From: Hyphomicrobiales bacterium
Lineage (GTDB): Bacteria > Pseudomonadota > Alphaproteobacteria > Rhizobiales > Rhizobiaceae
Assembly: GCA_900470285.1 (NCBI GenBank)
Contig: UCAG01000005.1
Location: 502,921-566,920, forward strand
Length of the DNA: 64,000 bases
Direction of reading: 5' to 3'
The notes under the pieces were generated by a model. The model saw only the letters and a list, made by a program, of their open reading frames with translations, had not been told where the DNA came from and searched no databases. The translations under genes and the position numbers were made by a program. Shown piece after piece: positions 1 through 64,000 of this stretch; within the stretch, counting starts at the first letter, position 1, and each line of letters starts with the position of its first letter.

Positions 1-9
1 CATAAGCCG

Positions 10-480
10 ATGAATGACCGAACAATCCATAATGATATTGTTCTGCCGCGTTTTGAAGACCGCCGCCTGTATGAAGGTGTGCGCACCAGACGTGTATTCG
101 CCTTTGCGATTGACTATTTCATTGTGCTTTTGCTGTGTATCCCTGTCGCGATCGTCATCGCTTTTCTGGGTATTCTGACGCTGGGGCTGGGCTGGATGCT
201 CTATGGTATCCTGCTGCCGCTGGTGGCGCTGCCTTATGTATATTTTACAGTCGGCGGACGTAATAAAGCCACCACAGGTATGCGGATGATGGGTATTCGC
301 ATCGAGCGTATGGACGGCCATCAGGTTGACGGTCTGTTTGCAGTGGTTCACTCAGTCTTGTTCTGGGCTTCCTGCGCAGTGCTCACCCCGTTGATCCTGC
401 TGGCAACCCTGTTTCTGGATTACAAACGCGGCGTACATGACATGCTGCTCGGCGCGGTGATTGTCCGTACCAATCCGTAA
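10..480 (+). CDS. RDD family membrane protein
   Basis: This encodes a 156-residue integral membrane protein of the RDD family, whose role is generally unknown (transport is often proposed). The N-terminal motif with Arg-Arg at about 27-28 and Asp at 35 starts the first hydrophobic segment (about 30-55). A second hydrophobic segment covers about 57-80 and a third about 112-138. A Gly-Met-Arg-Met motif near 90 and Lys-Arg-Gly-Val-His-Asp near 138 fit the RDD pattern. It lies upstream of bpt in the same direction, an arrangement I recall from Brucella (hemB-RDD-bpt). The family call is confident; the function is not known. Confidence 0.85.
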   Translation: MNDRTIHNDIVLPRFEDRRLYEGVRTRRVFAFAIDYFIVLLLCIPVAIVIAFLGILTLGLGWMLYGILLPLVALPYVYFTVGGRNKATTGMRMMGIRIERMDGHQVDGLFAVVHSVLFWASCAVLTPLILLATLFLDYKRGVHDMLLGAVIVRTNP

Positions 481-570
481 CAAGACGACAAGCTGAACGT
501 GAACAGCGCGGGTATCTCCGCGCTGTTTTCTTTACCAGCTTTTTTATCGCCCCATATGCGCTATGAAGGG

Positions 571-679
571 CTAGAGCATTTCACAGTCAAGTTGGATCAA
601 CTTGACGGCAGTGATAATGCGACAAACTAAAGAATCTAGAGCGAGTGCTGTGATCCAATCTGGATGTAAACCGCTCTAG
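571..679 (+). repeat. Dispersed palindromic repeat, copy A (Bru-RS-like)
   Basis: This element of about 109 bp starts at CTAGAGCATTTCACAG and ends at CCGCTCTAG. It recurs at 39699-39806 in the same orientation and at 41917-42014 inverted. It contains an internal hairpin (CAAGTTG-GAT-CAACTTG) and is bounded by inverted CTAGAGC / GCTCTAG ends. A second short GAGCGAG motif follows at about 680. Size, palindromic ends and host group resemble the Bru-RS1/RS2 repeats of Brucella; that identity is an inference. The rest of the 365-bp gap between the RDD gene and bpt shows nothing else I can name. Confidence 0.8.
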
Positions 680-845
680 AGCGAGTTTTGTGCGCCCAAC
701 GGTGCGCCCTGCGCTCTCAATCACAAAAGCGGGATTTTACATATCTTCGTTTTCAATTATTATTAACCACTCTGCAGGCCTTTAACTGCACAATTACAGA
801 CGGGAATTTTACAATTCGTCTTTATTGCGTTTTGATAGGCAGACC

Positions 846-1601
846 ATGACACAACATCAACCGCAACCGCAGCAATTTTATCTCACCGCCCCGTCTGAAT
901 GTCCGTATCTGGACAATCGCGCAGAGCGGAAGGTTTTTACACATCTGGTTGGCAGCCGTGCGCCGGAACTCAATGATCTGCTGACACAGGCCGGTTTCCG
1001 GCGTTCGCAAAATATCGCCTATCGCCCCGCCTGTGAAAGCTGCAATGCCTGTGTGTCCGTGCGTATTCTCGCCGGTGAATTTCAGATGACGCGCTCCATG
1101 CGCCGCATCTGGAAACGCAATCAGGATCTCATTGGCTTTGCAAATAAAGCTGAGCCGAGTTCCGAGCAATATTCCCTGTTCCATGATTATCTTAATCACC
1201 GTCATCATAATGGCGGCATGTCGGAAATGTCCGTGCTTGATTATGCGATGATGGTTGAGGACAGCCATGTGAACACGCAGATCATCGAATATCGTATGCG
1301 TGGCGCTGATACGATGATTACAGGCAAAGGCGAAGGTCCGCTGATTGCTGCCGCCCTCACCGATGTAATGGGCGACGGCGTGTCGATGGTCTATTCGTTC
1401 TTTAATCCGGAACTGGCTGACCGCTCACTCGGCACCTATATTATTCTCGACCATATTATGCGCTGCAACGCGCTTGGCCTGCCGCATGTTTATTTGGGCT
1501 ACTGGGTCAACGGTTCTGAAAAGATGCATTATAAAACCCGCTTCAAACCGCAGGAACATCTCACAACCAATGGCTGGCTGCGTACGGAAATTACGGAATA
1601 A
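846..1601 (+). CDS. bpt: Aspartate/glutamate leucyltransferase (N-end rule arginyltransferase family)
   Basis: This enzyme moves leucine (or arginine, in the related ATE enzymes) from aminoacyl-tRNA to proteins with N-terminal Asp or Glu, marking them for ClpS/ClpAP degradation in the cytoplasm. At 251 residues it has the usual Bpt length. It carries the N-terminal Cys-rich motif CESCNAC typical of ATE_N and a C-terminal domain with the signature [15 protein letters not shown]. The ATG at 846 follows an AGG at 837-839 and is preferred to the in-frame TTG at 825, which would add seven unlikely residues. It sits downstream of the RDD gene, separated by a dispersed repeat, so it probably has its own promoter. 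Confidence 0.93.
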
Positions 1602-1661
1602 CGGATTTTATCATTATATCAGTTCCGCAACTGACAATGACCGGACAAAGCAAACCCTGTT

Positions 1662-2549
1662 ATGCATGCCAATAAGATTAAAACCGATCTGACGCTAATA
1701 CAGCGCTTGATTGCCTCCCAGTTTCCGCAATGGCAAAATTTACCGCTGAAAGAAGTTTTCAGCGCGGGTACCGATAATTCCATGTACAGGCTTGGTGATG
1801 ATCTGGTTGTCCGCCTTCCGCAACGTCCGGAAGCAGCAGTGCAGATTCTTAAAGAACAGCGCTGGCTACCTGTCATTGCTCCGCATCTGCATTGTGAAAT
1901 TCCACTGCCATTGGCCAATGGTGTACCTGCCACAGATTTCCCTTATCCATGGTCAGTCTGTCAGTGGCATGAAGGTGAGAATGCCATAGAAGCTACAGTT
2001 TCTGATTTTCATCAGACGGCCGTAACATTGGCATGCTTCATCAATGATTTGCAGTCTTTGAATGCAACAGACGGACCTGCTCCGGGCGAACATAATTTTT
2101 ATCGTGGTGTTCCGCTACTAAACAGAAATGAGCAATATCTTACAGCGCTTGACCAGATACATGACATGATCAACACCAAAGCCGCTCTCTCTCTTTGGCA
2201 ACAAGCACTGAAAGCAGACGAATGGAGATATGCGCCTGTCTGGATCCACGGCGACATTCACGCGGGCAATCTGCTGGTTCGCAATGGGCGTATCAGCGCG
2301 GTCATTGATTTTGGCGGCCTCGGCGTTGGTGATCCCGCATGTGATATGATGGTTGCCTGGAATTTTCTGACCACTGACAGCCGTGCGGTTTTCCGTGAGG
2401 CCGTCAAAGCTGACGATGCTACGTGGAAACGAGCTCAAGGCTGGGCACTATCCATGGCCGTGATCGCCCTGCCATATTATCGAAATACCAATCCGCAGGT
2501 TGTCCGGTCTTCACTCAACACAATTGAGCAATTGCTTGCCGATATATAA
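1662..2549 (+). CDS. Aminoglycoside phosphotransferase-fold kinase
   Basis: This 295-residue protein has the APH/choline-kinase fold. The catalytic loop HGDIHAGN starts at residue 196, with D198 as the expected catalytic base and N203 as a metal ligand. It is followed by VIDFGG at 214-219, where D216 takes the place of the DFG aspartate, and GVGDPACD near 221-228. The N-terminal lobe has an Asn-rich nucleotide loop (SAGTDNSMYRLG, 34-45). The family phosphorylates small hydroxylated molecules; only some members confer antibiotic resistance, and the substrate cannot be read from sequence. It stands 60 nt after bpt and ends in a terminator-like hairpin. Confidence 0.88.
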   Translation: MHANKIKTDLTLIQRLIASQFPQWQNLPLKEVFSAGTDNSMYRLGDDLVVRLPQRPEAAVQILKEQRWLPVIAPHLHCEIPLPLANGVPATDFPYPWSVCQWHEGENAIEATVSDFHQTAVTLACFINDLQSLNATDGPAPGEHNFYRGVPLLNRNEQYLTALDQIHDMINTKAALSLWQQALKADEWRYAPVWIHGDIHAGNLLVRNGRISAVIDFGGLGVGDPACDMMVAWNFLTTDSRAVFREAVKADDATWKRAQGWALSMAVIALPYYRNTNPQVVRSSLNTIEQLLADI

Positions 2550-2596
2550 AAGCCCTCTTGCCAAGACACCTGTCTCCTCAAAAGGGCTTTTATCTT
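2548..2596 (+). terminator. Rho-independent terminator after the APH-fold kinase gene
   Basis: The inverted repeat AAAAGCCCT (2548-2556) and AGGGCTTTT (2583-2591) brackets a loop of about 26 nt, starts on the stop codon, and is followed by ATCTTTT. The long loop makes it weaker than the other terminators in the window. Confidence 0.6.
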
Positions 2597-2685
2597 TTAA
2601 AATTATAAAACCATTTCAGTATATTAAGAAAATACTCTCACAATAAGATTCATCTCAGAGTGAGGGTATCAGGACTGAAGCGGAT

Positions 2686-3114
2686 TTAAGCCTTGCGGCC
2701 AACCTTAAACGCCATGCCGATTGAAGCAGGCGCAACCGGCGCAAAACCGTATTGCGCATAAAGATGCTGTGCAGGACCATCAGCAATCAGGCTGACATAG
2801 GCACTCTCCGGCGCATGTTTATCCAGATAGGCTTTGATCTCAAGCATAATCCGCTTGCCAAGTCCCTGCCCCTGATAGTCAGGCAGAACCGCAATATCGC
2901 AAACCTGATAGGTTGTGCCGCCGTCACCGATGACGCGCCCCATGCCGATAATCTGATCACCATCAGCAATCTGCACGGCGAATAATGAATTCTTCAGACC
3001 GCGCTCGGCTGCGTCATTTGTTTTTGCACTTAGGCCGCTTGCAGCGCGTAAATGACAATAAGTCTGCACATCCGGAATCTGATGCAGCACCTGATATTTT
3101 GATTCAGCAGGCAT
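2686..3114 (-). CDS. GNAT family N-acetyltransferase
   Basis: This 142-residue acetyltransferase has the single-domain GNAT size. The acetyl-CoA binding motif A is visible as VLPDYQGQGLGKRIM (about 77-91, Q/RxxGxG/A), preceded by a beta-strand pattern VCDIAV and followed by the C-terminal YAQYGFAPV strand. The substrate is unknown. It lies 77 nt downstream of parC in the same direction, with a 14-bp hairpin between the two, so it may be transcribed separately or only partly read through from parC. Confidence 0.87.
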   Translation of the reverse strand: MPAESKYQVLHQIPDVQTYCHLRAASGLSAKTNDAAERGLKNSLFAVQIADGDQIIGMGRVIGDGGTTYQVCDIAVLPDYQGQGLGKRIMLEIKAYLDKHAPESAYVSLIADGPAQHLYAQYGFAPVAPASIGMAFKVGRKA

Positions 3115-3147
3115 GGCTAAAGGTTTCTTCCCATTGGTTTATCGGCA

Positions 3148-3185
3148 ATCAGAACGGTTTCATCCCTACAAGAAACCGTTCTGAT
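3148..3185 (-). terminator. Perfect 14-bp hairpin between parC and the GNAT gene
   Basis: ATCAGAACGGTTTC (3148-3161) and GAAACCGTTCTGAT (3172-3185) form a perfect 14-bp stem with a 10-nt loop, directly after the parC stop codon in its direction. There is no clean T-run, so it may be an inefficient terminator or a 3'-end stabiliser. Confidence 0.55.
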
Positions 3186-3191
3186 CAAATT

Positions 3192-5444
3192 TTACGATGT
3201 GAATTTACCGGTGCGCGGGAAACCCTTCGGCACCATACGTCCGGCAGAAGCGCGCGCGCCCGTCCATTCCAGCAATTCTTCTTTACTGCGTGTGAATGTG
3301 CGGTCAGCGGAATCCTGCCATGTCAGCCCCTGCTCGATAGCAAAGCTGCGGATGTCGGACACACCGCCGTCTTTGTATTTCTGCAGACGTACACCTTTAC
3401 CACGCACGAGTTCCGGCAGCTCGGACAGCGGGAATACCAGCATTTTGCGGTTTTCACCGACAACAGCCATGGTATCACCGGTCACACGCTGACAGATTTT
3501 CATCTCATCCGGCAGTTTCACATTCATGATCTGCTTACCCTTACGGGTATTGGCAATGACTTCGCTTTCGCTAATCATGAAGCCATAGCCCTCATGAGAG
3601 GCCAGCAGCAATTTCGCGGATGCATCATGAACAAAAGCGGTCAGAATATCCTGATCATTGTCCATATCGACCATGATACGGATAGGCTCACCATGGCCGC
3701 GACCACCCGGCAAAGTATTGGCTCCGATGGTGAAGAATTTACCACCGGTCGTTGCAACAACAATCTTATCCGTGGTTTCGGCATGGAAAGCCAGCTGCAG
3801 TTTATCGCCCTCTTTAAAGGACAGGCTGGAGAAATCTGCCAGATGTCCCTTCATGGCGCGCATCCAGCCTTTTTCTGACACCACAATCGTGACCGGCTCG
3901 CGCTCGATCATCGCCTGATGGATATCTTCCAGATCATGGCTCGGCGCTTCAGCAAATTGCGTGCGGCGCTTACCCAACGGCGTTTCCGGCCCGTAGGTCT
4001 CGCGAACCTTTTTGATTTCGCCGCTGATCGCCTTCCACTGCTTGATTTCCGAACCAAGCAATTCTTCAAGCTGCGCTTTTTCAAGTGTCAGCCCGTCAAA
4101 CTCTTTACGGATTTCAAATTCTTCCAGCTTGCGCAGAGAACGCAGGCGCATATTGAGGATCGACTCAGCCTGCATGTCTGTCAGGCTGAAGGTGCGCATC
4201 AGTTCCTGTTTCGGCTCATCCTCTTCACGGATGATGCGGATAACCTCATCCAGATTGAGGTAGGCAATCAAATAACCGCCCAGAATTTCCAGCCGCTTTT
4301 CAATCTCATTAAGCCGGAATTGTGAACGGCGCTGCAGAACTTCCTTACGATGTTCCAGCCATTCTTTCAGCACACCACCCAGCGAGAGAACATTCGGCAC
4401 TTTGCCATGGGAAAGCACGTTCATATTCAGCGAAATACGGCTTTCAAGCTCGGTGAGCTTGAACAGCGATTCCATCAGCAATTCAGGATCAACTGTACGG
4501 TTCTTCGGCTCAAGTACGATACGGATATCTTCAGCCGATTCATCGCGGATATCGTCGAGCAACGGCAATTTCTTCGCCAGCAGCAGTTCAGCGATTTTCT
4601 CAATCAGGCGTGATTTCTGCACCTGATACGGAATTTCCGTAATCACCACCACCCATGTACCGCGACCGAGATCTTCCTTCTCCCATTTCGCACGCACGCG
4701 GAATGCGCCGCGGCCTGTGCGATAAGCCTCAAGAATATTCTCTTTTGGCTCAACCAACACACCGCCGGTCGGAAGATCAGGTCCCTGAACAATTTGCACC
4801 AGTTCTTCAACCGTTGCCTGCGGATTGCGGATCAGCAGCAGCGCGGCATCACACAGCTCCGCCACATTATGCGGCGGAATATTGGTGGCCATACCTACAG
4901 CAATACCGGAGGAGCCGTTTGCGAGAAGGTTAGGAAAAGCACCGGGCAGAACGACCGGTTCTTCGTCTTCCTCATTATAAGTCGGACGAAAATCGATGGC
5001 GTTTTCTGTAATACCTTCAAGCAGCAGTGACGCCACTTCGGTCATGCGTGCTTCGGTGTAACGCATAGCCGCCGGATTATCACCGTCAATATTGCCGAAG
5101 TTGCCCTGCCCGTCTACCAGCGGATAGCGCACGGCAAAATCCTGCGCCAGTCGCGCCAGCGCATCATAAATAGAAGCATCGCCGTGAGGGTGGAACTTAC
5201 CCATCACGTCACCGACAATACGCGCGCATTTCGCGTAAGAGCTGCCCGGATTAAGACGCAGCAGACGCATGGCATGCATGATGCGGCGGTGAACCGGCTT
5301 CAGACCATCGCGCACATCCGGCAGCGCACGATGCATGATCGTGGACAGCGCATAGGCAAGGTAGCGCTCCTCGAGCGCCGATTTCAGATCAACTGTTTCA
5401 ACGTGATCATCGCCGCCTGAAGGCGGAATCAAATTATTTCCCAT
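3192..5444 (-). CDS. parC: DNA topoisomerase IV subunit A
   Basis: ParC is the DNA-cleaving subunit of topoisomerase IV, which with ParE decatenates daughter chromosomes. At 750 residues it has the ParC length (shorter than GyrA). The winged-helix cleavage domain includes [14 protein letters not shown] near 83-96 and the catalytic tyrosine Y129 in [11 protein letters not shown]-terminal beta-pinwheel region with degenerate repeats follows from about residue 490. At the position of E. coli ParC Ser80 this protein has Ala (A90), and at Glu84 it has Asp (D94). parE is not in the window. ATG at 5444 is the only plausible start. Confidence 0.95.
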
Positions 5445-5698
5445 GGAATATGGTTAGCAAGCGGCTGATTCTGCGGCAAGTCAGGATGCGTTTACACACA
5501 GTGAATAGGCCGGTTTTCCGCATTATTCTCGTTATTTCGTCAAAAATACAACGATAATGACAACAGATTTTCGATCATCCTCAAGTGTGACTTGCAGTAA
5601 AATAAACGGGCTGTTACGAAAATGACAAAATTGCCATGTTATTAGGCAATGACAGTATTTCGTATGTAATATTCAGGTCAACACTTAAGGAGCCTCTG

Positions 5699-6940
5699 AT
5701 GCCGGTTATGAAACCGCTATATACCGCAGCCCGCACTCTTTCCGTTGCTACAGCACTCACTGTGATCTTTGCTGGTTCAGCTTATGCACTGGACGGAAAT
5801 GATGTAGCCAAGCGTCTGCAGGCTCGCTTTGAAGAACAGGGTACAAAAATCGAGTTCGGCAAAGTCGACACCGACGGTTCAACTGTTACCCTGCGCGACA
5901 CAAAAATCGATTTCAAATCCGCTGAAATGGGCAGTTTCACCGTTGGTGACATTGTTCTGACAGATGTTGCTGAAAACGACAAAGGTGCCTACACCGCAGA
6001 AACAGCAACCCTGCAGGATTTTGAGAAAAAAGACGACAAGAGCACCTTCACTCTGAAGGGCGTTGAAATCGGCAAACTCTATCTCGCAGCAGATGACGAA
6101 CAGGATCCTGTTGTCAAAATGCTGTATTATCAAACCATGAAGGCCGACAGCTTTACCATCAACGAAGATGGTGAGGACATGGTCAGCATGAAAGATATTT
6201 ATGCCAGCTCATCCCCTTATACAAAAGGCACACCGGTTTCGATGAGCTTTGGTATCAAGTCCATTGATCTCGACATCGAGAAAATGGATGCACTGCGCAA
6301 AGGTGCGGATGCAAGCGCCGGCAATGATGAAGCTTCGCAAACACCAAATCCGATGATCGACCTTGGTTACAAACAGCTGAGCATGGCAGTAACCTCCACT
6401 GGTTCATGGGAACCGGAAAAAGGCGATCTGGCCATCGACAAAATGGAATTTGACGTCAAGGATGTCGGCAAATTCGACACCACAATGAAGCTTGGCGGCT
6501 ATGATGCAAAATTCATCAAATCCGTACAGCAGGCCAGCGCTGAAATGAGTGCCAATAAGGAAAATTCCGATGCAGCCGGTATGGCAATGCTCGGTCTGAT
6601 CCAGCAGCTTTCGATCAGCAACATGGCTATCCGCTATGACGATTCATCCCTCACCCCTAAACTGCTCGACTATTATGCCAAGCAGCAGGGTATCTCCAAG
6701 GAAGACATGGTCAACCAGATCAAAGGCATTGCGCCGATCATGGTTGGCTATCTCGGCCATGCGGATTTCGCCATGCAGGCAACGACTGCCGTCAACACCT
6801 ATTTTGACGATCCTAAGTCTCTGACAATTGCTGCAAAGCCGGAAGCGCCTGTTTCCTTCGCTCTGATCGCAGCAACTGCAACTGCTGACCCTAAGAAGCT
6901 TCTGGACCTGCTGGCTGTTAAACTGACTGCCAACCAGTAA
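5699..6940 (+). CDS. Secreted conserved hypothetical protein
   Basis: This is a 413-residue exported protein of unknown function. The ATG at 5699 is preferred over the further upstream in-frame ATG because AAGGAG (5686-5691) sits 7 nt before it. A signal peptide follows, with basic residues then a hydrophobic core and an Ala-x-Ala cleavage site near residue 30. The mature part alternates beta-strand-like segments rich in Asp, Lys and Thr (for instance GKVDTDGSTVTLRDTKIDF), then a helical Met/Gln-rich stretch, without Cys. This pattern is typical of periplasmic, lipid- or envelope-associated proteins in Hyphomicrobiales, but I do not recognise a named family. A strong terminator follows. Confidence 0.8.
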   Translation: MPVMKPLYTAARTLSVATALTVIFAGSAYALDGNDVAKRLQARFEEQGTKIEFGKVDTDGSTVTLRDTKIDFKSAEMGSFTVGDIVLTDVAENDKGAYTAETATLQDFEKKDDKSTFTLKGVEIGKLYLAADDEQDPVVKMLYYQTMKADSFTINEDGEDMVSMKDIYASSSPYTKGTPVSMSFGIKSIDLDIEKMDALRKGADASAGNDEASQTPNPMIDLGYKQLSMAVTSTGSWEPEKGDLAIDKMEFDVKDVGKFDTTMKLGGYDAKFIKSVQQASAEMSANKENSDAAGMAMLGLIQQLSISNMAIRYDDSSLTPKLLDYYAKQQGISKEDMVNQIKGIAPIMVGYLGHADFAMQATTAVNTYFDDPKSLTIAAKPEAPVSFALIAATATADPKKLLDLLAVKLTANQ

Positions 6941-6957
6941 GTTCTTCTGAACTGAAC

Positions 6958-6990
6958 AAAAAAACCCGGCTTTTAGCCGGGTTTTTTATT
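6958..6990 (+). terminator. Rho-independent terminator of the secreted hypothetical gene
   Basis: AAACCCGGC-TTTTA-GCCGGGTTT hairpin followed by a T-run, 18 nt after the stop codon at 6940. Confidence 0.9.
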
Positions 6991-7007
6991 GCCTGGACAT
7001 TGCGCAA

Positions 7008-7043
7008 TAAAAAACGCCGCGTCCGTTAAGACGCGGCGTTTTT
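7008..7043 (-). terminator. Rho-independent terminator of aspS
   Basis: AAAAACGCCGCGTC and GACGCGGCGTTTTT flank a short loop; read on the minus strand it lies just past the aspS stop and ends in a T-run. Together with the preceding hairpin it separates two convergent genes. Confidence 0.88.
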
Positions 7044-7064
7044 AATGTCTGATCCTGAAACAGA

Positions 7065-8852
7065 TCAGTCTTTTTTGATCGGGTTCACGCGGATATGCAG
7101 ATCACGCAGCTGAGCCGGTGTGACTTCTGCCGGTGCACCCATCAGCAGATCAACAGCCTGCTGGTTCATCGGGAACAGCGAGATATCGCGCAGGTTTTTC
7201 GCACCAACGAGCAACATAACCACACGGTCGATACCGGCGGCCATACCACCATGCGGAGGCGCGCCATACTGGAATGCACGGTAGAGGCCGCCGAAGCGAT
7301 CTTCCACATCCTGCTGGCTCAAACCAACCAGTTCAAATGCCTTGACCATAACTTCCGGCAGCTGGTTACGGATCGAACCGGATGCGATTTCAAAACCGTT
7401 ACAAACCAGATCGTACTGATAGGCTTTGAGCGACAACGGATCCTGCGTTTCCAGCGCTTCCAGACCACCCTGCGGCATGGAGAACGGGTTATGCGCGAAG
7501 TCGAGCTTCTTGTTGTCTTCATCCCACTCATAGAACGGGAAGTCGATGATCCAGGCCAGTTCGAAACGATCACGGTCTGTGAGGTTCAGTTCTTCACCTG
7601 CGCGGTTACGGGCATCACCGGCAAATTTGTAGAATTTCGACGGCAGACCAGCCACGAAGAAGCAGGCATCACCATCTTCCAGACCCATCTGGGTACGGAT
7701 CGCTTCAACGCGTTCTTCACCGATATTCTTGGCAATCGGGCCTGCACCCTCAAGCTTATCGCCTTCTTTACGCCAGAAGATATAGCCGAGACCCGGCTGA
7801 CCCTCACCCTGCGCCCATGAGTTCATGCGGTCACAGAAAGCGCGCGAACCACCGGTTTTCGCAGGGATAGCCCATACTTCAACCTTAGGGTCATTCGCAA
7901 TCATATTTGCGAACACTTTGAAACCGGAACCGGCAAAGTGACCGGTCACAGCCTGCATTTCAATCGGGTTACGCAGATCAGGCTTATCCGAGCCATAGGT
8001 GCGGATCGCGTCATCATAAGCAATGCGACGGAACTGCTGGGTTACCGGCTTGCCTTCAGCAAATTCTTCAAAAATGCCGCGCATAACCGGTTCCATTGTC
8101 TCCCAGACTTCTTCCTGAGTGACAAAGCTCATTTCAAGATCGAGCTGGTAGAACTCACCCGGCAGACGGTCCGCACGCGGATCTTCATCGCGGAAGCAAG
8201 GTGCGATCTGGAAATAGCGGTCGAAACCAGCCACCATCAACAGCTGCTTATATTGCTGCGGTGCCTGTGGCAGCGCGTAGAACTGACCTTCGTGAATACG
8301 GCTCGGCACGAGGAAGTCGCGCGCGCCTTCAGGTGAAGAAGCGGTCAGGATCGGTGTCGTAAATTCGTTGAAACCGATCTCGTTCATATGACGACGCATA
8401 GATGCAATGATCTTGGTGCGCTTCATGATATTTTTGTGCAGCGTGTCGCGGCGCAGATCGAGGAAGCGGTATTTCAGACGGATATCTTCCGGATAATCCG
8501 GCTCACCGAATACCGGCAGAGGCAGCTCCTTGGCAGCAGCCAGAACTTCGATCTCTTTGGCAACGATTTCGATTTCACCGGTTGGCAAATTCGGATTTAC
8601 AGCCTCATCAGCACGGGCGGTTACTTCACCGTCAACGCGGATCACCCATTCACCGCGAACGGTTTCAGCAACTTTAAATGCCGGGCTTTCCGGATCAGCA
8701 ACGATCTGGGTCAAACCATAGTGGTCGCGAATATCGATAAAGAGAATACCGCCGTGATCGCGGACACGATGAACCCAGCCGGAAAGACGAACTGTCTGGC
8801 CGACATCCGACTTGCGGAGGGCTTCGCAGGTATGGCTGCGGTAACGATGCAT
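7065..8852 (-). CDS. aspS: Aspartyl-tRNA synthetase (likely Asp/Asn non-discriminating)
   Basis: This 595-residue class II synthetase charges tRNA-Asp. The N-terminal OB-fold anticodon-binding domain (about 1-110, with [21 protein letters not shown]-type pattern), the catalytic core with motif 2 (around [15 protein letters not shown]) and the bacterial GAD insertion (about 280-420) are all present. Motif 3 is visible as [14 protein letters not shown] near the C-terminus. Alphaproteobacteria often lack AsnRS and use a non-discriminating AspRS with GatCAB; that is family knowledge and not shown by this window. It stands alone, read opposite to rnd, and ends at a strong terminator. Confidence 0.96.
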
Positions 8853-9079
8853 GTTTTCTGCCTTCAGAAGAGTGTAAAGAAACGTAAAATCACAGATAAA
8901 ATCTGATTTTTATGTTGTCGGACAAGCGCATTTTGGCCGCGAAAAGTCAAGTGTCAGACCCTTCTACAGCCAAATTGATTCATTCTGAATGTTCTATAAC
9001 CGCTTACAACTGCGAGCAACAGACAGCAGCCCCCTTCGAATTGCAGCCAGAGTAGTTCCAGCTACGATAGAATCGTCTG

Positions 9080-9199
9080 AAATGCTCTGGCTTTTTTATT
9101 TTCACGCATTTCCGAACGCATCGAAGTGGGAAAAGAAATCAGTCCGGCGAACTGATTTCCCCGCGAAGGCGGTTCCCACTTTTGCTGGAAATACTCTAA
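9080..9199 (+). repeat. Dispersed mosaic repeat with GTTCCCACTTTTGCTGGAAA core
   Basis: The stretch runs from ATGCTCTGG through TTTCCGAACGCA, an inverted pair AAATCAGTCCGGCGAACTGATTT, then GCGGTTCCCACTTTTGCTGG and ATACTCTAAG. The same core recurs at 10979-11076, 37361-37453 and 46274-46391. The 417-bp aspS-rnd gap otherwise shows only AT-rich promoter-like sequence. A 77-codon reading frame across this repeat is not considered a gene. Confidence 0.72.
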
Positions 9200-9269
9200 G
9201 TCACAACATATGTGATTTTTAAGCTTACGCCCCCGCGACAAAGCTATTGTGATTGTTTATAGAAAAATC

Positions 9270-10424
9270 ATGGAACTTATTACGACAACACAGGGTCTTG
9301 AACAGGCCGTTTCACAGCTTTCAAAATCTGATTTTGTCACTGTGGATACCGAATTCATTCGTGAAACCACTTTCTGGCCGGAACTTTGCCTGATCCAGAT
9401 GGCATCGCCGGACACAACGGCATTGGTGGACGCGCTGGCACCGGGCATTGATCTCAGCTCTTTCTTCGCCCTGATGGCGGATAAATCTGTCGTCAAAGTG
9501 TTTCACGCTGCCCGTCAGGATATTGAAATCGTTTTCCACCTCGGAAATCTGATCCCTGAGCCGGTATTTGATACACAGGTCGCGGCGATGGTTTGCGGTT
9601 TTGGCGATGCCATTTCCTATGACCAGCTGGTTGCCCGTATCACCGGCGTAAATCTGGACAAGTCGTCCCGCTTTACCGACTGGCGCCGCCGTCCGCTGAG
9701 CGACAAACAGCTGGATTACGCGCTGGCTGATGTGACCCATCTGCGTGATGTCTATCTCTATTTGCAGGATCGCCTGACCAAAGAAGGCCGCAATGACTGG
9801 GTGAGCGAAGAAATCCGCATTCTCACCGCCCGCGAGACCTATGACATGCATCCTGACGATGCGTGGAAGCGTCTGAAAATCCGCCTGCGCAAGCCTGCCG
9901 AACTGGCAGTCATGCAGAAGGTTGCCGCATGGCGTGAACGTGCCGCACGCGAACGCAATGTGCCGCGTGGTCGTGTGATCAAAGACGATACGATTCAGGA
10001 AATCGCCCAGCAACAGCCGCGCGATGCGGAAGCGCTGTCCCGTCTGCGTACCATTCCGAAAGGCTGGGAGCGTTCCTCTCATGCACAGGGGCTGGTTGAA
10101 GCGATCAATGAAGCACTGAGCATTCCGAAAGAAGACATGCCACGCCTGCCGAAGCAATATAATGCGCCGGAAGGCACCGGTGCCGCTTCAGATGTGCTCA
10201 AGCTGCTGCTCAAAATCATTACCGAAGATCACGGTGTAGCACCGAAGGTTGTTGCCTCTTCCGATGATATTGACCAGATTGCTGCCAAGGGTAATGCAGC
10301 GGATGTACCGGCACTGAAGGGCTGGCGTCGTGAGCTTTTCGGTGAAAAAGCACTGCAAATGATTGAAGGCAAAATCGGCATCAAATTTGAAAACCGTAAG
10401 ATCAAAGCAGTTCCGCTGGATTAA
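9270..10424 (+). CDS. rnd: Ribonuclease D
   Basis: RNase D is a 3'-5' exoribonuclease that trims tRNA precursors and other structured RNAs. The DEDDy exonuclease domain occupies about 1-175: Exo I is VTVDTEFIRE, Exo II is VFHAARQDIEI, and Exo III is the YALADVTHLRDVY motif with its tyrosine. An HRDC domain follows at about 205-290 and a second, more divergent helical region ends the protein. Length (384 residues) is normal. The ATG at 9270 is preferred over the GTG at 9249 because family members begin with M-[ED]-L-I-T-T. A decayed gene follows 2 nt after the stop. Confidence 0.95.
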   Translation: MELITTTQGLEQAVSQLSKSDFVTVDTEFIRETTFWPELCLIQMASPDTTALVDALAPGIDLSSFFALMADKSVVKVFHAARQDIEIVFHLGNLIPEPVFDTQVAAMVCGFGDAISYDQLVARITGVNLDKSSRFTDWRRRPLSDKQLDYALADVTHLRDVYLYLQDRLTKEGRNDWVSEEIRILTARETYDMHPDDAWKRLKIRLRKPAELAVMQKVAAWRERAARERNVPRGRVIKDDTIQEIAQQQPRDAEALSRLRTIPKGWERSSHAQGLVEAINEALSIPKEDMPRLPKQYNAPEGTGAASDVLKLLLKIITEDHGVAPKVVASSDDIDQIAAKGNAADVPALKGWRRELFGEKALQMIEGKIGIKFENRKIKAVPLD

Positions 10425-10426
10425 GC

Positions 10427-10966
10427 ATGAGTGCCAAGATCAAAGTCAGCGTTTTTCTTGGCATAAGTCTGGGCGGCTATATTGCCGGTCCGGACAATGA
10501 TCTGTCGTGGATGTCCGTGGCGAAACTGATCCGTCTGAAGATACCGGCTATAATGCTCTGATGGCTGATGTGGATGTGATGTATTGATTATGGGACGCAA
10601 TACCTGGACACAGTGCTGACATTCGGCTTCTGACTTTATGAGGGCACAGGTTGTTGTGCTGACCAGCCGCCCGCTGGCACCACTTTATGGCGAAACCAGC
10701 TTCAACGGCACACTCGGCGATCTGCTGCCGGAGCTGTCTGCGCGCGGTCTCAGGCATGTCTGTCTCGATGGCGGCAATGTTGTGCGCCAAGGTCTGCAAC
10801 AACAGTTGGTTGATGAACTGACTTTAAGCTGGGTACCGGCCACAACCGGCAAAGGTGTGCGACTGTTTGAAGGTGATATGTCCCTGAACCAATGGAAACT
10901 CACCGGCCATCAGGCTTTCCAAGCGGATTGCTGCAAGGTCGTTATACATTCGACAAAACGATGTAA
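10427..10966 (+). pseudogene. Dihydrofolate reductase-family (RibD C-terminal domain) protein, frameshifted remnant
   Basis: Conceptual translation starts MSAKIKVSVFLGISLGGYIA and continues GPDNDLSWMSVA, then must change frame to read ETDPSEDTGYNALMADVDVM. It changes frame again for MGRNTW, again for TVLTFGF, meets an in-frame TGA, and resumes at LYEGTQVVVLTSRPLAPL through GLRHVCLDGGNVVRQGL. A last shift is needed to finish as YTFDKTM before TAA at 10964. The pieces match the small stand-alone RibD_C/DHFR-like family. At least four lesions make this a genuine remnant and not a single sequencing error. It begins 3 nt after rnd, so it was probably its operon partner. Only its 3' half (10638 on) remains as a long open frame. 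Confidence 0.82.
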
Positions 10967-10978
10967 AAAAGCCGGATA

Positions 10979-11076
10979 CAGAGCATTTCCAGTTCATCGC
11001 GAACCATAAATGCTCTGTTTTTTGTTTACGCATTTCCGGACGCAAAACCGGTTCCCACTTTTGTTGGAAACGCTCC
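10979..11076 (+). repeat. Dispersed mosaic repeat downstream of the RibD-like pseudogene
   Basis: The element reads from AGAGCATTTCCAG with an internal inverted copy (AAATGCTCT) to CATTTCCGGACGCAAAACCGGTTCCCACTTTTGTTGGAAACGCTCC. It shares its core with the copies at 9080 and 37361, and directly abuts the 3' end of the pseudogene. Confidence 0.72.
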
Positions 11077-11122
11077 TGATCCGGTTTTTATTATTTCAAT
11101 GCTGCAATGCAATATTTTAGCT

Positions 11123-12646
11123 TTATTCAACCGCAAAACGAAGCGTCTTGCCGGTTACCTTAGCCAGAACATTCAGCCGGTTATCCAGTCGCTCTGATAC
11201 CAGATCACGATAGGCCTCCGGCACCACCAGCGCCAGAATATCGCCTTCCTGCCGCCATTTAAGCTGCGGGATTACTCCCGGCATTGAGGCAGAGAACAAA
11301 TAAACCACACGCAGCAATGCACCCAGAACCCGAGCCCGCTCGCGCAGACGCGGCGTTGCAATACGAATGATTTCCGGCGCGGCATCATCATCCATCACGC
11401 CTTCATGGCGATAATAATTGGCCAGCGCCATATAAGCACGCCCCGGATGGTCAATCCCGATGAATGACCCATGGGCAATAATATTAAGCGCCTGCGGGCC
11501 GCGATAATCGGGATGTGCGCGCCAGCTGATATCGGCCAGCAGACAGGCCGCACGGCGATAACGATATTCATCCTCGGTCTCGTCATAGCCGAGCTGCTCA
11601 AATGCGTAGCCTGTCCAGTCCGCCAGCTCGTGCGCATGGCGCGGTGAGCGCGAACGCAGCACCGCCTGCTCTTCAGCAGCGGAAAGCAGAGGATCGAGTT
11701 TTTGCTCTTTTTTAGCGAGCAAGGAGAACAGATAGCCTTCACGTACGCCCATTGCCGAGAATACGATTTGTGCCGGCTGCATACGCTTAACAACTTCCAT
11801 CAGCACTGTCGCACCATAGGACAACAGCTGACGGCGGTTTTTCGACACAGCCTCAATGCCGCGCATATGATCAATATCAAACCGCGCCACACGATAAAGG
11901 AAGTGATAGGCATCTTCCGGATCCATCGCATAGCCATGCATGACATGCAGCGGATAATGTTTGGCACTCATATGCAGCTTGGCAAGATTTCGCCATGTAC
12001 CGCCCACCGCATAGAATGTGCGTCCTTTGCCCTCTTTCAGAAACTCGACATCGCCGACATATTTGCGGGTGATTTTCGCAGCTTCCGTAATTTTCCCACC
12101 GGACAAATCCTGCAGGCGCAAACCGCCAAGCGGCAGTGTTATGCCGCTGCCGATTGCCTTGTCAGGATTGTCACCATGCACATCAACCAGTTCGAGACTG
12201 CCGCCGCCAAGGTCACCGGCGATACCGTCCGGATGGTGAAAACCGGAAATAATACCAAGTGCTGAATAATAGGCTTCCTCGCGGCCGGAGAGAATCTGGA
12301 TGTTTTCACCCAGAATTTCTTCCGCCCGTGCAATGAAATCCGGCCCGTTTTCTGCTTCACGCGCAGCCGCTGTGGCAATTGTATAGATTTTTGTTGCACC
12401 GGCCTGCTTGGCAAGTGCACGAAAACGCCGCAGCGCCTCAAGCGCACTGGCGACCGATTTATCATTCAGACGTCCGGTTTGTGCCAGTCCTTTACCCAGA
12501 CCGCTCAGAATTTTCTCGTTAAAGAAAATTGTCGGAGAACGCACAATACCTTCATAGATCACCATACGCACGGAGTTGGAACCGATATCAATAACTGCGA
12601 CCGGTTCCAGACCTTTCAAGCGGCCCTGTGCCAGAGACAAAGTCAT
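11123..12646 (-). CDS. ppx: Exopolyphosphatase (Ppx/GppA family)
   Basis: Ppx removes terminal phosphate from polyphosphate, or 5'-phosphate from pppGpp in GppA-type members. The actin-like ATPase fold is shown by [18 protein letters not shown] near the N-terminus (phosphate 1 motif) and [12 protein letters not shown] near 145 (phosphate 2). The C-terminal half has an HD-like helical region. At 507 residues it matches Hyphomicrobiales Ppx. The ATG at 12646 overlaps the ppk stop codon by 4 nt (ATGA), so translation is probably coupled to ppk and one transcript carries both the making and the breaking enzyme for polyphosphate. Confidence 0.95.
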
Positions 12647-14913
12647 GCGTTACGGTTTCGCTCTGCGCGAACGCGGTTGTGACGCGCAATCAAACGCGGT
12701 GCTGACGATTTCAGAGACTTGCCGCGACCGGACAGGCTGGGATTGGTCATGAAATATTCCTGAGCGTTAAAAGCTTCTTCCCCGTCCACGGGTTTAATCC
12801 GCTTGGAGGTTCCGTCTGAAAGTACCTCAAAGCTTTGTTGATTATCGTAGAGATTTGCAAGCATAATCTGCGATAAAATCTGTTGATGCACGGTCACATT
12901 TGTAACAGGCACCAGCGTTTCCACACGGCGGTCGAGGTTACGCGGCATCATATCTGCCGAGCTTATATAGACAATTGCATCTTTGGACGGCAAATCCTGC
13001 CCGTTACCGAAGCAGAAAATACGTGAATGCTCAAGAAAACGACCAACAATGGATTTAGCGCGGATATTGTCTGACAGACCCGGAACCTGCGGACGCAGAC
13101 AGCAAATGCCGCGTACCACCAGATCAATCTGCACCCCTGCACTGCTGGCTTTATAGAGAGCATCAATGATCTGCGGATCAACCAGCGAATTCATTTTCAT
13201 CCAGATCGCCGCCGGACGACCAGCTTTCGCGTGTTCAATCTCATTTTCAATATGTTTCAGAATCCGGCGGCGCAATGTAAAAGGCGAGATAGCCAGTTTC
13301 ATAACATCTGCCGGTTGCGCATAACCGGTAATGAAATTGAAAATATGCGCCACATCGCGCGCCGTATCTGCATCAGATGTGAAGAAAGACAAGTCTGTGT
13401 AAATCTTCGCGGTGATCGGGTGATAGTTACCCGTACCAAGATGCACATAGGAGCGCAGCTTTTCATCTTCACGGCGCACGACAAGCGACATTTTCGCGTG
13501 GGTTTTCAGCTCGATAAAGCCGAAGACCACCTGCACGCCCGCACGTTCCAGATCGCGTGCCCAGCGGATATTCGCTTCCTCGTCAAAGCGTGCTTTCAAC
13601 TCCACCAGCGCGGTCACCGACTTACCGGCTTCCGCCGCATCAATCAGCGCACGTACAATCGGCGAATTGTTCGAGGTACGGTAGAGCGTCTGCTTGATGG
13701 CCAGCACATTCGGATCAAGTGCCGCCTGACGCAGAAACTGCACCACAACATCAAAGGACTCATAAGGATGGTGAACGACAATGTCCTTCTCGCGGATTGC
13801 CGCTAAACAATCGCCGCCATGCTCACGGATGCGCTCAGGAAAACGTGGGTTATAAGGGGTGAATTTCAAATCATCGCGCGGAATAGCAACAATTTCCGAA
13901 ATCATATTCAGCGCCAGCAGACCCGGAAGAATACTCACACGGCTCTCGGAAACACCAAGCTCCATGGTCATGAACACCCGCAGCGCTTCCGGTATATCGC
14001 TGTCGAACTCAATACTGATAACCCGTCCGCGACGACGACGCTTCAGCGCAGTTTCGAAATGGCGAACCAGATCTTCAGCATCTTCTTCCACTTCAATATC
14101 GCTGTCGCGAATGATGCGGAATGTACCGGCGCCACGCACTTCATAGCCCGGAAACAGGCGTTCAATGAACAGACTCACCACATCTTCAAGCGTGATAAAG
14201 CGATAGATACCCGCCTCGGACGGTATCTGAACAAAACGGCTGAGCGCCACCGGCAGGCGCAACAGCGCCACCATCGGGTGCTTGTCGGTTATGCGCGACA
14301 ATTGCAGCGCCATCGAGAAGCCGAGATTCGGAATGAACGGAAACGGATGCGCCGGATCAAGCGACAGAGGTGTGAGAACCGGAAAGATCGTATCCAGAAA
14401 ATGATGTTCAAGCCATTTCTTGTCGTGTTTTTTCAGGCGGTCAGAACGAATAATCTCAATATTTTCCTGAGCCAGTTCCTGACGCAGCATTTGCAGCGTT
14501 TCCTGCTGCGCAACCTGCAAAGTGGCAACTTCTGCCAGCACAAAATCAAGCTGCTCCTGCGGTGTACGGCCATCGGCTGAACGTGTGGCCACACCTGCCC
14601 GCACCTGCCCTGCAAGACCGGCAATACGCACCATGAAAAATTCATCAAGATTGGCCGCCGAAATCGACAGAAAACGCAACCGCTCCAGCAGCGGCTGATG
14701 TTTGTTCACAGCCTCTGCCAATACGCGCTTATTAAACTGCAACCATGAGAACTCACGATTGACAAAGCGCTCCGGACTGTCAGACAGGTTCCGCACAGCA
14801 TCATCGGCAGACATATCTGAAACAGCAATAATATCTGTCTTGGCCATTAATGCCGGCATATTACCCACAGGTTCAGCCTCTTTAACCGATCCATGATTTT
14901 TTTTATGCGACAC
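12643..14913 (-). CDS. ppk: Polyphosphate kinase 1
   Basis: PPK1 makes inorganic polyphosphate from ATP. The four domains are visible: N ([15 protein letters not shown] near 52-66), head, and the C1/C2 phospholipase-D-like domains. The autophosphorylated histidine is in [15 protein letters not shown] (about 470-485), and the second conserved region is [17 protein letters not shown] near 650. Length is 756 residues with an N-terminal extension of about 45 residues, common in this order. The start is GTG at 14913, preceded by AGAGGG about 8 nt upstream. It heads a ppk-ppx operon with a 333-bp upstream region. Confidence 0.96.
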
Positions 14914-15246
14914 GTTAACAATCCCTCTGAAATCGTCGGCTCTCAGAAATCACCGGAAAGACCGGACGATATTCGATCCTCTAAACAGTGCTCCTGTTAA
15001 GGTTCGTTTATGCATTCTGTATGACAAATTCTTAACAAAGCGGAGATTACAGCAGAAACTATAAAAAACACTTCCGCTCCTGCATTATTCGCGATACATC
15101 AGAGCCAAATTATGCGTCCGAGCGCTGCCGGCATCAAGGTTCCGCCTGCTGTCTCTCTCACGCTTTGTTGTTACCGCATTGATGTGGCGAGTGATTCCGC
15201 TCAAAGCATAAATGCTTTAAGGTGATACCATCACTGGAGTCGTCAT
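14914..15246 (+). other. Divergent intergenic region between ppk and the NDUFS6-like gene
   Basis: This 333-bp gap must hold promoters for both neighbours. I see an AT-rich half next to ppk, an AAAGCATAAATGCTTT palindrome at about 15205-15220, and no gene or clear Pho box. Confidence 0.5.
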
Positions 15247-15504
15247 ATGTCAGATCATATCATCCCTCATTTTCAGAACGATGCCGGCCACAATGCCATC
15301 AGCATCGGCGTTAAAGAATTCATGTGCGTTGGCGCTAATCCGCCATTCGACCATCCGCATGTGTTTCTCGATATGGGCGATGAGGAAGAAGTTGTCTGCC
15401 CTTATTGCTCGACCCTTTATCGTCACGATGCATCCCTGAGCGCAGATAAGACTGTGCCTGCCGGCTGCACCTTCAACGATCCTCAGGTTGCTGCTGCAGA
15501 ATAA
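15247..15504 (+). CDS. Zinc-finger CHCC domain protein (NDUFS6-like)
   Basis: This 85-residue protein has the zf-CHCC domain found in the mitochondrial complex I accessory subunit NDUFS6 and its alphaproteobacterial homologues. The likely zinc ligands are C27, H36, C51 and C54, in the pattern C-x8-H-x14-C-x2-C, with the signature VVCPYCSTLYRH at the second half. Alphaproteobacterial members are thought to help assemble or stabilise NADH:quinone oxidoreductase. GGAG upstream of the ATG supports the start. No nuo genes are in the window. A short stem (CAGAGCAGT/ACTGCTCTG, 15546-15579) follows the gene. Confidence 0.88.
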   Translation: MSDHIIPHFQNDAGHNAISIGVKEFMCVGANPPFDHPHVFLDMGDEEEVVCPYCSTLYRHDASLSADKTVPAGCTFNDPQVAAAE

Positions 15505-15684
15505 TCCTGCCTGCCTCCGTGAAAATGCGCCCCGTTTTTCACCTGCAGAGCAGTTGTTATTTTCTTTCAGACTGCTCTGACACCACGCTTCAGTTTCTGT
15601 AGATGCCGTTGCGCAAGGATAAGAGCGGGATAAAATCCCGTTCAGATATTTCCGGCATCTGCCTCAACGGCTGTGAGGGCAACC

Positions 15685-16926
15685 ATGCAAAACCAGAATA
15701 ATCAGCGTATTCTTATTTCCGGTGCCGGACTTGCCGGTATGACCACGGCTCTGGCTCTGGCAGAGCGGGGTTTTTCCGTGCTGATGATGGAAAAGGCACC
15801 GGCACTTTCCGAAGTCGGAGCCGGTTTGCAGCTGGCACCCAATGCCACGCGGCTTCTTGCCCGTCTGGGCATTATGGAAGACCTGCTGCCCCATGCCGTC
15901 AGCCCTGATGCGCTCTATCTGATGGACGGTGTGAAAGCACAACCGCTTATTCGCATGGAACTTGGGAGCCAGGCAGAACAACGCTGGAATGCACCTTATA
16001 TTACCTGCCATCGTGCGGATTTACAGGCAGTTCTGCTCAAAGCCGTGCGCGCGCATCCGCAGATTACTTTGCATCTCGGCGCTAATGTGCTGTCCCATCA
16101 CATTTCAGAAGACAAAGTGACGATCCGCGTTGATCTCAACGATCAGATTACTGACTATAGCGGGCAGTTGCTGCTCGGTTGCGACGGTGTGTGGTCGGCG
16201 CAACGTGCCGGACTTGTGGCGAATAATGCGGCCACGCAAAATGACAGCCGCGCAAGATTCACAGATCATATTGCATGGCGCACCACCCTGCCCGCTGAAA
16301 AACTGCCGCAGAGTTTTCTTGATAGTCTCAAAGATACACTCAGTGTTTCTGCATGGCTTGGTCAGGGCGCACATCTGATTGCCTATCCGATTAAAAACGG
16401 TAAAGCCTTTAATTTTGTTGCGATTACCGATGGTGAAGATATCGGCACAAGCTGGGATATGAAAGGCGACAGCGCCGCTCTGATCCGCAGTTTTTCAGGC
16501 TGGTCTCAGGCTGTCAGCGATGTAATCAAAGCCGCACCGCAATGGACATTCTGGCCGATGTTTGAAATGCCGGAGCCAAAGCTAGTGATTGATAAGCGCC
16601 TTGTGCTGCTTGGCGATGCTTCTCATGCGATGACACCATTTGCGGCACAGGGTGCAGCAATGGCTATTGAAGATGCGGCCTCGCTCGCAGCACATCTCTC
16701 ACCGGAGCAAAGTGATCACAGCGAAGCTCTCGCTGCTTTTGAAAAACAAAGACTGGCGCGCATTGCCAAAGTTGCCCGCCGCGGCAAGCTCAACCGTTTT
16801 GCCTATCACGCCAGCGGCCCTGTGGCTCTCGGTCGTAACATGCTGTTTAAAATACGCAAACCGGAAGACTTCCTGCGCGATCTGGACTGGCTTTATCAAT
16901 ATGATGCGGCTGACATTGCATCCTGA
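15685..16926 (+). CDS. FAD-dependent aromatic-ring monooxygenase (salicylate hydroxylase-like)
   Basis: This 413-residue flavoprotein belongs to the class A (PHBH/UbiH-type) NADH-dependent monooxygenases. The dinucleotide-binding GAGLAG follows the first beta strand at 13-18. The second FAD motif LVLLGDASHAMTPFAAQG lies near 290, and a DG-type motif LLGCDGVWSAQR near 165. Substrate is not evident; the closest named type I recall is salicylate 1-hydroxylase. The ATG at 15685 with TGAGGG upstream is preferred over the GTG at 15673. It stands alone among unrelated genes, with a hairpin after it. Confidence 0.86.
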   Translation: MQNQNNQRILISGAGLAGMTTALALAERGFSVLMMEKAPALSEVGAGLQLAPNATRLLARLGIMEDLLPHAVSPDALYLMDGVKAQPLIRMELGSQAEQRWNAPYITCHRADLQAVLLKAVRAHPQITLHLGANVLSHHISEDKVTIRVDLNDQITDYSGQLLLGCDGVWSAQRAGLVANNAATQNDSRARFTDHIAWRTTLPAEKLPQSFLDSLKDTLSVSAWLGQGAHLIAYPIKNGKAFNFVAITDGEDIGTSWDMKGDSAALIRSFSGWSQAVSDVIKAAPQWTFWPMFEMPEPKLVIDKRLVLLGDASHAMTPFAAQGAAMAIEDAASLAAHLSPEQSDHSEALAAFEKQRLARIAKVARRGKLNRFAYHASGPVALGRNMLFKIRKPEDFLRDLDWLYQYDAADIAS

Positions 16927-16948
16927 ACCGCATCATATTTTTCAGGCT

Positions 16949-16993
16949 CTGTCCCGTTGTTCAAAAACTAACATTGCGATCAGAACGGGACAG
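16949..16993 (+). terminator. Hairpin between convergent FAD monooxygenase and VOC genes
   Basis: CTGTCCCGTT (16949-16958) pairs with AACGGGACAG (16984-16993) across a 25-nt loop between two convergent genes. The lack of a clear T-run makes the terminator role tentative. Confidence 0.45.
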
Positions 16994-17001
16994 GGAATAG
17001 T

Positions 17002-17424
17002 TTAATCTTTTGCCATGGCCTGCTTTGCAGCCTCCATATCCATCCACATCACTTCCCAGATATGGCCGTCCAGATCTTCAAAGCTGCGGCCATACATAAA
17101 GCCATAGTCCTGCACAGCTGACGGATCAGCCTTGCCACCGGCAGATGCAGCCTTGCTGATTAGCTGGTCTACCTCCTGCTTATCCGATGCTGACACACAT
17201 ACCAGAACCTCGCTGACAGTATGTGCATCAGCAATGTTTTTGGGCGTGAACTGGCGGAATTTATCATGGGTTATCAGCATGACGTGAATAACGTCTGATA
17301 AAACCATGCAAGCTGCAGTTTCATCGCAGAACATATCATTCTTCCGCGCCCCGATTGCCTCATAGAAACTGATCGACTTATCGAGATCACGTACGGGAAA
17401 GTTCACAAATATCAGTCTGCTCAT
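17002..17424 (-). CDS. VOC family protein (glyoxalase/lactoylglutathione lyase-like)
   Basis: This 140-residue single-chain VOC protein has two beta-alpha-beta-beta-beta modules. The first starts IFVNFPVRDLDKSISFYEAIG and the second carries YGFMYGRSFEDLDGHIWEVMW, with the C-terminal metal-ligand-type Glu in HIWEV. Members include glyoxalases, dioxygenases and fosfomycin- or bleomycin-binding proteins, so the substrate is open. GAGGA upstream of the ATG supports the start. It is read opposite to the monooxygenase gene. Confidence 0.82.
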   Translation of the reverse strand: MSRLIFVNFPVRDLDKSISFYEAIGARKNDMFCDETAACMVLSDVIHVMLITHDKFRQFTPKNIADAHTVSEVLVCVSASDKQEVDQLISKAASAGGKADPSAVQDYGFMYGRSFEDLDGHIWEVMWMDMEAAKQAMAKD

Positions 17425-17472
17425 TATAATTTCCTCCTCAGAATATTTGGCAGGACTGTTTAACTTCTGCGG

Positions 17473-17572
17473 TAGAGCGGTTCCGGTTAATATTGAATCA
17501 GTAGAACCGCTCTAATTCTTTGTTTTACGTGTACCCCGAAAACTGCTTCGCACTTTTCGGGATACGCTCTAG
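17473..17572 (+). repeat. Dispersed mosaic repeat upstream of a GNAT gene
   Basis: The element begins TAGAGCGGTTCCGG, has an inverted copy AACCGCTCTA, then reads CCCCGAAAACTGCTTCGCACTTTTCGGGATACGCTCTAG. Related right-hand parts occur at 22954-23023, 42020-42072 and 62957-63063. It sits immediately before a coding region and may carry or disrupt its promoter. Confidence 0.68.
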
Positions 17573-17619
17573 TGGCAGCATATTACACCAAATCAGACAG
17601 ATTGAGACAGGAGCCCGAC

Positions 17620-18147
17620 TTGATAATTTATCGCACGGCCAAATCCTTCGACGCTGCAAAACTTGCAGCTTTATCCATCGAAGTCTGGCTGCATACCTAT
17701 GCCAAGGCAGGTATCAGCACTGTTTTTGCTGAATATGTACTGCAGCGCTTTACGCCGCAATATTTTGAACAGATGATCGCGGATGGCGCAAAGCAGATCA
17801 TTCTCGCGGAACAGGATGACCATCTGCTCGGCTATATTGTTATTGATTATCAAGCTACGTTGCCTGAAAGCCTGCATGCGCTGACAACAGCTACAGAGAT
17901 CAGCACACTTTATGTCAGAGTCCGCCATGGCGGAAATGGCATTGGCTCCGCCCTCATGCAACAGGCCAGAGAGGCCGTAATTGGCCGAACTATCGGCCAT
18001 ATCTGGCTTTCTGTCTTGCATGATAATTACCCTGCATTAAACTTCTACAGGCAACAGGGTTTCCAAAGGCAGGGGTCAATCTGGTTCGAACTTCCCGGTG
18101 AGCGTCATGAAAATTATGTGCTGATACAACCGGTTTTGCCTGCCTGA
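17620..18147 (+). CDS. GNAT family N-acetyltransferase
   Basis: This 175-residue acetyltransferase shows the acetyl-CoA binding motif VRVRHGGNGIGSALMQQA near 101-118 and the late YPALNFYRQQGFQ motif. The TTG at 17620 is chosen as start because CAGGAG (17608-17613) lies 6 nt upstream; an in-frame GTG at 17571-17573 would begin inside a dispersed repeat. Substrate unknown. The next gene, a VOC protein, follows 16 nt later on the same strand, so the two form a likely pair. Confidence 0.85.
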   Translation: MIIYRTAKSFDAAKLAALSIEVWLHTYAKAGISTVFAEYVLQRFTPQYFEQMIADGAKQIILAEQDDHLLGYIVIDYQATLPESLHALTTATEISTLYVRVRHGGNGIGSALMQQAREAVIGRTIGHIWLSVLHDNYPALNFYRQQGFQRQGSIWFELPGERHENYVLIQPVLPA

Positions 18148-18163
18148 ACAACGGGAGAAAACA

Positions 18164-18526
18164 ATGCCGATACTCGGACTGGATCATATTCAGCTTGCAA
18201 TGCCCGCCGGAGGTGAGGACAAAGCCCGCACATTTTATAGCGGCCTGTTAGGCATGACGGAGGTTCCCAAACCCGACAATCTGGCAAAACGCGGCGGCTG
18301 CTGGTTTGAGTTGCATGATCTCAAAGTTCATCTCGGCGTTGAACGCGGCTTTGCTCCTGCACAAAAAGCGCATCCGGCTTTTCTGGTTGATGACTTGTCA
18401 GCATTTTTAGCAATGCTCGCAGAACATCAAATTGAATCGACAGAGGATGAACCGCTGGCCGGTTATCTTCGTGCCTATATCAATGATCCGTTCGGCAATC
18501 GTATCGAGCTGATGCAGAGATTATAA
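18164..18526 (+). CDS. VOC family glyoxalase-like protein
   Basis: This 120-residue VOC protein begins with LGLDHIQLAMPAGGEDKARTF-type sequence, where the His and the later Glu (NRIELMQRL) fit metal ligands. The middle motif LHDLKVHLGVE is typical of the small glyoxalase/bleomycin-resistance-like group. Substrate unknown. GGGAGA 7 nt upstream of the ATG supports the start. It is likely co-transcribed with the GNAT gene 16 nt upstream. Confidence 0.84.
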   Translation: MPILGLDHIQLAMPAGGEDKARTFYSGLLGMTEVPKPDNLAKRGGCWFELHDLKVHLGVERGFAPAQKAHPAFLVDDLSAFLAMLAEHQIESTEDEPLAGYLRAYINDPFGNRIELMQRL

Positions 18527-18529
18527 AGA

Positions 18530-18934
18530 CTATACCTGATGAAACATCAGGCAGGATGAGCCTCTGACAAAGCCCTGTTTTTCATAAAACGGAACCAACC
18601 GTTCAGGGCAATAGAGTTCAAAACTCTGAACTCTTTGCAGATCAGGGTGCCGGATGATGCGTAAGACAATTTCCTGTCCAAGCCCCTGTCCGCGCGTGGA
18701 TTCATCCACAATCACATCAAAAATCAATGCTTTAAAAGTATAATCCGTCAGCACACGGGCAAAACCAATGACGCGATCCTGCATATCACAACAGGCGATA
18801 ATCAGATCGCAATGAACAAGCATATTAATCGCATCATCATAAGAACGGCTCTGCGTCCACCATTCCTTAGTGTAGAGTTCAAAGAAACTCTGATGGTGTT
18901 TTTGCTCCAGCTGGTTCAGCCATTGATATTGCAT
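18530..18934 (-). CDS. GNAT family N-acetyltransferase
   Basis: This 134-residue acetyltransferase has motif A as VDESTRGQGLGQEIVLRII (about 72-90) and a late VPFYEKQGFV motif. The ATG at 18934 is chosen because GGGAG precedes it by 5 nt. An in-frame ATG 12 nt upstream overlaps that ribosome site, and the longer open frame to 19087 would overlap the divergent VOC gene. Substrate unknown. Its stop lies 3 nt from that of the convergent VOC gene. Confidence 0.83.
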   Translation of the reverse strand: MQYQWLNQLEQKHHQSFFELYTKEWWTQSRSYDDAINMLVHCDLIIACCDMQDRVIGFARVLTDYTFKALIFDVIVDESTRGQGLGQEIVLRIIRHPDLQRVQSFELYCPERLVPFYEKQGFVRGSSCLMFHQV

Positions 18935-19022
18935 TTTTTCTCCCATCGCTGCCTGTATAGTTTTAATATGAATTTTACAGGCATATTTTATAGTCGCGGC
19001 TAAACACACCGGAGAACATTTT

Positions 19023-19400
19023 ATGAGCAATGTCCAGTTTGAGCAGGTCTGCCCTATTTTCAGAATTTTCGACATTGAGAAAGCCAAAGAATTTTATCTC
19101 GACTATCTGGGTTTTCAATGTGACTGGGAACATCGCTTTGCTGAAAATATGCCGCTCTATATGCAGGTTTCGCGCGGCAATCTGGTGTTGCACCTCAGTG
19201 AACATCATGGCGACGGCAGCCCCGGTGCCAATATTTTCGTGCGCATGCAGGGTGTTGATACCCTGCATAAGGAAATCAGCAGTCGTAAATACCGTTTCCT
19301 GCGCCCCGGTATAGAAAATGAACCATGGGGTCGGGTTCTGGCTGTGATTGATCCATTCGGCAATCGTATCCAGTTCTGCGAAGGCCCGCATGACGAATAG
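19023..19400 (+). CDS. VOC family protein (bleomycin-resistance-like)
   Basis: This 125-residue protein resembles the glyoxalase/bleomycin-resistance group. It has FEQVCPIFRIFDIEKAKEFY at the start, a central LVLHLSEHHGDGSPGANIFV segment with several His, and an ending IDPFGNRIQFCEG that carries the usual C-terminal metal site (Gln/Glu region). It is the third VOC gene within 2.4 kb. A clear terminator follows, so it forms a single-gene unit. Resistance to any drug cannot be inferred. Confidence 0.83.
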   Translation: MSNVQFEQVCPIFRIFDIEKAKEFYLDYLGFQCDWEHRFAENMPLYMQVSRGNLVLHLSEHHGDGSPGANIFVRMQGVDTLHKEISSRKYRFLRPGIENEPWGRVLAVIDPFGNRIQFCEGPHDE

Positions 19401-19404
19401 ATAA

Positions 19405-19441
19405 TAAAAAACACCCGCGATTTTCATTGCGGGTGTTTTAA
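19405..19441 (+). terminator. Rho-independent terminator between convergent VOC and aapP
   Basis: AAAACACCCGC-GATTTTCATT-GCGGGTGTTTT hairpin flanked by A- and T-runs, so it can serve both the VOC gene and the minus-strand aap operon. Confidence 0.9.
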
Positions 19442-19455
19442 TATGTTTCTGAAAA

Positions 19456-20262
19456 TTAGTGCAGGATCTGGCTGAGGAACAGCTTGGTACGCTCATGCTG
19501 CGGATTGTCAAAGAATTCGGATGGCGAATTCTGTTCCACAATCTGCCCCTGATCCATAAAGATCACGCGGTTGGCAACCTGACGCGCAAAGCCCATTTCG
19601 TGGGTTACGCAGATCATGGTCATGCCTTCTTCAGCGAGGCTAACCATGGTGTCCAGCACTTCCTTGACCATTTCAGGATCAAGCGCAGAGGTCGGCTCAT
19701 CGAACAGCATAATACGTGGCTTCATGCAAAGTGAACGGGCAATCGCCACGCGCTGCTGCTGACCACCGGAAAGCTGCCCCGGATATTTATTGGCCTGCTC
19801 CGGAATCTTAACGCGTTCCAGATAATGCATCGCGATTTCTTCTGCCTGCTTCTTCGGCATTTTGCGCACCCAGATCGGAGCAAGTGTGCAATTCTCAAGA
19901 ATTGTCAGATGCGGAAACAGGTTGAAATGCTGGAAAACCATACCGACTTCGCGACGCACTTCATCGATCTTTTTCAGATCATTGGTCAGCTCTTTGCCGT
20001 CCACAATGATCTGGCCTTTCTGATGCTCTTCAAGGCGGTTAATGCAACGGATCATCGTTGATTTACCGGAACCGGAAGGTCCTGCCACGACAATACGCTC
20101 CCCGCGCATTACCCGCAGATTAACATCGCGAAGCACATGGAATTCACCATACCACTTATGCATTCCGACAATATCGACTGCGACATCGGTTTTGGATATT
20201 TCCATAATTGCTCCCGTTTCTTCCATCGTCGGCTTCAGCAAAGCGCCCGATTGCATGCTCAT
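19456..20262 (-). CDS. aapP: General L-amino acid ABC transporter, ATP-binding protein
   Basis: AapP is the ATPase of a broad-range L-amino acid importer. The 268-residue protein has Walker [10 protein letters not shown] near 61-69, the Q-loop [11 protein letters not shown], signature [15 protein letters not shown], Walker [13 protein letters not shown] and switch-His VTHEMGF, all typical of the polar amino acid (GlnQ/HisP) group. The ATG at 20262 follows GAGGGAATAAAG. It is the last gene of aapJ-aapQ-aapM-aapP, about 140 nt after aapM, and ends at a shared terminator. Confidence 0.94.
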
Positions 20263-20401
20263 TCTTTATTCCCTCACTGACCATCCGCAGCAATAATGCT
20301 GATGGTATTCCCGATTGAATGGTTTCATCCGTCTAAATGAAACCATTTCTGTTCTTTGGCATCTGTGGGCGAAAAACCAACTCCCGGTTTTCCGCAGCCG
20401 C

Positions 20402-21556
20402 TTATCGATGGCTCGTATCCAGCCTTCGCTCCATATATAGCGAATAACGCGACATACAGAAACAGAAAATCCAGAATACAAATCCGGCAAAAACAAGACC
20501 CGTTGCCGGTGTCTGCGGTGTTGCCCAAGTGGCATCCGAAAAATTCTGCCTGACGATTCCAAGCAGGTCGAACATACCGATAATGTAAACAAGACTTGTG
20601 TCTTTGAACAAGCCGATAAACGTGTTCACAATACCCGGCAAAGCAAGTTTCAGCGTTTGCGGCAGGATAATGAACAGAGTTTTCTGCCAATAGCTTAAGC
20701 CCAGCGAATCCGCGCCTTCATATTGCCCTGACGGAATCGCCTGCAAGCCGCCGCGAATGACTTCAGCCATATAGGCGGAAGCGAATAATGATACGCCGAC
20801 CAGCGCACGCAAAAACTTATCAAAGCTGGTACCCGGCGGCATAAACAATGGCAGCATTACACTGGCCATGAACAGCAATGCCACCAGCGGCACGCCGCGG
20901 ATAACTTCAATGAAAATCACGCAAAGTGCCTTGATAACCGGCATATTGGAACGCCGCCCCAAAGCCAGCAAAATACCCATCGGCAGCGATACGGTAATCC
21001 CCACTACGGACAGGATCAGTGTAACAAGCAGACCACCCCAGAGCGATGTTTCGACATAGCGAAGTCCGAATGAACCGCCCACCAGCAGGAAATAGGTGAA
21101 GACCGGAAAAACAAGGAACAACAGAACTGCGTTCAGCATTTTATGCGGCAGTTTACCGATCAGCATCGGCACCAGCAAAATCACGAAAACCAGCGCCACA
21201 AGTTTCACCCGCCAGCGTTCATCAACCGGATAGCGCCCGTAGAGAAATTGCTGGAGCTTTGCATCGACAAAAGCCCAGCAGGCACCCGACCAGCCATCCG
21301 GCTGCAAACCGCCCTGCACCGTTGTGGTACAGAATGTGCGGTCAGTCCCCGCCCAGACAGCATTGACAAACAGCCAGTTTATCAATCCCGGCAGAAACCA
21401 GACAATCAGCGAAATACCCATGATTGTCAGAACGGTATCTTTAAGGCTCGAAAACAGGTTTTCTTTCATCCATGAAGCAATGCCTTTCTGACTGGCAGGT
21501 GCCGGCATCGGATCAACCATTTGCGAGCGTACATATTGTAAGTCTGAATTTGTCAT
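20402..21556 (-). CDS. aapM: General L-amino acid ABC transporter, permease
   Basis: AapM is one of the two membrane subunits of the Aap importer. The 384-residue protein has an N-terminal extension with its own membrane segments and a C-terminal HisM/GlnP-type permease core. The cytoplasmic EAA-like loop is visible as [22 protein letters not shown] near 265-286. It starts 1 nt after the aapQ stop codon, with GGAG inside the aapQ end acting as ribosome site, so translation is likely coupled to aapQ. Confidence 0.93.
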
Positions 21557-21557
21557 C

Positions 21558-22751
21558 TTACCGCTCCACCAATGCCATTTTCGCGTTAAACCAGTTCATG
21601 AATGCAGAGGTAATGAGGCTGATGCCGAGGTAAACCGCCATCCAGATCGCCACAACTTCTACCGCCTGCCCTGTCTGGTTAAGCACCGTACCGCCGACAG
21701 CCATCAGATCCGGATAGCCGATAGCAATAGCCAGAGACGAGTTTTTCGTCAGATTGAGATATTGGCTCGATAAAGGCGGAATGATAATCCGCATCGCCTG
21801 CGGCACAACAACAAGGCGCATCGCCTGCGGTCTGCGCAGACCCAAAGCTGCGGCTGCCTCTGACTGCCCCTTGCTAACCCCCTTGATGCCGCCGCGCACT
21901 GTCTCTGCGATGAAGGATGCCGTATAGAATGACAGGGCCAGATAAAGCGCCAAAAACTCGGGTTTTACCTGTGTACCGCCGGTCAGATTGAATGAGCCAA
22001 GCTTCGGAAGATCAAAGCTGACAGGCATTCCCGTGATAAAAAATGCGAGCGCCGGCAATCCTATTATCAGTGCCAGAGCAACACGCCAGAACGGAAAAAT
22101 CTGCCCTGTTTTTGCCTGACGCAATCGTGCCCAGCGATGAATGACAAAGGCTGCAATAACAGCGGCGACGAAAGCCGCGAATATAAGCCACGCATTCTCG
22201 CCCCAGATTATGGACGGAAAGAAAAAACCGCGTTTGTTCAGATAAGTATCAAACGGCAAAGCATAGCTGCCGCGCACTTCCGGCAGAACTGACAACACGC
22301 CGAAATACCAGAAGAAAATCACGAGCAATGGCGGGATATTACGGAAAGTCTCGACATAAATGGTACAGATTTTGGCGATCAGCCAGTTTCCCGAGAGACG
22401 CCCGATACCAACCAGAAATCCGATGACCGAAGCTGTTATGATGCCCAGTACAGCAACATAAAGCGTATTCAGAAGACCGACCACAAAGGCCCGTGCATAG
22501 TTGGAATCCGCATCATAACTGATCAGCGACTGGCTGACGTCGAAACCTGCGCGACTTTTCAGAAAGTCAAAACCGGATGCAATGTTCAGCCTCTGCAAAT
22601 TTGCGGCTGTATTTCCTATTATCCAATAAATCAAAGCAAAAACTGAAATAAAAACAACCGCCTGATAAAATAATCCGCGCATTTTCGGATTATTCAGGAG
22701 GGAAACTTGTGTTTCCTGTCGCTTGCCGGTTACGGCGCTTTGATCTGCCAT
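21558..22751 (-). CDS. aapQ: General L-amino acid ABC transporter, permease
   Basis: AapQ is the partner permease of AapM. It has 397 residues, about eight hydrophobic segments, a long periplasmic insertion near 185-265, and the EAA-type loop [23 protein letters not shown] near 299-321. The ATG at 22751 with GAGG 5 nt upstream is preferred to the GTG at 22757. The gap to aapJ upstream is about 370 nt and contains a 10-bp hairpin and a dispersed repeat. Confidence 0.93.
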
Positions 22752-22953
22752 GCGCACCTCATGCTCTGCTGTCAGATATTGGACCGGATACTTGACCAGA
22801 TATTTAAAAAAGCCCCCTGCGCCTTTTTGCCTATAGCCGGATTATCAATTATAAAATTCACACAGGGATTACGGCCATATCGGCAGGTACCTAAAATAAC
22901 GGTACAATCTTTCAGCTATCTTTTGTTTCTATTGCACGTCGAAAAGCGTTTCA

Positions 22954-23023
22954 TGCTCAAGCTATTTGCTTTTACACGTATCTTGCCCGAAAACCGGCTT
23001 CCGCTTTTCGGAATACGCTTCAG
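22954..23023 (+). repeat. Partial dispersed repeat between aapJ and aapQ
   Basis: CTCAAGC...CCCGAAAACCGGCTTCCGCTTTTCGGAATACGCTTCAG is the right-hand part of the element at 17473-17572. It lies inside the aap operon, between the binding protein and permease genes. Confidence 0.6.
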
Positions 23024-23071
23024 ACGGCACAAAATTACAATGTTTCAATTATTTCAGGTACAGAAAGCTAT

Positions 23072-23096
23072 CCTGCATCACACGATGTGATGCAGG
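23072..23096 (-). terminator. Intercistronic hairpin downstream of aapJ
   Basis: CCTGCATCAC (23072-23081) and GTGATGCAGG (23087-23096) make a perfect 10-bp stem with a 5-nt loop, 26 nt past the aapJ stop. Such hairpins after binding-protein genes often stop or stabilise part of the transcript so that the binding protein outnumbers the permease. Confidence 0.65.
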
Positions 23097-23121
23097 TGCT
23101 TATTCCAATTATACGCCGATA

Positions 23122-24153
23122 TTAGCGGATTGGTATACCATATTGCAGACCACCCTTGGTCCACAGCGCATTAATACCACGGGCAATTTTCAGCGGGCTT
23201 GATGTGCCGATATTGCGTTCAAAAATCTCGCCGTAATTGCCGACATTTTTAACAATCTTCACAACCCAGTCATTATCAAGGCCCAGATCGACACCGATCT
23301 TGGTTTCAGCTTCTGTTCCGAGAAGTCGTTTGATTTCAGGTGAATCAGACTTCATCATTTCTTCAACATTAGCCTGAGTAATGCCGGCTTCTTCCGCATT
23401 CAGAAGCGCGTTGTGAACCCAGCGCGCAACATCTGCCCATTGCGCATCGCCCTGACGGACAACAATGCCAAACGGCTCTTTGGAAATGATTTCCGGAAGA
23501 ACGACGTGATCGTCAGGGTTGGAAAGCGCCAGACGCACACCGTAAAGGCTGGACTGATCCGTTGTGTAAGCATCGCAACGGCCGCTGTCATAAGCAGCAT
23601 TGGCTTCTTCGATTTTCTCAAAGACGACCGGATTATATTCCATCTTATTGGCTTTGAAATAATCGGCCATGTTCATTTCAGTTGTCGTACCGGCCTGAAC
23701 GCAAATAGATGCGCCTGACAGCTGCAATGCTGATTTAATATCCGGAAGTTTCTTACTGTTGACCATAAAGCCCTGGCCATCATAGTAATTCACGCCAGCA
23801 AATTCCAAACCGAGAGACGTATCACGGCTGATTGTCCAGGTTGTGTTGCGGATAAGAATGTCGATCTCACCGGATTGCAGCGCAGTAAAGCGCTCCTTAG
23901 CATTCAGCGGTGTAAATTTAGCCTTGGTTTTGTCCCCGAAAATAGCCGATGCCACAGCACGGCAGTAGTCAACATCGAAACCAGACCATTCCCCCTTATC
24001 ATTCGGGGCGGCAAAACCCGGCAAACCTGTATTGGTGCCGCATTGTACAAAGCCTTTTTTCTTCACATCATCCAATGTGCCGGCAATTGCTGCAGAGGTT
24101 GTAACGGTCAAAGCAGCCACACCGGCCAATTTGAGTAAAGTTGACTTTTTCAT
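23122..24153 (-). CDS. aapJ: General L-amino acid ABC transporter, periplasmic substrate-binding protein
   Basis: AapJ captures L-amino acids in the periplasm for AapQMP. This 343-residue precursor has a signal peptide (MKKSTLLKLAGVAALTV then Ala-rich, cleavage near residue 25) and a family 3 solute-binding domain starting TLDDVKKKGFVQCGTN. The motif GFDVDYCRAVASAIFG near 60-75 is typical. The ATG at 24153 with GAGGGTGA upstream is preferred over an in-frame ATG 45 nt upstream, which would add residues before the signal peptide. It is the first gene of the operon; the promoter should lie in 24154-24440. Confidence 0.95.
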   Translation of the reverse strand: MKKSTLLKLAGVAALTVTTSAAIAGTLDDVKKKGFVQCGTNTGLPGFAAPNDKGEWSGFDVDYCRAVASAIFGDKTKAKFTPLNAKERFTALQSGEIDILIRNTTWTISRDTSLGLEFAGVNYYDGQGFMVNSKKLPDIKSALQLSGASICVQAGTTTEMNMADYFKANKMEYNPVVFEKIEEANAAYDSGRCDAYTTDQSSLYGVRLALSNPDDHVVLPEIISKEPFGIVVRQGDAQWADVARWVHNALLNAEEAGITQANVEEMMKSDSPEIKRLLGTEAETKIGVDLGLDNDWVVKIVKNVGNYGEIFERNIGTSSPLKIARGINALWTKGGLQYGIPIR

Positions 24154-24440
24154 ATGATGCTCACCCTCATTATCGTTAAACTTATTATCAGCATTCAAAA
24201 ATCAATTTCGGCATTCTGTCATATCCGGCAAAACCTGAACCGGATCTGCTTTTCGTTTTGACAGCCTGATATCCGGCTTTAACCGGTTTAGTTCAGCCTG
24301 TGATCCGCAAGGCGGAAACGGGATGCGTCTAAAACTGTGTCTATCGAAAGCTATTATTTTCGACAGGTCAAGGGTCCAAACACGGAAAATTGTTCAGCCC
24401 GCTCCCCGAACACAGCTTGCTCTGCCTCAAAAACCTTACC

Positions 24441-25298
24441 TTAAGCGCCCTGCAACTTGATTCTTCTGCTGATTATATTTTTCAACTCAGGAAATAACTG
24501 CCCTTCCCCAAGACGGAACAGCAGGCCGGATTGCGCCAGAAACCGCGCCAGAATCAAGGTGGTAGCCGTGCCGATAGCAAAGCCGGTCACAACATCACTC
24601 GGATAATGCGCCTGAACGAAAACACGGCTTGAGGCAATCAGCGCCAGACCTGCATAAGCAAAGAAACGGTAACGCGGAAACCACAGCGCCAGCAGTGTGG
24701 CCAGTACAGCTGCCGTACAGGCATGACCGGACGGAAAACTGACATAAGCATGGCTGAAATCAAACGGCTTGAAACCAAAAGGCCCTGCACTATCAATAAG
24801 AAACGGGCGCGGCCTGCCTACAAAATATTTGAGAATATTCACGATCAGTCCGGCACTCAGAATCGCAGAAATACCGAACAGGCTCTGACCGGCAATTGTG
24901 CCCAGATGATTATAGTTTTGCAGAATTTCAGGAATTTTAAGGCGATAGCCCTCCTGCCCGCGCAATCTGTGCCGCATCAACAGACAAACTGCAATAATGA
25001 CGGTGAATAATGCAACATAGGGGGCAGCCAGTACGAGATTCGTCAAAGACTTCAAAAGCTTTACAGGCGACCAATGTACTGAAACAGCAAGACGGGACAA
25101 ATCCCCGTCAAAAGGTAAAAGCAGGCCAGCTCCCGCAATCATAACCAGCAGAAACAGTGTCAGCTGATAAGACCACAGACCGGCCGCATTCTGATAAATG
25201 CCCTCATGTTCAGCCTGATGCTTAAATTGGTTCTTTCGCCGTTCCAGCCCTGCCTGAAACGAAGTTTTCAATTCTGAAAATTCATATAGTAAACTCAT
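24441..25298 (-). CDS. PAP2-family membrane phosphatase
   Basis: This is a 285-residue polytopic membrane protein with the three acid-phosphatase motifs of the PAP2 superfamily: KYFVGRPRP, FPSGHA and SRVFVQAHYPSDV. About six hydrophobic segments are visible. Family members dephosphorylate lipid phosphates such as undecaprenyl pyrophosphate, phosphatidylglycerophosphate or lipid A, so the substrate is open. The ATG at 25298 (GAGAG upstream) is preferred over one ten codons earlier. A 287-bp gap without other genes separates it from the divergent metC gene. Confidence 0.88.
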   Translation of the reverse strand: MSLLYEFSELKTSFQAGLERRKNQFKHQAEHEGIYQNAAGLWSYQLTLFLLVMIAGAGLLLPFDGDLSRLAVSVHWSPVKLLKSLTNLVLAAPYVALFTVIIAVCLLMRHRLRGQEGYRLKIPEILQNYNHLGTIAGQSLFGISAILSAGLIVNILKYFVGRPRPFLIDSAGPFGFKPFDFSHAYVSFPSGHACTAAVLATLLALWFPRYRFFAYAGLALIASSRVFVQAHYPSDVVTGFAIGTATTLILARFLAQSGLLFRLGEGQLFPELKNIISRRIKLQGA

Positions 25299-25585
25299 AA
25301 AACTCTCACACGTAACTGCTGCAATCAATAAAATTGTTCATCTCTTACTGTGCTGTAAATTCGTTTTATCGCTTCTCTCAAATAAAGCATAAGGTTTCAG
25401 GACAAAGCACAAAGATTATGCTCTAGTCACAACTGCCATTTTCCGGCTTAGTGCTGAAAATGAAAAACGGCACTGCTAACACACTGAAAACACGAATATT
25501 TTCAGAAAAAGCGATTCCGTCACGGCACAAATAACGAAGACTCACACGAGATAATACAGACTAACAGGCAGCAGGAGGCGTTTTT

Positions 25586-26764
25586 ATGGTCAAATCAGAA
25601 AAGGGTACGGGGGATTTAGGTATCAACACAATGCTTACCCATTGCGGTAATGATCCCTATGCATATCACGGCTTTGTCAATCCGCCGGTTGTGCGCGCTT
25701 CAACTGTCCTGTTTCCGGATGCCGCGACCATGGCAACGGAAAACCAGAAATATACCTATGGCACACATGGCACCCCTACAACGGACGCCTTATGCAGTGC
25801 GATTGACGAACTGGAGGGGTCGGCAGGCACTTTGCTCGTTCCGTCCGGTCTGGCTGCAGTTACCGTTCCTCTGCTGGCTTTTCTGAAAGCCGGAGATCAC
25901 GTTCTGTTCGTTGATACGATTTATAATCCGACGCGCCGTTTCGCAAATACATTGCTGAAACAATATGGTGTTGAGATCGAATATTATCCGCCGCATATCG
26001 GTGCGGATATTGCCGGACTGATCCGCCCGAATACACGCGTCATTTTCACAGAATCACCCGGATCCAATACATTTGAAATTCAGGATATTCCGGCAATCGT
26101 CGAAGCAGCACATCAGCACGATATCGTCGTGATGATGGATAATACATGGGCTACACCTCTTTATTTCAAAGCGCTTGATTTTGGTGTCGACATTACAATC
26201 CATGCCGGAACGAAATATCCTTCAGGACATTCCGACATTCTGTTCGGCATGATTTCCGCGAATGAAAAATGCTGGAAACAGCTGGAAAACGCTTACACAG
26301 CCCTTGGCATGTGCGTAAATTCCGATGACGCCTATCAAATTCTGCGTGGTCTGCGCAGCATGGGGCTCCGTCTCAACCATCACCAGCAAAGCGCCCTGAC
26401 CATTGCCCGCTGGCTGGAACAGCAGCCTCAGATTGCCCGCGTGCTGCATCCTGCGCTGGAAAGCCACCCGGATCACGCATTGTGGAAACGTGATTTCAAA
26501 GGTGCCAGCGGTGTTTTCTCTGTGGTTCTCGCTTCAGGCGGCAAACAAGAAGCCCACAAATTGCTCGATACGCTGAAATTATTCGGCCTCGGCTATTCAT
26601 GGGGCGGCTATGAAAGTCTGGCTGTGCATGTTCAGCTCGGAGACCGGACAGTTGCTGCAAAAAGCTATGAAGGACCGGTGATCCGTCTGCAAATCGGGCT
26701 TGAAGATACACAGGATCTGATTGCCGATCTGCAACAGGGACTTCAGGCGGCGTTTACAGCCTGA
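25586..26764 (+). CDS. metC: Cystathionine beta-lyase
   Basis: MetC is a PLP enzyme that splits cystathionine into homocysteine, pyruvate and ammonia in methionine synthesis. The 392-residue protein has the Cys/Met metabolism PLP fold; the PLP lysine is in HAGTKYPSGHSDILFG near 210, and the PLP-ring stacking and phosphate sites appear as YTYGTHGTPTTDAL. AGGAGG sits just before the ATG. I saw no convincing SAM riboswitch in the 287-bp upstream gap. A strong terminator follows. Confidence 0.93.
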   Translation: MVKSEKGTGDLGINTMLTHCGNDPYAYHGFVNPPVVRASTVLFPDAATMATENQKYTYGTHGTPTTDALCSAIDELEGSAGTLLVPSGLAAVTVPLLAFLKAGDHVLFVDTIYNPTRRFANTLLKQYGVEIEYYPPHIGADIAGLIRPNTRVIFTESPGSNTFEIQDIPAIVEAAHQHDIVVMMDNTWATPLYFKALDFGVDITIHAGTKYPSGHSDILFGMISANEKCWKQLENAYTALGMCVNSDDAYQILRGLRSMGLRLNHHQQSALTIARWLEQQPQIARVLHPALESHPDHALWKRDFKGASGVFSVVLASGGKQEAHKLLDTLKLFGLGYSWGGYESLAVHVQLGDRTVAAKSYEGPVIRLQIGLEDTQDLIADLQQGLQAAFTA

Positions 26765-26787
26765 TAATCCGTAAAATACGGAAGCTT

Positions 26788-26829
26788 CTAAAAGCGGAGA
26801 CAAAACAGTGCTTTTGTCTCCGCTTTTAT
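26788..26829 (+). terminator. Strong rho-independent terminator of metC
   Basis: A perfect 16-bp stem, AAAAGCGGAGACAAAA (26790-26805) with TTTTGTCTCCGCTTTT (26812-26827), and a 6-nt loop, 25 nt after the stop codon. Confidence 0.92.
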
Positions 26830-26924
26830 AGTGTGACATTCATGCATTTTTGGTTGGAACTGCCGTTTTGCCTCTTGCACTCCTGTCCTGAAAATTCTAG
26901 ACACATCTTATCCTTTGAGGATAG

Positions 26925-27001
26925 CGGAGCGTAGCGCAGCCTGGTAGCGCACCTGATTTGGGATCAGGGGGTCGGAGGTTCGAATCCTCTCGCTCCGACC
27001 A
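26925..27001 (+). tRNA. tRNA-Pro (anticodon TGG)
   Basis: The 77-nt cloverleaf starts CGGAGCG, which pairs with CGCTCCG at 26991-26997. The D-loop reads AGCCTGGTAGCG, the anticodon arm CTGAT-TTGGGAT-ATCAG-like gives TGG, and the T-arm has GGTTCGAATCC. Discriminator A and an encoded CCA close it at 27001. A possible -35 (TTGCAC near 26875) precedes it. Confidence 0.96.
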
Positions 27002-27099
27002 TGACAAATATTGAATATTATAGTGAAATTTGTCTCTCGTTTAACAGACCAGCAAATATAAGATTTGACGGTCGCTTTTGTGCCCTGAGGTATATGAAT

Positions 27100-27405
27100 A
27101 TGGTTGCCCGTATTTATCGTCCAGCCAAGACTGCCATGCAATCCGGTAAAGCCAAGACCGAAGCCTGGTTTCTTGAATATGAGCCTGAAGTAGCCCGTAA
27201 AATTGAACCGCTGATGGGTTATACTTCTTCCCGTGATATGAAAAGCCAGATCCGCATGAGCTTCGAGAGCCTCGAAGAAGCCATCGCTTATGCGCAGAAA
27301 TACGGCATTGCCTACCGAATTGAAGAGCCAAAAGAAGCCAAACGCCGCAAAGTGTCTTACACGGATAATTTCCGCTTTGACCGTCAGCAGCCTTGGACTC
27401 ACTAA
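27100..27405 (+). CDS. ETC complex I subunit, NDUFS4-family protein
   Basis: This 101-residue protein matches the ETC_C1_NDUFS4 family, the bacterial form of the 18-kDa accessory subunit of mitochondrial complex I. It starts MVARIYRPAKTAMQSGKAKT, has EAWFLEYEP and GYTSSRDMKSQIRMSF in the middle, and ends SYTDNFRFDRQQPWTH, which is very like the conserved ending of NDUFS4. The ATG at 27100 with GAGG 9 nt upstream is chosen; longer in-frame starts reach into tRNA-Pro. It lies between tRNA-Pro and tRNA-Arg, about 25 nt before the latter, so it may share their transcript. Confidence 0.93.
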   Translation: MVARIYRPAKTAMQSGKAKTEAWFLEYEPEVARKIEPLMGYTSSRDMKSQIRMSFESLEEAIAYAQKYGIAYRIEEPKEAKRRKVSYTDNFRFDRQQPWTH

Positions 27406-27429
27406 TTACATACCGCTTTCAGAATATGC

Positions 27430-27506
27430 GGTCCCGTAGCTCAGCTGGATAGAGCACCGGCCTTCTAAGCCGACGGTCACTGGTTCGAATCCAGTCGGGA
27501 TCGCCA
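27430..27506 (+). tRNA. tRNA-Arg (anticodon TCT)
   Basis: The 77-nt cloverleaf begins GGTCCCG and pairs with CGGGATC at 27496-27502. The D-arm reads AGCTCAGCTGGATAGAGC, the anticodon loop CTTCTAA gives TCT, the T-arm is CTGGTTCGAATCCAG, and the encoded CCA ends at 27506. The 336-bp stretch after it, to the diguanylate cyclase, shows no gene. Confidence 0.96.
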
Positions 27507-27842
27507 TTCACTCCATATTTATATAAGATTTCAGATTACAGACTTCCGGTGCTTCATCCGGTTCATGTCTTATCCTGCCTGCGTTGCGGCGTTTCAAATA
27601 CGCAAATACTTGTCATACACAGCCAGAAGCTGCTCTTCCCCGAATAATAATAAAAAGCTCATTTAAAGAATTAAGTTTCACATCTTTTAAGCTGATATCT
27701 CATAATATTTCCGTTGTAACAAAAGCTGCGTGACCGGCATAAAAATCAGTTTCATTAGCATCTATAGAAAATGAAGCTGGCGTGCTAAAAGTAACTCCCG
27801 CGATTTATCTCCTGCCGGACTTTCAATACTGAAGCACGAAAT

Positions 27843-28589
27843 ATGATTAATTATTGGCGCATTCTATTTAAAGCATTAGCAACAGGTGCGCTGGCGCTTA
27901 TATTTACCCTCATCATTACCAGTATTTTTGTCCCCATGATGGGGGGACAACTAGCCGGCGCAGGACTAATCATGACGATTGTCTGCCCGCTCGCGACAGC
28001 CATTCCGATGTCCGCTTTACACTATTTGAATACTGAACGCCTCAGGATTGCGCGAAATAAAGCTTTGGAAATTCAGGGCGAACTTGAAAAAGCCAATGCG
28101 CTGCTCATCAAACACTCGCGGGAAGACAGTTTAACCGGCGTTCTGAACCGCTCCACTTTTTTCGATAAGCTCATTACTGCGAGCAATAATCAGCAAACCG
28201 GCGGACTGCTGTTTATCGATCTGGATCACTTCAAAACTATCAATGACACCTACGGCCACGCGACCGGTGATGCGGCATTGCGTCGTATCGGGGCATTACT
28301 CAATCGTCTGAGCTTAAAAAACGGTTTTGCGGGGAGGCTCGGCGGCGAGGAATTCGGCGTCTTCATCAGCAGTCCGGATGTCAACCTTATTTATCAATAT
28401 GCAGAGAATATCCGGCGGGAAATAAGTATTCTGCGCATCGTCGCTTCCGACAATAAAACGGTCAGCATCACAGCCAGTATCGGCGTCACTTTGTGTGCTG
28501 CCGGATTTAATCTCGATCAGTCTTTACTGGAGGCAGATGAGAAAATGTATATTGCCAAGCGGCAGGGGCGCAATCTGATTATTGCATAA
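27843..28589 (+). CDS. Membrane-anchored diguanylate cyclase (GGDEF domain)
   Basis: This 248-residue protein should make the second messenger c-di-GMP. Two hydrophobic segments (about 9-31 and 38-60) anchor it, a short coiled linker follows, and the GGDEF domain runs from about 93 to the end. The catalytic motif is GGEEF at 167-171 and the metal site is FIDLDHFKTIND near 124-135. There is no RxxD inhibitory site five residues before GGEEF, so product inhibition is probably weak. No sensory domain beyond the membrane part is seen. A hairpin with T-run follows. Confidence 0.92.
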   Translation: MINYWRILFKALATGALALIFTLIITSIFVPMMGGQLAGAGLIMTIVCPLATAIPMSALHYLNTERLRIARNKALEIQGELEKANALLIKHSREDSLTGVLNRSTFFDKLITASNNQQTGGLLFIDLDHFKTINDTYGHATGDAALRRIGALLNRLSLKNGFAGRLGGEEFGVFISSPDVNLIYQYAENIRREISILRIVASDNKTVSITASIGVTLCAAGFNLDQSLLEADEKMYIAKRQGRNLIIA

Positions 28590-28600
28590 GACCTGATATC

Positions 28601-28633
28601 TGCTTTTTTCAGCATAAAATGCTGAAAAAAGAC
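28601..28633 (+). terminator. Rho-independent terminator of the diguanylate cyclase gene
   Basis: CTTTTTTCAGCAT-AAA-ATGCTGAAAAAAG, a long A/T-flanked hairpin starting 13 nt after the stop codon. Confidence 0.82.
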
Positions 28634-28693
28634 TTGCCTTGGCGTAAAACTCAAACTCTATTCCGAACATTATAAAACAATAAGGTAATCTTA

Positions 28694-29080
28694 ATGGCTC
28701 AGGCAAATTCCTCATCCCGCTCTGTCATCCTGACCGGCCTCGGCGTTCTTGCCCTTGCAGGCGGCTTGTACCTGCAATTCGGCACCAGCTCTGTTTCGCT
28801 TGCAGATCAGCAAAGATGCGAGAAAATCGTGTCGGATACATATGCAAACAGCGCGGAAGCAAAGAATTCCCTTCTGCCTAAATGCTCCGAACCGGGCATG
28901 GTCGCGATGATGGATGCAAAAGCCGGTGGCTCCGATGCTACAACAGCAGCAGCATCTATTGCATCGGCCAACCAATCCGATATTGGTTCCAATGCATTAA
29001 GCTTCGGCCTGATTGGCGTGGGCCTTGGTCTGTCCCTTGGCGGCATTGCTACACTTCTGCGCCGCAAAAAAACGGCCTGA
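28694..29080 (+). CDS. Small bitopic membrane protein, unknown
   Basis: I do not recognise a named family. The 128-residue product has one hydrophobic segment at about 11-28 and a glycine-rich C-terminal one at about 101-122 ending in RRKK, so both ends are probably cytoplasmic with a loop of about 70 residues outside. The loop contains two cysteines (QQRCEKIV and PKCSEPG), which could form a disulfide, and an Ala/Ser-rich stretch. ATTAATA-type AT-rich sequence and TAAGG precede the ATG. It is flanked by terminators or unrelated genes, so no context clue. Confidence 0.7.
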   Translation: MAQANSSSRSVILTGLGVLALAGGLYLQFGTSSVSLADQQRCEKIVSDTYANSAEAKNSLLPKCSEPGMVAMMDAKAGGSDATTAAASIASANQSDIGSNALSFGLIGVGLGLSLGGIATLLRRKKTA

Positions 29081-29197
29081 TCTGACAACGAAAATAAACG
29101 GAATAGCTTCGCGGATCAGGAAAACTATTCTGCGGGTCTGTTCCGTTTATCTACAGCCATGATTTGCAGTGCTGTAAGGAGGAATACGGGGGCATAA

Positions 29198-29797
29198 ATG
29201 CGCACAATAATGACCGGCATGGCTATGTTTGTATTATGGACACCCTATGCTGTCGCGCAAACTTCACCAGACACCTGCAGTGCGATTGAAGATTCTGTAC
29301 AGAGACTCGCATGTTTTGACGGGCTTTTCCCCAAATCCGATCAGCCCTCTCCGTCTCATGGCTGGCACATTTCCGAAGCCGGTTCCGCCATTGACGGCGA
29401 TGCACAAATATCCGCTTTTCTGCTGCCCAGAGGCAGTGAGAATAAAATCGTCATGCTCAACTCAGTCGCTCTCGGGCTTCGCTGTCAGAATTTTACGACC
29501 TCTGCAATTATTACGACCGGCACTTCCAGCGCGGCAGAAACTGCCAAAGTTACCCATCAAACAGGCGCTGAAGCTCCACAAACTACATTATGGGAACGTT
29601 CAGCAAACTTCATGTCAGTTGGTCTGTGGTCAGATGAAGAGTCTGTACCATTCATAAAACAGCTGAAAAATGACAGCACGCTGTCCGTGCGTATAGACAC
29701 ACCACCTGTCGAGGTCGTGTTTGATCTGGCTGATATTGAAGATGTTGCTGCGAAGATTGCGAAGACCTGCGGGTGGAATGCACTCAGCAAAAAATAA
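29198..29797 (+). CDS. Secreted VasI/TagO-like protein (type VI-associated family, orphan)
   Basis: This 199-residue exported protein has a signal peptide (cleavage after AVAQ, near residue 23) and begins its mature part with the pattern C-SAIEDSVQRLACFDGLF, typical of the VC_A0118/VasI family annotated as type VI secretion-associated. The two cysteines at the start and the later RCQNF and TCGW cysteines may form disulfides. The C-terminal half has a beta pattern, LWSDEESVPFIKQL and RIDTPPVEVVFDL, also seen in that family. No T6SS gene is nearby, and stand-alone members are common, so a T6SS role is doubtful. AAGGAGG and GGGGG both precede the ATG. Confidence 0.6.
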   Translation: MRTIMTGMAMFVLWTPYAVAQTSPDTCSAIEDSVQRLACFDGLFPKSDQPSPSHGWHISEAGSAIDGDAQISAFLLPRGSENKIVMLNSVALGLRCQNFTTSAIITTGTSSAAETAKVTHQTGAEAPQTTLWERSANFMSVGLWSDEESVPFIKQLKNDSTLSVRIDTPPVEVVFDLADIEDVAAKIAKTCGWNALSKK

Positions 29798-29933
29798 AGC
29801 ATGGCAAATGAAGCACGCATATCCTCACAATTTCAGACAGAAACCCATGCAGAATATTTATAACTAGTCCGGTTTCCGCTATTTTAATTCACAAGGGATA
29901 GTAACCAAATTTCAAAACAAGGTTTCGGACAGA

Positions 29934-30491
29934 ATGACAACAGCACTCCTGATTATCGATGTTCAGAACGCAATCATCGCCGGTAAAGCTTCAGCACAAC
30001 GACAGCCCGAGCTTGAAGCTGCTCTGGATCAAACCGTATTCAGACTTCAGGCGCTAAAGCAAAAAGCACATCAGGCCAATGTTCCCGTCGTTCTGATCCA
30101 GCACGACGGCGACAAAGGCCACAGGCTTGAAAAAGATACTCCGGGATGGGAGTTGCGTCCGGAAATCGCAGCCACAGGTACTGATATCCTTGTTCATAAA
30201 AAATATTCGGACTCATTCCTCGAAACAGAACTTGCGGACCGGTTAAAAGACCACGGAATCACACATCTGATTACCGGAGGCTGCATGACGCAGTTCTGCG
30301 TTGATACAACAGTCAGGCGTGCCATATCACTTGGTTATGACATAACCCTGATTGCAGACGGTCATATAACCGGAGATTCCGATACTCTGCTCTATACGGA
30401 TATTATCAGGCACCATAATGAAACACTCGATGGCTTTGGTACAGGATCCGCGTCAGTAACCGTTACGCCATCCTCTGAAATCAGCTTCTGA
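29934..30491 (+). CDS. Cysteine hydrolase, isochorismatase family
   Basis: This 185-residue protein has the isochorismatase-like hydrolase fold. The catalytic triad is visible as D9 (LLIIDVQNA), K90 (VHKKYSD) and C122 in GGCMTQFCVDTT. Members include nicotinamidase, carbamoylsarcosine amidase and isochorismatase; the substrate here is not evident. It is a single gene between a VasI-like gene and a convergent outer-membrane protein gene. Confidence 0.86.
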   Translation: MTTALLIIDVQNAIIAGKASAQRQPELEAALDQTVFRLQALKQKAHQANVPVVLIQHDGDKGHRLEKDTPGWELRPEIAATGTDILVHKKYSDSFLETELADRLKDHGITHLITGGCMTQFCVDTTVRRAISLGYDITLIADGHITGDSDTLLYTDIIRHHNETLDGFGTGSASVTVTPSSEISF

Positions 30492-30507
30492 ACAACAAAG
30501 CAGGCTG

Positions 30508-30531
30508 CCTGCCCGTTTACACGGGCAAGCG
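30508..30531 (+). terminator. Short hairpin between convergent genes
   Basis: CTTGCCCGTGT / TGCCCGTTTACACGGGCA palindrome (TGCCCGT 30510-30516, ACGGGCA 30521-30527) just after the hydrolase gene and before the end of the convergent gene; no strong T-run. Confidence 0.4.
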
Positions 30532-30548
30532 GCTAAGTATCATGAAAC

Positions 30549-31385
30549 TCAGAAGACCAGTGAGATACCGGCAACAGGCCCGTGCTCGGTAACATTCCAC
30601 TTAAATCTGTGACCGAGTACATCCCCGCCGTCATAATCCTGATAGAGTGCCCTGTAGCCGAAGCGCAATAATGCCGGCTGATTAAAGATATGCGTGCGAT
30701 AACCGAGATAGGCCTGCCCCTGCGCACTCAAATCTGCCCCCGCACCAAAACCGCCAACATCAGCCTCAGCAAACAAATGCCAGCGATCTGTCAGATCCGC
30801 CTGAATACGCGCTCCGACAAACGGATCCGTCCATTCCAGTTTGCGGCGCTCAGACCAGCGATCCAGCATGAAATCGACTTTAAGCTGTGTCCAGCGCAGA
30901 CCGGCAGTCGGTTCAACAGCAAAAACCCGCTGCGCACCGAAAACAGTCGTGCCTTCGAGCGGCACTTCAACAGCGCGGAAGAACGCCCCCGCAGAGAGCG
31001 TTGTCATCGTCACATCCGCCCCCAGAGTCTGTGCGTGGAACGATTCATCCTGACTGGTTTTTGTATATTGCCCGTCAAAATAAAGTCCAAAAAGGCCGTT
31101 TGTAACCTCAACATTGCCCATGGCACTGAAATCAAGATTCTTAAAAATATCCGAGAAAGGCACATCAATATTGGTACGGTGCCCGGCAACATTAGCATGA
31201 CCATCCAGTGAAGCGGCCCAAATATAGGGACTGACAATCACCTTCCAGCGCCGCTCGTCAAACTTGGCCGCAGGTTGCGGCGCCAGAACATCCGCGCCCA
31301 AAGCCTGCCCGCTGGCGATACTTGCAGCACTTATACATGCAGCAAAGATAATATGTGCAGTACTGATTCCGGATAAACACTTCAT
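30549..31385 (-). CDS. Predicted outer-membrane beta-barrel protein
   Basis: This 278-residue precursor has a signal peptide (basic start, hydrophobic core, cleavage near GQALGA) and a mature chain of alternating strands with aromatic residues, such as IVSPYIWAASLDGHANV and RWHLFAEADVGGFGAGADL. The last residue is Phe after GISLV, the usual outer-membrane insertion signal. I see no named family beyond a general OmpW/Omp-like barrel. The ATG at 31385 with GAGGGGGAG upstream is preferred to the longer open frame to 31496. Its promoter region is shared with the divergent amide hydrolase gene. Confidence 0.75.
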   Translation of the reverse strand: MKCLSGISTAHIIFAACISAASIASGQALGADVLAPQPAAKFDERRWKVIVSPYIWAASLDGHANVAGHRTNIDVPFSDIFKNLDFSAMGNVEVTNGLFGLYFDGQYTKTSQDESFHAQTLGADVTMTTLSAGAFFRAVEVPLEGTTVFGAQRVFAVEPTAGLRWTQLKVDFMLDRWSERRKLEWTDPFVGARIQADLTDRWHLFAEADVGGFGAGADLSAQGQAYLGYRTHIFNQPALLRFGYRALYQDYDGGDVLGHRFKWNVTEHGPVAGISLVF

Positions 31386-31569
31386 ATTTTTACTCCCCCT
31401 CAATAAGGAATATCTGCAAAACGATATAACTGCACTGTCTATATTTACACTTTGAGAAACTTCCAAAATAAGATCAAGATTAAATCGAATTTTCAATAGA
31501 TTTCTTCACATCTGATTCACACAATGCGTGATAAACGTTTTTGTCCATTTCTCTGAAAGGAGCATCCTT

Positions 31570-32685
31570 TTGAAACCAAGTTTTCCGCACGTCCTTAAGA
31601 ACAAATTTGTAAAATCCGCCACGACCCTGACAGTTATCGCTGCTGTTTCAGCTCCGTATGCGGCGGCGGCCTGTACCAGCTTCCTGTTACCGACAACAGA
31701 CGGCAGCGGCATTTATGCCCGCACCATGGAATTCGGTATGGAGCTGAAATCCAATGCACTGGTTATTCCGCGCGCCTATACGCTGCGTACAACCGGAGCT
31801 GACGGGAAACCCGGCATGAGCTGGAAGGGCAAATACGGCGCCATTGGCATGAATGCTCTGGGAGAATCCACTCTTGTTGACGGCATGAATGAAAAAGGCC
31901 TCGCAGGCGGTATTCTGTATTTCCCTGAATTTGCCGGTTATGCGGACGGCACAAAAACTGATCCGGCCAAATCTCTGGCACCATGGGATGTTCTGAGCTG
32001 GATTCTGACCAATTACGCCACAGTGGAAGAAGTAAAAGCTGCAATTAGCGACATCAGCGTGATTAATCTGGTGCATCCGGAAATGGGAATTGCTCCTCCG
32101 GTTCATTACACAATTCATGATGCCACCGGCGCTTCACTGGTTATCGAACCGGTCGACGGCAAACTCAAGATCTATGACAATCCCGTTGGCGTCATGACCA
32201 ACTCGCCGTCTTTTGACTGGCATCTGACCAATCTGCGCAATTATCTGAAAATGTCCGCTATTAATGCGGAACCGATGACAATCGGCGGACATAAATTCAC
32301 ACAGCTCGGGCAGGGTTCCGGCCTGATGGGATTGCCGGGCGACTCCACACCACCTTCCCGCTTTGTCCGCGCAACTGCCTATGTGCAGACAGTCGCAAAA
32401 GAAGCAAGCGGTACAGACAGTGTTCGCTTGACTGAGCACATTCTCAACAATTTTGATATTCCGAAAGGCTGGATTCAGATGGGTAAAGACTCCCAGATCC
32501 CGCTGGAATATACACAATGGTCAACAATCGCAGATCTGAAAAACCAAAAATACTATATCAAAATGTATGACGATCAGGTGTTACGCGAGATCGATATCAA
32601 AAAATTTGATCTGAATGCAAAAGAGTTGAAAAAAGCTGTATTCGCACCAAAACTGACGCCGCCTGCAGTTGAATTCGCCAAGTAA
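31570..32685 (+). CDS. Linear amide C-N hydrolase, choloylglycine hydrolase family (exported)
   Basis: This Ntn-hydrolase family includes bile salt hydrolases, penicillin V acylases and some AHL acylases. The 371-residue precursor has a signal peptide ending PYAAAA, so the mature N-terminus would be the catalytic Cys of CTSFLLP. Other active-site positions are visible: R of ARTMEFG, N of MTNSPSFDW, N of LTNLRN and R of SRFVRATAY. At the position of Asp21 in Gram-positive bile salt hydrolases it has Glu, as in other RTMEFG-type members. The TTG start at 31570 has AAGGAG 7 nt upstream; an upstream in-frame ATG at 31528 has no good site. A strong terminator follows. Confidence 0.87.
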   Translation: MKPSFPHVLKNKFVKSATTLTVIAAVSAPYAAAACTSFLLPTTDGSGIYARTMEFGMELKSNALVIPRAYTLRTTGADGKPGMSWKGKYGAIGMNALGESTLVDGMNEKGLAGGILYFPEFAGYADGTKTDPAKSLAPWDVLSWILTNYATVEEVKAAISDISVINLVHPEMGIAPPVHYTIHDATGASLVIEPVDGKLKIYDNPVGVMTNSPSFDWHLTNLRNYLKMSAINAEPMTIGGHKFTQLGQGSGLMGLPGDSTPPSRFVRATAYVQTVAKEASGTDSVRLTEHILNNFDIPKGWIQMGKDSQIPLEYTQWSTIADLKNQKYYIKMYDDQVLREIDIKKFDLNAKELKKAVFAPKLTPPAVEFAK

Positions 32686-32689
32686 AAAC

Positions 32690-32723
32690 AAAAAACCGGA
32701 GCTGAAAAGCTCCGGTTTTTTAT
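32690..32723 (+). terminator. Rho-independent terminator of the amide hydrolase gene
   Basis: AAAACCGGAGC-TGAA-AGCTCCGGTTTTTT, 10 nt after the stop; perfect stem and T-run. Confidence 0.92.
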
Positions 32724-32744
32724 CGGGTTCCCTATGCATCAATC

Positions 32745-33323
32745 TCAATCAAGGACATAGCAGCTTTTCGCTGTGCCGCGATCCGGATCACCGAATGTGC
32801 GGTTGTCACAATTTACACCGCCACGGAATACACGCTCAACAAAGCGATCCTGTGTGCCGTAACGTACGCGCTTGCGGCCGGAGAAATCACAATACTGGCC
32901 TTCCCGTGCGCAGCGCTGCCATTCACGGTCATCATCACGATCCCGTCCATAGCCGCCACGACCATCCCGATCACGATCACGATCACGGCCATATCCGTCA
33001 CGATCGCGTCCGTAACCGCCGCGGTCACGTCCGTCATCACGAACAACATAAGAGCAGCTTTTGGCTCTGCCGCGTGCAGGATCACCGAAGACAGAGTTCG
33101 AGCAACGCACCTGCGGCTGATTAATAAAGCGCGATGTTGCCCGTCTTCCGTTGCCGTAAATTACTTCTGTCGGATAAGGAATGCGGCAGACGCCCCCCTC
33201 AGAAGCACATTGCCGTACTTCCTGAGCTGATGCTGTTCCGGTATCAACCGTGTAAGCACCGGCAACAACGGCCAGAAACAACACGGCGCGGGACAGATTT
33301 GTCGCAATCGACATTGTGCTCAT
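32745..33323 (-). CDS. Secreted protein with two four-cysteine FGDP domains and Arg-Asp linker
   Basis: This 192-residue exported protein has a signal peptide (cleavage near ASA-Q, residue 33) and two copies of a domain of about 55 residues. Copy 1 has C39, C46, C74 and C90; copy 2 has C138, C145, C172 and C188, in both cases as Cys-x6-Cys-x26/27-Cys-x15-Cys with EGxxC, RYG/IYG, SVFGDP/RTFGDP and AKSC. Between them (about 95-133) lies a highly charged Gly/Tyr/Arg/Asp linker made of RD and GYGRDRD units. Four-Cys domains of this kind occur in secreted or carbohydrate-related proteins, but I cannot name the family. The ATG at 33323 has AGGAAGG upstream. Confidence 0.82.
   Translation of the reverse strand: MSTMSIATNLSRAVLFLAVVAGAYTVDTGTASAQEVRQCASEGGVCRIPYPTEVIYGNGRRATSRFINQPQVRCSNSVFGDPARGRAKSCSYVVRDDGRDRGGYGRDRDGYGRDRDRDRDGRGGYGRDRDDDREWQRCAREGQYCDFSGRKRVRYGTQDRFVERVFRGGVNCDNRTFGDPDRGTAKSCYVLD
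32925..33050 (-). repeat. In-frame hexamer-rich tandem repeat coding the Arg-Asp linker
   Basis: The coding strand repeats CGTGAT/CGGGAT-type hexamers (ATCACG/ATCCCG on the plus strand) interspersed with GGTGGCTATGG units. Because the unit is six bases, gains and losses keep the frame and would only lengthen or shorten the Arg-Asp linker. Confidence 0.75.
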
Positions 33324-33576
33324 TTGAATTTCCTTCCTGTATGAGCTGATGCTCATGGTGAAGCCTTTAAACTAAAGAGCAGATACAGTTTCCGGCCACC
33401 GAAGCAGTCTGACCAATATACGCTCGCAGTACCGGTTCTAGAACACAGAAATTGAACAGCAAATGAACAATCTCATCACTCTCTGTTCCGCTTTGAAATG
33501 ATTGTGCGATTTCTTAAGGCTGCAAGATTATTATGCTTTATGAGATTGTATGAAAATATCAGGAGCACCGCCGGCT

Positions 33577-33909
33577 ATGAACCCCGTCTCACAAATCCTT
33601 ATTTATGCTTTAGCTGCGGTTGCTGAAATTGCAGGGTGCTTTGCTTTCTGGGCATGGCTGAGACTGGATAAACCCGTATGGCTTTTGCTACCGGGAATTG
33701 CGTCTTTGATCCTGTTTGCTGTGCTGCTCACTTTTATTGATGCAGAGGCAGCAGGCCGTGCCTATGCGGCTTATGGCGGGATTTATATTATCGCCTCATT
33801 ATTGTGGCTGCGGCTGGCAGAAGATTTCCCGCCGGATCGCTGGGACATTACCGGCGGTATGCTGGCGCTCGCCGGTGCAGGCATTATCCTGTTTGGACCG
33901 CGTGGTTAA
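33577..33909 (+). CDS. YnfA/UPF0060 family small membrane protein
   Basis: This 110-residue protein has four hydrophobic segments (about 6-25, 32-50, 60-78 and 88-106). It shows the YnfA signatures [36 protein letters not shown] and DRWDITGG. YnfA resembles the small multidrug resistance transporters in fold, but its role is not established. The ATG at 33577 gives the usual family length; the open frame extends 27 nt upstream to another ATG. It is a single gene. Confidence 0.93.
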
Positions 33910-34058
33910 ATATTCTTCATTTGAGCAAATGATTAATTGCGGACATAAAATAATCCGCTTTCTGAAGAATAGGTACATGATCGTCATAACAGACGACCCT
34001 CTCTGCGATAATGACTCTGTTTCCATGATAGTAAATCCACAGACACAGGTCCTGCCCA

Positions 34059-34673
34059 ATGCAATCCATGAAAGAAATGAGCCGCTATCAGGCACGCCGG
34101 CGCCTTGCTGTAGCGGTTATTATTATTCTCCTGTTCCTTGCCTTGCTTTTCGTACGCTCTGCATGGCCGCGCGGCACTCATGAATATATTGAAGCCTTCG
34201 GCCTCGGCTTTATCATGGTGGCTATTCTCGGCCGCATGTGGTGCACATTATATATCGGCGGGCATAAAGGGGCGCAGATCATCCGCACCGGCCCCTATTC
34301 CGTGAGCCGCAATCCGCTTTATGTTTTCAGCACCATCGGTGCATTTGGTATCGGCTGCCTCACCGGCAGTCTCGGTGTTGCGCTCCTGCTGGCAATCGCC
34401 TGCTACATTACATTCCTGTTCGTTATTCTTGCCGAGGAAGGTTATCTCGAAAACAGCTTCGGCCAGCCCTATCGGGATTACAAGCTTGAAGTACCACGCT
34501 TTTTCCCGCGGTTCTCCGGTTACAGAGATGTGGAAACTCTGACCATCCGTCCGAAAACGCTTTATAATACGTTCTTTGACGGGCTGGTGTTCTTTATTGC
34601 ATTTCCGTTTTTTGAAACGGTCGAGCATTTGCAGACAGCAGGTTTCATACCAATCCTGTTCTACACTTATTAA
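34059..34673 (+). CDS. Isoprenylcysteine carboxyl methyltransferase (ICMT)-family membrane protein
   Basis: This 204-residue integral membrane protein carries the ICMT/PEMT-type SAM-binding region: GPYSVSRNPLYVFSTIG followed by AEEGYLENSFGQPYRDY, which are the RHPxY-like and EExxL motifs. About five hydrophobic segments surround it. Bacterial members methylate small lipophilic or isoprenoid-like substrates that are mostly unknown. A second ATG lies three codons later; I kept the first. It is followed by a bidirectional terminator shared with a minus-strand gene. Confidence 0.86.
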   Translation: MQSMKEMSRYQARRRLAVAVIIILLFLALLFVRSAWPRGTHEYIEAFGLGFIMVAILGRMWCTLYIGGHKGAQIIRTGPYSVSRNPLYVFSTIGAFGIGCLTGSLGVALLLAIACYITFLFVILAEEGYLENSFGQPYRDYKLEVPRFFPRFSGYRDVETLTIRPKTLYNTFFDGLVFFIAFPFFETVEHLQTAGFIPILFYTY

Positions 34674-34685
34674 ACATTGCAAAAA

Positions 34686-34720
34686 CAAAACCCGCCATTC
34701 AGGAAATGGCGGGTTTGATT
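34686..34720 (+). terminator. Bidirectional terminator between the ICMT-like and DUF2171 genes
   Basis: AAACCCGCCATT (34688-34699) pairs with AATGGCGGGTTT (34705-34716), with A-run before and T-rich after. Confidence 0.87.
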
Positions 34721-34740
34721 ATCGGAGAACCGGAGCAGCT

Positions 34741-35001
34741 TCACATAGCGGCTTTACCGTCTTTCTCTTCCTCGAAAGTAATCGCAACATCAGCATTGGC
34801 TGAAAGACGAACCTTATTTCCCTCAATATCAGCGACAAGCCCCAGCGAAATATAATGATGGTGCTTATGATGTGCACCCGCACCGGCATCGTTTTTCGTG
34901 AGCTTGATACGGTCGCCTTCCACATGATCGACAATGCCGACGTGAACACCGTCTGCACCGATCACTTCAAAATGCTCTTTGATTTTTGCAGTATCTACCA
35001 T
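34741..35001 (-). CDS. DUF2171 family protein
   Basis: This 86-residue soluble protein matches the DUF2171 family (PRC-barrel-like beta domain). It has EHFEVIGADGVHVGIVDHVEG, a KLTKNDAGAGAHHKHHHYISL segment with a His cluster, and a final NADVAITFEEE strand. Function unknown; DUF2171 proteins are often induced by stress. The ATG at 35001 with AGGAG 9 nt upstream is chosen over an in-frame ATG seven codons earlier. Confidence 0.88.
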   Translation of the reverse strand: MVDTAKIKEHFEVIGADGVHVGIVDHVEGDRIKLTKNDAGAGAHHKHHHYISLGLVADIEGNKVRLSANADVAITFEEEKDGKAAM

Positions 35002-35097
35002 TGATTGTATCTCCTGTTTCAAAACGGTTCAGAGAAAATACTCCGGTCTGACAGTAACGCAGCAGCAGCATATTCGATGCAGATGATTACAAATATT

Positions 35098-35553
35098 TTA
35101 GAGAGTCAGCTTCATTCCGGCATGACTGGCTTTAAAACCAAGCTGTTCATAAAAACGGATCGCATCTTTGCGCGAGACATCGGTGTGCAATTGGACCAGA
35201 CCACAGCCTTTTTCCCTGCATTGACCGATTGCCCATTCCAGCATCTGCCTGCCTAAGCCCTGCCCGCGAAAAGCCGCTGCAATCCGCACACTCTCCACCT
35301 GTCCACGCCACATGCCAAGCCTTGAAAGACCTGGGATAAAACTGAGCTGAAGACAACCGGCAACCTGCCCGTCAGCTTCGACAGTCAGTAAGAACTGGTT
35401 CTCGTCCCGCCCGATTGCGGCAAAAGCATCCAGATAGGCTTTGTTCAGCGGAACGGACTGATCCTCACGCCCTGCTCCCAAAACATCATCGGCAAGCATG
35501 GCTACAATTTCAATGAGATCCCGTTCTTCAGCCCGCCGGAAAATATGTGCCAT
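35098..35553 (-). CDS. GNAT family N-acetyltransferase
   Basis: This 151-residue acetyltransferase has VESVRIAAAFRGQGLGRQMLEWA near 86-108 (motif A with QxxGxG/RGQGLG), a preceding CLQLSFIPGLS strand, and FYEQLGFKASHAGMKL at the end. This ending is typical of the toxin-like or drug-tolerance group annotated as GNAT with HAGMKL; the substrate is unknown. It lies 97 nt upstream of the DUF2171 gene on the same strand. Confidence 0.87.
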   Translation of the reverse strand: MAHIFRRAEERDLIEIVAMLADDVLGAGREDQSVPLNKAYLDAFAAIGRDENQFLLTVEADGQVAGCLQLSFIPGLSRLGMWRGQVESVRIAAAFRGQGLGRQMLEWAIGQCREKGCGLVQLHTDVSRKDAIRFYEQLGFKASHAGMKLTL

Positions 35554-35675
35554 ATCACTCCCTCAATGCAGTTTTTCATTCCTGTTGTGCGGGAAACATA
35601 GCACACAGAAAGCCCTGCCCACCAAGACTTTAATCTGATGAGCAAGACCTGATCTCAGAGCGGGAACGCAAAATA

Positions 35676-36128
35676 TTATTTAATAATGTGCCAGTTACCA
35701 CCGACACCATCACCTTCAATATCACCGGCTTTTTTATCTTTAATATAGGTATAAACCGGCTTGCCGTTATAGGCCCACATATCCTTACCGTCCGAGGCTT
35801 TCACCTTGGACCATGGTGCAACCGCCTTGGCTTTCGCTGAAGCGTGGTATGCCGGCCAAATTTTCAGACATGAGGCATCGCAATTGGACATGCCGCCGCT
35901 ATCCTTGTCGAACGTATACAGCGTGTGCCCTTCTGCAGTGGTCAGAATTTTTCCGCCAGCCGCATCCGTCATCATGCCCGGCCCGCCAGCAGCTTTATCC
36001 GTACCATGCTGCATTTTCGTCATGTCAGTTTTCGAAGCAGCCGTTGCGGTCTGTCCCGCCAATACCGGCGCTGCTGACAATCCCAGAACGGTACCGAGAA
36101 CACTCAGTGTTAAAACAAGCTTTTTCAT
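35676..36128 (-). CDS. COG4315-type secreted protein with Yx(F/W/Y)xxD repeats
   Basis: This 150-residue exported protein has a signal peptide with cleavage near LAG-Q (residue 25). It has the family pattern ILTTAEGHTLYTFDKD, SNCDASCLKIWPAYHA, then DGKDMWAYNGKPVYTYIKDKKAGD and a final NWHIIK. The two Y-x-aromatic-x-x-D units and the CDASC pair are hallmarks of COG4315, predicted secreted or lipoproteins of unknown function. It has no partner gene. Confidence 0.88.
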   Translation of the reverse strand: MKKLVLTLSVLGTVLGLSAAPVLAGQTATAASKTDMTKMQHGTDKAAGGPGMMTDAAGGKILTTAEGHTLYTFDKDSGGMSNCDASCLKIWPAYHASAKAKAVAPWSKVKASDGKDMWAYNGKPVYTYIKDKKAGDIEGDGVGGNWHIIK

Positions 36129-36430
36129 TTTGTTTCATACGCTCCATATTTTCCTCTGCACACAGGCCGTTTGTAGCCGCCGGCTGCAGATAGCAGGTTA
36201 ATCCGGGCGCGGTCAGAAACGGCCGCAGCAAAAATGCTGCGCCTGCTTCGGGACTGTTTCAGGCCGATATTGTGCCAAAAATAAGTTATTTCACGTCAGA
36301 CACAGAGAACAAAAGGTGAGCATAGTAACCAAATACGAAGATTCGCGCGGTAGTTTGAGTGCAGGCAGATTCGAAATACTCAGCTTGGTTCAGTGCATCT
36401 GAATGCTGACCGATATAAAGGCGCAGACAT
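36129..36430 (+). other. Divergent intergenic region, COG4315 gene / SH3 gene
   Basis: About 300 bp without a gene. A GCAGCAAAAATGCTGC hairpin lies near 36225-36240. Promoters for both neighbours must be here, but none can be fixed by eye. Confidence 0.45.
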
Positions 36431-37333
36431 ATGGCTCCGAGAAAAACCACTTCCCGCAAAAAGCGCTCTACGCGCGGTAAAAGCTCGGGTCACTCCGCAA
36501 CGGCAGTTCTGACCGTTGGTGCTATTGTGGTGATTGGTGCTGCAGCACTCTGGGCAACCTCGCAAAGCCGCAGCCCTTCTGCCAGTGTATCAGGCCTGTT
36601 CCGCACGGCGACCAATAGTTCTGCATCCCGTTCCGGCTCGTCTGCAACAGCCAGTTCAGAGCGCAGATCGGTGCAGACGCAAAGCAGAAATACGGAAACA
36701 GCCAGAAATACTGAACCCACTGCGACGCCGCCGTCTCCGATACGCAGGCCACCGCTGAATATAGGTCAGAGCGTTGCCAGCGAACAAAAAGAGCAGCCAA
36801 AGCAAGTGGCCGTTCTTGCGCCGCGCCCGGATAGCAAACCGGCAGCAGTTCAGATAACACCTCCAAAACCTGCACCGCAGCACACCATGCCCGCTTTGCC
36901 GCCGGTCGGAAAATCCGCAACAGATGACAACAGCCGTAATGCCAGCGGTGCATTCAAAGTGCCGAAAGCGATTATTGCCAGACAAGCTCTGACCATTCAT
37001 GAAAAAGCATGGGATAAGGCCAAGACTGTCGGACGCGTCGAAAAAGGCCGCGAGATGCGCTCCTATGCCAAGGTCGGACGCTGGCACCGTGTGGTTGTAC
37101 CATCCACCAATATTATCGGCTGGGTGCAGGAAGATCAGCTGATTATTAAAAATCAGCAGGCACAGACCCGCTCATTCCGTGCAGTCTCCGCACCGCAAGC
37201 GGCCCAACATTCCGGCATGACGACAGGATCAATCCGCTCTGCCGCAACAGCTGATAATAACAGCGCAGCTAAGAAAACACAGAATAGCAAACTGGTTGCT
37301 CCGGTTTATCCGCAACAGCCGGTCGGCAAATAG
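36431..37333 (+). CDS. SH3-domain protein with single membrane segment
   Basis: This 300-residue protein has a very basic N-terminus (RKTTSRKKRSTRGK), one membrane segment at about 25-42, a long low-complexity Ser/Pro/Gln/Arg-rich region, and a bacterial SH3 domain at about 175-240. The SH3 part reads AIIARQALTIHEKAWDKA then VVVPSTNIIGWVQEDQL. Such proteins sit in the inner membrane facing the periplasm and bind cell-wall material or other proteins. The long disordered middle makes it a spacer. It is a single gene. Confidence 0.82.
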   Translation: MAPRKTTSRKKRSTRGKSSGHSATAVLTVGAIVVIGAAALWATSQSRSPSASVSGLFRTATNSSASRSGSSATASSERRSVQTQSRNTETARNTEPTATPPSPIRRPPLNIGQSVASEQKEQPKQVAVLAPRPDSKPAAVQITPPKPAPQHTMPALPPVGKSATDDNSRNASGAFKVPKAIIARQALTIHEKAWDKAKTVGRVEKGREMRSYAKVGRWHRVVVPSTNIIGWVQEDQLIIKNQQAQTRSFRAVSAPQAAQHSGMTTGSIRSAATADNNSAAKKTQNSKLVAPVYPQQPVGK

Positions 37334-37360
37334 ATAATCATTGTCAGAATAATCAGATAC

Positions 37361-37453
37361 CCCAGAGCGGTTTACGCCCAGATTGGATCATAGCGCCCGC
37401 TCCAGAGTATTTCCTGAAGCAAAAGCTTCCCACTTTTGCTGGAAATGTTCTAG
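37361..37453 (+). repeat. Hybrid dispersed repeat (two half-elements joined)
   Basis: CAGAGCGGTTTACGCCCAGATTGGATCATAGCGC is an inverted part of copy A. It is joined directly to CAAAAGCTTCCCACTTTTGCTGGAAATGTTCTAG, the core of the second repeat type. It lies between the SH3 gene and the end of the Hda-like gene. Confidence 0.72.
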
Positions 37454-38169
37454 CGCGGCTCTGGCAATGCATCTGCCATTGCCTGCAAAGCCTGTATTGC
37501 CAGCGCTTTGGTAATCCGGCTTTTTTGTTGCAGAGCCATATGATCGAGCAGATCAACCAGCACAATCACGCTATCCAGCGAGCGCTCAACACGGCTGACA
37601 ATATAGCTGATAACCGCCGGATCAACACTGACCTGACGATCGGCGAACAGCTTGTAAATCACTGTGCTCAGCAAATAATCATCCGGCTCGGAAATATCGA
37701 CAATCGTCACCGCCTTCAGACGGGAAACCAGATCAGGCAGCGTCACATTCCACTGCGACGGTTGCAATTGCGATGTCATCAGCAGTGAGGCCTGCGACTG
37801 ACCGTTTTCGCAGCTGCCTGCAGTCTGCCGAATAGTGTTAATCAGGTGGAACAGACCGGTTTCATCAAAAGCTTCTGCACCGATATCATCAATCAGCACC
37901 GGACGCTGTGCAGCGATTTCCAGTGACTGTGCATCAATATCATGAGGATCGAGGATTGCCGCATCATTCTGACTGCGCCAGATGGCTGCCAGATGTGTCT
38001 TACCGGCTCCTGCGGGTCCGACAAGCAGTGCGACAGGCGACGGCCAGTCCGGCCAGCGATCAATCAGATCGACAGCCGCACGGTTCGATCCGGTGACAAC
38101 CAGATCATCGCGCGTAAAGCCTGGCTCATGCTGAAGAATGAGCGGCATTTGTCGGTGCTCAGCAGACAT
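37450..38169 (-). CDS. hdaA: DnaA-related regulatory ATPase (HdaA-like)
   Basis: HdaA stimulates ATP hydrolysis by DnaA together with the sliding clamp and so limits re-initiation. The 239-residue protein has only the AAA+ part of DnaA: Walker A GPAGAGKT at 51-58, Walker B VLIDDIGAE at 91-99 and sensor/box VII-like LPDLVSRLKAVTIVD. It lacks the DnaA domain IV DNA-binding helix-turn-helix. A short N-terminal Gln-Met-Pro-Leu motif could be the clamp-binding peptide. It is downstream of the PerM-type gene, separated by about 250 nt that contain a hairpin. Confidence 0.88.
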   Translation of the reverse strand: MSAEHRQMPLILQHEPGFTRDDLVVTGSNRAAVDLIDRWPDWPSPVALLVGPAGAGKTHLAAIWRSQNDAAILDPHDIDAQSLEIAAQRPVLIDDIGAEAFDETGLFHLINTIRQTAGSCENGQSQASLLMTSQLQPSQWNVTLPDLVSRLKAVTIVDISEPDDYLLSTVIYKLFADRQVSVDPAVISYIVSRVERSLDSVIVLVDLLDHMALQQKSRITKALAIQALQAMADALPEPR

Positions 38170-38329
38170 AATTACCCAAAATTATTAGCCCGAATTCCGG
38201 CCTGCTTACAAATCATACAAATTCATCACATGATTTCGGGGCGGGGTTCAAGCTGTTCCATCACAGAACCTGTCAAATCTTCAAAATACAGGTCAGAATG
38301 ATGCAGTAACTGCTTTCCCCCCTTTAGAA

Positions 38330-38360
38330 AAGCACAACCGGCACGAATGCGCCGGTTGTC
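38330..38360 (-). terminator. Hairpin after the AI-2E/PerM gene
   Basis: ACAACCGGC (38334-38342) pairs with GCCGGTTGT (38351-38359); read on the minus strand it is followed by GCTTTTCT. It may end the PerM transcript before hdaA. Confidence 0.5.
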
Positions 38361-38416
38361 TGAGCTTATCCCCGTGACCCACAAGCCTGTGGACAAAGCT
38401 GTTGAAAACTTCCGGC

Positions 38417-39640
38417 TCAGTTTTCTCCGTTACTGCTTTTATACATCGGAGATTCCAGATAACGCCCGATTGCAAAGCGTACCAGCACCCCGACTGCCGC
38501 CGCAGCAGGCACAGCAATCAGCATCCCCGTGAAGCCAAGGAATGAACCGAAGGCAAAGAGAGCAAACATCAGCCATACCGGATGCAGGCCAACGGATTTG
38601 CCCACCAGTTTCGGCTGCAGAATATTGCCTTCAATAAACTGGCCTGCAAAGAACACACAAGCGACGATAACAACCATCACCCAATCCGGCCAGAACTGCA
38701 CCAGCGCCACACCAATTGCCAGCACCAGACCGACAATGGAGCCGATATAGGGAATGAAGCTGATAAGACCGGCGAAAAGGCCGATCAGCAAGCCGAAATT
38801 CAAACCGGTAAGTGTCAGGCCGACAGCGTAAAACGTTCCGAGAATGAGGCACAGCGTGCCCTGACCTCGGATGAAACCGGCAATCGCATCATTCATCTCA
38901 CGGGCGATCTGGCGCACAGTTTTCACATGATCGCGCGGCACCCATGAATCAATCGTATTGACCATGCGGTCCCAATCGAGAAGCATGTAGAACGCAACCA
39001 CCGGTGTCACCACAAACAGACCGGCAATATCAATCAGCGACTTGCCGGAATTCCACAGCGATTGCAGCAAAGTGGTCAGAAAACCGGCTCCCTGCTTCAG
39101 GAATCCGCTCAGATTATCTTTGATGACTGTGCTGTTAATACCGAGATATTTCTGCAGCCATTCGGAATCCTGATGGGCGATCAGCGACTGCAGCTGCGTA
39201 AAGTAACCCGGGAATTTCGAAATGAACTCGGCCAGCTGTGTAACCAGCACCGGCACGATGATGATAAGCCCCAGCACCAGTACAAAGACGAAGGTAATCA
39301 GGATAACCACGGTTGCCACCAGACGCGACATCCCGAAACGCTCAAGCCGGTCGGCCACAGGGTCAAGAAAGTAAGCCAGAGCAAGTCCGGCTACAAATGG
39401 CAGCAAAATAGAACTGAACACCGTCAGGAAAAGAATAAAAACGACCGTTGCAAACAGCCAGAAAAAAGCCTGCTTACGAACTGTTGCACCGAGTGCACTG
39501 ACCTGCACATCCAGACGAACTTCATTCTCAGTCGCAGGAATAATAACCTGTTGCGGCACGGTTTTTACCAGCGCCTCCGACTTTGCCCGTGGTGCACGGG
39601 AGGATGGCGATTTAGGTGGTGTGGTATCCGATTTGCTCAT
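38417..39640 (-). CDS. AI-2E/PerM family membrane protein
   Basis: This 407-residue protein has a cytoplasmic N-terminal Ser/Pro/Lys-rich tail of about 70 residues, then about eight hydrophobic segments in the arrangement of the AI-2E transporter/PerM family. The family motif FAGLISFIPYIGSIVGLVLAI and GQFIEGNILQPKLVG are visible. Members were named for autoinducer export, but most are permeases of unknown substrate. The ATG at 39640 is preferred because the longer frame runs into a dispersed repeat at 39699. It sits between hdaA and the divergent purM, an order I recall from related bacteria. Confidence 0.9.
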   Translation of the reverse strand: MSKSDTTPPKSPSSRAPRAKSEALVKTVPQQVIIPATENEVRLDVQVSALGATVRKQAFFWLFATVVFILFLTVFSSILLPFVAGLALAYFLDPVADRLERFGMSRLVATVVILITFVFVLVLGLIIIVPVLVTQLAEFISKFPGYFTQLQSLIAHQDSEWLQKYLGINSTVIKDNLSGFLKQGAGFLTTLLQSLWNSGKSLIDIAGLFVVTPVVAFYMLLDWDRMVNTIDSWVPRDHVKTVRQIAREMNDAIAGFIRGQGTLCLILGTFYAVGLTLTGLNFGLLIGLFAGLISFIPYIGSIVGLVLAIGVALVQFWPDWVMVVIVACVFFAGQFIEGNILQPKLVGKSVGLHPVWLMFALFAFGSFLGFTGMLIAVPAAAAVGVLVRFAIGRYLESPMYKSSNGEN

Positions 39641-39698
39641 ATAAAACCGCCATTGCTCAAAAAGTCTGAATATGTCGCATTTCAGCCTCCGGTCAAGA

Positions 39699-39806
39699 TA
39701 GAGCATTTCACAGTCAAGTTGGATCAACTTGACGCCCGTGATAATGCGACCAAATAAAGAAGCTAGAGCGAGCGTTATGATCCAATCTGGACGTAAACCG
39801 CTCTAG
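39699..39806 (+). repeat. Dispersed palindromic repeat, copy B (Bru-RS-like)
   Basis: This copy has the same order as copy A at 571-679: AGAGCATTTCACAGTCAAG, the internal hairpin, GATAATGCGACC, TAGAGCGAG, GATCCAATCTGG and ACCGCTCTAG. It lies between the divergent PerM and purM genes, next to their promoters. The rest of the 384-bp gap shows nothing else I can name. Confidence 0.82.
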
Positions 39807-40024
39807 CGACCTATCACGCCTGCTTTCATTGCAGCGACAGAGTAAATTGACTGCGACATATGCTCTGCTCATCTCATAACATGGTGTTTATCAGTTAAAA
39901 ATGACGAAAGATGCTTGCGGATAAAGCAATCTCGTGTCATTGCGCCTGCTTGAAGCATTAACCGCAGCCTGCCCTGCCGTTCTTCCATCGGCCTTACGGC
40001 TGCGCTGTGTATCGGGAGCTACCA

Positions 40025-41125
40025 ATGCCACAGTCGAAAACCCCATCCACTTCAGCCGCTGACGCGAAAAATGGCCTGACCTATGCCGATGCCGGTGTGG
40101 ATATTGATGCGGGCAACAGCATGGTCGACAAGATCAAGCCTTTGGTGCGCTCCACGCGCCGTCCGGGTGCTGATGGGGAAATCGGCGGTTTCGGCGGATT
40201 GTTTGATCTGAAAGCCGCAGGCTTTAAAGATCCGGTTCTGGTAGCAGCCAATGACGGTGTCGGCACCAAGCTGAAAATCGCCATTGATGCAGATCGTCAC
40301 GATACAGTTGGCATTGATCTGGTTGCTATGTGCGTCAACGACCTCGTGGTACAGGGCGCAGAGCCACTGTTCTTCCTCGATTATTTTGCTACCGGCAAAC
40401 TCAATCCTGAACAGGGTGCAGCGATTGTTAAAGGCATTGCCGAAGGCTGTCTGCAATCCGGTTGTGCGCTGATCGGCGGTGAAACCGCTGAAATGCCGGG
40501 CATGTACCGCGACGGTGATTATGATCTCGCCGGTTTTGCTGTCGGCGCCGCAGAGCGCGGTCAGCTGCTACCTGCCGGTGATCTGGAAGCCGGTGATGTT
40601 ATTCTCGGTCTTGGTTCTTCCGGTGTTCATTCCAACGGTTTCTCGCTGGTTCGCCGCATTGTTGAACTGTCCGGCCTTGGCTGGCAGGATGCAGCGCCTT
40701 TTGCTGCCGATAAGACATTGGGTGAAGCCCTGCTCACCCCGACCCGCATCTATGTGAAATCCCTGCTGTCGGCTATCCGATCGACCGGCGCGATCAAAGC
40801 ACTCGCGCATATTACCGGCGGCGGCTTCCCTGATAATATTCCGCGCGTTTTGCCGGAAACACTAGCGGCTGAAATTGATCTGTCTGCGATTCCGGTTCCC
40901 GCTGTTTTCTCATGGCTGGCCAAAACCGGCGGTGTTGAAGCGCATGAAATGCTGCGTACCTTCAACTGCGGCGTTGGCATGATTGTTGTTGTCTCTGCTG
41001 ACAAAGCGGAAACAGTTGCTCAGGCGCTGAAAGCCGAAGGTGAAACTGTTGTCACACTCGGCCGCATGATTGCGCGTGAGGCAAAAGATCAAGGCGTCGT
41101 TTATCAGGGCACACTTTCCCTATGA
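40025..41125 (+). CDS. purM: Phosphoribosylformylglycinamidine cyclo-ligase (AIR synthetase)
   Basis: PurM closes the imidazole ring to make AIR in purine synthesis. The 366-residue protein has the AIRS ATP-grasp-like fold with [19 protein letters not shown] at the start, GGFGGLFDL near 56, the loop [10 protein letters not shown], and [17 protein letters not shown] near 197. The ATG at 40025 with CGGGAG upstream is preferred over one six codons earlier. purN overlaps its end by 4 nt, so the two are coupled. Confidence 0.96.
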
Positions 41126-41763
41126 GCCACGCTCCTTCAGCTCCGCGCAAACGCGTGGTCATTTTTATCTCCGGCGGCGGCTCCAATATGGAGACTCTGA
41201 TCCGCGCGGCACAAGCACCGGATTATCCGGCAGAAGTTGTTGCCGTCATCTCCGACAAGGCAGAAGCAGGCGGTCTGGCGAAAGCTCAGGCCGCAGGCAT
41301 CAAGACCCATGTTTTTGTCCGCAAAGACTATGCTTCCAAAGAAGCGCATGAAGATGCAATTCTTGCGCAACTGGCTGTAATCGCTCCGGATATAGTTTGC
41401 CTTGCAGGCTATATGCGCCTGCTTTCCGGCCGGTTCATTGCGCCTTATGAAGGACGCATCCTCAATATTCACCCTTCCCTCCTGCCGCTGTTTCCGGGTC
41501 TGCACACACATCAGCGTGCGCTGGATACCGGCATGAAACTGGCCGGTTGCACCGTACATCTGGTAACTGAAGGCATGGATGAAGGCCCGATTGTTGCGCA
41601 GGCAGCGGTGGCCATTACTGAGGGCGACACAGTTGAAACGCTAGCAGCACGCGTATTGACCGCAGAGCATCAGCTCTATCCGCAGGCTCTGCGTAATTTC
41701 GCTATGGCTTCCGGTTCTGAAAAGCATGGCAAATCAGCAACACAGATACTCATTAGCGCGTGA
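41122..41763 (+). CDS. purN: Phosphoribosylglycinamide formyltransferase
   Basis: PurN transfers a formyl group from 10-formyl-THF to GAR in purine synthesis. The 213-residue protein has [15 protein letters not shown] at the start, the catalytic asparagine/histidine region [22 protein letters not shown] near 112-133, and the Asp loop [16 protein letters not shown]. The ATG overlaps the purM stop codon (ATGA), so translation is coupled. No terminator is obvious right after; the next feature is a dispersed repeat. Confidence 0.96.
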
Positions 41764-41916
41764 TGAAATAACAAATTGTTAATTTCCTCTTAACGTGCCA
41801 CGATATTACCCTAAATAGCCACATATCACATTTGTGCTGCATGTTCAGCAATCAGATGATTCCCGTCATTATGGTTCGCTTTTCAGGCAGAGACTTTGAG
41901 CGGTCAAACGCTTTAA

Positions 41917-42014
41917 CTAGAGCGGCTTACGTCCAGTTTGGATCACGGCACTCGCTCTGGATTCTTTAGTTTATCGCATTATCACAGCCGTCAAATTGAC
42001 TGTGAAATGCTCTG
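41917..42014 (-). repeat. Dispersed palindromic repeat, copy C (Bru-RS-like, inverted, internally deleted)
   Basis: On the minus strand this reads CCAGAGCATTTCACAGTCAA then TTTGACGG, so it lacks the 10-bp hairpin core GTTGGATCAA present in copies A and B. The remainder (GATAATGCGATAAACTAAAG, GAGCGAGTGCCGTGATCCAA, CCGCTCTAG) is nearly the same. It lies in the 330-bp gap between purN and the DUF992 gene. Confidence 0.8.
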
Positions 42015-42019
42015 GTTGT

Positions 42020-42072
42020 ATCAACACGCATCTTAACCGAAAGCTATTTTACACTTTCGGGGATGCGTCTAA
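42020..42072 (+). repeat. Short dispersed-repeat fragment before the DUF992 gene
   Basis: CAACACGCATCTTAACCGAAAGC...ACTTTCGGGGATGCGTCTAAA is an imperfect palindrome (GACGCATC / GATGCGTC) with the same layout as the right half of other copies. It ends 21 nt before the DUF992 start codon, inside the probable promoter or leader. Confidence 0.55.
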
Positions 42073-42093
42073 AAATAAGAAGAGGAAGATATC

Positions 42094-42606
42094 ATGTCTC
42101 TCCGTAACTCTGTTGCACTTATGGCCTTTTTTGCCGCCGGTACTTTTGCTGTTTCAGCATCTGCTGCCGACATGGCTTCCTCCCGCAATGCCGTTGTTCA
42201 GCCACGTTCGGAAGTCGGCGTTCTGACCTGCGATTTCCAGCCGTCAATCGGTGTTATCATTGGCAGCCGTCAGGATTTGGATTGCGTATTCCAGCCTGCA
42301 CAGCGCGGTGCACCTGCCGAGCGCTATAGCGGCCAGATCACCAAAATCGGTGTGGATATCGGCTTCTACAATGCCGGTCAGCTGGCATGGGCTGTCTGGG
42401 CACCAACCGTTCGCCCTGAAGGCGCACTGCGCGGCAGCTATGTCGGCGCATCGGCCAATGCAACGATCGGTATCGGAGCAGGCACCAATGTCCTGACCGG
42501 TGGCACATGGAAGAACATTTCCCTGCAGCCGATCTCCATTCAGGGTCAGAAGGGTCTGAATGCTGCGGTTGCTCTTTCCAACTTCCGCCTGAAATATGAA
42601 GGCTAA
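42094..42606 (+). CDS. DUF992 domain-containing exported protein
   Basis: This 170-residue protein has a signal peptide with cleavage near ASA-A (residue 25). It has the DUF992 pattern VGVLTCDFQPSIGVIIGSRQDLDCVF, then RYSGQITKIGVDIG and a C-terminal Gly/Ala-rich beta region GTNVLTGGTWKNISLQPISIQGQKG. The two cysteines probably bond. DUF992 proteins are exported proteins of Hyphomicrobiales of unknown role. AGAGGAAG precedes the ATG. A strong terminator follows. Confidence 0.92.
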   Translation: MSLRNSVALMAFFAAGTFAVSASAADMASSRNAVVQPRSEVGVLTCDFQPSIGVIIGSRQDLDCVFQPAQRGAPAERYSGQITKIGVDIGFYNAGQLAWAVWAPTVRPEGALRGSYVGASANATIGIGAGTNVLTGGTWKNISLQPISIQGQKGLNAAVALSNFRLKYEG

Positions 42607-42626
42607 TTTTTAGCTATACTTTGAAC

Positions 42627-42661
42627 AAAGCCCGCGCTGTCACCGGCGCGGGCTTTTTTTG
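42627..42661 (+). terminator. Rho-independent terminator of the DUF992 gene
   Basis: AAAGCCCGCGC-TGTCACCG-GCGCGGGCTTTTTTT, 21 nt after the stop codon, between convergent genes. Confidence 0.93.
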
Positions 42662-42673
42662 TTTAGGGAAATC

Positions 42674-43120
42674 TCAGGCTGTTTTAGGCCTTCTGATCTG
42701 AAAGCCTGTTTTACTTTGCTCGAAGCCTGCATCCTGATAGAATTTCAGTGTTGACGATTGTTTCGAACCTGTCATCAACATGACTTTATAGCAGCCGGCC
42801 TGCCATGCGGCTTCAATTGCTCTGTGCAGAACTGCCCTGCCATATCCCTGCTTGCGATGATCCTCATGCGTCACAACATTCTCGATCAGCGCATAGGGCA
42901 TACCGTTACGCGTCAGATTTGGAATAACAACCAAAGTACATGATGCAACGGGAATGTTCTCCAGACAAACGACGAAAATATTGCTGTTCGGATAGGACTT
43001 CAACAACTCCCAGCGCGCAATAGCCTCCGGGAGAGGTATCTCTGCATTATCGGCTGCCAGATAGCGGTAAAGCTTCTGCAAACAGGGTATATCGCTTTCA
43101 ATAAGCGTTCTGATAAGCAC
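42674..43120 (-). CDS. GNAT family N-acetyltransferase
   Basis: This 148-residue acetyltransferase shows ALIENVVTHEDHRKQGYGRAV (about 76-96), with motif A RxxGYG, and TLKFYQDAGFEQSKTGFQI at the end. The substrate is unknown; the ending resembles the GNAT members annotated as detoxifying. It begins 16 nt after the molybdopterin oxidoreductase stop codon, so it is likely the last gene of a DMT transporter-oxidoreductase-GNAT unit. Confidence 0.86.
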   Translation of the reverse strand: MLIRTLIESDIPCLQKLYRYLAADNAEIPLPEAIARWELLKSYPNSNIFVVCLENIPVASCTLVVIPNLTRNGMPYALIENVVTHEDHRKQGYGRAVLHRAIEAAWQAGCYKVMLMTGSKQSSTLKFYQDAGFEQSKTGFQIRRPKTA

Positions 43121-43136
43121 AAATTTTCTCCGGCAG

Positions 43137-45293
43137 TCAGGCAGCCTTCACCGATTGCTCCATAAGAGGACGTATCCAGACTTTAATATCGTGGAACGCC
43201 GTCCCGCCATGCGGCGCAGCCGCATCAGCACCGGTCAGAATATTAATCCCCTCACCGCCTTCAAAAGATGAGTTCGGGAACAGGCCTTCCGAAACCACAA
43301 CACCACGACGCAGTTTCTTGGCTCCGCTCAATTTATCAGTGGCCTGCTGGATTTTGACATGCAGTATCAGCTCACCGCGCTGATTGCCGATCTGTACCCG
43401 CGCACCGTCTTCCAGCCCCAGCTCTGCCGCATCATCGTCGCGGATCAGCAGTTGCGGCCGAATTTCCTTTGCCAGAGAGGTTGGTGTCTCCGCAAAAGTC
43501 GAATTGAGAAAATTATGTGCCGGTGATGTGGTTAGCTTAAACGGGTGCTGCGGATCGGCCAGTTCGTTACTTGCCCAATAATCCGGAAACTCCGGCATAT
43601 CAGCAAAAGGCCCCTGAAGTCCCATAGCTTGCGGCGGGCGATCCGGTGACGTTTGTTTCTGCCAGTCCACACGGAAGCGGAATTTACCGTCCGGCCATGC
43701 AAAACCATCGAGATAATGGGACTTTTCAAAATCCGGCTGCTTATCAAGCCAGCGTTGCTCACGCATGGTTTCAAAATCCGGCATATTGCTTTTAGCCAGC
43801 AGATTGTCGACCAGCTGACGCGCAGGCAGATTGAAACCATCCAGATGACCAACACCTAAGCGATTGGCCAGTTCGTTGATAACATAGATATTTTCTCGCG
43901 CTTCACCCGCTGCTTCAATCAGCTTCGCGCCCAGCAAAACATGCTGCTGACCGCCGCCGCGATAAATATCATCATGCTCCAGAAACATCGTGGCAGGCAG
44001 CACGAGATCAGCCATTTTCGCCGTATCGGTCATGAAGTGCTCATGCACCACGGTAAACAGGTCTTCCCGCATAAAGCCCTGCCGTACCAGACGCTGTTCC
44101 GGCGCAACATTGGCCGGATTGGTGTTCTGGATCAGCATTGCCATCACCGGAGGCCCGCCATAGAGCGCTTCTGCGTCACCTGTCAGCACACGGCCGATTT
44201 TCGACTGATCCAGAGATCTGACCGACGGATCGGCAAATGCGGAGCCTTCAATCTCCGATTTATCCATACCAAAAATGCCGGAATTGGAATGGAAAGCACC
44301 ACCGCCCTCCAGTGTCCATGCACCGGTTACAGCGGCGATACAGGAAGCGGCATGCATATTCACCGCGCCATTGCGCTGGCGGGAAAAACCATAACCCAGA
44401 CGGAAATAAGTACGTTTTGTCGTTCCCACCAACTGAGCAAAAGCTTCAATATCCTCAACAGATACACCGGTGATCGCTTCCGCCCATTGCGGTGTACGGC
44501 TTTGCAGATGCTGCTCCAGTTGCTCAGGCGCATCCGTATAGCGGTTAAGATAATCCCAATCCGCCAAGCCGTCGCGAAACAACACATGCATCACCGCACA
44601 GGCAAAGGCCCCGTCAGTGCCGGGTTTCAGCACAATGCCAATATCCGCCTGCCGGATGGTCGCGGTTTCATAAACATCAATTGCCACGATTTTCGCACCG
44701 CGCTCTTTACGTGCGCGTGCTGCATGGGTCATGACATTGACCTGCGTGGCAGCGGCATTGGTTCCCCAGATCACCACACAATCGGACTTGGCGATCTCAC
44801 GCGGATCAGGCCCGCGCAGAGCACCGGTGCCGGCCATATAGCCTGTCCATGCCAGATTGGTACAGAAGCTGGAAAACATATTGGAATATTTTTTGGCATA
44901 GCGCAGACGGTTGATAGAATCGCGCTGCACCAGCCCCATAGTTCCGGCGTAATAATTCGGCCAGATACTCTCGGAACCATATTGCTCTTCGGCTTTCAGA
45001 AATTTCTCTGCGGTCAGATCCAGTGCGTCAGCCCATGAAATTTCCTGCCACTGCCCGCTTCCCTTGGCACCCTTGCGGATCAGCGGTTTCAGCAGGCGTT
45101 CAGGATGATGAACGCGCTCGGCATAACGCGCGACCTTGGCGCAGATAACGCCTGCCGTATAACTGTTATCCTTGGCACCGCGAATACGCCCGATTGTATG
45201 GCTGTCCAGAATTTCAACATCGAGCGCGCAGGTGGAAGGGCAATCATGCGGACAGGCCGAATGGCCGATTTGGGGTGCAACGCGCAGTGTCAT
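43137..45293 (-). CDS. Molybdopterin-dependent oxidoreductase (DMSO reductase/formate dehydrogenase family)
   Basis: This 718-residue enzyme should carry a bis-MGD cofactor and one [4Fe-4S] cluster bound by C14, C18, C22 and C51 (CPHDCPSTC then VICAKV). Domains follow the family order: cluster domain, two dinucleotide-like domains (VVIWGTNAAATQVN; NTNPANVAPEQRLV), and a C-terminal molydopterin-binding barrel (TTSPAHNFLNSTF, VQIGNQRGEL). There is no signal peptide or Tat motif, so it is probably cytoplasmic. I cannot tell the substrate; no small subunit or cytochrome gene is adjacent. It lies about 100 nt after the DMT transporter gene. Confidence 0.9.
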   Translation of the reverse strand: MTLRVAPQIGHSACPHDCPSTCALDVEILDSHTIGRIRGAKDNSYTAGVICAKVARYAERVHHPERLLKPLIRKGAKGSGQWQEISWADALDLTAEKFLKAEEQYGSESIWPNYYAGTMGLVQRDSINRLRYAKKYSNMFSSFCTNLAWTGYMAGTGALRGPDPREIAKSDCVVIWGTNAAATQVNVMTHAARARKERGAKIVAIDVYETATIRQADIGIVLKPGTDGAFACAVMHVLFRDGLADWDYLNRYTDAPEQLEQHLQSRTPQWAEAITGVSVEDIEAFAQLVGTTKRTYFRLGYGFSRQRNGAVNMHAASCIAAVTGAWTLEGGGAFHSNSGIFGMDKSEIEGSAFADPSVRSLDQSKIGRVLTGDAEALYGGPPVMAMLIQNTNPANVAPEQRLVRQGFMREDLFTVVHEHFMTDTAKMADLVLPATMFLEHDDIYRGGGQQHVLLGAKLIEAAGEARENIYVINELANRLGVGHLDGFNLPARQLVDNLLAKSNMPDFETMREQRWLDKQPDFEKSHYLDGFAWPDGKFRFRVDWQKQTSPDRPPQAMGLQGPFADMPEFPDYWASNELADPQHPFKLTTSPAHNFLNSTFAETPTSLAKEIRPQLLIRDDDAAELGLEDGARVQIGNQRGELILHVKIQQATDKLSGAKKLRRGVVVSEGLFPNSSFEGGEGINILTGADAAAPHGGTAFHDIKVWIRPLMEQSVKAA

Positions 45294-45395
45294 GTAAAAA
45301 TTCCTGAAGGAGTTATTTTAGCACCATACAAAAATATAGTAGTTTCGACAGACGATAAATCAGCACAGCTTTATTTTTATCAGATGTCAGTCCTG

Positions 45396-46247
45396 TCAGA
45401 CCAGACGCATCAGCACTGTGCCGCAGACAATCAGCAAAGCTCCGGCAAGACGTTTCAGGCTGATATGCTCCCGTAACAAAAAGAGAGAGAGGATCATGCC
45501 GAACAGGATTGAGGTCTCGCGCAAGGCTGCAACCATCGCAACCGGTGCCATGGTCATTGCCCAGAGTGCCAGACCATAGGAGCCAAGCGTGCCTGCACCG
45601 CCGATCATCGCCAGATGGCCGCGCTGCCTGATATGCCCGACAAGCTCTCCGCGATATTTCCATATCCCCCAGCTCACCACGGGGATTGCGTTAAACAGGA
45701 ATGCCCAGAGCGTATAGGATATCGCATTACCGGATACACGCACACCGATACCATCCACCAGCGTATATCCCGCAATGAATAAGGCATTGACCAGCGCGAT
45801 TATCACGGTGCGGGACGTGTTTTGCCCTGCCGCCGTTTTCCGGCGGCTGCCAAGAGCCATTGTTAAGACGCCACAGGAAATAAATCCGATTGCCAGCCAT
45901 TGTCCGGCACCGAGCACTTCACCGATCATCGGGCCTGCTGCCATGGCAACCAGTAAAGGCGGTGTCCCACGCATTAGCGGATAGGCCAGACTCATATCCC
46001 CGTTGCTGTAGGCGGCAGCAACCATGAACAGGTAACAGACCTGAAAAATGGTTGATATAATCATATAAGGCCAGCTTGGAGCTAATGGCAGCGGTAGAAA
46101 CGGGATCAGCACCAGCGCCACCAGACCGGCAGCACCACAGACCAGAACGGCATTGAGATATTTATCTGTGCCGGATTTGACGATGACATTCCAGCTCGCA
46201 TGCAGCAATGCGCCGAAAAGAACGATCAGAACGACAAAACCAGACAT
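45396..46247 (-). CDS. DMT superfamily (EamA) membrane transporter
   Basis: This 283-residue protein has ten hydrophobic segments forming two EamA repeats (about 1-140 and 150-283). It starts MSGFVVLIVLFGALLHASWN and has the second-repeat ending ETSILFGMILSLFLLREHISLKRLAGALLI. EamA proteins export metabolites such as amino acids; substrate unknown. The ATG at 46247 is used because the longer frame crosses a dispersed repeat at 46274-46391. It lies upstream of the molybdopterin oxidoreductase on the same strand. Confidence 0.87.
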   Translation of the reverse strand: MSGFVVLIVLFGALLHASWNVIVKSGTDKYLNAVLVCGAAGLVALVLIPFLPLPLAPSWPYMIISTIFQVCYLFMVAAAYSNGDMSLAYPLMRGTPPLLVAMAAGPMIGEVLGAGQWLAIGFISCGVLTMALGSRRKTAAGQNTSRTVIIALVNALFIAGYTLVDGIGVRVSGNAISYTLWAFLFNAIPVVSWGIWKYRGELVGHIRQRGHLAMIGGAGTLGSYGLALWAMTMAPVAMVAALRETSILFGMILSLFLLREHISLKRLAGALLIVCGTVLMRLV

Positions 46248-46273
46248 AGAGCCGTTTTCTTTTCTTAATCGAT

Positions 46274-46391
46274 AAACCGCTCTATGTTGTTTACTTACGC
46301 AGTTTCGGACGGATCGGAGTGGGATTAGAAAATAGTCCTGCGAACTATTTTCCCCGCGGAAGCGGTTGCCACTTTTCCTGAAACTGCTGAG
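46274..46391 (+). repeat. Dispersed mosaic repeat upstream of the DMT transporter gene
   Basis: ACCGCTCTATG, TTACGCAGTTTCGGACGGATCGGAGTGGGA, an inverted pair AATAGTCCTGCGAACTATT, then CCGCGGAAGCGGTTGCCACTTTTCCTGAAACTGCTGAG. The same layout as the copy at 9080-9199, including the inverted middle. The rest of the 320-bp gap before rlmJ holds no other feature I can name. Confidence 0.72.
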
Positions 46392-46567
46392 CGTCACCGG
46401 ACTGTTACATAACCGGTTTAAAAGGCAGAATCAGATTGACTGCACATCCGGTATGCTGGTTATGGCATAATCCTATCTGAACAGATATATGGCATTGACC
46501 ATGACAAAGCGTCCTGCTTTGAATCCCGCCTTCAGCACCGCGCTTTCGAACACCGGAAATACTGAAT

Positions 46568-47452
46568 ATGAATTATCGCCACGCCTATCACGCCGGAAAT
46601 TTTGCCGATGTGTTTAAACATATCGTTCTGACCCGTGTGCTGCTTTATATGCAACGCAAGGAAGCCGCCCTGCGCGTGATCGACACTCATGCAGGCATCG
46701 GCCGCTATGACTTAAGTGGCGTGGAAGCCGGTAAAACACTGGAATGGCGCAGCGGTATCGAGCAGGTTTTTGACGCCAAAGCAGCAGGCAGCATTCCTGC
46801 CGCAGTGCTGGAACTGATCGCGCCTTATCTCGATGTCATTGAGCAGGAAAACAGCACCGTCAAAGGCAACAACCTGCGTTATTATCCGGGCTCACCATTA
46901 CTGACACGAAAACTGATGCGCGCGCAGGATCGCCTTTCGGCACTGGAACTGCATCCGCAGGATTTCAAAACACTGGCCGCTTTATTTGAAGGCGATTACC
47001 AGACCCGCGTCACCGAATTGAATGGCTGGCTGGCACTGGGTGCACATCTGCCGCCCAAAGAGAAACGCGGTGTGGTGCTGGTTGATCCGCCATTTGAAAT
47101 TGCCGGAGAATTTGACCGCCTTGTCGAGGGATTGATGAAAGCGCACCGCCGCTTTGCCACCGGCACCTATGCCCTTTGGTATCCGGTGAAAGACCGCCGC
47201 GAAGTCAACCGCTTCATCGCTAACTTAAAAGAAACCGGTCTGCCAAAAATCCTGCGGCTGGAACTGGCAGTGCGTGCACCGTCGCAGGAGCCGCGTTTTG
47301 ACGGCACCGGTATGATTGTTATCAATCCGCCTTATCTGCTTCAGGAGGAAATGACTAAAATCTCACCATGGCTGGCAGCGCTTTTCGGAGAGAATAATCA
47401 GGGCAGTTATAAGATTGAATGGATCAACGGCGAAGAACCCACGGAAAAATAA
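46568..47452 (+). CDS. rlmJ: 23S rRNA (adenine2030-N6)-methyltransferase
   Basis: RlmJ methylates A2030 of 23S rRNA with SAM. The 294-residue protein begins with the family signature MNYRHAYHAGNFADVFKH. It has VIDTHAGIGRYDL near 37-49 as the SAM site and the catalytic DPPF at 173-176 (VLVDPPFEIAGEF). The C-terminal NPPYLLQEEM region also fits. Length is typical. It is a single gene, with a dispersed repeat upstream. Confidence 0.94.
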   Translation: MNYRHAYHAGNFADVFKHIVLTRVLLYMQRKEAALRVIDTHAGIGRYDLSGVEAGKTLEWRSGIEQVFDAKAAGSIPAAVLELIAPYLDVIEQENSTVKGNNLRYYPGSPLLTRKLMRAQDRLSALELHPQDFKTLAALFEGDYQTRVTELNGWLALGAHLPPKEKRGVVLVDPPFEIAGEFDRLVEGLMKAHRRFATGTYALWYPVKDRREVNRFIANLKETGLPKILRLELAVRAPSQEPRFDGTGMIVINPPYLLQEEMTKISPWLAALFGENNQGSYKIEWINGEEPTEK

Positions 47453-47557
47453 GCGTTCATTCTTCAATGATCACTCTCTTGTGCGCTGTTGAGACTTGAC
47501 CAGACACAGGAATATGGCAAAAACTCGTGTTAAGAGTTTTAAAACAGGGACAGATTC

Positions 47558-47995
47558 ATGTCATTACGCTCCGCTTTTGCTTTCGCGCTGTTTGCAGGTC
47601 TGTCAGCAGGATCTTTTTCTCAGGCTCAGGCCGCGGATTATATTGCAACTGCCCCTGCCGTGACTGACCCTGTCTGCCACGAACAAAGCGTCATCAACAG
47701 CGCAGTCGCACAGTTCGACCGCCTTGTGCGCGGTGTGCCGGAAATGCCTGCTGTCAGCATTAATGCAGTCAGCAATGTCAGCGCAACACGCTATGATCCG
47801 AAAACCTACCCGTCAGGTATTGAGCGCCATTATTGCCGTGCCACTGCCGTTCTGTCCAATGGAGAGAACCGTAATATCTGGTATATGGTAGAGGAAAGTC
47901 AGGGACTGGCATCCATGGGACGCAATATCGAATCCTGTGTGGACGGTTTTGACAAGTGGTTCGTCTATGACGGCCGCTGCCGCGTGCTTCGCTGA
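47558..47995 (+). CDS. Small exported protein, unknown family
   Basis: This 145-residue protein has a signal peptide with cleavage near AQA-A (residue 25) and a mature part with four cysteines (CHEQ, HYCRA, SCVDG, GRCRV) that could form two disulfides. It contains VPEMPAVSINAVSNVSATRYD and the ending FDKWFVYDGRCRVLR. I know similar small exported proteins in Brucella and relatives but no named function. The next gene starts 7 nt after its stop codon. Confidence 0.75.
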   Translation: MSLRSAFAFALFAGLSAGSFSQAQAADYIATAPAVTDPVCHEQSVINSAVAQFDRLVRGVPEMPAVSINAVSNVSATRYDPKTYPSGIERHYCRATAVLSNGENRNIWYMVEESQGLASMGRNIESCVDGFDKWFVYDGRCRVLR

Positions 47996-48002
47996 TCCGC
48001 AT

Positions 48003-48851
48003 ATGTCACGCATCCGATTGAAAGCACACAGCCCGTTTGCACATAGCAAAACGGGCTGTTTTTCTGTTGCAACGGCTTTGCTTGCCTCTGCACTTGCCTT
48101 TACTTCACCGGCATCAGCGCAATCTCTCAGTGATAAGCTGATGCAGAGCATGGGCAATGATCTGCACAAACTAAAGCCTCTGAACAATCAGGACAGACCG
48201 GTTTTAAAGCCGGAAAACAAAATCCCGCAGCGCCAGCCAGTTAAACCGCAAGATACGCCAGCAGCATCGGACAATGCGAATTTTGACTTCTATGTCCTGT
48301 CACTCAGCTGGTCACCAAGCTATTGCACCGATAATGGCAATCGTTCCAATGCCCGCCAGCAATGCGGCACCGGCCGTAATTACGGGTTCATCGTTCATGG
48401 CCTGTGGCCGCAATATGATCGCGGTTTTCCTGAAAGCTGCGCTCACCGGCAGGCTAATGACACGGTACCACGGGATATTGTTTCATCTCTGTCCGATATT
48501 ATGCCCGCAGCCGGCCTGATGCGCCATGAATGGCGCAAACACGGTACCTGTGCGGGGATCAGCCAGCGCGATTACTTCACCACACTGCGTAATGCCTATC
48601 AGGCTGTGACTGTTCCGCCTGCTTTGCGCAATGTCGCAAGCCCGCGCAATGTTGATCCGCAGCTTATTGAAAAAGCTTTCATTGCCGCGAATCCGGGTTT
48701 GCCAGCAGATGCAATTGCTGTGACCTGTAATCGCAGACGTCTTCAAGAGGTACGTATCTGTATGGATAAAGGCCTCAAATTCCGTTCATGCGGCGAAGTG
48801 GATCGTAATTCCTGCCGCAGCCGTTCCGTTACTCTGCTTCCTAATCACTGA
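48003..48851 (+). CDS. Ribonuclease T2 family protein (exported)
   Basis: This is a periplasmic or secreted endoribonuclease of the T2 family, here 282 residues. A signal peptide spans about 1-39 with basic residues at R3, R5, K7 and K16, then an Ala/Leu core. The catalytic segments are CAS I, FIVHGLWPQYD, and CAS II, MRHEWRKHGTCAG, each with the active His; Glu is in the second. The ATG at 48003 has a weak ribosome site; it was chosen because it gives the normal signal peptide. A terminator-like hairpin lies inside codons 9-21. Confidence 0.88.
   Translation: MSRIRLKAHSPFAHSKTGCFSVATALLASALAFTSPASAQSLSDKLMQSMGNDLHKLKPLNNQDRPVLKPENKIPQRQPVKPQDTPAASDNANFDFYVLSLSWSPSYCTDNGNRSNARQQCGTGRNYGFIVHGLWPQYDRGFPESCAHRQANDTVPRDIVSSLSDIMPAAGLMRHEWRKHGTCAGISQRDYFTTLRNAYQAVTVPPALRNVASPRNVDPQLIEKAFIAANPGLPADAIAVTCNRRRLQEVRICMDKGLKFRSCGEVDRNSCRSRSVTLLPNH
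48028..48065 (+). terminator. Terminator-like hairpin inside the RNase T2 signal-peptide codons
   Basis: ACAGCCCGTTTGC and GCAAAACGGGCTGT with a 5-nt loop and TTTTT after it, 33 nt past the stop codon of the upstream gene. In plain form this is an intrinsic terminator, yet it also codes residues of the RNase T2 signal region. Confidence 0.72.
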
Positions 48852-48872
48852 TCTCTTATCTCAGGTTTCAAC

Positions 48873-49475
48873 ATGCACAAACTTTATACCTCCCCTTCCT
48901 CGCCTTTCAGTGCCAAAGTGCGTCTTGCAGCGCAATATGCCGGTATTGAACTGGAAAAACATATTGTCGTGACCAGCGAAGAACCGGCAGAACTGATTGC
49001 CGCCAATCCGCTCGGCAAAATTCCGACGCTGGTTACACCGGAAGGCAAAACTGTTTTCGACAGCCGCGTCATCACCCAGTATCTCAACCGCATTTCCGGC
49101 AACAAGCTGTTTCCGCGTAATGCTGAGAAGCGTCTGGATGCTGAAAAATTTGAAGCAATTGCAGATGGTCTTGCTGATGTGCTGGTAGCGCATGTCTATG
49201 AACGCCGTATGCGCCCTGAAGAAATCGTGCATCAACCGGTGCTGGACTGGTACTGGAAAAAGGCAGAACGCACGCTCGATCTGCTGAATGAAACAGCGCC
49301 GCGTATCGGCACCAAAATCCATGGCGGTCACATCGCCATTGCCGCAACGCTTGGTTATCTTACTTTGCGCTTCGGCAATGGCTGGGAACGCGGCCGTCCG
49401 AAACTGAAACGCTGGGTTAAGCGCTTTACAGAAGTGCATCCGGAACTGGCGGCACAATTGCCGAAAGCCGCGTAA
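48873..49475 (+). CDS. Glutathione S-transferase family protein
   Basis: This 200-residue protein has the thioredoxin-like N-terminal GST domain (MHKLYTSPSSPFSAKVRLAAQYAG; SPFS is the active-site type, with the VNPLGKIPTLV glutathione motif as ANPLGKIPTLV, and FDSRVITQYL). A helical C-terminal domain follows from about 85. Substrate unknown. It begins 21 nt after the RNase T2 stop codon, so the two could share a transcript. A strong terminator ends it. Confidence 0.9.
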   Translation: MHKLYTSPSSPFSAKVRLAAQYAGIELEKHIVVTSEEPAELIAANPLGKIPTLVTPEGKTVFDSRVITQYLNRISGNKLFPRNAEKRLDAEKFEAIADGLADVLVAHVYERRMRPEEIVHQPVLDWYWKKAERTLDLLNETAPRIGTKIHGGHIAIAATLGYLTLRFGNGWERGRPKLKRWVKRFTEVHPELAAQLPKAA

Positions 49476-49488
49476 AATAATAAATAAC

Positions 49489-49522
49489 AAAAAAGCCGGG
49501 AATTGCTTCCCGGCTTTTTTAT
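49489..49522 (+). terminator. Rho-independent terminator of the GST gene
   Basis: AAAAAAGCCGGGAA-TTGC-TTCCCGGCTTTTTT, perfect stem between convergent genes, so useful for both. Confidence 0.93.
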
Positions 49523-49553
49523 TGGAATTCGTCTCAGTTAAATAAGACGTATT

Positions 49554-50204
49554 TTAGAACTTGTAGCCAACACCCAGACGGATATCGTGGGTCTGAAGAC
49601 CACCGTCATTGACTGTGCCGCTATCCAGCTGGAAGTCTTTCTTGCCAAAATCAGAATAACGGTATTCCAGACGGGCAGTTACGTTCTGCGTCAGGAAGGT
49701 TTCAGCACCGGCACCGGCTGTCCAGCCAACGCGGAACTTATCCTGCGATGAGGTTGCATCGGAGAATTTAACCTGCGTACCGGCAACACCGGCTGTCACA
49801 TAAGGCATAACCGGCCCCATATCGACACCAAGACGGGCGCGCAGCGAGCCTTCAAAACCGCTTTTAGCCGTCAGACCGAGTTCTTCTTTCTTGGCCCAGT
49901 TGTAACCGGCATCACCTTCCACACCGTAAACGATATTATCGTTCTGGAAGTTCCAGCCAGCATAACCGCCGAATTTGGCATTATTGTCTTTCAGATCACC
50001 GACATAGTTGTCAGTTTTGAATTTGTTAATGCCGTAGCCAAGATACAGACCGGTATAACCGCCTGCCCAGCTGCTCTGAGGAGCAACATCTACAACCGGT
50101 GCCGGCTCATATGTCTGCGGTTGAATCGCATCTGCGGCAAAAGCTGTGGCCGAAAGCGGCAACAACGCAACAGAAGCAAGTGCCAGAGATTTGATAGTGC
50201 GCAT
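49554..50204 (-). CDS. Omp25/Omp31-family outer-membrane beta-barrel protein
   Basis: This 216-residue precursor has a signal peptide with cleavage near AFA-A (residue 24) and a barrel of eight strands. It begins [14 protein letters not shown] and has [37 protein letters not shown] and the C-terminal [11 protein letters not shown]...IRLGVGYKF, which ends in Phe. This is the Brucella Omp25/Omp31 type, a major surface antigen and structural protein. A close paralogue lies 445 nt upstream. A terminator is shared with the convergent GST gene. Confidence 0.93.
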
Positions 50205-50500
50205 ACGCCTTGTCCTTATAAATTTCTAAACTGTTGTACAGCGAAGCCTCCAGACCTGACCTGTAACGGCTGAACTGAACGCGATACGCCCCGTCTTCCT
50301 TCTGATCCATTTTCATGCGGGAGAAAGAAGATTGCTTAACAAGGCAAAAGATGACGCTGAATTACGGCAGCAGAAATGCCGTAGCATGGAAAAAAACCGG
50401 CCTTATTATGGCTGAAACATGTCATCAGAAAACGATGCGGTATGGACTAAAAACACAACAACCATTTGATAATAAATTTATATCTTGCTTTACTTATAAA

Positions 50501-50530
50501 AAAGAAGGCCGAAAAATTCCGGCCTTCTTT
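50501..50530 (-). terminator. Rho-independent terminator of the second Omp25-like gene
   Basis: AAAGAAGGCC and GGCCTTCTTT with a 10-nt loop; lies about 120 nt past the stop codon at 50650, in the 445-bp gap between the two Omp genes. The rest of that gap, to 50649 and 50205, holds only AT-rich promoter-like sequence. Confidence 0.7.
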
Positions 50531-50649
50531 ACTGCCTCTTAACCGCGTCCCGACATTCGTCTTTTTTATTGCTGATGATCCGGATCATTCTTTATCCGAA
50601 TCCAGTCAGCCGAACGAGCGGATGCGAATCTGCGGAGAAAGCGTGATAT

Positions 50650-51300
50650 TCAAAATTTATAGCCGATACCAAGCCGGATATCGTGGCTCTGCAATTTTGC
50701 AGCAGGTACAGCAACATTGCCCAGTGTGATATCTTTCTTACCAAAGTCGGAATAGCGATATTCAACACGCGCGCTGACATTCTGCGTCAGCATGGTTTCG
50801 GCTCCGACACCTGCTGTCCAGCCAACGCGGAATTTCTTATCCGAATCCACACCATTGCTGTAACGAACCTGCGTACCGGCCACACCTGCGGTTACATAAG
50901 GCATAACCGCTCCCATATCATAGCCAAGGCGGCCACGCAGAGAACCGTCAAAACCACTGCGGGCACTCAAGCCGTCTCTGGTTTTCTTTGCACCGTTATA
51001 ACCGGCATCGCCTTCCACACCATAAACAATGTTGCCATTCTGGAAATTCCAGCCTGCATAACCGCCAATTTTAACATTCTTGCTTTTCAGATTACCGGCA
51101 GCAGATTTGTTTTTGAAATTATTCGCGCCGCCACCGAGATAGATACCGGTATATCCGCCTTCCCAAGTGTTCTGCGGCGGTGTCTGCACAACCGGCTCAG
51201 GTGCAGCAGGCCGCGAACGGATCGCGTCGGCAGCCAAAGCCGGAGCAGCAATTGAAAGAACAGAAACAGTAACAAGTGTCAGGATTTTAAAATGTTTCAT
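50650..51300 (-). CDS. Omp25/Omp31-family outer-membrane beta-barrel protein (paralogue)
   Basis: This 216-residue precursor has the same length and plan as the protein at 49554: signal peptide (cleavage near ALA-A), [63 protein letters not shown] and the ending IRLGIGYKF. Long identical blocks show a tandem duplication; surface-loop segments (near 50-65 and 145-155) differ most. The ATG at 51300 with AAGGAAA upstream is preferred to the longer frame to 51351. Confidence 0.92.
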   Translation of the reverse strand: MKHFKILTLVTVSVLSIAAPALAADAIRSRPAAPEPVVQTPPQNTWEGGYTGIYLGGGANNFKNKSAAGNLKSKNVKIGGYAGWNFQNGNIVYGVEGDAGYNGAKKTRDGLSARSGFDGSLRGRLGYDMGAVMPYVTAGVAGTQVRYSNGVDSDKKFRVGWTAGVGAETMLTQNVSARVEYRYSDFGKKDITLGNVAVPAAKLQSHDIRLGIGYKF

Positions 51301-51713
51301 AAAATTTCCTTGCAATATTCCAATTTTAAAAATGAGCACCGGAGTAACCAAAAAATATACTCAACTCCCGCACTCTGCCTGTTATTTCCAACAGGAGCAC
51401 CTTGCTAAAATGCACAAAAGCGACCAAAAAACGGCAGAAAAAACGAACAAGAAAAGATGATGCAACAAAGCAACATTTCCTTAAATATTAAATAGTTATC
51501 ATGTTTTTTAAATACTATTATTAGCAACAAAAAATTCATGCGTTCAGACAGGCTGCCGCCAATATTTTACAGAATTTTTATCAGCCATTTTTCCTTCACG
51601 CTAAAACAGGTTATTCCGTGATATTATGCAATCATGTTTGCTGATTTGCATGAAAACGCAGCCAGAATCAGTCCAGCCGCCTGATATGCCATAACCAAAG
51701 GAGCCTGCCCCCA
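51301..51713 (+). other. AT-rich intergenic region upstream of the Omp and SDR genes
   Basis: About 410 bp, strongly A/T-rich, no gene seen. It must hold promoters for both divergent neighbours. No operator could be identified by eye. Confidence 0.45.
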
Positions 51714-52496
51714 ATGACTGCCAAGCGGACTATGTCTGAAGTTTTACCCGTCACTCTGATTACCGGCGGCGCAAAGCGTATTGGCAGCCATATAACTGAG
51801 GATCTGGCCGCACGCGGTTATCCGGTTATCATTCATTGCAACCGCTCAACCACGCAGGCAGAGGCGCTGGTGCAACGCATCCGCGATAAAGGCGGCAAAG
51901 CAGCAATCGTGACAGCAGACTTGTCAGACAATACACAAGTGGCTGCGCTGATGGGCGAATCGGCAAAACATTTCGGCCCTGTGGAGTTGCTGATCAATAA
52001 TGCCTCCGTTTTTGAAGACGACCGTATCGGCACCCTCACCCATGACCTCTGGGATCGTCATTTTGCGGTGCATCTCAAAGCACCGGTTTTTCTGGCACAA
52101 GCTATGGCAGAAGCTTTACCGGAAGATAAACAGGGACTGATTGTCAATATTACCGACCAGCGCGTATGGAAGCTCAATCCGCAATTCATTTCCTACACCC
52201 TGTCCAAAACCGCATTATGGACAGCAACACGCACTTTGGCACAGGCGCTGGCACCGGCAATCCGCGTGAATGCGATAGGCCCTGGACCGACATTGCCGAG
52301 CGAAAGGCAACATATTGAGGATTTCGAAAAGCAGGTTGATGCAGTGCTGTTAAAAAAAGCACCGTTGCTCGATGAATTTGCCGCGACGATTGACTATCTG
52401 TGGAGAACACGCTCCGTCACCGGACAAATGATCGCGCTGGACGGCGGACAGCATCTGGCATGGGAAACGCCGGATATTGCAGGTATTTCGGAATGA
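51714..52496 (+). CDS. Short-chain dehydrogenase, pteridine reductase (FolM/PTR1)-like
   Basis: This 260-residue NAD(P)-binding SDR has the cofactor motif TGGAKRIG at 17-24 and NNAS at 95-98. At the catalytic site it has Asp148 (in NITDQRV), Tyr161 and Lys165 with 13 and 4 residues spacing, the same geometry as PTR1, and ITD is also seen in FolM. That makes a pteridine or dihydromonapterin reductase more likely than a general sugar or steroid SDR. It starts an SDR-uvrC pair: the uvrC ATG overlaps its stop codon (ATGA). Confidence 0.82.
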
Positions 52497-54589
52497 CACA
52501 AAGCATAAACGGCAATGATATTGCCCATCCGGACATGGAGCCGGATGAGGATGTTTTATTGACAGATGATGCCGGAGATGACGAAGACAGCTTCCCCGAA
52601 GAGGTAAGCTCTGCATCTGCGCTGGCCAGCAATATTCGCTGGGATTCCGCGCTGGATGAGTTTGACGCATCGACCCAGAATTTGAGCGGGCCGGATGTCA
52701 TCAATGCTTTTGTGAAAAAACTGCCGAACAATCCCGGCGTTTACCGCATGTTCAACCGTGAGGGTGACGTGCTCTATGTCGGCAAGGCCAAAAGCCTGAA
52801 GAAGCGTGTCAGTAATTATGCCCGCGGTCAGGGGCACAGCAATCGTATTGCCCGCATGATCCGCGAAACGGCAACTATGGAATTTGTTGTTACCCGTACC
52901 GAAACAGAAGCATTACTGCTGGAAGCGAATCTCATCAAGCGCTTACGTCCGCGTTTTAATGTTCTGCTTCGGGATGATAAATCCTTTCCCTATATTCTGA
53001 TTTCCGGCGACACCCGCGCACCTGGCATTTTTAAACATCGTGGTGCGCGCTCCCGTAAAGGCGAATATTACGGTCCTTTTGCCTCTGCAGGCGCTGTCAC
53101 CCGCACGATCAATGTGCTGGAGCGTGCCTTTCTGTTGCGCAGTTGTGCCGACTCGATGTTCGAAAGCCGCACGCGCCCTTGCCTGCTACATCAGATCAAG
53201 CGCTGTTCCGGCCCCTGCACCCATGAAATAAGCGACGAGGATTATTCAGAACTGGTACGAGAGGCAAAATCCTTTCTCTCCGGCCGCAGCAAAGCTGTGC
53301 AGCAGCAGATGCGTGATGCGATGAGTGCTGCCGCTGAGGAACTGGATTTTGAACGCGCCGCTATTTTCCGCGACCGTTTGTCGGCCCTGTCTCATATCCA
53401 GTCCCATCAGGGTATCAATCCGCAAACCGTGGATGAAGCTGATGTTTTTGCCATTCATCAGGAAGGCGGACTGGCCTGTATTCAGGTCTTTTTCTTCCGC
53501 ACCGGACAGAACTGGGGCAACCGCGCTTATTTCCCGAAGGCTGATCCTTCCCTGTCGGCGGCGGAAGTGCTTGGCGCATTCATCACCCAGTTTTACGACA
53601 ATAAACCCTGCCCGCAACTGATCCTGCTGTCTGAAGCGGTGGAAGAACAGGAACTGCTCGGAGAAGCCTTGTCAGCGTCTGCCGGACGCCGTGTGACGCT
53701 CAATGTGCCGCAGCGCGGTGAAAAGAAAGACCTCGTCGATCACGCCATGACCAATGCCCGCGAAACATTGGGACGCAGGCTGGCCGAAACCTCATCACAG
53801 GCGCGTCTGCTGAAAGCTATGGCCGAGACTTTCGAGCTGCCGCGCATTCCGCGCCGTATTGAGGTTTACGATAACTCCCACATCATGGGCACCAATGCTG
53901 TGGGCGGCATGATTGTCGCCGGACAGGATGGTTTCGTTAAGAACCAGTATCGCAAATTCAATATCCGCTCCACGGAGATTACACCGGGCGATGACTTCGG
54001 AATGATGCGCGAGGTGATTGAGCGCCGTTTTGGCAGGCTGATAAAAGATCATATGAAAGAGTTGGAGGAGCAGGCTCCAAAGACACTCTTAGAGAATGAA
54101 ACCGATGCAGACGACATTACGGATGACGGTTTCCCTGCGTGGCCTGATGTTATTCTGATCGATGGCGGTCAGGGACAGGTCGGTGCGGTTCGTGATATTC
54201 TCACGCAACTTGGCATCAATGATAAGGTCATATCCATCGGTATCGCCAAGGGCGTTGACCGTGAAGCAGGGCGTGAACGGTTCTTTGTCAGCGGCAAACC
54301 ATCATTCACCCTGCCGCCGCGTGATCCGGTACTGTATTTCATTCAGCGTATGCGCGATGAAGCACACCGTTTTGCCATCGGCACCCATCGGGCAAAGCGC
54401 AAGAAGGAAATGATCAAAAGTCCGCTGGATGAGATCGGTGGTATCGGCCCTTCACGCAAACGAGCTTTGCTGCATGAATTCGGCACGGCAAAAGCAGTTG
54501 CAGGCGCAGCATTGGCAGACCTCATGAAGGTTGAAGGCATCTCGGAAGCACTGGCGCAGACCATTTACGACCACTTCCGCGATCAATAA
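52493..54589 (+). CDS. uvrC: Excinuclease ABC subunit C
   Basis: UvrC makes both cuts in nucleotide excision repair. At 698 residues it is longer than the usual 610 because of an acidic N-terminal extension of about 70 residues (rich in Asp and Glu) before the GIY-YIG domain. GIY-YIG starts [27 protein letters not shown], then comes the Cys-rich patch ([16 protein letters not shown]), UVR motif, RNase H-like nuclease domain and a C-terminal helix-hairpin-helix ([18 protein letters not shown]). The ATG at 52493 overlaps the SDR stop codon; longer open frames overlap it more. Confidence 0.95.
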
Positions 54590-54696
54590 TGGGTTATCTG
54601 ACGCAATATGCACATAATAAGCCTTAAAAAGCCGGTCTGAGTGTTGCTTTTTACCCTATTGCGGGATTGATGGTAACCAGCTGACAATGATTTGTC

Positions 54697-54757
54697 GTGT
54701 AGCGTAAAACACATCCCGAAAGTGGTGAAACTATTTTCGGACAAGATGTGCATCTAA
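54697..54757 (+). repeat. Short dispersed-repeat fragment upstream of pgsA
   Basis: GCGTAAAACACATCCCGAAAGTGG...CTATTTTCGGACAAGATGTGCATCTAAA is an imperfect palindrome with the same layout as the fragment at 42020-42072. It occupies the 252-bp gap between uvrC and pgsA. Confidence 0.5.
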
Positions 54758-54841
54758 AAACTTTCATGAGCCGCAAGGTTCACTTTCTCCAGTCATGAGT
54801 TTCCCGCTCATGCTTATCCAGAATACGGGTTTTAGGGGACT

Positions 54842-55420
54842 ATGAATAAACACACATTATCACTGCCCAACATCCTTACTTACGCACGTATCGTTGCTGT
54901 GCCACTTGTGGTTCTGTGCTTTTTTCTCGAAGGCCACCTGAAGAGCAGTGACACCGCAAGATGGTGGGCGCTTGGTCTGTTTGCTGCCGCCAGCATCACG
55001 GATTTCTTTGACGGCTATCTGGCACGTATGTGGAAACAGACATCCAGCATCGGCCGTATGCTTGACCCGATTGCTGATAAGCTGCTGGTTTCCGCAATTC
55101 TCCTGCTTCTGGCCGCTGACGGCACCATTGCCGGCTGGACACTCTGGGCTGCGATTATCATCCTCTGCCGTGAAATTCTGGTTTCCGGTTTGCGTGAATA
55201 TCTGGCGGATCTGAAAGTCAGTGTACCGGTTTCGCAGCTGGCAAAATGGAAAACCACAATTCAGATGATTGCGCTGGCTTTTCTGCTTGCCGGCCCTGCC
55301 GGTGACAAAATCCTGCCTTATACAACTGAAACAGGGCTGATCCTGCTGTGGATTTCAGCAATTCTGACACTTTATACCGGTTGGGACTATTTCCGTGCCG
55401 GTATCAAACACATGATCTGA
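54842..55420 (+). CDS. pgsA: CDP-diacylglycerol--glycerol-3-phosphate 3-phosphatidyltransferase
   Basis: PgsA makes phosphatidylglycerophosphate in the inner membrane, the first step to phosphatidylglycerol and cardiolipin. The 192-residue protein has several hydrophobic segments and the complete CDP-alcohol phosphotransferase motif at 54-79 (D54-x2-D57-G58...A61-R62...G71...D75...D79). It begins MNKHTLSLPNILTYARI as the family does. The moaD ATG overlaps its stop codon, so uvrC-pgsA-moaD-moaE looks like the arrangement seen in many alphaproteobacteria. Confidence 0.95.
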   Translation: MNKHTLSLPNILTYARIVAVPLVVLCFFLEGHLKSSDTARWWALGLFAAASITDFFDGYLARMWKQTSSIGRMLDPIADKLLVSAILLLLAADGTIAGWTLWAAIIILCREILVSGLREYLADLKVSVPVSQLAKWKTTIQMIALAFLLAGPAGDKILPYTTETGLILLWISAILTLYTGWDYFRAGIKHMI

Positions 55421-55686
55421 TGGCCGTTATGACAGTCAAACTGGTTTATTTTGCATGGGTACGGGAGCAGATCGGCAAATCTGACGAGATTCTCGATCTG
55501 CCTCAGACTGTCAAAACCGTATCTGACCTGCTGAGCCATCTTTCCGGCATTGATGAAAATTATGCGCATGCCTTACGCTTTTCCGATGTGATCCGCGTAG
55601 CGATCAATCAGGAACATGTGGAGCATGATACACCGATTGCCGGAGCGCATGAGATTGCTCTGTTCCCGCCGATGACCGGAGGCTGA
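55420..55686 (+). CDS. moaD: Molybdopterin synthase small subunit
   Basis: MoaD is the ubiquitin-like sulfur carrier of molybdopterin synthase. The 88-residue protein has the beta-grasp pattern KLVYFAWVREQIG at the start, and ends PPMTGG with the required C-terminal Gly-Gly. The ATG at 55420 overlaps the pgsA stop codon (TGATG); an in-frame ATG three codons later is possible. moaE follows 4 nt after its stop. Confidence 0.94.
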   Translation: MAVMTVKLVYFAWVREQIGKSDEILDLPQTVKTVSDLLSHLSGIDENYAHALRFSDVIRVAINQEHVEHDTPIAGAHEIALFPPMTGG

Positions 55687-55690
55687 AGCA

Positions 55691-56167
55691 ATGCAGCCGA
55701 CTATTCTTGTCTCGCAGGATGACTTTGATGCGGCTGCCCTTACTGCCCATATGACTGAAGGGCGCACAGATATCGGCGCGGTTGTCAGCTTTACCGGCTA
55801 TTGTCGTGACGAGAATAAAACACTTCAGGCGCTGGAACTTGAACATTATCCGGGCATGGCAGAAGCTCAGCTGGCGCGCATTGCTGCCGATGCCGCGCAA
55901 CGCTGGCCGCTGCAAGGCATTACCATCGTGCATCGCAGTGGTCTCATCAAAGCCGGTGAGCAGATTGTTTTTGTTGCAACTGCCAGCAAACACAGGCAGG
56001 CCGCTTTTGAAGCCGCAGAATTTCTGATGGATTATCTCAAGAGCGATGCGCCTTTCTGGAAGAAAGAACATCTGATTGCCCCTGCTCCCGAGAACGACGA
56101 TCCGCAATCGGGCTGGGTCAAAGCCAAGGCAAGCGACGAAGACATGAAGAAGCGCTGGCAGAATTAA
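55691..56167 (+). CDS. moaE: Molybdopterin synthase catalytic subunit
   Basis: MoaE converts precursor Z (cPMP) to molybdopterin with sulfur from MoaD. The 158-residue protein has GAVVSFTGYCRDE near 29-41, LELEHYPGMAEAQLARI and VHRSGLIKAGEQIVFVA, and the conserved KKEH (K117/K-x-x-E type) active-site region as WKKEHLI. The product would be needed by the molybdopterin oxidoreductase at 43137, which is far away in this window. A weak hairpin lies about 215 nt downstream. Confidence 0.95.
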   Translation: MQPTILVSQDDFDAAALTAHMTEGRTDIGAVVSFTGYCRDENKTLQALELEHYPGMAEAQLARIAADAAQRWPLQGITIVHRSGLIKAGEQIVFVATASKHRQAAFEAAEFLMDYLKSDAPFWKKEHLIAPAPENDDPQSGWVKAKASDEDMKKRWQN

Positions 56168-56632
56168 GACAACTCAGCTTTGCCTGAGCCAAAATCACAT
56201 TTGAATATTTTACACTCTTGTGAAATTATTTGCACTGACTTGCATTGCCATAAGTAAACCATAAAATCAGGGCAGTAGCTGATACAGCATATTTATATGA
56301 TTCAACTCGTGTTTTATCCGGATTTGATCCTAAAAATCCGGAGAGCACTTATGACTCATGGATATGCATTGATTCCAGAATTACCGGTTTAAATCACCGG
56401 TAAACATTTTTTAGTCGTCCGGCATTTTCAAAATTCAAAACAGATCAAAGAAGATTTCCGGCAGCTAAACGATGAGGAAAACCGCATAGTGACACGTGTT
56501 AAGGTTAAAACTTAACGTAAATTATGTGTTTAGTCATTTGGCGTTAATATACCGCCGGTTAAAATGCCCGCTCAGACAACTTCTGGAACACGGAGAGAGT
56601 CTAAGCTGGCAGTGCAACAAACAGGACAGAAT
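56168..56632 (+). other. Long intergenic region between moaE and the YbaY/META gene
   Basis: About 465 bp without a convincing gene. TTACCGGT-TTAAATC-ACCGGTAA (56381-56403) followed by ACATTTTTT may be a terminator. GTTAAG-GTTAAAA-CTTAAC (56498-56516) is a compact palindrome about 130 bp before the next start codon and could be an operator. Confidence 0.5.
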
Positions 56633-57427
56633 ATGTTGATTGGTAAAGCGCGCATCATTGCTGCATCCCTGATAGGACTTGCCGTCTTAGGCGGCAGCGC
56701 AATGATCCTTTCCTCAACCATGCCGACGCAGAGCATCGCATCTGAAAAAACAATACGTGGCACTGTCATGTATCGCGAGCGGATTGCCCTGCCCCCTGAG
56801 GCTACGTTGAATGTACAGTTGCTGGATGTTTCACTCGCTGATGCTCCGGCACAGGTAATTGCCGAACAGCAGCTTAGCAATATTCCATCCGCGCCAATTC
56901 CGTTTGAACTGAAATTCGATTCTTCCAAGCTCGTTGCAAAGCATACATATGCCTTGCAGGCACGTATCAGTGCCGGTGATACTCTGTGGTTCATCAATGA
57001 CACACGTCATGAGTTTAATCCGGAAAAATTTGACAGCGCCTATGAAATCCGTGTTGTCAATGTGCGCAAGAATACCAGCCTGCAAACACCGCTGACACTG
57101 GAAAATCATGAATGGCTCACAGAGGATATCCGTGGCGCCGGTGTGATTGATTTTGCCCAGACAACGCTGTCAATTTCCCCGAGCGGCGAAGTTTCCGGCT
57201 CCGGCGGGTGCAACCGTTATTTCGGCAAGGCAACCATTACCGGTGAAGCGCTGAATTTCGGCACCATCGGCTCGACATTCATGCAATGCCCGCCTGCCCT
57301 GATGGATCAGGAAACCAAATTTCTCGATGTACTGAAACAGACCCGTCAGTTCAGCATTAATAACGGCAAACTCTATCTGCTGGGAGATAACGGGCTGGAA
57401 CTTGCCCGTCTTGCCAATAACAGCTGA
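56633..57427 (+). CDS. Exported YbaY-type plus META domain protein
   Basis: This 264-residue protein has a signal/anchor segment at about 7-30, then a beta-rich YbaY-like domain (about 38-140: TIRGTVMYRERIALPPEATL, VQLLDVSLADAP, FELKFDSSKL, YALQARIS) and a META domain (about 153-262: HEWLTEDI, GSGGCNRYFG, MQCPPALMDQETKFLDVL). META domains occur in HslJ, a heat-shock lipoprotein linked to novobiocin resistance. The fused pair is known in Hyphomicrobiales. An upstream in-frame ATG at 56564 would add 23 residues before the anchor; I prefer 56633 (AGGACAG upstream). A terminator follows. Confidence 0.85.
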   Translation: MLIGKARIIAASLIGLAVLGGSAMILSSTMPTQSIASEKTIRGTVMYRERIALPPEATLNVQLLDVSLADAPAQVIAEQQLSNIPSAPIPFELKFDSSKLVAKHTYALQARISAGDTLWFINDTRHEFNPEKFDSAYEIRVVNVRKNTSLQTPLTLENHEWLTEDIRGAGVIDFAQTTLSISPSGEVSGSGGCNRYFGKATITGEALNFGTIGSTFMQCPPALMDQETKFLDVLKQTRQFSINNGKLYLLGDNGLELARLANNS

Positions 57428-57446
57428 TTTGTATGATCTTTGAATT

Positions 57447-57485
57447 AAAACGGGCACACTTTCAAAAAGCGTGCCCGTTTTTTTT
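57447..57485 (+). terminator. Rho-independent terminator of the YbaY/META gene
   Basis: CGGGCACACTTTC...GCGTGCCCG (57451-57457 and 57471-57477) with an eight-T run, 20 nt past the stop codon. Confidence 0.93.
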
Positions 57486-57499
57486 ACATCTCTGCATAT

Positions 57500-57532
57500 A
57501 AAAAAGCGCCGCATTGCTGCAGCGCTTTTTTC
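57500..57532 (-). terminator. Rho-independent terminator of ndk
   Basis: AAAAAAGCGC-CGCATTGCTGCA-GCGCTTTTTT; read on the minus strand it lies about 80 nt past the ndk stop. A short repeat fragment (57541-57590, AACGCAAAACCGGTACCCGC) lies between them. Confidence 0.75.
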
Positions 57533-57613
57533 ATTTTCTTGGACGCATTATCCAACGCAAAACCGGTACCCGCTTTTGGCTAGCAAATGCTATAAAATCA
57601 GAGGCTAATCAGA

Positions 57614-58036
57614 TTAGCCAACGATTTCTGTCGAAGAGAACCAGTAGGTGATTTCCTGAGCAGCTGTTTCAGGAGCATCGGAACCGTGTACCGAGTTTTC
57701 ACCGATCGACAGAGCGAAGGTTTTACGGATTGTACCTTCAGCAGCATCTGCCGGATTGGTTGCGCCCATAACTTCGCGGTTTTTCAGGATGGCGTTTTCG
57801 CCTTCCAGAACCTGAACGATTGTCGGGCCGGAAGTCATGGTTTCAACCAGCTCACCGAAGAAAGGACGTGCTGCATGCACTGCGTAGAAGCCTTCAGCTT
57901 CGCGCTTGCTCATCCATACGCGCTTGGAAGCAACAACACGCAGACCAGCTTCTTCGAGCTTGGCGGTGATTGCACCGGTCAGGTTGCGCTTGGTTGCATC
58001 TGGCTTGATCATGGAAAAGGTACGTTCGATGGCCAT
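57614..58036 (-). CDS. ndk: Nucleoside-diphosphate kinase
   Basis: Ndk transfers phosphate between nucleoside di- and triphosphates. The 140-residue protein has the usual length, with [19 protein letters not shown] at the start, the catalytic histidine in [12 protein letters not shown] near 116, and the nearby [15 protein letters not shown] loop. It stands alone; the terminator is at 57500. Confidence 0.96.
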
Positions 58037-58377
58037 TTTTGTCCTGTATATATTTTGAGGAAAGGTGCCGTTCTATACCCTCACAGCCTTTTACAGTCAA
58101 ATAAGATCATTAAACCTGCTGTAAAATGCTGCTGAAAACGGCGCCTGTCTTGTTCGTATTTACCCGATGAAGGCTCTGCACTTTATGTGCAGATTTTCCT
58201 GCAGCTTCCTGCATAATTGCCGGATGCTTCAGAAAAATGACAAGGCACTGATAATAAAGTGATTTAGCCTGCTATAAGTGCAAAGACAGGTTATAGTTAA
58301 CAAGGCTCATGACAATAACAGCGATTCTGTGTTGCACGGGCTGTCTTTTGCTGTTTTTGGTTTTTGATGAGAGCTTG
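58037..58377 (+). other. Intergenic region between ndk and the DinB gene
   Basis: About 340 bp, divergent promoters expected; no gene or named element seen. An AT-rich stretch lies at about 58250-58300. Confidence 0.4.
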
Positions 58378-58893
58378 ATGATGAAGCAACATTTTCTGAT
58401 GCTTGCTGCCTATAACGGCTGGGCCAATAAACAGCTTTTTGACGCGGTTGCGGCTTTGACTGAAAGCGAATACCGGCAGGATGCAGGCCTGTTTTACAAA
58501 TCCGTCCATGCTACGCTTAATCATCTGCTGGGCAATGACAGGCTATGGATGAAGCGCTTTACCGGTGAAGGTGATCACCCCAAAACTGCAGATGCCATTC
58601 TCTATCTGGCTTTGTCCGATCTGCGTGCTGCCCGTCTGCAGGAAGATACGCGCATTCTGGAATGGCTGGAAGGACTTTCACCTGCCGAAGTTTCAGGGCG
58701 TTTTGTGTTTCTCAATATGAGCGATATGCGCACCATCAGCCAGCGGCTTGCCCCTGCCCTTGCCCATATGTTCAACCATCAGACCCATTATCGCGGGCAG
58801 GTTCATGCTGCCCTCACCATGCTGAAACATACAGCACCGGAACTGGATATGATGATTTTCCAGAAATCGGAATCCGGTCGCCGCTTCGTCTGA
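58378..58893 (+). CDS. DinB family protein (putative metal-dependent)
   Basis: This 171-residue protein matches the DinB/YfiT four-helix bundle family. The likely metal ligands are three histidines: H in SVHATLNHLLGND near 46, and two in HMFNHQTHYRGQVH near 131-140. It starts MMKQHFLMLAAYNGWANKQLFDAVA, typical of DinB proteins. Some bind thiols or act as thiol transferases; function open. ATG at 58378 is chosen, since the open frame upstream codes an unlikely hydrophobic tail. The ABC-F gene starts 77 nt after it. Confidence 0.86.
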   Translation: MMKQHFLMLAAYNGWANKQLFDAVAALTESEYRQDAGLFYKSVHATLNHLLGNDRLWMKRFTGEGDHPKTADAILYLALSDLRAARLQEDTRILEWLEGLSPAEVSGRFVFLNMSDMRTISQRLAPALAHMFNHQTHYRGQVHAALTMLKHTAPELDMMIFQKSESGRRFV

Positions 58894-58970
58894 TATTTTC
58901 GCCTCTGCGCAAGCATAACCGGACGTTTTTGCCTCTTGCACAATTGCAATATCCCGTGCAAAACCGCTCT

Positions 58971-60878
58971 ATGTTGATCCTTAATGATATAACCGTCCGC
59001 ATGGTCGGACGCGTCCTCATCGACCATGGCAGTGCAACACTGCCATCTGGTTCAAAGACCGGTTTTGTCGGCCGCAACGGCACGGGCAAATCAACGCTGT
59101 TCAAGGTGATTACCGGTGAATTATCGTCAGATACCGGCGATATCTCTATTCCGAAAAACACCCGCATCGGTCAGGTTGCGCAGGAAGCACCCGGCACAGA
59201 AGAGTCTCTGATCGAGATTGTGCTGAAAGCCGATAAAGAGCGACTGGCTCTGTTGCAAGAAGCAGAAACGGCGACTGATCCGGCACGTATTTCTGAAATT
59301 CATATCCGCCTTGCCGATATTGAATCTCATTCAGCGGAAGCCCGTGCCAGCGCCATTCTCTCCGGCCTTGGCTTCGATGCGGAAGCGCAACTGCGCCCTG
59401 CTTCATCCTTCTCCGGTGGCTGGCGTATGCGTGTGGCTCTGGCGGCTGTGCTGTTTGCCCAGCCTGATCTGCTGCTGCTTGACGAACCAACCAACTATCT
59501 CGACCTTGAAGGCGTATTGTGGCTGGTGGATTATATCAAGCGCTATCCTTACACGGTCATCATCATCAGCCATGACCGTGATCTGCTGAACTCGGCGACC
59601 AGTTCTATTCTGCATCTGGAAAATAAGAAGCTGACTTTCTGGAAGGGCAATTACGATCAGTTCGAGCGCCAACGCGCTGAAATGCTGGAATTGCAGCAGA
59701 AGCAGCGTGTTAAGCAGGAAGCTCACCGCAAACATATGGAATCTTTTGTGGAGCGCTTCCGCGCCAAAGCTTCCAAAGCACGTCAGGCACAATCCCGCCT
59801 GAAAGCTCTGCAAAAGCTGAAACCGATTGCTGTGCATTATGACGAGCATGTACAGCCATTCCGCTTTCCTGAAGCGGACAAGGTTGCAGCCTCGCCGATT
59901 ATTGCGCTGGAAAATGCGGATGTCGGCTATGAAACCGGCAAGCCTATCCTGCGCAATCTTTCATTGCGTATTGATAATGATGACCGCATTGCCCTGCTCG
60001 GTTCCAATGGTAACGGTAAGTCCACTCTGGCAAAGCTGATCTCCGGACGACTGAAACCGGAAGGCGGTACGCTCACCCTTTCACCGGCGCTAAAAGTGGC
60101 CTTCTTCGCCCAGCATCAGCTTGATGATCTGGTGCCGGAAGACAATGCCATCGAGCATGTGCGTAAGCTGATGCCGAATGCACCGGAAGCTAAAGTGCGG
60201 GCCCGTGTCGCCCAGATGGGACTGGCAACGGAAAAAATGCTCACCAAAGCCAAAGAGCTTTCTGGTGGTGAAAAAGCACGTCTGCTGATGGGGCTTGCGA
60301 CCTTCCACGGCCCTAATCTGCTGATCCTTGATGAGCCGACCAACCATCTGGATATCGACAGCCGCGAAGAACTCGTACACGCACTGAATGATTTCAAAGG
60401 TGCTGTTATCCTCATCGCCCATGATCGTCACCTGATCGAAGCGACGATGGATCGTCTCTGGCTGGTTCGTAATGGTACAGTCAAACCTTATGACGGCGAT
60501 CTTGATGATTATCGCTCACTGGTGCTCAGCGATAAAAGCACACCAAACAGCACGGCTGAGGATGTTCAGGAGGTCGCTGTTGTTGAAGAAGGACCGAAAC
60601 TCAGCAAAGCTGATCAGCGCAAGCAGGCTGCACAGAAGCGTGAACAGCTTAAGCCGCTACAGAAAAAGATTAATGATTCCGAGTCTTTAATGCAGAAACT
60701 GCAGAAAGAGATTCAGGTACTGAAGGGCAAACTGGAAGATCCTGAGCTTTACACCAAGGACGCCCAGAAAGCCGTGCAGTTCAATATTGATCTGAAAGCG
60801 ACCGAAACCAAACTGGCTGATGCTGAAGAAAAATGGCTGGCCTATTCCGCAGAATATGAAGAGGCCATGGCCGATTAA
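58971..60878 (+). CDS. ABC-F family ATP-binding protein (Uup/YheS-like)
   Basis: ABC-F proteins have two ABC ATPase domains and no membrane part, and act on the ribosome or in DNA metabolism. The 635-residue protein has Walker A motifs GRNGTGKST (about 36-44) and GSNGNGKST (about 345), signatures SFSGGWRMRVALA and LSGGEKARLL, and Walker B LLLDEPTNYLD and LILDEPTNHLD. The linker between them contains a RAKASKARQAQSRLKAL helix. A charged coiled-coil of about 80 residues ends the protein. A longer open frame upstream overlaps DinB; ATG at 58971 gives the family start. A dispersed-repeat fragment lies at 60894. Confidence 0.93.
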   Translation: MLILNDITVRMVGRVLIDHGSATLPSGSKTGFVGRNGTGKSTLFKVITGELSSDTGDISIPKNTRIGQVAQEAPGTEESLIEIVLKADKERLALLQEAETATDPARISEIHIRLADIESHSAEARASAILSGLGFDAEAQLRPASSFSGGWRMRVALAAVLFAQPDLLLLDEPTNYLDLEGVLWLVDYIKRYPYTVIIISHDRDLLNSATSSILHLENKKLTFWKGNYDQFERQRAEMLELQQKQRVKQEAHRKHMESFVERFRAKASKARQAQSRLKALQKLKPIAVHYDEHVQPFRFPEADKVAASPIIALENADVGYETGKPILRNLSLRIDNDDRIALLGSNGNGKSTLAKLISGRLKPEGGTLTLSPALKVAFFAQHQLDDLVPEDNAIEHVRKLMPNAPEAKVRARVAQMGLATEKMLTKAKELSGGEKARLLMGLATFHGPNLLILDEPTNHLDIDSREELVHALNDFKGAVILIAHDRHLIEATMDRLWLVRNGTVKPYDGDLDDYRSLVLSDKSTPNSTAEDVQEVAVVEEGPKLSKADQRKQAAQKREQLKPLQKKINDSESLMQKLQKEIQVLKGKLEDPELYTKDAQKAVQFNIDLKATETKLADAEEKWLAYSAEYEEAMAD

Positions 60879-60893
60879 AAGCACATCTAAGTA

Positions 60894-60946
60894 AGAGCAT
60901 GTCGCGGAAAAGCGGGTACAGGTTTTCCGCGATATGCGTAAAAACA
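60894..60946 (+). repeat. Short dispersed-repeat fragment after the ABC-F gene
   Basis: AGAGCATGTCGCGGAAAAGCGGGTACAGGTTTTCCGCGATATGCGT is an imperfect palindrome of the second repeat type, comparable with the part near 63025-63063. Confidence 0.6.
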
Positions 60947-60997
60947 AGAAGACAGGGCGGGCACTATGAGTTCGATTAAACGCGACACGCTCCAAAA

Positions 60998-61036
60998 AAT
61001 TAAGCCCGCCGGTTCTGTGAAACGGCGGGCTTTTAT
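60998..61036 (+). terminator. Bidirectional terminator between the ABC-F and 61055 genes
   Basis: AAGCCCGCCG (61002-61011) pairs with CGGCGGGCTT (61023-61032), flanked by an A-run and TTTATT; it can act for both convergent genes. Confidence 0.92.
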
Positions 61037-61054
61037 TATATTCAGTTGTACGGT

Positions 61055-61609
61055 TTAAACTTTGGAACGTCTTCGCAAACGCATAAATCCGTAGAGGCCG
61101 GCAACCATAATTACCACGCCCATAGTGACAATATTCTCATCTACCGGCTGAGCACCGCGACGCAAAACCAGATCAGCACGGGTCAGCGACAAGCCGTCTT
61201 CCACCGCCCGCACACTGAATTCATAAGTTCCCGCTTGCAGGGTTTCCATGTCTTTGGCGCTTTGACGGATCACCGCACCGCTTTGCGGCAGGTCACGCTG
61301 TTCATTACCACTCTTCGGACTGTAACTGAGACGCTCCCCCAGCACCGGCACACTATCGCGCGACACTGCCAGATTCAGCACTGAAGGTTTTTGCCCGCTG
61401 GTTGTGCCCTGCATTGGTTGCGCATCAACAAAAATGCGCAAAGGTGCATCTTCAGGCTTCAATTGCACCTTCGCAGACTGATAACCGCTTTCGCGCTGAT
61501 AGAGCACCCATGTGCCTATTTCCTCACCACCGAAATGACGCTGCGCCCACGGCCAGATCACCCCGGTTGCCAGACCAGCGAGAAATAACAAGATACAAAA
61601 AATACGCAT
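61055..61609 (-). CDS. Membrane-anchored hypothetical protein downstream of holC
   Basis: I do not recognise a named family. The 184-residue product has a hydrophobic N-terminal segment (MRIFCILLFLAGLATGVIW), a beta-rich region in the periplasm (about 25-155; YQSAKVQLKPEDAPLRIFVD, AGTYEFSVRAVEDGLSL), and a second hydrophobic segment near 158-176 followed by RLRRRSKV. The ATG at 61609 overlaps the holC stop codon (TGATG), so translation is coupled. A bidirectional terminator follows. Confidence 0.72.
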   Translation of the reverse strand: MRIFCILLFLAGLATGVIWPWAQRHFGGEEIGTWVLYQRESGYQSAKVQLKPEDAPLRIFVDAQPMQGTTSGQKPSVLNLAVSRDSVPVLGERLSYSPKSGNEQRDLPQSGAVIRQSAKDMETLQAGTYEFSVRAVEDGLSLTRADLVLRRGAQPVDENIVTMGVVIMVAGLYGFMRLRRRSKV

Positions 61610-62058
61610 CAGGCTTTTTTCTCCCAACGACGATCAGCATTTTGCTGCCAATAGGTCAGCTGATGTCCTGCAGCTTTCAGGCTCTTCCATTGCTCACGCG
61701 CTTTCGTCAGCTGTGCAGCGTCGTGGCCGTCAAACATAACCACCAGACGATCATAATTCTCAGCACCAGTTATCTCCGCGCCCTCAACAACAAAACGCAC
61801 TGTAGCGCCGTTCAGATTATCCGTGGTGGTTGTCAGCAAAGCAGGCTGATGTTCTGCATGGGGCTGTGTATCTGTGCCATGGGCAAGAAATGAAACATTG
61901 CTCCATGTCCACAGCAAACGGTCGAGTTCATCGCGACGCTCTTCTGATATCATCTGGATTGCCACACGCCAGCCCCGCTCTAACGAGCGATCAACCAGCC
62001 CGGGCAAAGCTTCATCCAGAACGGATTCAGTCAGATGATAAAACAGGATTTCCGCCAT
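61609..62058 (-). CDS. holC: DNA polymerase III subunit chi
   Basis: HolC binds SSB and the clamp loader (with HolD in E. coli) at the replication fork. The 149-residue protein starts MAEILFYHLTESVLDEALPGLVDRSLERGWRV, then has LDRLLWTWSNVSFLAHGT and the family pattern in QPALLTTTTDNLNGA and YDRLVVMFDGHDAAQLTKAREQWK. Its neighbour on the right is pepA on the same strand beyond a membrane protein gene, which recalls the pepA-holC order of many proteobacteria. Confidence 0.92.
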   Translation of the reverse strand: MAEILFYHLTESVLDEALPGLVDRSLERGWRVAIQMISEERRDELDRLLWTWSNVSFLAHGTDTQPHAEHQPALLTTTTDNLNGATVRFVVEGAEITGAENYDRLVVMFDGHDAAQLTKAREQWKSLKAAGHQLTYWQQNADRRWEKKA

Positions 62059-62130
62059 CAGCCAATGCAGGGAACTGCGCCCCTTACCTCTCGCATCTCA
62101 AATCTACCGGATAACAGCTTAAACCAGAAA

Positions 62131-62160
62131 CAAAACGGCCTGTCGATCAGACAGGCCGCC
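62131..62160 (-). terminator. Rho-independent terminator of the 62187 membrane protein gene
   Basis: CGGCCTGTC-GATCA-GACAGGCCG (62136-62158); read on the minus strand it ends in TTTTGTTT. Confidence 0.85.
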
Positions 62161-62186
62161 TCATACAGAAAAACCGGAGATTATAA

Positions 62187-62792
62187 TCAGGCGGTTGCAG
62201 AACGGGGTGCCTGTTGCGGCGCAGTGATGCTGCGCACACCAAGACACAACAGCGTAAAATAGCTCAGGCTTTCCAGCACTTCTTCCAGAAATTCGTTAAA
62301 GGCAAGCCCGTGCATTTTCTCAAAAACCTCACCGAGAACGATGAGTGCGGCTGCCAGATAAAAAGGCCATGCTTTACGGCTGAAAACAAAGGTCAGAACA
62401 GGGCGCACATAGTCTGAATGGCGAAAAACATAAACAGCAGTAAAGGCGATGACGATAATCGCCTCATGCCAGCGGAATGCATGGGATTTGATGTAATTGC
62501 TCACCGGCCCTGTCGGCTCGACTTCAAACTCACGGAAGAAAAAAATCCACATCAGTACGGACATACCGATTGCAAACATTCGCGCAGGCCCTTCAGTGCG
62601 CAGGCCGCCGATAAAAAAAGCTATCGCGGCAAGACCGAGATAAACCAGCTGCAAATTTTCGAGCAATCCGGCCTCTCCCATTTCGACGACAAGATTGTCA
62701 AAATCGGTCACAAAGAAAAAGAACAGAACATTCAATATAAGCAATACCAGCATTACACTGATGAAGTTGCGTGAGGCATAAGATGGAAACAC
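62187..62792 (-). CDS. Conserved polytopic membrane protein, unknown
   Basis: This 201-residue protein has about six hydrophobic segments. The charged motif GEAGLLENLQLVYL after the first segment and VFEKMHGLAFNEFLEEVLES near the C-terminus are distinctive: conserved Glu and His inside or near membrane helices. Similar small proteins occur next to pepA/holC in Hyphomicrobiales as far as I recall, but no function is known to me. It is a single gene between pepA and holC. Confidence 0.75.
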   Translation of the reverse strand: MFPSYASRNFISVMLVLLILNVLFFFFVTDFDNLVVEMGEAGLLENLQLVYLGLAAIAFFIGGLRTEGPARMFAIGMSVLMWIFFFREFEVEPTGPVSNYIKSHAFRWHEAIIVIAFTAVYVFRHSDYVRPVLTFVFSRKAWPFYLAAALIVLGEVFEKMHGLAFNEFLEEVLESLSYFTLLCLGVRSITAPQQAPRSATA

Positions 62793-62956
62793 AATATTAT
62801 CCGGAATAAACAGCCAGCCTGTCCCTCAGGGGTGCCAAAACCGGCGGACACAGCATCTCAATGAACATATTATGACATCTTAACAAGTTCTTGTTGTTGC
62901 GCACAATTAAAATTCATACTCCGGCAGTCAATTTTTATTGAGGTATATATTTCTGC

Positions 62957-63063
62957 CAGAGCGTATCGCGATTAATCATAGCCACGGCACTCGCTCTGTC
63001 TCCTTGCTTTTACGCAAACCATTATCGGAAAACCGGTGTCCACTTTTCCGCGCTATGCTCTAG
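62957..63063 (+). repeat. Dispersed mosaic repeat between the membrane protein gene and pepA
   Basis: CAGAGCGTATCGCGATTAATCATAGCC, CACTCGCTCTG, then TTTTACGCAAACC, GAAAACCGGTGTCCACTTTTCCGCGCTATGCTCTAG. It combines an outer end of copy A (CACTCGCTCTG) with a right end like the fragment at 60894. It lies in the 331-bp gap that holds the pepA terminator. Confidence 0.7.
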
Positions 63064-63068
63064 AATAC

Positions 63069-63098
63069 AAAAAAGCCGGTGCGAACACCGGCTTTTCC
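63069..63098 (-). terminator. Rho-independent terminator of pepA
   Basis: AAAAGCCGGTG (63071-63081) pairs with CACCGGCTTTT (63086-63096); the minus-strand T-run is TTTTTT. It lies about 25 nt past the pepA stop. Confidence 0.92.
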
Positions 63099-63123
63099 AA
63101 TCATGTGACACGAAGAATACTTA

Positions 63124-64000
63124 TCAGCCTTCGTAATGATCCCGAACGAGACGATCCAGAACGCGGACACCAAAACCCGAACCCCAGGATTCATTATACT
63201 CGCTGGCAGGTGAATCCATCGCAGTGCCGGCAATATCCAGATGCGCCCAAGGTGTATCCCCTACGAAACGCTTCAGGAACTGAGCCGCTGTGATCGAACC
63301 TGCAGGACGACCGGCCGAGTTACGCATATCTGCAAACTTGGAATCAATGATCTTGTCATATTCCTTGGTGAGCGGCATACGCCACAGTTTCTCACCGCTG
63401 CTCTGACCGGCATCAAACAGCTGTTCTGCCAGTTCATCATCATTGGAGAACAGGCCTGCATGTTGTGTGCCCAGTGCAATCACAATCGCACCAGTCAGAG
63501 TAGCCAGATTGATCATGAAGCGCGGCTTATGGGTTTTCGCGGTGTAATACAGTGCATCAGCCAGAACCAGACGGCCTTCCGCATCGGTATTAATGACTTC
63601 AATCGTCTGACCGGACATGGTGGTGACGATATCACCGGGACGCTGTGCATTACCGTCCGGCATGTTTTCCACGAGACCGATAACGCCGATAACATTCACT
63701 TTAGCCTTACGTCCGGCAAGAGCGCGCATCAGACCGGTTACCGCTGCGGCACCGCCCATATCACCCTTCATATCTTCCATGCCGAGTGCAGGCTTAATAG
63801 AGATACCACCGGTATCAAACACAACACCCTTACCGACAAAAGCAACCGGCTTGTCTTTGGTTTTGCCACCATTCCATTCCATCACCACAAGACGCGGCGG
63901 ACGAACAGAACCCTGAGCAACGCCCAGCAGCGAGCCCATACCAAGCTTCTTCATTTCTTTTTCGGTAAGGATAGTGATTTTAACACCGAGTTTCTCAAGC
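63124..64000 (-). CDS. pepA: Leucyl aminopeptidase (partial at the right edge)
   Basis: PepA is a hexameric M17 aminopeptidase using two metal ions, and in some bacteria also a DNA-binding protein. Only about 292 C-terminal residues are in the window; the gene is open to 64000 ([18 protein letters not shown] upstream of the first internal ATG), so the start is outside. The active-site signature [12 protein letters not shown] is clear, together with [26 protein letters not shown]17 metal residues (Lys, Asp) and the ending [16 protein letters not shown] terminator follows. Confidence 0.96.

Follow-up and report, generated by a model that had tools for sequence, protein, structure and literature searches.

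A predicted secreted protein from an apparent Pseudochrobactrum genome with two miniature RBL/SUEL lectin-like domains

The gene, its neighbourhood and the linker

The window, the whole 64,000-nucleotide stretch analysed here (contig UCAG01000005.1, forward-strand positions 502,921 to 566,920; coordinates below count from its first letter), carries on its minus strand an open reading frame at 32745..33323 that encodes 192 aa from an ATG at 33323. An in-frame ATG further upstream on the same strand, at 33356, would lengthen the product by 11 aa to 203 aa; the start at 33323 is favoured because the open frame of a relative (L017) begins only at the equivalent position. The protein opens with an apparent Sec-type signal peptide (33225..33323, minus strand), read by eye, with cleavage probably after Ala-Ser-Ala, in keeping with the initial annotation of a secreted protein. 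Since no Cys lies close to the cleavage site, the signal peptide has no lipobox. The mature part consists of a first domain (33042..33221), a linker of 39 aa rich in Arg, Asp, Gly and Tyr (32925..33041) and a second domain (32748..32924), all on the minus strand. The cysteine spacings are C-x6-C-x27-C-x15-C in domain 1 and C-x6-C-x26-C-x15-C in domain 2, just as first described. Over 60 columns BLASTP finds the two domains 43% identical to each other (E 3e-12, a single pairwise comparison). From the family profile, model and tree we assign domain 1 to a 'PYP' subtype of a miniature RBL/SUEL-like domain, and from AlphaFold and structural comparison domain 2 to a 'GRK' subtype; RBL stands for the rhamnose-binding lectin, whose domain is known from animal egg lectins and latrophilins.

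The gene was matched in all seven Pseudochrobactrum genomes searched, including its own, where it is single-copy; in one of them, the 61% complete genome G002, the matched stretch contains a flagged TAA. Its nearest relative among three named loci is that of Pseudochrobactrum saccharolyticum CCUG 33852, at 96% identity, and the source organism is apparently a species of Pseudochrobactrum. The dN/dS of the domains was 0.03-0.11 in 11 of 12 comparisons between the window and a relative, dS being saturated in the twelfth. Both domains are under strong purifying selection.

The convergent neighbour (31528-32685, plus strand) encodes a choloylglycine-hydrolase/penicillin V amidase family protein (Pfam CBAH, E 3.7e-80) that scores under the NCBIfam equivalog cut-offs. 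Between the two genes a consensus scan placed a terminator-like hairpin of 17 pairs (32687..32724), reported on the minus strand; the scan found 2 such hairpins against a shuffle mean of 1.3, and hence the hairpin is a consensus match only. Beyond lies a gene on the minus strand (30549-31496) for a protein without Pfam match that is outer-membrane-like by eye and is kept in the 5 genus loci compared. Both immediate neighbours are retained in 5/5 genus loci compared, from among 6 other genus genomes, and in 0/8 loci from three other genera, where the one exception, a 34% match over 127 aa, lies further away (L126). Because the immediate neighbours are conserved only within the genus, we draw no functional partner from them.

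In a tree built on 58 columns the first domains of several genera, together with two single-domain relatives, group with support of 98/89, and the second domains form a group with 94/79 that is drawn open. As first and second domains group separately, the pairing appears, from these sequences, to be older than the genera compared. A recent domain duplication was rejected, each domain grouping with its counterparts in other genera on these few columns. Relatives in L030 (1306-1887 of the reverse strand) and L049 (4779-5285, plus strand) have just one domain, which belongs to the domain-1 group; a long tail, Arg/Asp-rich or Pro-rich, takes the place of the second domain.

Of the 39 residues of the window linker, 13 are Arg and 13 are Asp, and in the AlphaFold two-domain model the corresponding residues 62-97 have pLDDT <50 and are predicted to be disordered. 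Linker length, which according to the initial annotation may vary between strains, is not constant between species: the seven genus genomes have linkers of 39, 35, 41, 36, 41, 40 and 40 aa, with net charges from -1 to +4, and +4 in four of the seven. Over 18 distinct linkers of two-domain homologues, counted with the residue preceding Trp, length ranges from 17 to 42 aa and net charge from -8 to +5. The linker is best read as a flexible spacer, although charge may play some part, given that in four of the seven genus genomes the linker is mildly basic.

The linker had also been described as coded by hexamers, with repeat changes that stay in frame. Comparison of the window with P. saccharolyticum (L015) shows one clean, in-frame gap of 12 bp, that is two hexamers, the window being the longer. 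The in-frame change of linker length is thus real, and it lies between species. The gap falls at an array of 4.0 copies of a 6-bp unit (32964..32987, minus strand). This array is short: a tandem-repeat scan at the default score limit gave no hexamer array, and it was detected only after the limit had been lowered to 30. Furthermore, the lag-6 periodicity of the linker DNA, 0.505, was reached by 855 of 2000 synonymous recodings of the same peptide. Since the periodicity is no higher than in such recodings, the hexamers mostly reflect the Arg-Asp peptide. We therefore rejected the periodicity as an expansion signal at the DNA level.

Relationship of the domain to RBL/SUEL lectins

No model in Pfam or NCBIfam matches the domain, so that the known and ordinary domain which would have spoken against the initial annotation did not turn up. 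The Pfam SUEL model (PF02140) detected the gene neither in the protein scan nor in a search of its own genome, and it matched 0 of 23 family domains at E up to 1. In the own-genome search it gave one sub-threshold place, on another contig and with stops in frame; across 200 genomes it gave a match in 5, above the cut-off in 1. PHROGs returned weak matches only (best E 0.0093, one of 7 members), and a search of the PDB with the single sequence gave one weak match, over the linker (E 0.41).

When the full set of PDB sequences was searched with a profile of the 23 domains (E up to 10), two distinct sequences matched, both of them RBLs, namely 5h4s (E 2.7e-10) and 2zx0 (E 1.9e-5); these low E-values sum over repeats, the best single stretch having an i-Evalue of 0.31. 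An earlier profile of 7 rows had matched these two and a third RBL, weakly. Domain 1 matches the family profile at E 1.4e-26, in a profile that itself includes domain 1. Profile-profile comparison in local mode with SUEL domains, of which five come from viral contigs and the others from RemA and a plant beta-galactosidase, gave a score of 31.8 and a probability of 86, and none of 100 column-permuted profiles reached this score (maximum 17.9). Other settings were weaker, with probabilities of 14 in global mode and 20 without the correlation term, and in the default local runs (probability 78-84) the alignment was confined to the FGDP loop, at 21-22 columns. In the full-length profile alignment, which extends across the domain, the Glu stands opposite the Glu of the SUEL rows, Tyr-Gly opposite their Tyr-Gly and one FGDP..G..K loop opposite the other.

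Predicted structures point the same way. The AlphaFold model of domain 2 has pLDDT 95.9 and pTM 0.80. Compared with 685 chains, it gave RBL/SUEL structures in all of the best ten rows, at Z 4.9-6.3 and rmsd 2.1-2.6 with 59 or 60 of its 60 residues aligned, the next row having Z 3.0. The two-domain model, in which domain 1 is also folded, likewise had RBLs in its ten best rows (Z 4.7-6.6, against 3.3 for the row after them), some aligned over domain 1 and some over domain 2, with residues 1-60 aligning to RBL lectins in several rows. A Z of 5-6 can reflect a common arrangement, and only the gap to the other rows speaks for relationship. Foldseek against the PDB returned no row at E up to 0.001; it gave 5h4s at E 0.88 with probability 0.90 and ranked an unrelated chain first. 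Against viral models it gave three matches at E up to 0.001, all to proteins of giant viruses (two from Tupanvirus, and mimivirus L701); a phage lysozyme came next, at E 0.005. On these predicted structures the domain appears to have the RBL fold, and the reading that fits best is a reduced variant of that lectin fold.

Set beside known members, the domain shows both likeness and difference. RBL domains are defined by seven (eight) conserved Cys, four disulfides and about 95 residues, according to PMC2430599 and PMC8350385. CSL3 (2zx0), SUL-I (5h4s) and the latrophilin lectin domains (2jx9, 6ske, 5afb) match the model in fold at Z 5.1-6.3 over 59 or 60 of 60 residues, and RBL/SUEL lectins and the window domains have in common the N..FGDP..G..K loop and equivalent Glu, Tyr-Gly, Gly and Lys; CSL3 and SUL-I also carry tandem domains, as the window protein does. 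However, the window domain has about 56 residues, loop 1 being missing, against about 92 in RBL/SUEL domains, and two probable disulfides with Cys at other positions against four. The domain is not filed as a member of PF02140, because Pfam score and cysteine pattern both fail; it probably works like one.

Residue conservation was counted over the family. A 32-row profile (A3) run against the open frames of the collected loci gave 179 hits, which after removal of those with <45 filled positions left 93 distinct copies and, at an 80% identity cut, 64 representatives (31 from genomes, 30 from viral contigs and 3 from plasmids). In the RBL of latrophilin-1, rhamnose is contacted by Glu42, Tyr63, Gly117 and Lys120, and every substitution of Glu42 and Lys120 that was tried strongly reduced or abolished binding, as reported in PMC2430599. 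Among the representatives the equivalent Glu is present in all 63 rows that have a letter there and the Lys in 64/64. The Tyr position holds Tyr in 58 and Phe in 6, and the Gly that follows it is invariant (64/64). Elsewhere, Asn is found in 53/64 and Asp in 62/64, and the loop Gly in 51/64, being replaced in the other 13. This equivalence comes from the profile alignment and not from superposed coordinates. The latrophilin-1 loop, PDPCPG-T-Y-K, has the same D-P-x-x-G-x-x-K spacing as the miniature domain. Furthermore, the 60 model residues, 59 of them aligned to latrophilin 35-126, fit an arrangement in which the contact residues coincide and 33 loop residues are missing, an arithmetic match that is consistent and not unique. 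As judged from the alignment, the putative sugar-contact residues Glu, Tyr(-Gly), Gly and Lys are kept.

The cysteines suggest how the domain may be held together. Both of the first two Cys are present in 56 of the 64 representatives, neither in 7, only the first in 0 and only the second in 1, this last row being unaligned at the first Cys; the joint loss has a Fisher p of 1.3e-8, a value not corrected for relatedness. Six of the seven representatives without the first pair fall in one weakly supported tree group and one lies elsewhere. The last two Cys are present in 64/64. As the first two are lost together and the last two are always there, each domain likely has two disulfides, formed within the C-x6-C and C-x15-C pairs.

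Distribution of the domain and the proteins that carry it

The domain is carried by 13 of 398 genomes in a phylum sample, by 18 of 297 in a family sample (one of these by a weak partial match only) and by 5 of 72,556 plasmid records, from Cupriavidus, Glaciecola, Eleftheria, Anabaena and Deinococcus. Two queries against the INPHARED isolate phage genomes gave no match to it, and for this reason the many IMG/VR hits may partly be host DNA, from contig edges or prophages; we base no conclusion on phage biology on them. One 322-kb viral contig (L051), which may not be a true virus, has adjacent genes for a DUF1996 and a DUF1800 protein (2784-4664 and 4677-6857, plus strand) with two domain copies each. 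Four other viral contigs (L120, L123, L124 and L125) encode SUEL-like domains within large proteins; in L120, the one contig of the four scanned, Pfam SUEL_Lectin scored E 3.1e-6 and 27.9 bits against a cut-off of 31.4.

In other proteins the domain is joined to larger partners. It is attached to PilY1 beta-propeller proteins in both of the full frames examined (2/2), L140 (469-4875, plus strand) and L141 (591-5096, minus strand), where it lies in the N-terminal part of the protein (PF05567, E 6.4e-42 and 5.9e-32). This placement points to a part in gripping glycans at the tips of type IV pili. Two galactose-oxidase-like proteins carry it, one with AbfB and the other with ricin-type lectin domains; further carriers are a subtilase, proteins with DUF1800, DUF1996 or He_PIG domains, a Pel9A-like beta-helix protein and an fn3/SpvB/RHS-type protein. 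Several carriers, including a Cupriavidus protein (L019), have no Pfam match outside the domain. By profile, the domain of the PilY1, galactose-oxidase-like, subtilase and beta-helix fusions is of the same family as that of the window protein; there it is appended to a large adhesin or enzyme, whereas in the window protein it makes up the whole mature protein, twice.

A bacterial surface protein with an RBL-type domain is already known in RemA of Flavobacterium johnsoniae (8gl6 chain D), a gliding adhesin that is exported by type IX secretion; the viral SUEL profile finds its domain at E 4.1e-13. RemA brings about cell aggregation through a galactose-containing exopolysaccharide, according to PMC8481357. 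Its chain of 1436 residues contains a full-length SUEL domain. The protein described here, by contrast, is small, begins with what looks like a Sec signal and has the domain in reduced form. Among the open-licence PMC papers listed, no title or opening of an abstract dealt with a miniature domain of this kind, which is weak evidence of absence.

Proposed function and its alternatives

Collectively, we favour, at a probability of roughly 0.6, an exported protein whose two reduced RBL/SUEL lectin-like domains, joined by a flexible linker, bind glycans bivalently; we infer its sugar binding, the type of sugar, the bivalency and the location. The signal peptide read by eye would direct the protein to the periplasm or to the outside. 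Each domain would consist of the RBL beta core and the Asn..Phe-Gly-Asp-Pro..Gly..Lys loop, without the large loop 1 and with two disulfides, and would grip a terminal sugar of the L-rhamnose or D-galactose type. The sugar would be held by an invariant Glu that follows the first Cys, by the tyrosine of Tyr-Gly, by the backbone of the Gly and by the invariant Lys. The linker would serve only to let both sites reach neighbouring chains, and the protein may in this way cross-link or tether polysaccharide, be it its own O-antigen, exopolysaccharide or outside glycans. We count in favour of glycan binding the company that the domain keeps (PilY1, galactose-oxidase-like, subtilase, beta-helix and fn3/RHS-type proteins) and what is reported of RemA. 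The glycan binding by the domains that was proposed at the outset is thus supported indirectly, by the predicted RBL/SUEL-like fold and the conserved candidate contact residues.

An RBL-like fold may also have been kept without any sugar binding, the two domains being protein-protein modules, for example for a partner in the envelope. PMC2430599 argues that receptor RBLs bind non-carbohydrate ligands and may bind proteins instead of sugars, and latrophilin lectin domains complexed with teneurins are among the structural matches found here. However, in receptor RBLs the Glu and Lys are often lost, as described in the same source, whereas here they are kept in 63/63 and 64/64, and the domain adjoins enzymes and lectin domains that act on glycans; we consider this alternative rather unlikely. 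It is improbable that the fold arose here by convergence only, in a small Cys-rich protein acting as an antimicrobial, an inhibitor or a structural part of the envelope. Sub-threshold Pfam matches to big defensin (E 0.1) and, in a homologue, to beta defensin (E 0.23) hint at it, but their scores lie far under the cut-offs (PF14862, 13.1 bits against 25; in the homologue PF00711, 12 against 21), and the RBL match is consistent across sequence and structure, with a permutation control.

The idea that the charged linker itself binds polyanions, which goes back to the initial annotation and would leave the Cys domains as structural caps, draws on the Arg content of the linker and the net +4 of four genus linkers. 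It found no support and is very improbable: in the window linker the Asp residues offset the Arg one for one, and over the 18 linkers the charge takes both signs and the length varies while the domains are conserved, the linker itself being predicted to be disordered. The initial observation is thus confirmed and its interpretation partly supported.

More broadly, the domain may represent a widespread and still unregistered miniature family of RBL/SUEL lectins, of about 56 residues with two disulfides and a minimal sugar site, a proposal to which we give even odds. In bacteria (Pseudomonadota, to which plasmid hits add Anabaena and Deinococcus), in viral contigs and, as far as predicted structures show, in giant viruses it would be a general module for gripping glycans, standing alone or bolted onto PilY1 proteins, oxidases and proteases, and the large disulfide-rich forms of animals and plants would be elaborations of this minimal core or parallel to it. 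If glycan binding by reduced RBL/SUEL domains is correct, a family that matches no Pfam or NCBIfam model would gain a fold and a proposed binding site with named residues, and the extra domain in some PilY1 and galactose-oxidase-like proteins would be accounted for. The domain would also be a very small lectin scaffold that shows how little of an RBL domain suffices for a sugar site, and it would bear on the question of a descent of animal RBLs from a compact bacterial core.
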